13,240 nucleotides of DNA, taken from NCBI GenBank assembly GCA_030613915.1, contig JAUWKY010000015.1, positions 1-13,240 of the forward strand. Reading direction: 5' to 3'. The notes under the pieces are model-generated. The model was not told where the DNA came from, searched no databases, and was given only the letters and a program-made list of their open reading frames with translations. Made by a program: the position numbers and the translations under genes. The DNA comes from Syntrophobacterales bacterium. GTDB taxonomy: Bacteria; Desulfobacterota; Syntrophobacteria; BM002. Shown here one piece after another: positions 1 through 13,240 of this stretch (positions are counted from its first letter, which is position 1; each line of letters begins with the position of its first letter).

Positions 1-378
1 GCACTTCGGGGTACTACGGCCTCAGTGCTCGAGGAACACCTCATCGGGCCCAATGCCCTTGCCTTTTGCTACGATGACGAGCTGACGCCGGCGCAGGTGG
101 TGCTGGAATATGCCAAGGGCAATGACAAGCTGGAGGTCAAGGCGGGGGTACTTGCTGGCAGGCTGATGCTTCAGGAGGACATGAAAAAGGTTGTCACCTT
201 GCCCTCCAAAGAAGTAATGCAGGCTCAACTTCTTGGGATTATGGTATCGCTGCCCTCGAAGTTGCTGGCTGTCATGAATGCTGTGCCCAGCGATTTTGTC
301 GGGGTGCTCGCAGCCGCACCGAGGGATCTTCTGGGAGTGCTCAAGGCCATCGAGCAGAAGGGTACACCAGCATCATAA
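1..378 (+). CDS. rplJ: 50S ribosomal protein L10, 3' part (5' end outside window)
   Basis: The frame is open from base 1 and ends at TAA 376-378, giving about 125 C-terminal residues; L10 is usually 165-180 residues, so roughly the first 50 are missing. Recognisable L10 features are the central segment VLEEHLIGPNALAFCYDD followed by the KGNDKLEVKAGVLAGRLM stretch, then a C-terminal helix (LLGVLKAIEQKG) of the kind that carries L7/L12 dimers. L10 anchors the L7/L12 stalk on 23S rRNA at the GTPase-associated centre and in many bacteria represses its own operon by binding the mRNA leader. That leader would lie upstream of this window. rplL follows after 56 nt, the standard rplJ-rplL pairing. A GTG at 25 lies inside the protein and is not a credible start. 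Identity is from recalled family sequence and gene order. Confidence 0.95.
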   Translation, partial: ALRGTTASVLEEHLIGPNALAFCYDDELTPAQVVLEYAKGNDKLEVKAGVLAGRLMLQEDMKKVVTLPSKEVMQAQLLGIMVSLPSKLLAVMNAVPSDFVGVLAAAPRDLLGVLKAIEQKGTPAS

Positions 379-434
379 TTTGAAAAAAACGTGATTGTGC
401 GAACAGATATTAAGAACGATAAAGGAGTAGAAAC

Positions 435-839
435 ATGGCGAAGGCGAAACTGACCAAAGACGATATCAAAGAATACATCAAAAACATGCCGGTGTTTGAG
501 CTGGCCGAGTTAGTAAAAGAGTTGGAAGAAGAACTGGGAGTCTCCGCAGCGGCACCTATGGCTGCAATGCCCATGGCTATGCCGGCAGGAGTTGCGGCGG
601 CTGGTGCTGAGGCTGCTGAGGAAGAAAAGACCGAGTTTGATGTGGTGATCACTGAAGTGGGTGACAAGAAAATCCAGGTGATAAAAACTGTACGCGCCGT
701 CACCAGCCTGGGTCTGAAGGAGGCCAAGGCTTTGGTGGATGAGCTGCCAGGAACAGTGAAAGAGGGTGTGTCCCAAGATGAAGCCGACGATGTGGTCAAG
801 CAGTTGGAAGAAGCTGGCGCCACCGTCGAAGTGAAGTAG
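435..839 (+). CDS. rplL: 50S ribosomal protein L7/L12
   Basis: Encodes 134 residues, slightly longer than the usual 120-130. The start ATG has a good Shine-Dalgarno (AAAGGAG, 421-427) 7 nt upstream. The N-terminal dimerisation domain is about residues 1-36 ([32 protein letters not shown] in two pieces). A flexible Ala/Pro/Met hinge covers about 37-66, with [12 protein letters not shown] as its core. The C-terminal factor-binding domain starts near [10 protein letters not shown] and includes [13 protein letters not shown], the surface that recruits EF-G, EF-Tu and IF2. The protein forms the mobile stalk of the large subunit, bound to L10 encoded just upstream. The extra length lies mostly in the hinge, which is unusually methionine-rich (four Met in about 12 residues). 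It ends in TAG and is followed by a long structured spacer before rpoB. Confidence 0.97.
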
Positions 840-1086
840 CCTGCACCTGGTTGAATAAAAGGGTGGACCACGCTCGTGAGAGCGAATCGCTTTTGCGTTC
901 ACCTCAATACTTTCGAGCCATCCAAGGATGACCGAGGGATATCGCGGATGGCCGGATACCTGAACTTGGTGGTTTCCGTCCCTGTTCTCTTTGACGAGGG
1001 GCCGGAAGCCCCCTCCGTCATCGCTTTTGGGTCAGCTATCGTGACCCAAAGCCGGGTGATGGAGCCAGCGCCAAAGGTGAGAAAAT
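840..1086 (+). promoter_or_regulatory. rplL-rpoB spacer with three hairpins
   Basis: This 247-nt stretch holds no credible gene. Three stem-loops are visible: CGCTC/GAGCG at 871-884 closing a GTGA (GNRA-type) tetraloop; a GC-rich hairpin at 993-1019 (GGGGC/GCCCC core, loop CGGAA, GACG/CGTC at the base with two bulges); and TTTGGGTCA/TGACCCAAA (1026-1034 with 1042-1050) closing a 7-nt loop. None is followed by a T-run, so they do not look like intrinsic terminators. In E. coli the rplL-rpoB spacer contains a partial attenuator and an RNase III processing site that set RNA polymerase subunit output relative to ribosomal proteins. An analogous role here is inference from position and structure. 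A weak SD-like AAAGGTGAG lies just before the rpoB ATG. Confidence 0.5.
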
Positions 1087-4000
1087 ATGGCAACCTCATT
1101 GGCCAATGACTATCGAGTGCGGAAGAGTTTTGGCAAGATCAAACACATAGTCGAGATCCCAAACCTTATAGAGATGCAGAGACAGTCCTATGAACGGTTT
1201 CTGCAACAGGAATTGGATCCCGATGAACGCGTCGACAAAGGTCTGCAGGGCGTCTTTAAAGGGGTTTTTCCCATTCGCGACTTTAGTGGGACTGCCTCTC
1301 TCGAGTTTGTCCGCTACAGCATCGGCAGAGTCAAGTATGAGGTGGAAGAGTGTTTGCAGCGGGGGATGACGTACGAGGCACCAATCAAGATCACGGTGCG
1401 GCTCGTGGTCTACGATGTGGACAAGGACAGTGGCGCCAAGCACATTCGGGATATTAAAGAGCAGGAGGTTTATTTCGGTACCATACCGTTGATGACCAAC
1501 AACGGTACCTTTATTGTCAACGGCACTGAACGGGTGGTGGTTAGTCAGTTGCACCGTTCTCCAGGTATTTTCTTCGACCACGACAAAGGCAAGACCCATT
1601 CAAGCGGCAAGCTTCTCTACTCTGCCAGGATCATCCCCTTACGCGGCTCTTGGATCGATATGGAATTCGACCCCAAAGACATCCTCCACGTGCGCATTGA
1701 TCGACGACGCAAGTTTCCCGTCACCATCCTGCTCAAGGCTTTGGGCTACAGCGCTGCTGAGCTACTCGATTATTTTTACCAGTCCGAACGCGTTTATCTC
1801 AGAAAAGATGGGGTGGCCAAGCTGCTGGATGATGAATTTCTGGCAGGTACGCGTTCACCGGTGGATATCACTCACCCGAAAAGTGGAAAAGTTCTGGCCA
1901 AGAAAGGAAGAAAGCTGGGAGTCAAGCTTATCCAGCAGCTCAAAGAGTCGAAGATTGCCGAAATTCCATTTCCGGATGAGAACCTGGTGGGTCGAGTGGT
2001 CGGGCGTGATGTGGTGGATGAGAACACCGGAGAGGTACTTATCCAGTGCAATGAAGAGCTCACCGAGGAACATTTGGTTACCTTGCGGGCCCAGTCCATA
2101 GAGTCTTTGGACTTGCTCCATATGGAAGGCGCCGACGTGAGTCCGTCTTTTCGAAATACCCTTGCTATTGACAAGGTTGAAGATTCAGAGACGGCGATTC
2201 TGGAAATCTATCGGAAACTACGGCCCAGCAATCCCCCCACCCCTGAGGTGGCAGCCGAGTTCTTCAAGAATCTCTTCTTTAGCCCTGATCACTATGACCT
2301 TTCCGAGGTGGGGCGGCTGAAGCTGAATCAACAGCTGGGAACCGAGGAGTTGCCGCTCAGCCACCGCCCCCTCACTGAGGATGACATTTTCAGGGCTGTA
2401 AAACGCCTCGTCAAGACCAAGGACACCCAGGGGGCAGTGGACGACATCGATAACCTGGGCAATCGGCGGGTGCGTGCGGTTGGGGAACTTCTGGAAAACC
2501 AGTATCGGATTGGGCTGGTCAGGATGGAGCGGGCTATCAAGGAACGCATGAGTCTTCAAGAGATTGAGACCCTGATGCCGCATGATCTTATCAATGCCAA
2601 GCCGGTATCAGCAGTGGTCAAAGAGTTTTTTGGCACCAGCCAACTGAGCCAGTTCATGGACCAGACCAATCCTTTGAGTGAGATTACCCACAAGCGGAGA
2701 CTAAGCGCCCTCGGACCCGGAGGCCTTACGCGAGAGCGGGCTGGCTTCGAGGTGCGTGACGTCCATCCCACTCACTACGGGCGCATATGTCCCATTGAAA
2801 CCCCGGAAGGTCCCAATATCGGTCTGATCGTCTCGTTGAGCACGTACGCCCGGGTGAACAAGTTCGGCTTCATCGAAACTCCTTATCGCGAGGTGGCAGG
2901 TGGCAAAGTGTCCAACAATGTTGCCTATCTGAGCGCCATGGATGAGAAAAAACAAGCCTTTGCCCAGGCCAATGCTCCTCTGGACAGCAAGAGCAAATTC
3001 GTCCGGGACCAAGTTTCTTGTCGGCTGGAGGGCGAGTTTCTGATGGTCCGTCCCGACCAGGTGGAATTCATGGACGTGAGTCCGAATCAGTTGGTGAGCG
3101 TGGCGGCTTCCCTCATCCCCTTCCTGGAGAACGATGATGCTAACCGGGCGCTGATGGGCTCAAACATGCAACGTCAAGCTGTACCTCTTTTGAAGGCCAA
3201 AGCTCCGTTAGTGGGTACCGGTGTCGAGAAGGTTGTGGCCCAGGACTCAGGGGTTGCAATCATTGCCCGGCGCGATGGTATAGTGGAAGATGTAGATGCC
3301 TCTCGTGTTGTGGTCAGGGCCTCCCAGGGTGACGGCGAAGACCAGTCGCTCGCCTCCGCAGTGGATATCTATAAGATCACCAAGTTCCAGCGCTCTAACC
3401 AGAACACCTGTTTCAACCAAAAGCCTATCGTTCGTCCTGGACAAAGGGTGAGCAATGGGCAGATCATTGCCGATGGTCCCTCCACTGAAATGGGAGAACT
3501 CGCCCTCGGCCGGAACATCACTGTTGCCTTTATGAGTTGGGGTTGATACATCTTCGAGCATTCCATCGTGGTGATGGAGCGAGTGGTCAAAGAGGAGATC
3601 TTCACCTCGATCCACATCGAGGAGTTCGAGTTGGTTGCCCGGGATACCAAGCTGGGCAAAGAGGAGATCACCCGTGACATTCCCAACATCGGTGAGGAGG
3701 CGTTAGGACACCTCGACGAGAGCGGAATTATTAGGGTTGGCGCCACAATCCAAACCGGCGACATTCTGGTGGGCAAGGTAACGCCCAAAGGTGAGACTCA
3801 GCTCACTCCAGAGGAGAAATTGCTCCGGGCTATATTTGGTGAAAAGGCGGGGGATGTGAAAGACACCTCTCTCCGGGTGCCTCCGGGCGTGGAGGGCATT
3901 GTTATTGATGCCAAAGTCTTTTCCCGTAAGGGTGTAGACAAGGATGAACGGACCATATCCATTGAAGACGAGGAAATAGCGCGGTTGCTGAAGGATCAGC

Positions 4001-5202
4001 GTGACGAGATAAAGATAATCAAGAAAAGCGCGTTGAGGAAGCTCGAACGGTTGCTGGCAAAGAAGAAATCGGCCAAACCCGTCAAGGACGTCAAGAAGAC
4101 CTTGATCAAAAAGGGCGGCACTTTTACTGGTGACATCCTTGCCCAATTGGCCCCCGGCCAGTGGATGGATATCGAGGTGCAGGGGAAGGTTGAGGTGACC
4201 GGACAGATTCGAGAAATCTGGGAGAACTACCACGAACAGATCGAACTGGTGCAAATGGTCTTCGCAGACAAAATCGCCAGACTCAAGAAGGGCGACGAGT
4301 TGCCCCCAGGTGTGATCAAAATGGTCAAGGTTTACCTGGCGGTTAAGCGCAAGCTTTCGGTGGGGGACAAGATGGCCGGTCGGCACGGTAATAAGGGGGT
4401 GGTAAGCCGAGTTCTGCCCGAAGAGGACTTGCCCTACTTTGCCGAAGGCACCCCGGTGGATATTGTCCTGAATCCCCTGGGCGTACCTTCGCGCATGAAT
4501 GTGGGTCAGGTCTTGGAGACCCACCTGGGCTGGGCCGCCAAAGGGATTGGTGAACAACTGGTTCAGTTACTGGAGGAATACAAGAGTCAGGAGACTATAA
4601 AGGCGAAGCTCCGGCGACTTTACTCCAAGCAGGAATTCAAGGAGTACTTTGACGAGGCGGATGAAACCGAACTCAAGAGCCTGATTCCCCACTACCGAGA
4701 GGGCTTCCATGTGGCCAGTCCAGTATTTGATGGCGCCGCGGAGGAAGAGATTCGGGAGTTTCTGAAAGAAGGAGGCCTTCCAGAGTTGGGACAGGCGACT
4801 CTGTATGACGGCCGCAATGGTAAGCCATTCGACAGCAAAGTCACTGTGGGCATTATGTACATGATGAAGTTGCACCACTTGGTGGACGACAAGCTGCACG
4901 CACGCTCCATTGGTCCGTACTCACTGGTAACCCAGCAGCCATTGGGTGGTAAAGCGCAGTTTGGTGGGCAACGTTTGGGTGAGATGGAAGTCTGGGCAAT
5001 GGAGGCTTATGGTGCTGCCTATGCCTTGCAGGAGTTCTTGACGGTGAAATCCGATGATGTGGCCGGCAGGACTCGTATGTACGAAAAAATAGTCAAGGGC
5101 GACAATACGCTCGAGGCTGGGTTGCCGGAATCTTTCAACGTACTGGTGAAGGAGCTCCAGGCCCTGGGTTTGGATGTCCGCTTGTTGGAAGACGCCGACT
5201 AG
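1087..5202 (+). CDS. rpoB: RNA polymerase beta subunit, full length but with an in-frame TGA at codon 820
   Basis: One continuous frame of 1371 codons plus TAG, normal for a proteobacterial beta subunit, broken only by TGA at 3544-3546. Upstream are the [17 protein letters not shown] segment and the rifampicin region ([19 protein letters not shown] then [20 protein letters not shown]). Positions equivalent to E. coli Q513, D516, H526 and S531 are the wild-type residues, predicting rifampicin sensitivity. Downstream are [20 protein letters not shown], an insertion like beta SI2, the active-site [13 protein letters not shown] (lysines 1095 and 1103, counting the TGA as a residue) and the C-terminal [20 protein letters not shown] clamp region. 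The TGA falls where family members have Gly in MPWGGYNFED. Nearby residues are also odd: MSWG, stop, YIFEH. Conservation on both sides argues for a functional gene. A GTG at 3568 or ATG at 3574 could be proposed as a restart, but neither has a Shine-Dalgarno. Error, pseudogene and recoding remain open. Confidence 0.9.
3544..3546 (+). other. In-frame TGA codon inside rpoB
   Basis: Codon 820 counted from the ATG at 1087 reads TGA, between TGG GGT and TAC ATC. Family alignment from memory puts glycine here (E. coli beta G809 in MPWNGYNFED), and GGA to TGA is one base change. The frame continues without shift into clearly homologous sequence, so this is a nonsense codon and not a frameshift. No other in-frame TGA occurs in the window's genes, and fusA uses TGA as its real stop. 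Confidence 0.95.
3561..3579 (+). promoter_or_regulatory. Stem-loop 3' of the rpoB TGA, SECIS-like in geometry (speculative)
   Basis: TTCCATC (3561-3567) pairs with GATGGAG (3573-3579): six Watson-Crick pairs plus one outer U-G pair, closing a 5-nt loop GTGGT (3568-3572). The apical loop starts 21 nt after the TGA. Bacterial SECIS elements sit inside the coding region close behind the UGA, typically with the apical loop about 16-37 nt away and a G within its first two bases, so the geometry is compatible. A short hairpin of this size can also arise by chance, and no selenoprotein RNA polymerase subunit is known to me. Confidence 0.25.
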
Positions 5203-5227
5203 TAAACGGATAGTATGGCAATTTAGT

Positions 5228-5244
5228 CTCTTACGTATTAAGAG
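5228..5244 (+). other. Small hairpin after rpoB stop
   Basis: CTCTTA (5228-5233) and TAAGAG (5239-5244) form a 6-bp stem around CGTAT, starting 25 nt after the rpoB stop. It is AT-rich and followed by GCGTTTAAG, not a clean T-run, so terminator activity is doubtful. Confidence 0.3.
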
Positions 5245-5274
5245 GCGTTTAAGAAGTTAAGCGGGAAATCAGAA

Positions 5275-5463
5275 AAATTCGAAATCCGAATATCGAAATC
5301 CGAAACAATGTTCCAATGCTCAAAACTCAAATGACCAAAACAAAAAATTGCCGTTTTAATCTATATGTTTTGAACATTAAAGAATTCGTATTTTGAATTT
5401 GTTTCGTGCTTCGTGCTTCGAATTTCGGATTTACTTATATTCGATGCACAATATTCGGGTTTG
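5275..5463. repeat. AT-rich imperfect palindromic repeat in the rpoB-rpoC spacer
   Basis: The left arm (about 5275-5308) contains GAAATCCGAATATCG followed by a second AAATCCGAAACA. The right arm (about 5397-5432) contains TGTTTCG, two and a half copies of the 7-mer TTCGTGC, then TTCGAATTTCGGATTT, an imperfect reverse complement of the left arm. The inner parts also mirror one another loosely (AATGCTCAAAAC on the left, GTTTTGAACATT on the right). A further ATATTCGGGTTTGA at 5451-5464 resembles the right end again, so the right boundary is uncertain. Composition is much more AT-rich than the flanking genes. A related partial copy lies before fusA. It has no coding capacity and looks like a dispersed palindromic element that would fold into a long hairpin in the rpoBC transcript. 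Confidence 0.7.
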
Positions 5464-5481
5464 ATCACAAAAAATCTTTAA

Positions 5482-5507
5482 CGAGGAGAGAATTCTCCTC
5501 GAGGAGG
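5482..5507 (+). promoter_or_regulatory. rpoC ribosome-binding region with mirrored SD / anti-SD
   Basis: GAGGAGG (5501-5507) is a strong Shine-Dalgarno 5 nt before the rpoC GTG. Immediately upstream, CGAGGAGA (5482-5489) and TCTCCTCG (5494-5501) form a perfect 8-bp stem with loop GAAT. The pyrimidine arm CTCCTC is complementary both to the upstream GAGGAG and to the true SD, so upstream pairing would leave the SD mostly exposed. This is what the sequence shows; a regulatory role is inference. Confidence 0.55.
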
Positions 5508-5512
5508 TTGCA

Positions 5513-8500
5513 GTGAAAGAACTGTACAACCTTTTCGTTCGGCCCAAAGATCCTTTGAGTTTCAACGCGGTTCGTATCTCTCTGGCCTCGCCGGAGAAAA
5601 TCCGGGAATGGTCCTATGGAGAGATCAAGAAGCCGGAGACCATTAATTACCGGACTTTCAAGCCTGAGCGTGATGGCCTGTTCTGTGCCAAGATATTTGG
5701 GCCCACAAAAGACTACGAGTGCAACTGTGGTAAATACAAACGCATGAAACATAGGGGGGTCGTCTGTGAAAAATGTGGCGTTGAGGTGATTCAGTCCAAG
5801 GTGCGACGGGAACGCATGGGCCACATTGCACTGGCAGCCCCCGTTGCTCACATATGGTTCCTGAAAAGTTTGCCCAGTAAGGTGGGTAATCTTCTGGATC
5901 TCACCCTCAAGGAGTTGGAGAAGGTTCTCTATTTCGATAGCTATATTGTGCTTGATGCTGGGGATACCCCACTGAGCGATCACGAACTACTGAGCGAAGA
6001 GCGGTATCGTCAATTACGCGAGCAGCACGGCAACAGCTTCAAGGTAGGCATTGGGGCGGAAGCCGTGAATGAACTGCTGGGCAAATTGGACTTGAATGGG
6101 CTTGCCGAAGAAATGCGCCTGGAGATGACCAAGACCAAATCAGTGGCCAAACGGAAAAAATTGGCCAAACGACTCAAGGTGATCAATGCATTCCGGGAGT
6201 CGGGAAACCAGCCCCAGTGGATGATTTTGGAAGTGATCCCGGTACTGCCTCCTGATTTGCGGCCCCTCGTTCCCCTCGACGGTGGGCGTTTCGCCACCAG
6301 TGACCTCAACGACCTCTACCGCAGGGTTATTAATCGCAATAACCGCTTGCGACGTTTGCAGGAGTTAAATGCGCCGGAGATCATTATCCGTAATGAGAAG
6401 CGGATGCTGCAGGAGGCCGTGGACGTTTTGTTCGATAACGGCAGAAGGGGCAAGACGATCACCGGTCCCAACAAGAGAGCTCTCAAGTCCCTGTCTGACA
6501 TGCTAAAAGGCAAACAGGGCCGCTTTCGCCAAAACCTCTTGGGCAAGCGGGTGGACTACTCTGGGCGGTCAGTTATCGTCATCGGTCCCGATTTGCGACT
6601 GCACCAGTGTGGCATTCCCAAAAAGATGGCCCTTGAGCTGTTCAAACCGTTTATTTACAACAAACTGGAAGAGCGCGGCTATGTGACCACCATCAAGAGT
6701 GCCAAGAAAATGGTGGAAAAGGAGACTCCCGAGGTATGGGACTGCCTGGATGAGGTGGTCAAAGAGTATCCGGTGCTTCTAAACCGCGCCCCGACGTTGC
6801 ACCGGTTAGGCCTTCAGGCATTCGAACCCATTCTCATCGAAGGGAAGGCTATTCAGATCCATCCACTGGTTTGTGCTGCCTTCAATGCTGACTTCGACGG
6901 TGACCAGATGGCGGTGCACATACCGCTTTCCATCGAAGCGCAGATCGAGGCGCGGGTGCTGATGATGAGCACCAATAACATTTTGAGTCCGGCTCATGGC
7001 GAGCCCATTATAGTGCCGAGTCAGGATATCGTGCTCGGCATCTATTACATGACCAGAGAGAAACCCTTTGCCAGGGGTGAGAACAAGATTTTTGCCAATG
7101 CTGAAGAAGTGCGCTGCGCCTATGATGCTGGAGAACTGGATCTCCATGCCCAAATTTCGGTGCGCCTGAACGGCACGCGGGTGGAAACCACCACTGGCCG
7201 GGTATTGCTGTCAGAGGTGGTACCATCTGAACTTCCCTTCGAACTCATAAACAAAGTTATGAACAAGAGAGCTCTAGCCGAGCTTTTCGACCATAGTTAC
7301 CGCGAGGCCGGGGTTAAAAGAACGGTGATACTGGCCGACCGTATCAAAGATGTCGGCTTCGAGTTTGCTACCCGCTCCGGTCTTTCCATAGCGGTTTCCG
7401 ACATGGTCATCCCATCAAGCAAACCAGACATCATTCAGGAGGCTTCAGACAACATCAAAGAGATCGAAAGACAGTACAATGAAGGTCTCATAACCGCCGG
7501 TGAGAAGTACAACAAGGTTGTGGACATCTGGGCCAAGGCTACCGAGGATATTGCTGCTGAGATGATGCTTGAAATTGCTACGGAAAAAATCACCGATCCT
7601 GGTGGCAAGCAGGTGGAGATGCCCTCGTTCAATCCCATCTTTATGATGGCCGACTCAGGCTCTCGAGGAAGCAAGGATCAGATGCGCCAGCTTTCGGGAA
7701 TGCGTGGTCTTATGGCCAAACCGTCGGGTGAAATTATCGAAACTCCCATTACTGCTAACTTCCGCGAGGGTCTTACGGTGTTGCAGTACTTCGTTTCCAC
7801 CCACGGAGCGCGAAAAGGGCTGGCAGACACAGCTTTGAAGACCGCCAACTCTGGATACCTGACGCGGCGGTTGGTCGATGTAGCCCAGGACTCCATCGTT
7901 TACGAGCAAGACTGCGGCACCATTGACGGCATCTGGGTGGAGGCACTCACTGAGGCTGGAGAGATTATCCAGCGTCTGGGCGAACGTGTTTTGGGCCGGG
8001 TAACCCTTGAAACCATAAAGGATCCATTCACCGATAAAGTGTTGGTCAAGGCCAACGAGGAAATCGACGAGCAAGGGGTAACTCGGATCGAGGAGTCTGG
8101 CCTGGAGGGCATTCATATCCGCTCTGTCCTCACCTGCCGGAGCAAGCGTGGCGCCTGTATGAAGTGCTATGGGCGCGATCTGGCTCATGGCCGCATGGTG
8201 GAGATCGGTGAAGCGATTGGTATCATCGCTGCCCAGTCCATCGGCGAGCCTGGAACCCAGCTGACAATGCGTACCTTTCACATTGGTGGCACGGCCAGCA
8301 AGCGTATTGAGCAGACCTCAATCAGTAACCGCAATCCCGGCACAGTGAAATATGTGAGTCTGAACACGGTCCTGGATGTGGAAGGGAATCTGGTGGTGAT
8401 GAACCGCAATGGAGAGATCACCATTGTCGGCGAAGGGGGACGGGAGCGTGAGCGCTACCAGATCATTTATGGTGCCAAACTGAAGGTCACAGATGGTCAG

Positions 8501-9598
8501 GACGTAGAGACTGACACCTTGCTGGCGGAGTGGGACCCCTTTACTACTCCCATCCTCACTGAGGTGAGCGGCACAGTGAAGTTTGGCGACATTGTCGAAG
8601 GCCTCACCATGCAGGAGAAGGTTGACCCGGTTACCGGTAAGGCCAGCAAAATTATTGTGGAGTACAGGGGGGATACTGATGTAAGGCCGCGGATCTCCAT
8701 GAAAGATGAGTCAGCTAAGACGGCCAAAATAGGCAAGAGTGCAGCCCGTTACTTTATGCCTGTGGGCGCCATCATCATGGTAACCGAGGGTGATCCGGTT
8801 GCCGCTGGCGATGTCCTCGCCAAGATCCCGCGTGAGACCACCAAGACCAAAGACATCACCGGTGGCCTGCCACGAGTAGCTGAGCTTTTTGAAGTCCGCA
8901 AACCCAAAGAGCAGGCAGTGATCAGTGAGATCAGCGGCACTATAACCTTTGGCAAGGATACCAAAGGTAAGCGCAAGGTGATTATCACTCCTGAAATTGG
9001 AGAGCCCAAGGAGTACTTGATCGCCAAAGGCAAGCACATCAGTGTCCACGAGGGAGACCTAGTACGGGCCGGTGAGGCCCTTATGGATGGCTCTGCCAAC
9101 CCCCACGACATTCTCAACATCCTTGGTGAAAAGGAGTTGGCCAAATACCTGGTGGACGAAGTCCAGCAAGTTTACAGGCTGCAGGGGGTCAAGATAAACG
9201 ACAAACACATAGAAGTAATTGTGCGCCAGATGCTCAAACGGGTCAGGATTAGCGACCCAGGTGATTCCGAACTTCTCATGGGCGAACAGGTGGAGAAGCA
9301 CCGTTTTGAGGAAACCAACCAGAAATTGCTCGATGAAGGTAAGAAGCCCGCAGTGGGCGAACCATTGTTGCTGGGAATCACCAAGGCATCTCTCAGCACT
9401 GAGAGCTTCATCTCTGCCGCCTCTTTCCAAGAGACCACCAAGGTGCTCACCGATGCGGCAGTGGCCGGCAGGGTGGATTATTTGCGAGGTCTCAAAGAGA
9501 ACGTGATTATGGGGAGACTGATCCCTGCAGGAACCGGCCTGAAGCGGTATCGGGATATGGTTTCAGGTGAAAAAGAGGAAGCGGCAGGATCTTCATAA
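5513..9598 (+). CDS. rpoC: RNA polymerase beta' subunit
   Basis: Encodes 1361 residues from a GTG start, chosen because GAGGAGG lies 5 nt upstream and the N-terminus ([12 protein letters not shown]) begins where the family does. Zinc-ribbon cysteines are C70, C72, C85 and C88, the same numbers as in E. coli. The catalytic loop [12 protein letters not shown] places the Mg-binding aspartates at 460, 462 and 464. The second zinc site is C801, C875, C882 and C885. The trigger loop ([19 protein letters not shown]) has M919, R920 and H923. Between the trigger-loop halves (about 932-1110) lies an insertion resembling E. coli SI3, typical of proteobacteria. The C-terminus ends with [13 protein letters not shown], close to where omega binds. 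All catalytic motifs are intact, in contrast to rpoB. The 310-nt gap to rpoB is long for this gene pair and contains a repeat. It ends in TAA. Confidence 0.97.
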
Positions 9599-9676
9599 AA
9601 AATGAGCGGTCAGCAGTAAGGAATCAACAAGCAAACCTGAGAGCTGAAAGCTGAAGGCTTTTACGATAAAAAGGTC

Positions 9677-9705
9677 TTGACAAATTGACAACAGGCAAGT
9701 AGTTT
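9677..9705 (+). promoter_or_regulatory. Probable sigma70-type promoter of the str operon
   Basis: A consensus TTGACA (9677-9682), preceded by C, is followed after 17 nt by TAGTTT (9700-9705), a poor -10 with 3 of 6 matches. A second perfect TTGACA lies at 9685-9690 with TAGATG at 9706-9711, a 15-nt spacer. Two good -35 boxes 8 bp apart upstream of rpsL make promoter function likely, though which pair is used cannot be told. Start of transcription would fall near 9712-9720, leaving a leader of about 60 nt. Confidence 0.45.
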
Positions 9706-9721
9706 TAGATGTTTTTGGTGC

Positions 9722-9739
9722 CGGTGCGTTGCAGCACCG
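9722..9739 (+). other. Leader hairpin upstream of rpsL
   Basis: CGGTGC (9722-9727) pairs with GCACCG (9734-9739) around GTTGCA. It lies just after the predicted promoter, so it would be near the 5' end of the str mRNA, where it could stabilise the message. No T-run follows. Confidence 0.4.
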
Positions 9740-9777
9740 CAGAGACGGATTTTACCAGCGAGTGAGACGTAGATATT

Positions 9778-10149
9778 ATGCCCACTATTAATCAGTTGGT
9801 TCGCAAGGGAAGAAGACAGGTTAAACGGAAAAAGACTACTCCGGCGTTGCAGGGGTGTCCACAGAAACGTGGGGTCTGTGTGCGAGTCTACACTACAACC
9901 CCTAAGAAACCTAATTCGGCGCTCCGTAAGATTGCCAGGGTGCGGCTAACCAATGGAATAGAAGTGACCTCCTATATCCCAGGTGTAGGTCACAACCTCC
10001 AGGAGCACTCTGTGGTGTTGATTCGGGGTGGTAGGGTCAAAGATCTGCCGGGGGTGCGTTACCATATAATCCGGGGCACCCTTGACGCCACAGGGGTCCA
10101 AGATCGACGCCAAAGTCGCTCGAAGTACGGAGCAAAGAAGCCCAAGTAA
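9778..10149 (+). CDS. rpsL: 30S ribosomal protein S12
   Basis: Encodes 123 residues, the normal length, starting [12 protein letters not shown] as in most bacteria. S12 sits at the decoding centre and helps monitor codon-anticodon pairing. The streptomycin-related loop [13 protein letters not shown] is intact with both lysines (residues 43 and 44 including Met; 42 and 43 in E. coli numbering), as is [13 protein letters not shown] with its lysine and the Asp that is methylthiolated in E. coli. A streptomycin-sensitive form is therefore predicted. The C-terminus ([10 protein letters not shown]) is typical. No clear Shine-Dalgarno precedes the ATG (the nearest purine run, GTGAGACGTAGA, is weak), which is odd for a highly expressed gene. 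It is the first gene of the str operon and ends in TAA. Confidence 0.97.
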
Positions 10150-10285
10150 CTAAATAGGTGAACGGTCACCAGAGCATGGGCCACGGACACATCTTGCCGT
10201 GGCCCATGTCATGTATCGGCCTGAAAAACCTCCTACTCGGGGAGGGGACTGGCGGAATCAACTCCGCTATCTGAGGAGCATTCTA
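10150..10285 (+). promoter_or_regulatory. Structured rpsL-rpsG spacer, candidate S7 autoregulatory site
   Basis: This 136-nt spacer contains three consecutive hairpins: a perfect 12-bp stem CATGGGCCACGG/CCGTGGCCCATG (10175-10186 with 10197-10208, 10-nt loop); CCTCC/GGAGG (10229-10233 with 10241-10245); and GCGGA/TCCGC (10252-10256 with 10263-10267). The rpsG Shine-Dalgarno TGAGGAG follows at 10272-10278. In E. coli, S7 binds the rpsL-rpsG intercistronic RNA and represses the operon, coupling S7 translation to S12. The same position and heavy structure suggest an equivalent element, but I could not match it to a 16S rRNA S7 site. Confidence 0.45.
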
Positions 10286-10756
10286 ATGCCGAGAAGAAGA
10301 GAGGTCCCCAAGAGGATCACTTTGCCAGATCCTAAGTACGGCAGCAAACTGGTTGCCAAATTTATCAACAACATCATGAGGATGGGCAAGAGAAGCATTG
10401 CCGAACGCATACTATACCAATCCTTTGATATTATCGCCGAGCGCTCCAAGCAAGACCCGGTGGAAGTCTTCACCAAGGCTTTGGATAACGTTAAGCCTAC
10501 TTTAGAAGTCAAATCCAGACGGGTAGGAGGGTCAACCTATCAGGTACCAGTTGAGGTGCGGAGCAGTCGGAGGGTGGCGCTGGCTATCCGCTGGATTATC
10601 AATTATGCCCAGCAACGCTCGGAGAAGAGCATGATGCATAAGCTGGCGGGTGAATTGCTTGATGCAGCCAACAACCGCGGCGCTTCGGTGAAGAAGAAAG
10701 AAGACACCCATCGCATGGCCGAAGCGAATAAGGCGTTTGCGCATTACCGGTGGTAA
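10286..10756 (+). CDS. rpsG: 30S ribosomal protein S7
   Basis: Encodes 156 residues starting [10 protein letters not shown], the usual S7 length and N-terminus. I chose the ATG at 10286 because TGAGGAG (10272-10278) lies 7 nt upstream. The frame is open back to an ATG at 10199, but that would add 29 residues unlike any S7 and would start inside the 12-bp hairpin. S7 nucleates assembly of the 16S rRNA 3' major domain (the head) and contacts E-site tRNA. Visible family segments are [19 protein letters not shown], the [21 protein letters not shown] core with the beta-hairpin YQVPVEV, and [15 protein letters not shown]. It ends [12 protein letters not shown] and TAA. In E. coli S7 is the repressor of its own operon. 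Confidence 0.97.
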
Positions 10757-10779
10757 CCACCGACATTGATTGTGGCGAT

Positions 10780-10883
10780 TAGTAGGTCGGGTGGTTTCCG
10801 CCTGGGCGGAGTTCACCCGACGCCAAGCTGTGTCGGATCAATCCCGCTAAAGCGGGACTGCGCGAGAACGATCCGACCTACTA
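10780..10883. repeat. REP-like palindromic module with two internal hairpins
   Basis: The ends are a perfect 11-bp inverted repeat, TAGTAGGTCGG (10780-10790) and CCGACCTACTA (10873-10883). Inside are two long hairpins. The first pairs GTCGGGTG (10786-10793) with CACCCGAC (10814-10821), topped by TCCGCC/GGCGGA. The second pairs GTCGGATC (10832-10839) with GATCCGAC (10870-10877), topped by TCCCGC/GCGGGA around TAAA. Both stems start with the same GTCGG motif. The compact paired-hairpin design, GC-rich and non-coding between operon genes, is typical of dispersed REP/REPIN-type elements. The family itself is not identified. Confidence 0.7.
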
Positions 10884-10884
10884 G

Positions 10885-10937
10885 AAGTTTTGAGCATTTA
10901 AATTTGTTTCGAATTTCGAATTTCGATATTCGGATTT
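10885..10937. repeat. Partial copy of the rpoB-rpoC AT-rich repeat
   Basis: GTTTTGAGCATT, then AAATTTGTTTCGAATTTCG, then ATATTCGGATTT resembles the right part of the 5275-5463 repeat (GTTTTGAACATT, GAATTTGTTTCG, TTCGGATTT) in the same orientation with an internal deletion. It also matches the reverse complement of the left arm at about 5282-5327. TTCGAAT-type units replace the TTCGTGC units of the first copy. It abuts the REP-like module. Confidence 0.65.
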
Positions 10938-10953
10938 GAACATCAGGTGTTGA

Positions 10954-13029
10954 ATGGCCCGGCAAGTACCCTTAGAAATGGTTCGCAATATCGGCATCAT
11001 GGCCCACATTGACGCCGGGAAGACGACCACCACCGAGAGGATACTCTATTACACCGGGGTTTCCTACAAGATGGGCGAGGTCCACGAAGGCACCGCGGTT
11101 ATGGACTGGATGGAACAGGAGCAGGAGCGGGGGATTACCATTACCAGCGCTGCCACCACCTGTTTCTGGCGAGATCACCGCATCAATATCATCGATACTC
11201 CCGGGCATGTGGATTTCACCATGGAGGTGGAGCGGTCACTGCGGGTCCTCGATGGGGCAGTGGCCATCTTCTGTGCCGTGGGGGGGGTGGAACCCCAGTC
11301 GGAGACGGTCTGGCGCCAGGCGGACCGTTACGGTGTACCCCGTATCGCCTTCATTAACAAGATGGACCGGGTGGGAGCCGATTTTCAGCGCTGTCTGGAA
11401 ATGATGCGAGTGCGATTGGGCGCCTTTGCCGTAGCAGTGCAAATTCCCCTGGGCGAGGAGCAAGATTTCCGCGGCGTTGTAGATTTGATAAGCATGAAAG
11501 CGGTGGTGTGGGAAGAAATCACCTCGGGAGCCGGCTACCAACTCATTGATGTGCCCGATGAGGTGCAGGATGAGGCAGAGGAGTATCGGCAACTACTGGT
11601 GGAGGCGGTGGCTGAAGTTGATGAGAACCTCTTGGAGAAATATCTGGAGGGCCATACGATCAGCAATGACGAGATCGAGGCAGCATTGCGCAGAGCCACC
11701 GTCGAACTACGGCTGGTTCCGGTGTTTTGTGGTGCTGCCTTTAAGAATAAAGGGGTGCAGCTCCTGTTGGACGGCATCGTCAAATATCTGCCCTCGCCCT
11801 CGGATGTGGAGGCTATCTCTGGCATTACGCCCCAAGGTGAGGTGGAGACCAGCGCAGCCGATGATGATGCACCGTTTGCAGCACTGGCCTTCAAGCTCAT
11901 GAACGATCCTTTTGTGGGACACGTTACTTTTCTCCGGGTCTATTCGGGACATCTCAAGAGTGGGATCCAGGCGTTGAACTCCACCAAAAGTGTCCGGGAG
12001 AAAATAGGCCGGCTGCTGAAAATGCACGCCAACAAGCGGGAAGAAATTAAAGAGGTCTATGCCGGTGATATTGTCGCGGCCTTGGGCCTGCGTAATACCG
12101 CCACCGGCGACACTCTCTGTGATCCTGCCCGCCCGATTGTGCTGGAGGCAATGGAAATTCCGGCGCCGGTGATCTCAATCGCTATCGAACCCAAAAGTAA
12201 AGAAGATCAAGAAAAGCTAGGGATGAGCCTGGCAAAAATTGCCGCTGAAGATCCTACTTTTATTGTAAAGGTGGAGCAAGAAACTGGTGAGACCATCATT
12301 TCCGGGATGGGGGAACTCCACCTTGAGATAATCGTCGATCGACTACTCAGAGAATTCAAGGTAAATGCCAACGTGGGTAAACCCCAGGTGGCCTACCGTG
12401 AGACCATAACCCGTAAGGTCCGAGTTGAGGGACGCTTTGTCAGACAGAGTGGCGGGCGCGGACAGTTCGGTCATGTTTGGTTAGAACTTGAGCCCAATGA
12501 GCGGGGTGCTGGGTTTGAGTTTGAAAACCGCATCGTGGGTGGTGCAGTCCCCAAAGAATACATTCGCTCTGTGGGGCGAGGAGTCAAGGAGGCTTTGGAA
12601 CAGGGGGTCGTTGCTGGTTATCCGCTGGTGGATATCCAGGTAAGCTTGGTGGATGGTTCGTACCATGAAGTGGACTCCTCGGATATTGCTTTCGCCATCG
12701 CCGGATCCATGGCTGTCAAATCAGGGGTCAAGGATGCAGCCCCAATTTTGCTGGAGCCGATCATGGCTGTGGAGGTCGTGGTCCCCGAAGAATATATTGG
12801 TGAGGTTGTGGGCAATGTTAACGCTCGCCGCGGCCGCATTATGCGCATGGAGACTCGTACCAATGTCCAGGTGATCGAGTCGCGCGTTCCTTTGGCAGAA
12901 ATGTTTGGGTATGCTACAGACTTGCGCTCGGTGACGCAAGGTCGAGCCACTTTTCATATGCAATTTTCCCATTACGAACCGGTACCGTCTTCCATTTCCG
13001 AAGAGGTGAAGGCTGCGGCCACCGGTTGA
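10954..13029 (+). CDS. fusA: Translation elongation factor G
   Basis: Encodes 691 residues, standard EF-G length. It catalyses GTP-dependent translocation of tRNA and mRNA on the ribosome. GTPase motifs are G1 AHIDAGKT (17-24), switch I around [13 protein letters not shown] (57-69), G3 DTPGHVDF (81-88, with the catalytic-type His 85) and G4 NKMD (135-138). Domain II follows at [20 protein letters not shown], domain III contains [15 protein letters not shown], domain IV contains [19 protein letters not shown], and domain V contains [19 protein letters not shown] and [22 protein letters not shown]. The start ATG follows an AGGTG SD at a tight 4-nt spacing, right after inserted repeats. It ends in TGA, evidence that UGA is read as a stop in this organism. 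Nothing is missing, and the str-operon position fits canonical EF-G rather than the paralogue EF-G2. Confidence 0.97.
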
Positions 13030-13055
13030 GGTGTGAAGGAAAGAGATCAGGGGTG

Positions 13056-13080
13056 GCGTGAGACAGCCAGCCACTCACGC
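13056..13080 (+). other. Hairpin in the fusA-tuf spacer
   Basis: GCGTGAG (13056-13062) pairs with CTCACGC (13074-13080) around an 11-nt loop. The same stretch can alternatively pair GTGGC with GCCAC. It is followed by ATTTGG, not a T-run, so it is not an obvious terminator. It lies 32 nt before the tuf ATG and could be a processing or stability element. Confidence 0.4.
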
Positions 13081-13112
13081 ATTTGGCATATAGAGTCCAA
13101 GGAGGAACCGCC

Positions 13113-13240
13113 ATGGCGAAGAAGAAGTTTGAGAGGACGAAGCCGCATATAAACGTAGGTACGATAGGTCACATAGACCATGGTAAGACGACCTTGACGG
13201 CGGCGATAACGAAGCATTTGTCGAAGAAGGGCATGGCGGA
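13113..13240 (+). CDS. tuf: Translation elongation factor Tu, 5' part (3' end outside window)
   Basis: The first 42 codons are present: [20 protein letters not shown] then [20 protein letters not shown]. This is the conserved EF-Tu N-terminus with the G1 P-loop GHIDHGKT at residues 19-26. EF-Tu delivers aminoacyl-tRNA to the ribosomal A site. AAGGAGG (13099-13105) lies 7 nt upstream, the strongest Shine-Dalgarno in the str operon, as expected for a very abundant protein. Codon choice differs sharply from fusA: Ile 4/4 ATA, Ala 4/4 GCG, Lys 8/8 AAG, Thr 5/6 ACG. Only the N-terminus is visible, so tuf copy number and the rest of the protein are unknown. Confidence 0.96.

Follow-up and report, generated by a model that had tools for sequence, protein, structure and literature searches.

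An in-frame TGA in rpoB of a Syntrophobacterales draft genome lies within a cluster of private substitutions and almost certainly reflects a sequencing or assembly error

The closest described counterpart of the locus analyzed here is the bacterial RNA polymerase beta subunit, RpoB, with its YNFED motif. In Escherichia coli, residues E813 and D814 of the beta subunit are tabulated as Mg2+ binding, changes there are marked as giving slow elongation, and the counterpart change in Rpb2, D837A, is marked as lethal (PMC3533926). The gene studied here is like the bacterial genes in identity, length, and position of the motif. It differs in that the motif is preceded by a stop codon and carries isoleucine in place of asparagine and histidine in place of aspartate, whereas near-identical copies of the protein are intact.

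Two published studies of interrupted bacterial genes are also relevant. Deshayes et al. (2007, PMC1852416) described a significant share of the interrupted genes in one deposited genome as sequencing errors, and the likeness to the present case is a deposited gene that seems interrupted through errors. That work, as described, concerned a Mycobacterium smegmatis isolate and was checked by resequencing and proteomics, whereas the present case is a substitution cluster in a draft assembly, studied by sequence comparison alone. A second study (PMC7918605) interpreted in-frame stops in bacterial genes as frequent read-through, and an in-frame stop is common to both cases. The stops kept there, according to its account, were those shared by orthologues from at least two species, which removed sequencing errors, whereas the stop described here occurs in one genome only.

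The rpoB frame and its near-identical copies

The window, meaning the entire stretch of 13,240 nucleotides that was analyzed, spans contig C132 from end to end; the contig belongs to a draft genome (G000) of 2,251,421 bases in 351 contigs. The assembly is 79.18% complete with 0.83% contamination, and we infer that it is a metagenome-assembled genome built from short reads. The genes, named by reading their translations, are in the order rplJ (partial), rplL, rpoB, rpoC, rpsL, rpsG, and fusA. The rpoB gene begins at an ATG and encodes 819 amino acids up to the TGA, then continues in the same frame to a TAG at 5200-5202 (Table 1). An earlier note made from the letters of the window had described a frame of 1,371 codons broken once and resuming to the TAG; direct reading of the frame confirmed this, and codon 820 is the sole stop ahead of the final one.

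Table 1. Coordinates of features of the rpoB gene in the window
Feature	Positions	Strand	Basis or remark
rpoB, RNA polymerase beta subunit, single frame with one interruption	1087..5202	+	ORFs 1087-3546 and 3568-5202 share the frame
Codon 337, two adjacent transversions relative to G003, not private	2095..2097	+	Differs from P0001 and P0002
Codon 428, private transversion	2368..2370	+	Differs from P0001 and P0002
Codon 658, private transversion	3058..3060	+	Differs from P0001 and P0002
In-frame TGA, codon 820	3544..3546	+	Gly in 120/120 homologues listed
Eight private substitutions, all transversions, in six codons (820, 822, 825, 828, 830, 837) and one silent site	3544..3609	+	Alignment with relatives
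Codon 825, Mg-binding Asp of YNFED, here His	3559..3561	+	E. coli beta D814 by motif position
Apparent restart codons GTG 3568 and ATG 3574	3568..3576	+	Both created by private substitutions

Two proteins of 1,371 amino acids, P0001 (three members, longest contig 7003) and P0002 (longest contig 17045), each showed 99% identity to the N-terminal query, and both carry the intact motif where the window has its altered residues. P0001, which is near-identical to the RpoB of the window, matched 48 distinct solved beta-subunit sequences at E values of at most 1e-100. The source field of both proteins holds only "-", a mark also used for the window's own proteins, so that their origin and independence are undocumented; the window as written nonetheless encodes neither of them. 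Its RpoB shows 12 residue differences from P0001 and 13 from P0002, and each count includes the six codons of the cluster described below. There are 30 residue differences between P0001 and the RpoB of G003, the nearest relative compared, and at 28 of them (the exceptions being 642 and 764) the window has the P0001 state. Both proteins thus apparently come from the same species as the window. Further homologues were less similar, namely P0008 (94%, Deltaproteobacteria), P0009 (93%, Syntrophobacteria), and P0010 (93%, Syntrophobacterales). Codons 337, 428, and 658 may be further, scattered errors of the consensus.

A dispersed repeat of about 67 bases was observed in the spacer between rpoB and rpoC, at window positions 5366-5432. 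It had 25 matches in the draft genome, its own place included, and 55 matches in G003, where 40 of 83 first-look candidates were scored; several of the matches form close inverted pairs. The G003 contig that carries rpoB has a copy at 14144-14210, just past the part aligned to rpsG. The repeat resembles a REP- or MITE-like family of the genus.

A cluster of private substitutions over the YNFED motif

The TGA does not stand alone. Between positions 3530 and 3620 the window differs from G003 at eight sites (3544, 3551, 3559, 3568, 3575, 3576, 3597, and 3609), every one of them inside a span of 66 bases, while the identity of the two sequences across window positions 1-5205 is 97.6% at the DNA level. 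The earlier note was correct that the TGA is present, but its high interest came from the premise that nothing else in the motif had changed, and that premise fails.

The density of changes was assessed under two rules. For rpoB, the gene was aligned with its genus and family relatives G001, G002, G003, G005 (partial), G006, G007, G008 (on two contigs), and G009, and a base was called private when it was found in no other row and at least five rows covered the site. By this rule there were 23 private sites in 4,119 bases, eight of them within the 66-base cluster, where uniform placement would give 0.37 (Poisson P of about 6e-9 before correction for the choice of place). At the protein level, half of the 12 residues that differ from P0001 lie within 18 of the 1,371 codons, a concentration with a probability of about 2e-6 after multiplication by the number of placements. 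A stricter rule, under which at least three of G001, G003, G005, and G007 cover a site and all agree, was applied to the whole window and gave 84 private sites among the 11,649 bases covered, and six of these sites lie in the cluster. A 66-base stretch with at least six such sites arose in 39 of 5,000 random placements, so that clustering under the stricter rule is weaker evidence than the test in rpoB alone.

The type of change was compared as well. Under the stricter rule all six private sites in the cluster are transversions, compared with 29 of 78 elsewhere in the window (Fisher P = 0.004, the 29 having been counted by hand). Within rpoB alone the comparison of 8/8 in the cluster with 10/15 outside it was not significant (P = 0.089). 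A control contig of the same draft genome, L038, in which at least two relatives cover 13,484 bases, had 87 private sites; transversions make up 16 of these, a lower share than in the window outside the cluster. This contig, one of 351 and scored under a looser rule than the window, contained no 66-base stretch with five or more private sites. Looser private clusters, of three to four sites per 60 bases, were seen in G001 and G007; these contain no stops, and mild clustering therefore occurs without them.

The changes ignore conservation. Besides the stop at codon 820, they give Ile at 822, His at 825, Val at 828, Met at 830, and Glu at 837, and the eighth site is silent. Among the best 120 of 8,000 homologues scored, the columns at codons 820 (Gly), 822 (Asn), 825 (Asp), 828 (Leu), and 837 (Asp) show no variation, so five of the six altered codons fall on invariant columns, and none of the 120 has the residue of the window at any of them. 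Column 830 varies in that set: 115 homologues have Ser, 3 have Asn, and 2 have Gly. Judged by its place in the YNFED motif, codon 825 would correspond to D814 of the E. coli beta subunit. The earlier note had put the lost glycine near the second Mg site; the glycine is indeed conserved among the homologues listed, but the metal ligands tabulated in PMC3533926 are the adjoining Glu and Asp. One would expect an enzyme with these changes in its motif to be crippled. This one patch accounts for the stop, for the lost metal ligand, and for both apparent restart codons.

Relatives and alternative explanations

We surveyed 55 genomes of the class with a 360-amino-acid stretch over the site, in which codon 820 is query residue 153. 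Matches were found in 51, with none in G038, G043, G044, and G048, and the sole stop inside any listed match was the TGA of the draft genome itself. The matches of G004, G042, and G045 do not span the site, leaving 47 other genomes that cover codon 820, and none of these has a stop there. One rpoB was found in the draft genome. A single match was likewise found in 28 of 29 other genomes, and in the remaining one, G008, the gene was in two pieces on two contigs.

One alternative is recoding, in which the UGA would be decoded as selenocysteine or glycine, or simply read through. The lineage probably does use selenocysteine and make selenoproteins, since in the draft genome selA (on C290) and selB (on C189) both scored over their cut-offs, and tRNA-Sec did so in six of eight genus mates. 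The search of the genome for selenocysteine machinery, which the earlier note had proposed, thus found two of the genes, but it gave no tRNA-Sec over the cut-off in this incomplete, 79% assembly, where the three weak matches were tRNA-Leu, tRNA-Trp, and tRNA-Arg; at this completeness the lack of a match carries little weight. The site itself gives negative evidence. All 120 homologues listed have Gly at codon 820, the 47 other class genomes that cover it have no stop there, the Rfam scan gave no match at gathering score anywhere in the window, and the RNA of positions 3535-3600 folds like its own shuffles (z = -0.38). A SECIS-type hairpin after the UGA was recognized neither by that scan nor by folding, which with general models is a weak negative. 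A general code in which UGA means glycine, already considered unlikely in the earlier note, is opposed by the presence of release factor RF2 (prfB, over its cut-off in the draft genome) and by the TGA that ends fusA in the window. Codons 822 and 825 are altered as well, and with His in place of the metal-binding Asp the product of read-through would lack a metal ligand whatever residue were inserted at 820. With these neighboring catalytic residues changed and no stop in any of the 47 class genomes, recoding or read-through fails as an explanation, and we regard it as vanishingly improbable. A beta subunit split into two polypeptides is rejected, as the earlier note had expected: no AGGAGG-like site is visible by eye just upstream of either apparent restart codon, both of these codons exist only through private changes and are by-products of the cluster, and the class survey found no stop in the matches of the 47 other genomes that cover the site.

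The remaining alternatives take the letters as real and the gene as damaged. A decaying second rpoB, or a strain variant, might have been assembled in place of the working copy, and an assembly that is 79% complete could be missing another rpoB. However, the look for a second copy that the earlier note had recommended found none, the surrounding genes lie in order from the partial rplJ and rplL through rpoC, rpsL, rpsG, and fusA, and the damage is confined mostly to 66 bases, whereas decay would spread along the gene; we consider this explanation very unlikely. It is extremely improbable, too, that a real subpopulation keeps an inactive rpoB with the rewritten motif (stop, Asn to Ile, and Asp to His) beside an intact copy that the assembly did not capture. 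A natural multibase mutation in a dying or relic lineage, by template switch, hypermutation, or gene conversion from a distant rpoB, has in its favor that single events can produce clustered changes and that positions 3530-3620 fold better than the same region of the relative (-26.4 versus -22.3 kcal/mol). Yet when the changed sites were filled at random 3,000 times, 9% of the sequences folded equally well, so a hairpin bias is not convincing. The best inverted template accounts for seven of the eight sites at one of 1,100 axes but agrees with the window at only 23 of 80 bases in all; the best direct template accounts for seven of eight at one of 2,999 shifts. These fits are taken as chance, and a templated origin by template switch, fold-back, or nearby copying was rejected. 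An imperfect inverted repeat at 3587-3610 also led nowhere as a source of the changes, and 12- to 19-mers spanning two changes did not recur in the 72,543 bases of the draft genome that were examined. The 120 homologues listed, none of which shares the window's residues at the five invariant columns, offer no donor for gene conversion. Given also the expected effect of the altered motif on the enzyme, we hold a natural clustered mutation to be extremely unlikely.

A very probable clustered error in an ordinary rpoB

We prefer to read the TGA as one element of a clustered error, made in base calling or in assembly, in an ordinary rpoB. From the comparisons presented here it is very probable that the rpoB of the living organism is intact. 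Error was the simplest of the options in the earlier note, and it is strongly supported by the clustering, the all-transversion spectrum, the invariant residues hit, the near-identical proteins with an intact motif, and the single copy of the gene. The changes of the cluster are absent from P0001 and P0002, with the reservation that the independence of these copies is undocumented.

As to how such an error may have arisen, the TGA would result if a stretch of bases had been miscalled, or a read end wrongly assembled, in this fragmented draft genome. A low-quality read tail could have set the consensus over a thinly covered stretch. The read in question was perhaps on the minus strand, for the changes become denser from 3609 toward 3544, a pattern that a reverse read might show at its end; this gradient is suggestive only.

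Assembly trouble in this conserved gene is not peculiar to the draft genome studied here, and in three of its eight genus mates the same part of rpoB contains contig ends or a gap. In G008 the gene is split across two contigs that overlap at 3525-3846, and in G004 it lies on two contigs with ends at about 3498 and 4323. In G005 a run of 100 N follows the equivalent of window position 3688, and the search of that genome did not return the downstream part of rpoB. The coincidence in place with the trouble in these sister assemblies is no proof of cause. The run of N in G005 (C1, L029 8773-8872) cuts rpoB in a genome that consists of a single contig and is listed as 62% complete.

If the window were true to the organism, an RpoB without the Mg-binding aspartate would contradict the known role of the YNFED motif. 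Rather than new biology, the TGA almost certainly reflects an error of sequencing or assembly. When a draft genome shows what looks like a lone in-frame stop in an essential gene, the substitutions around it should be weighed as well; here the cluster, the transversion-only spectrum, and the intact near-identical copies indicate an error even without the reads.
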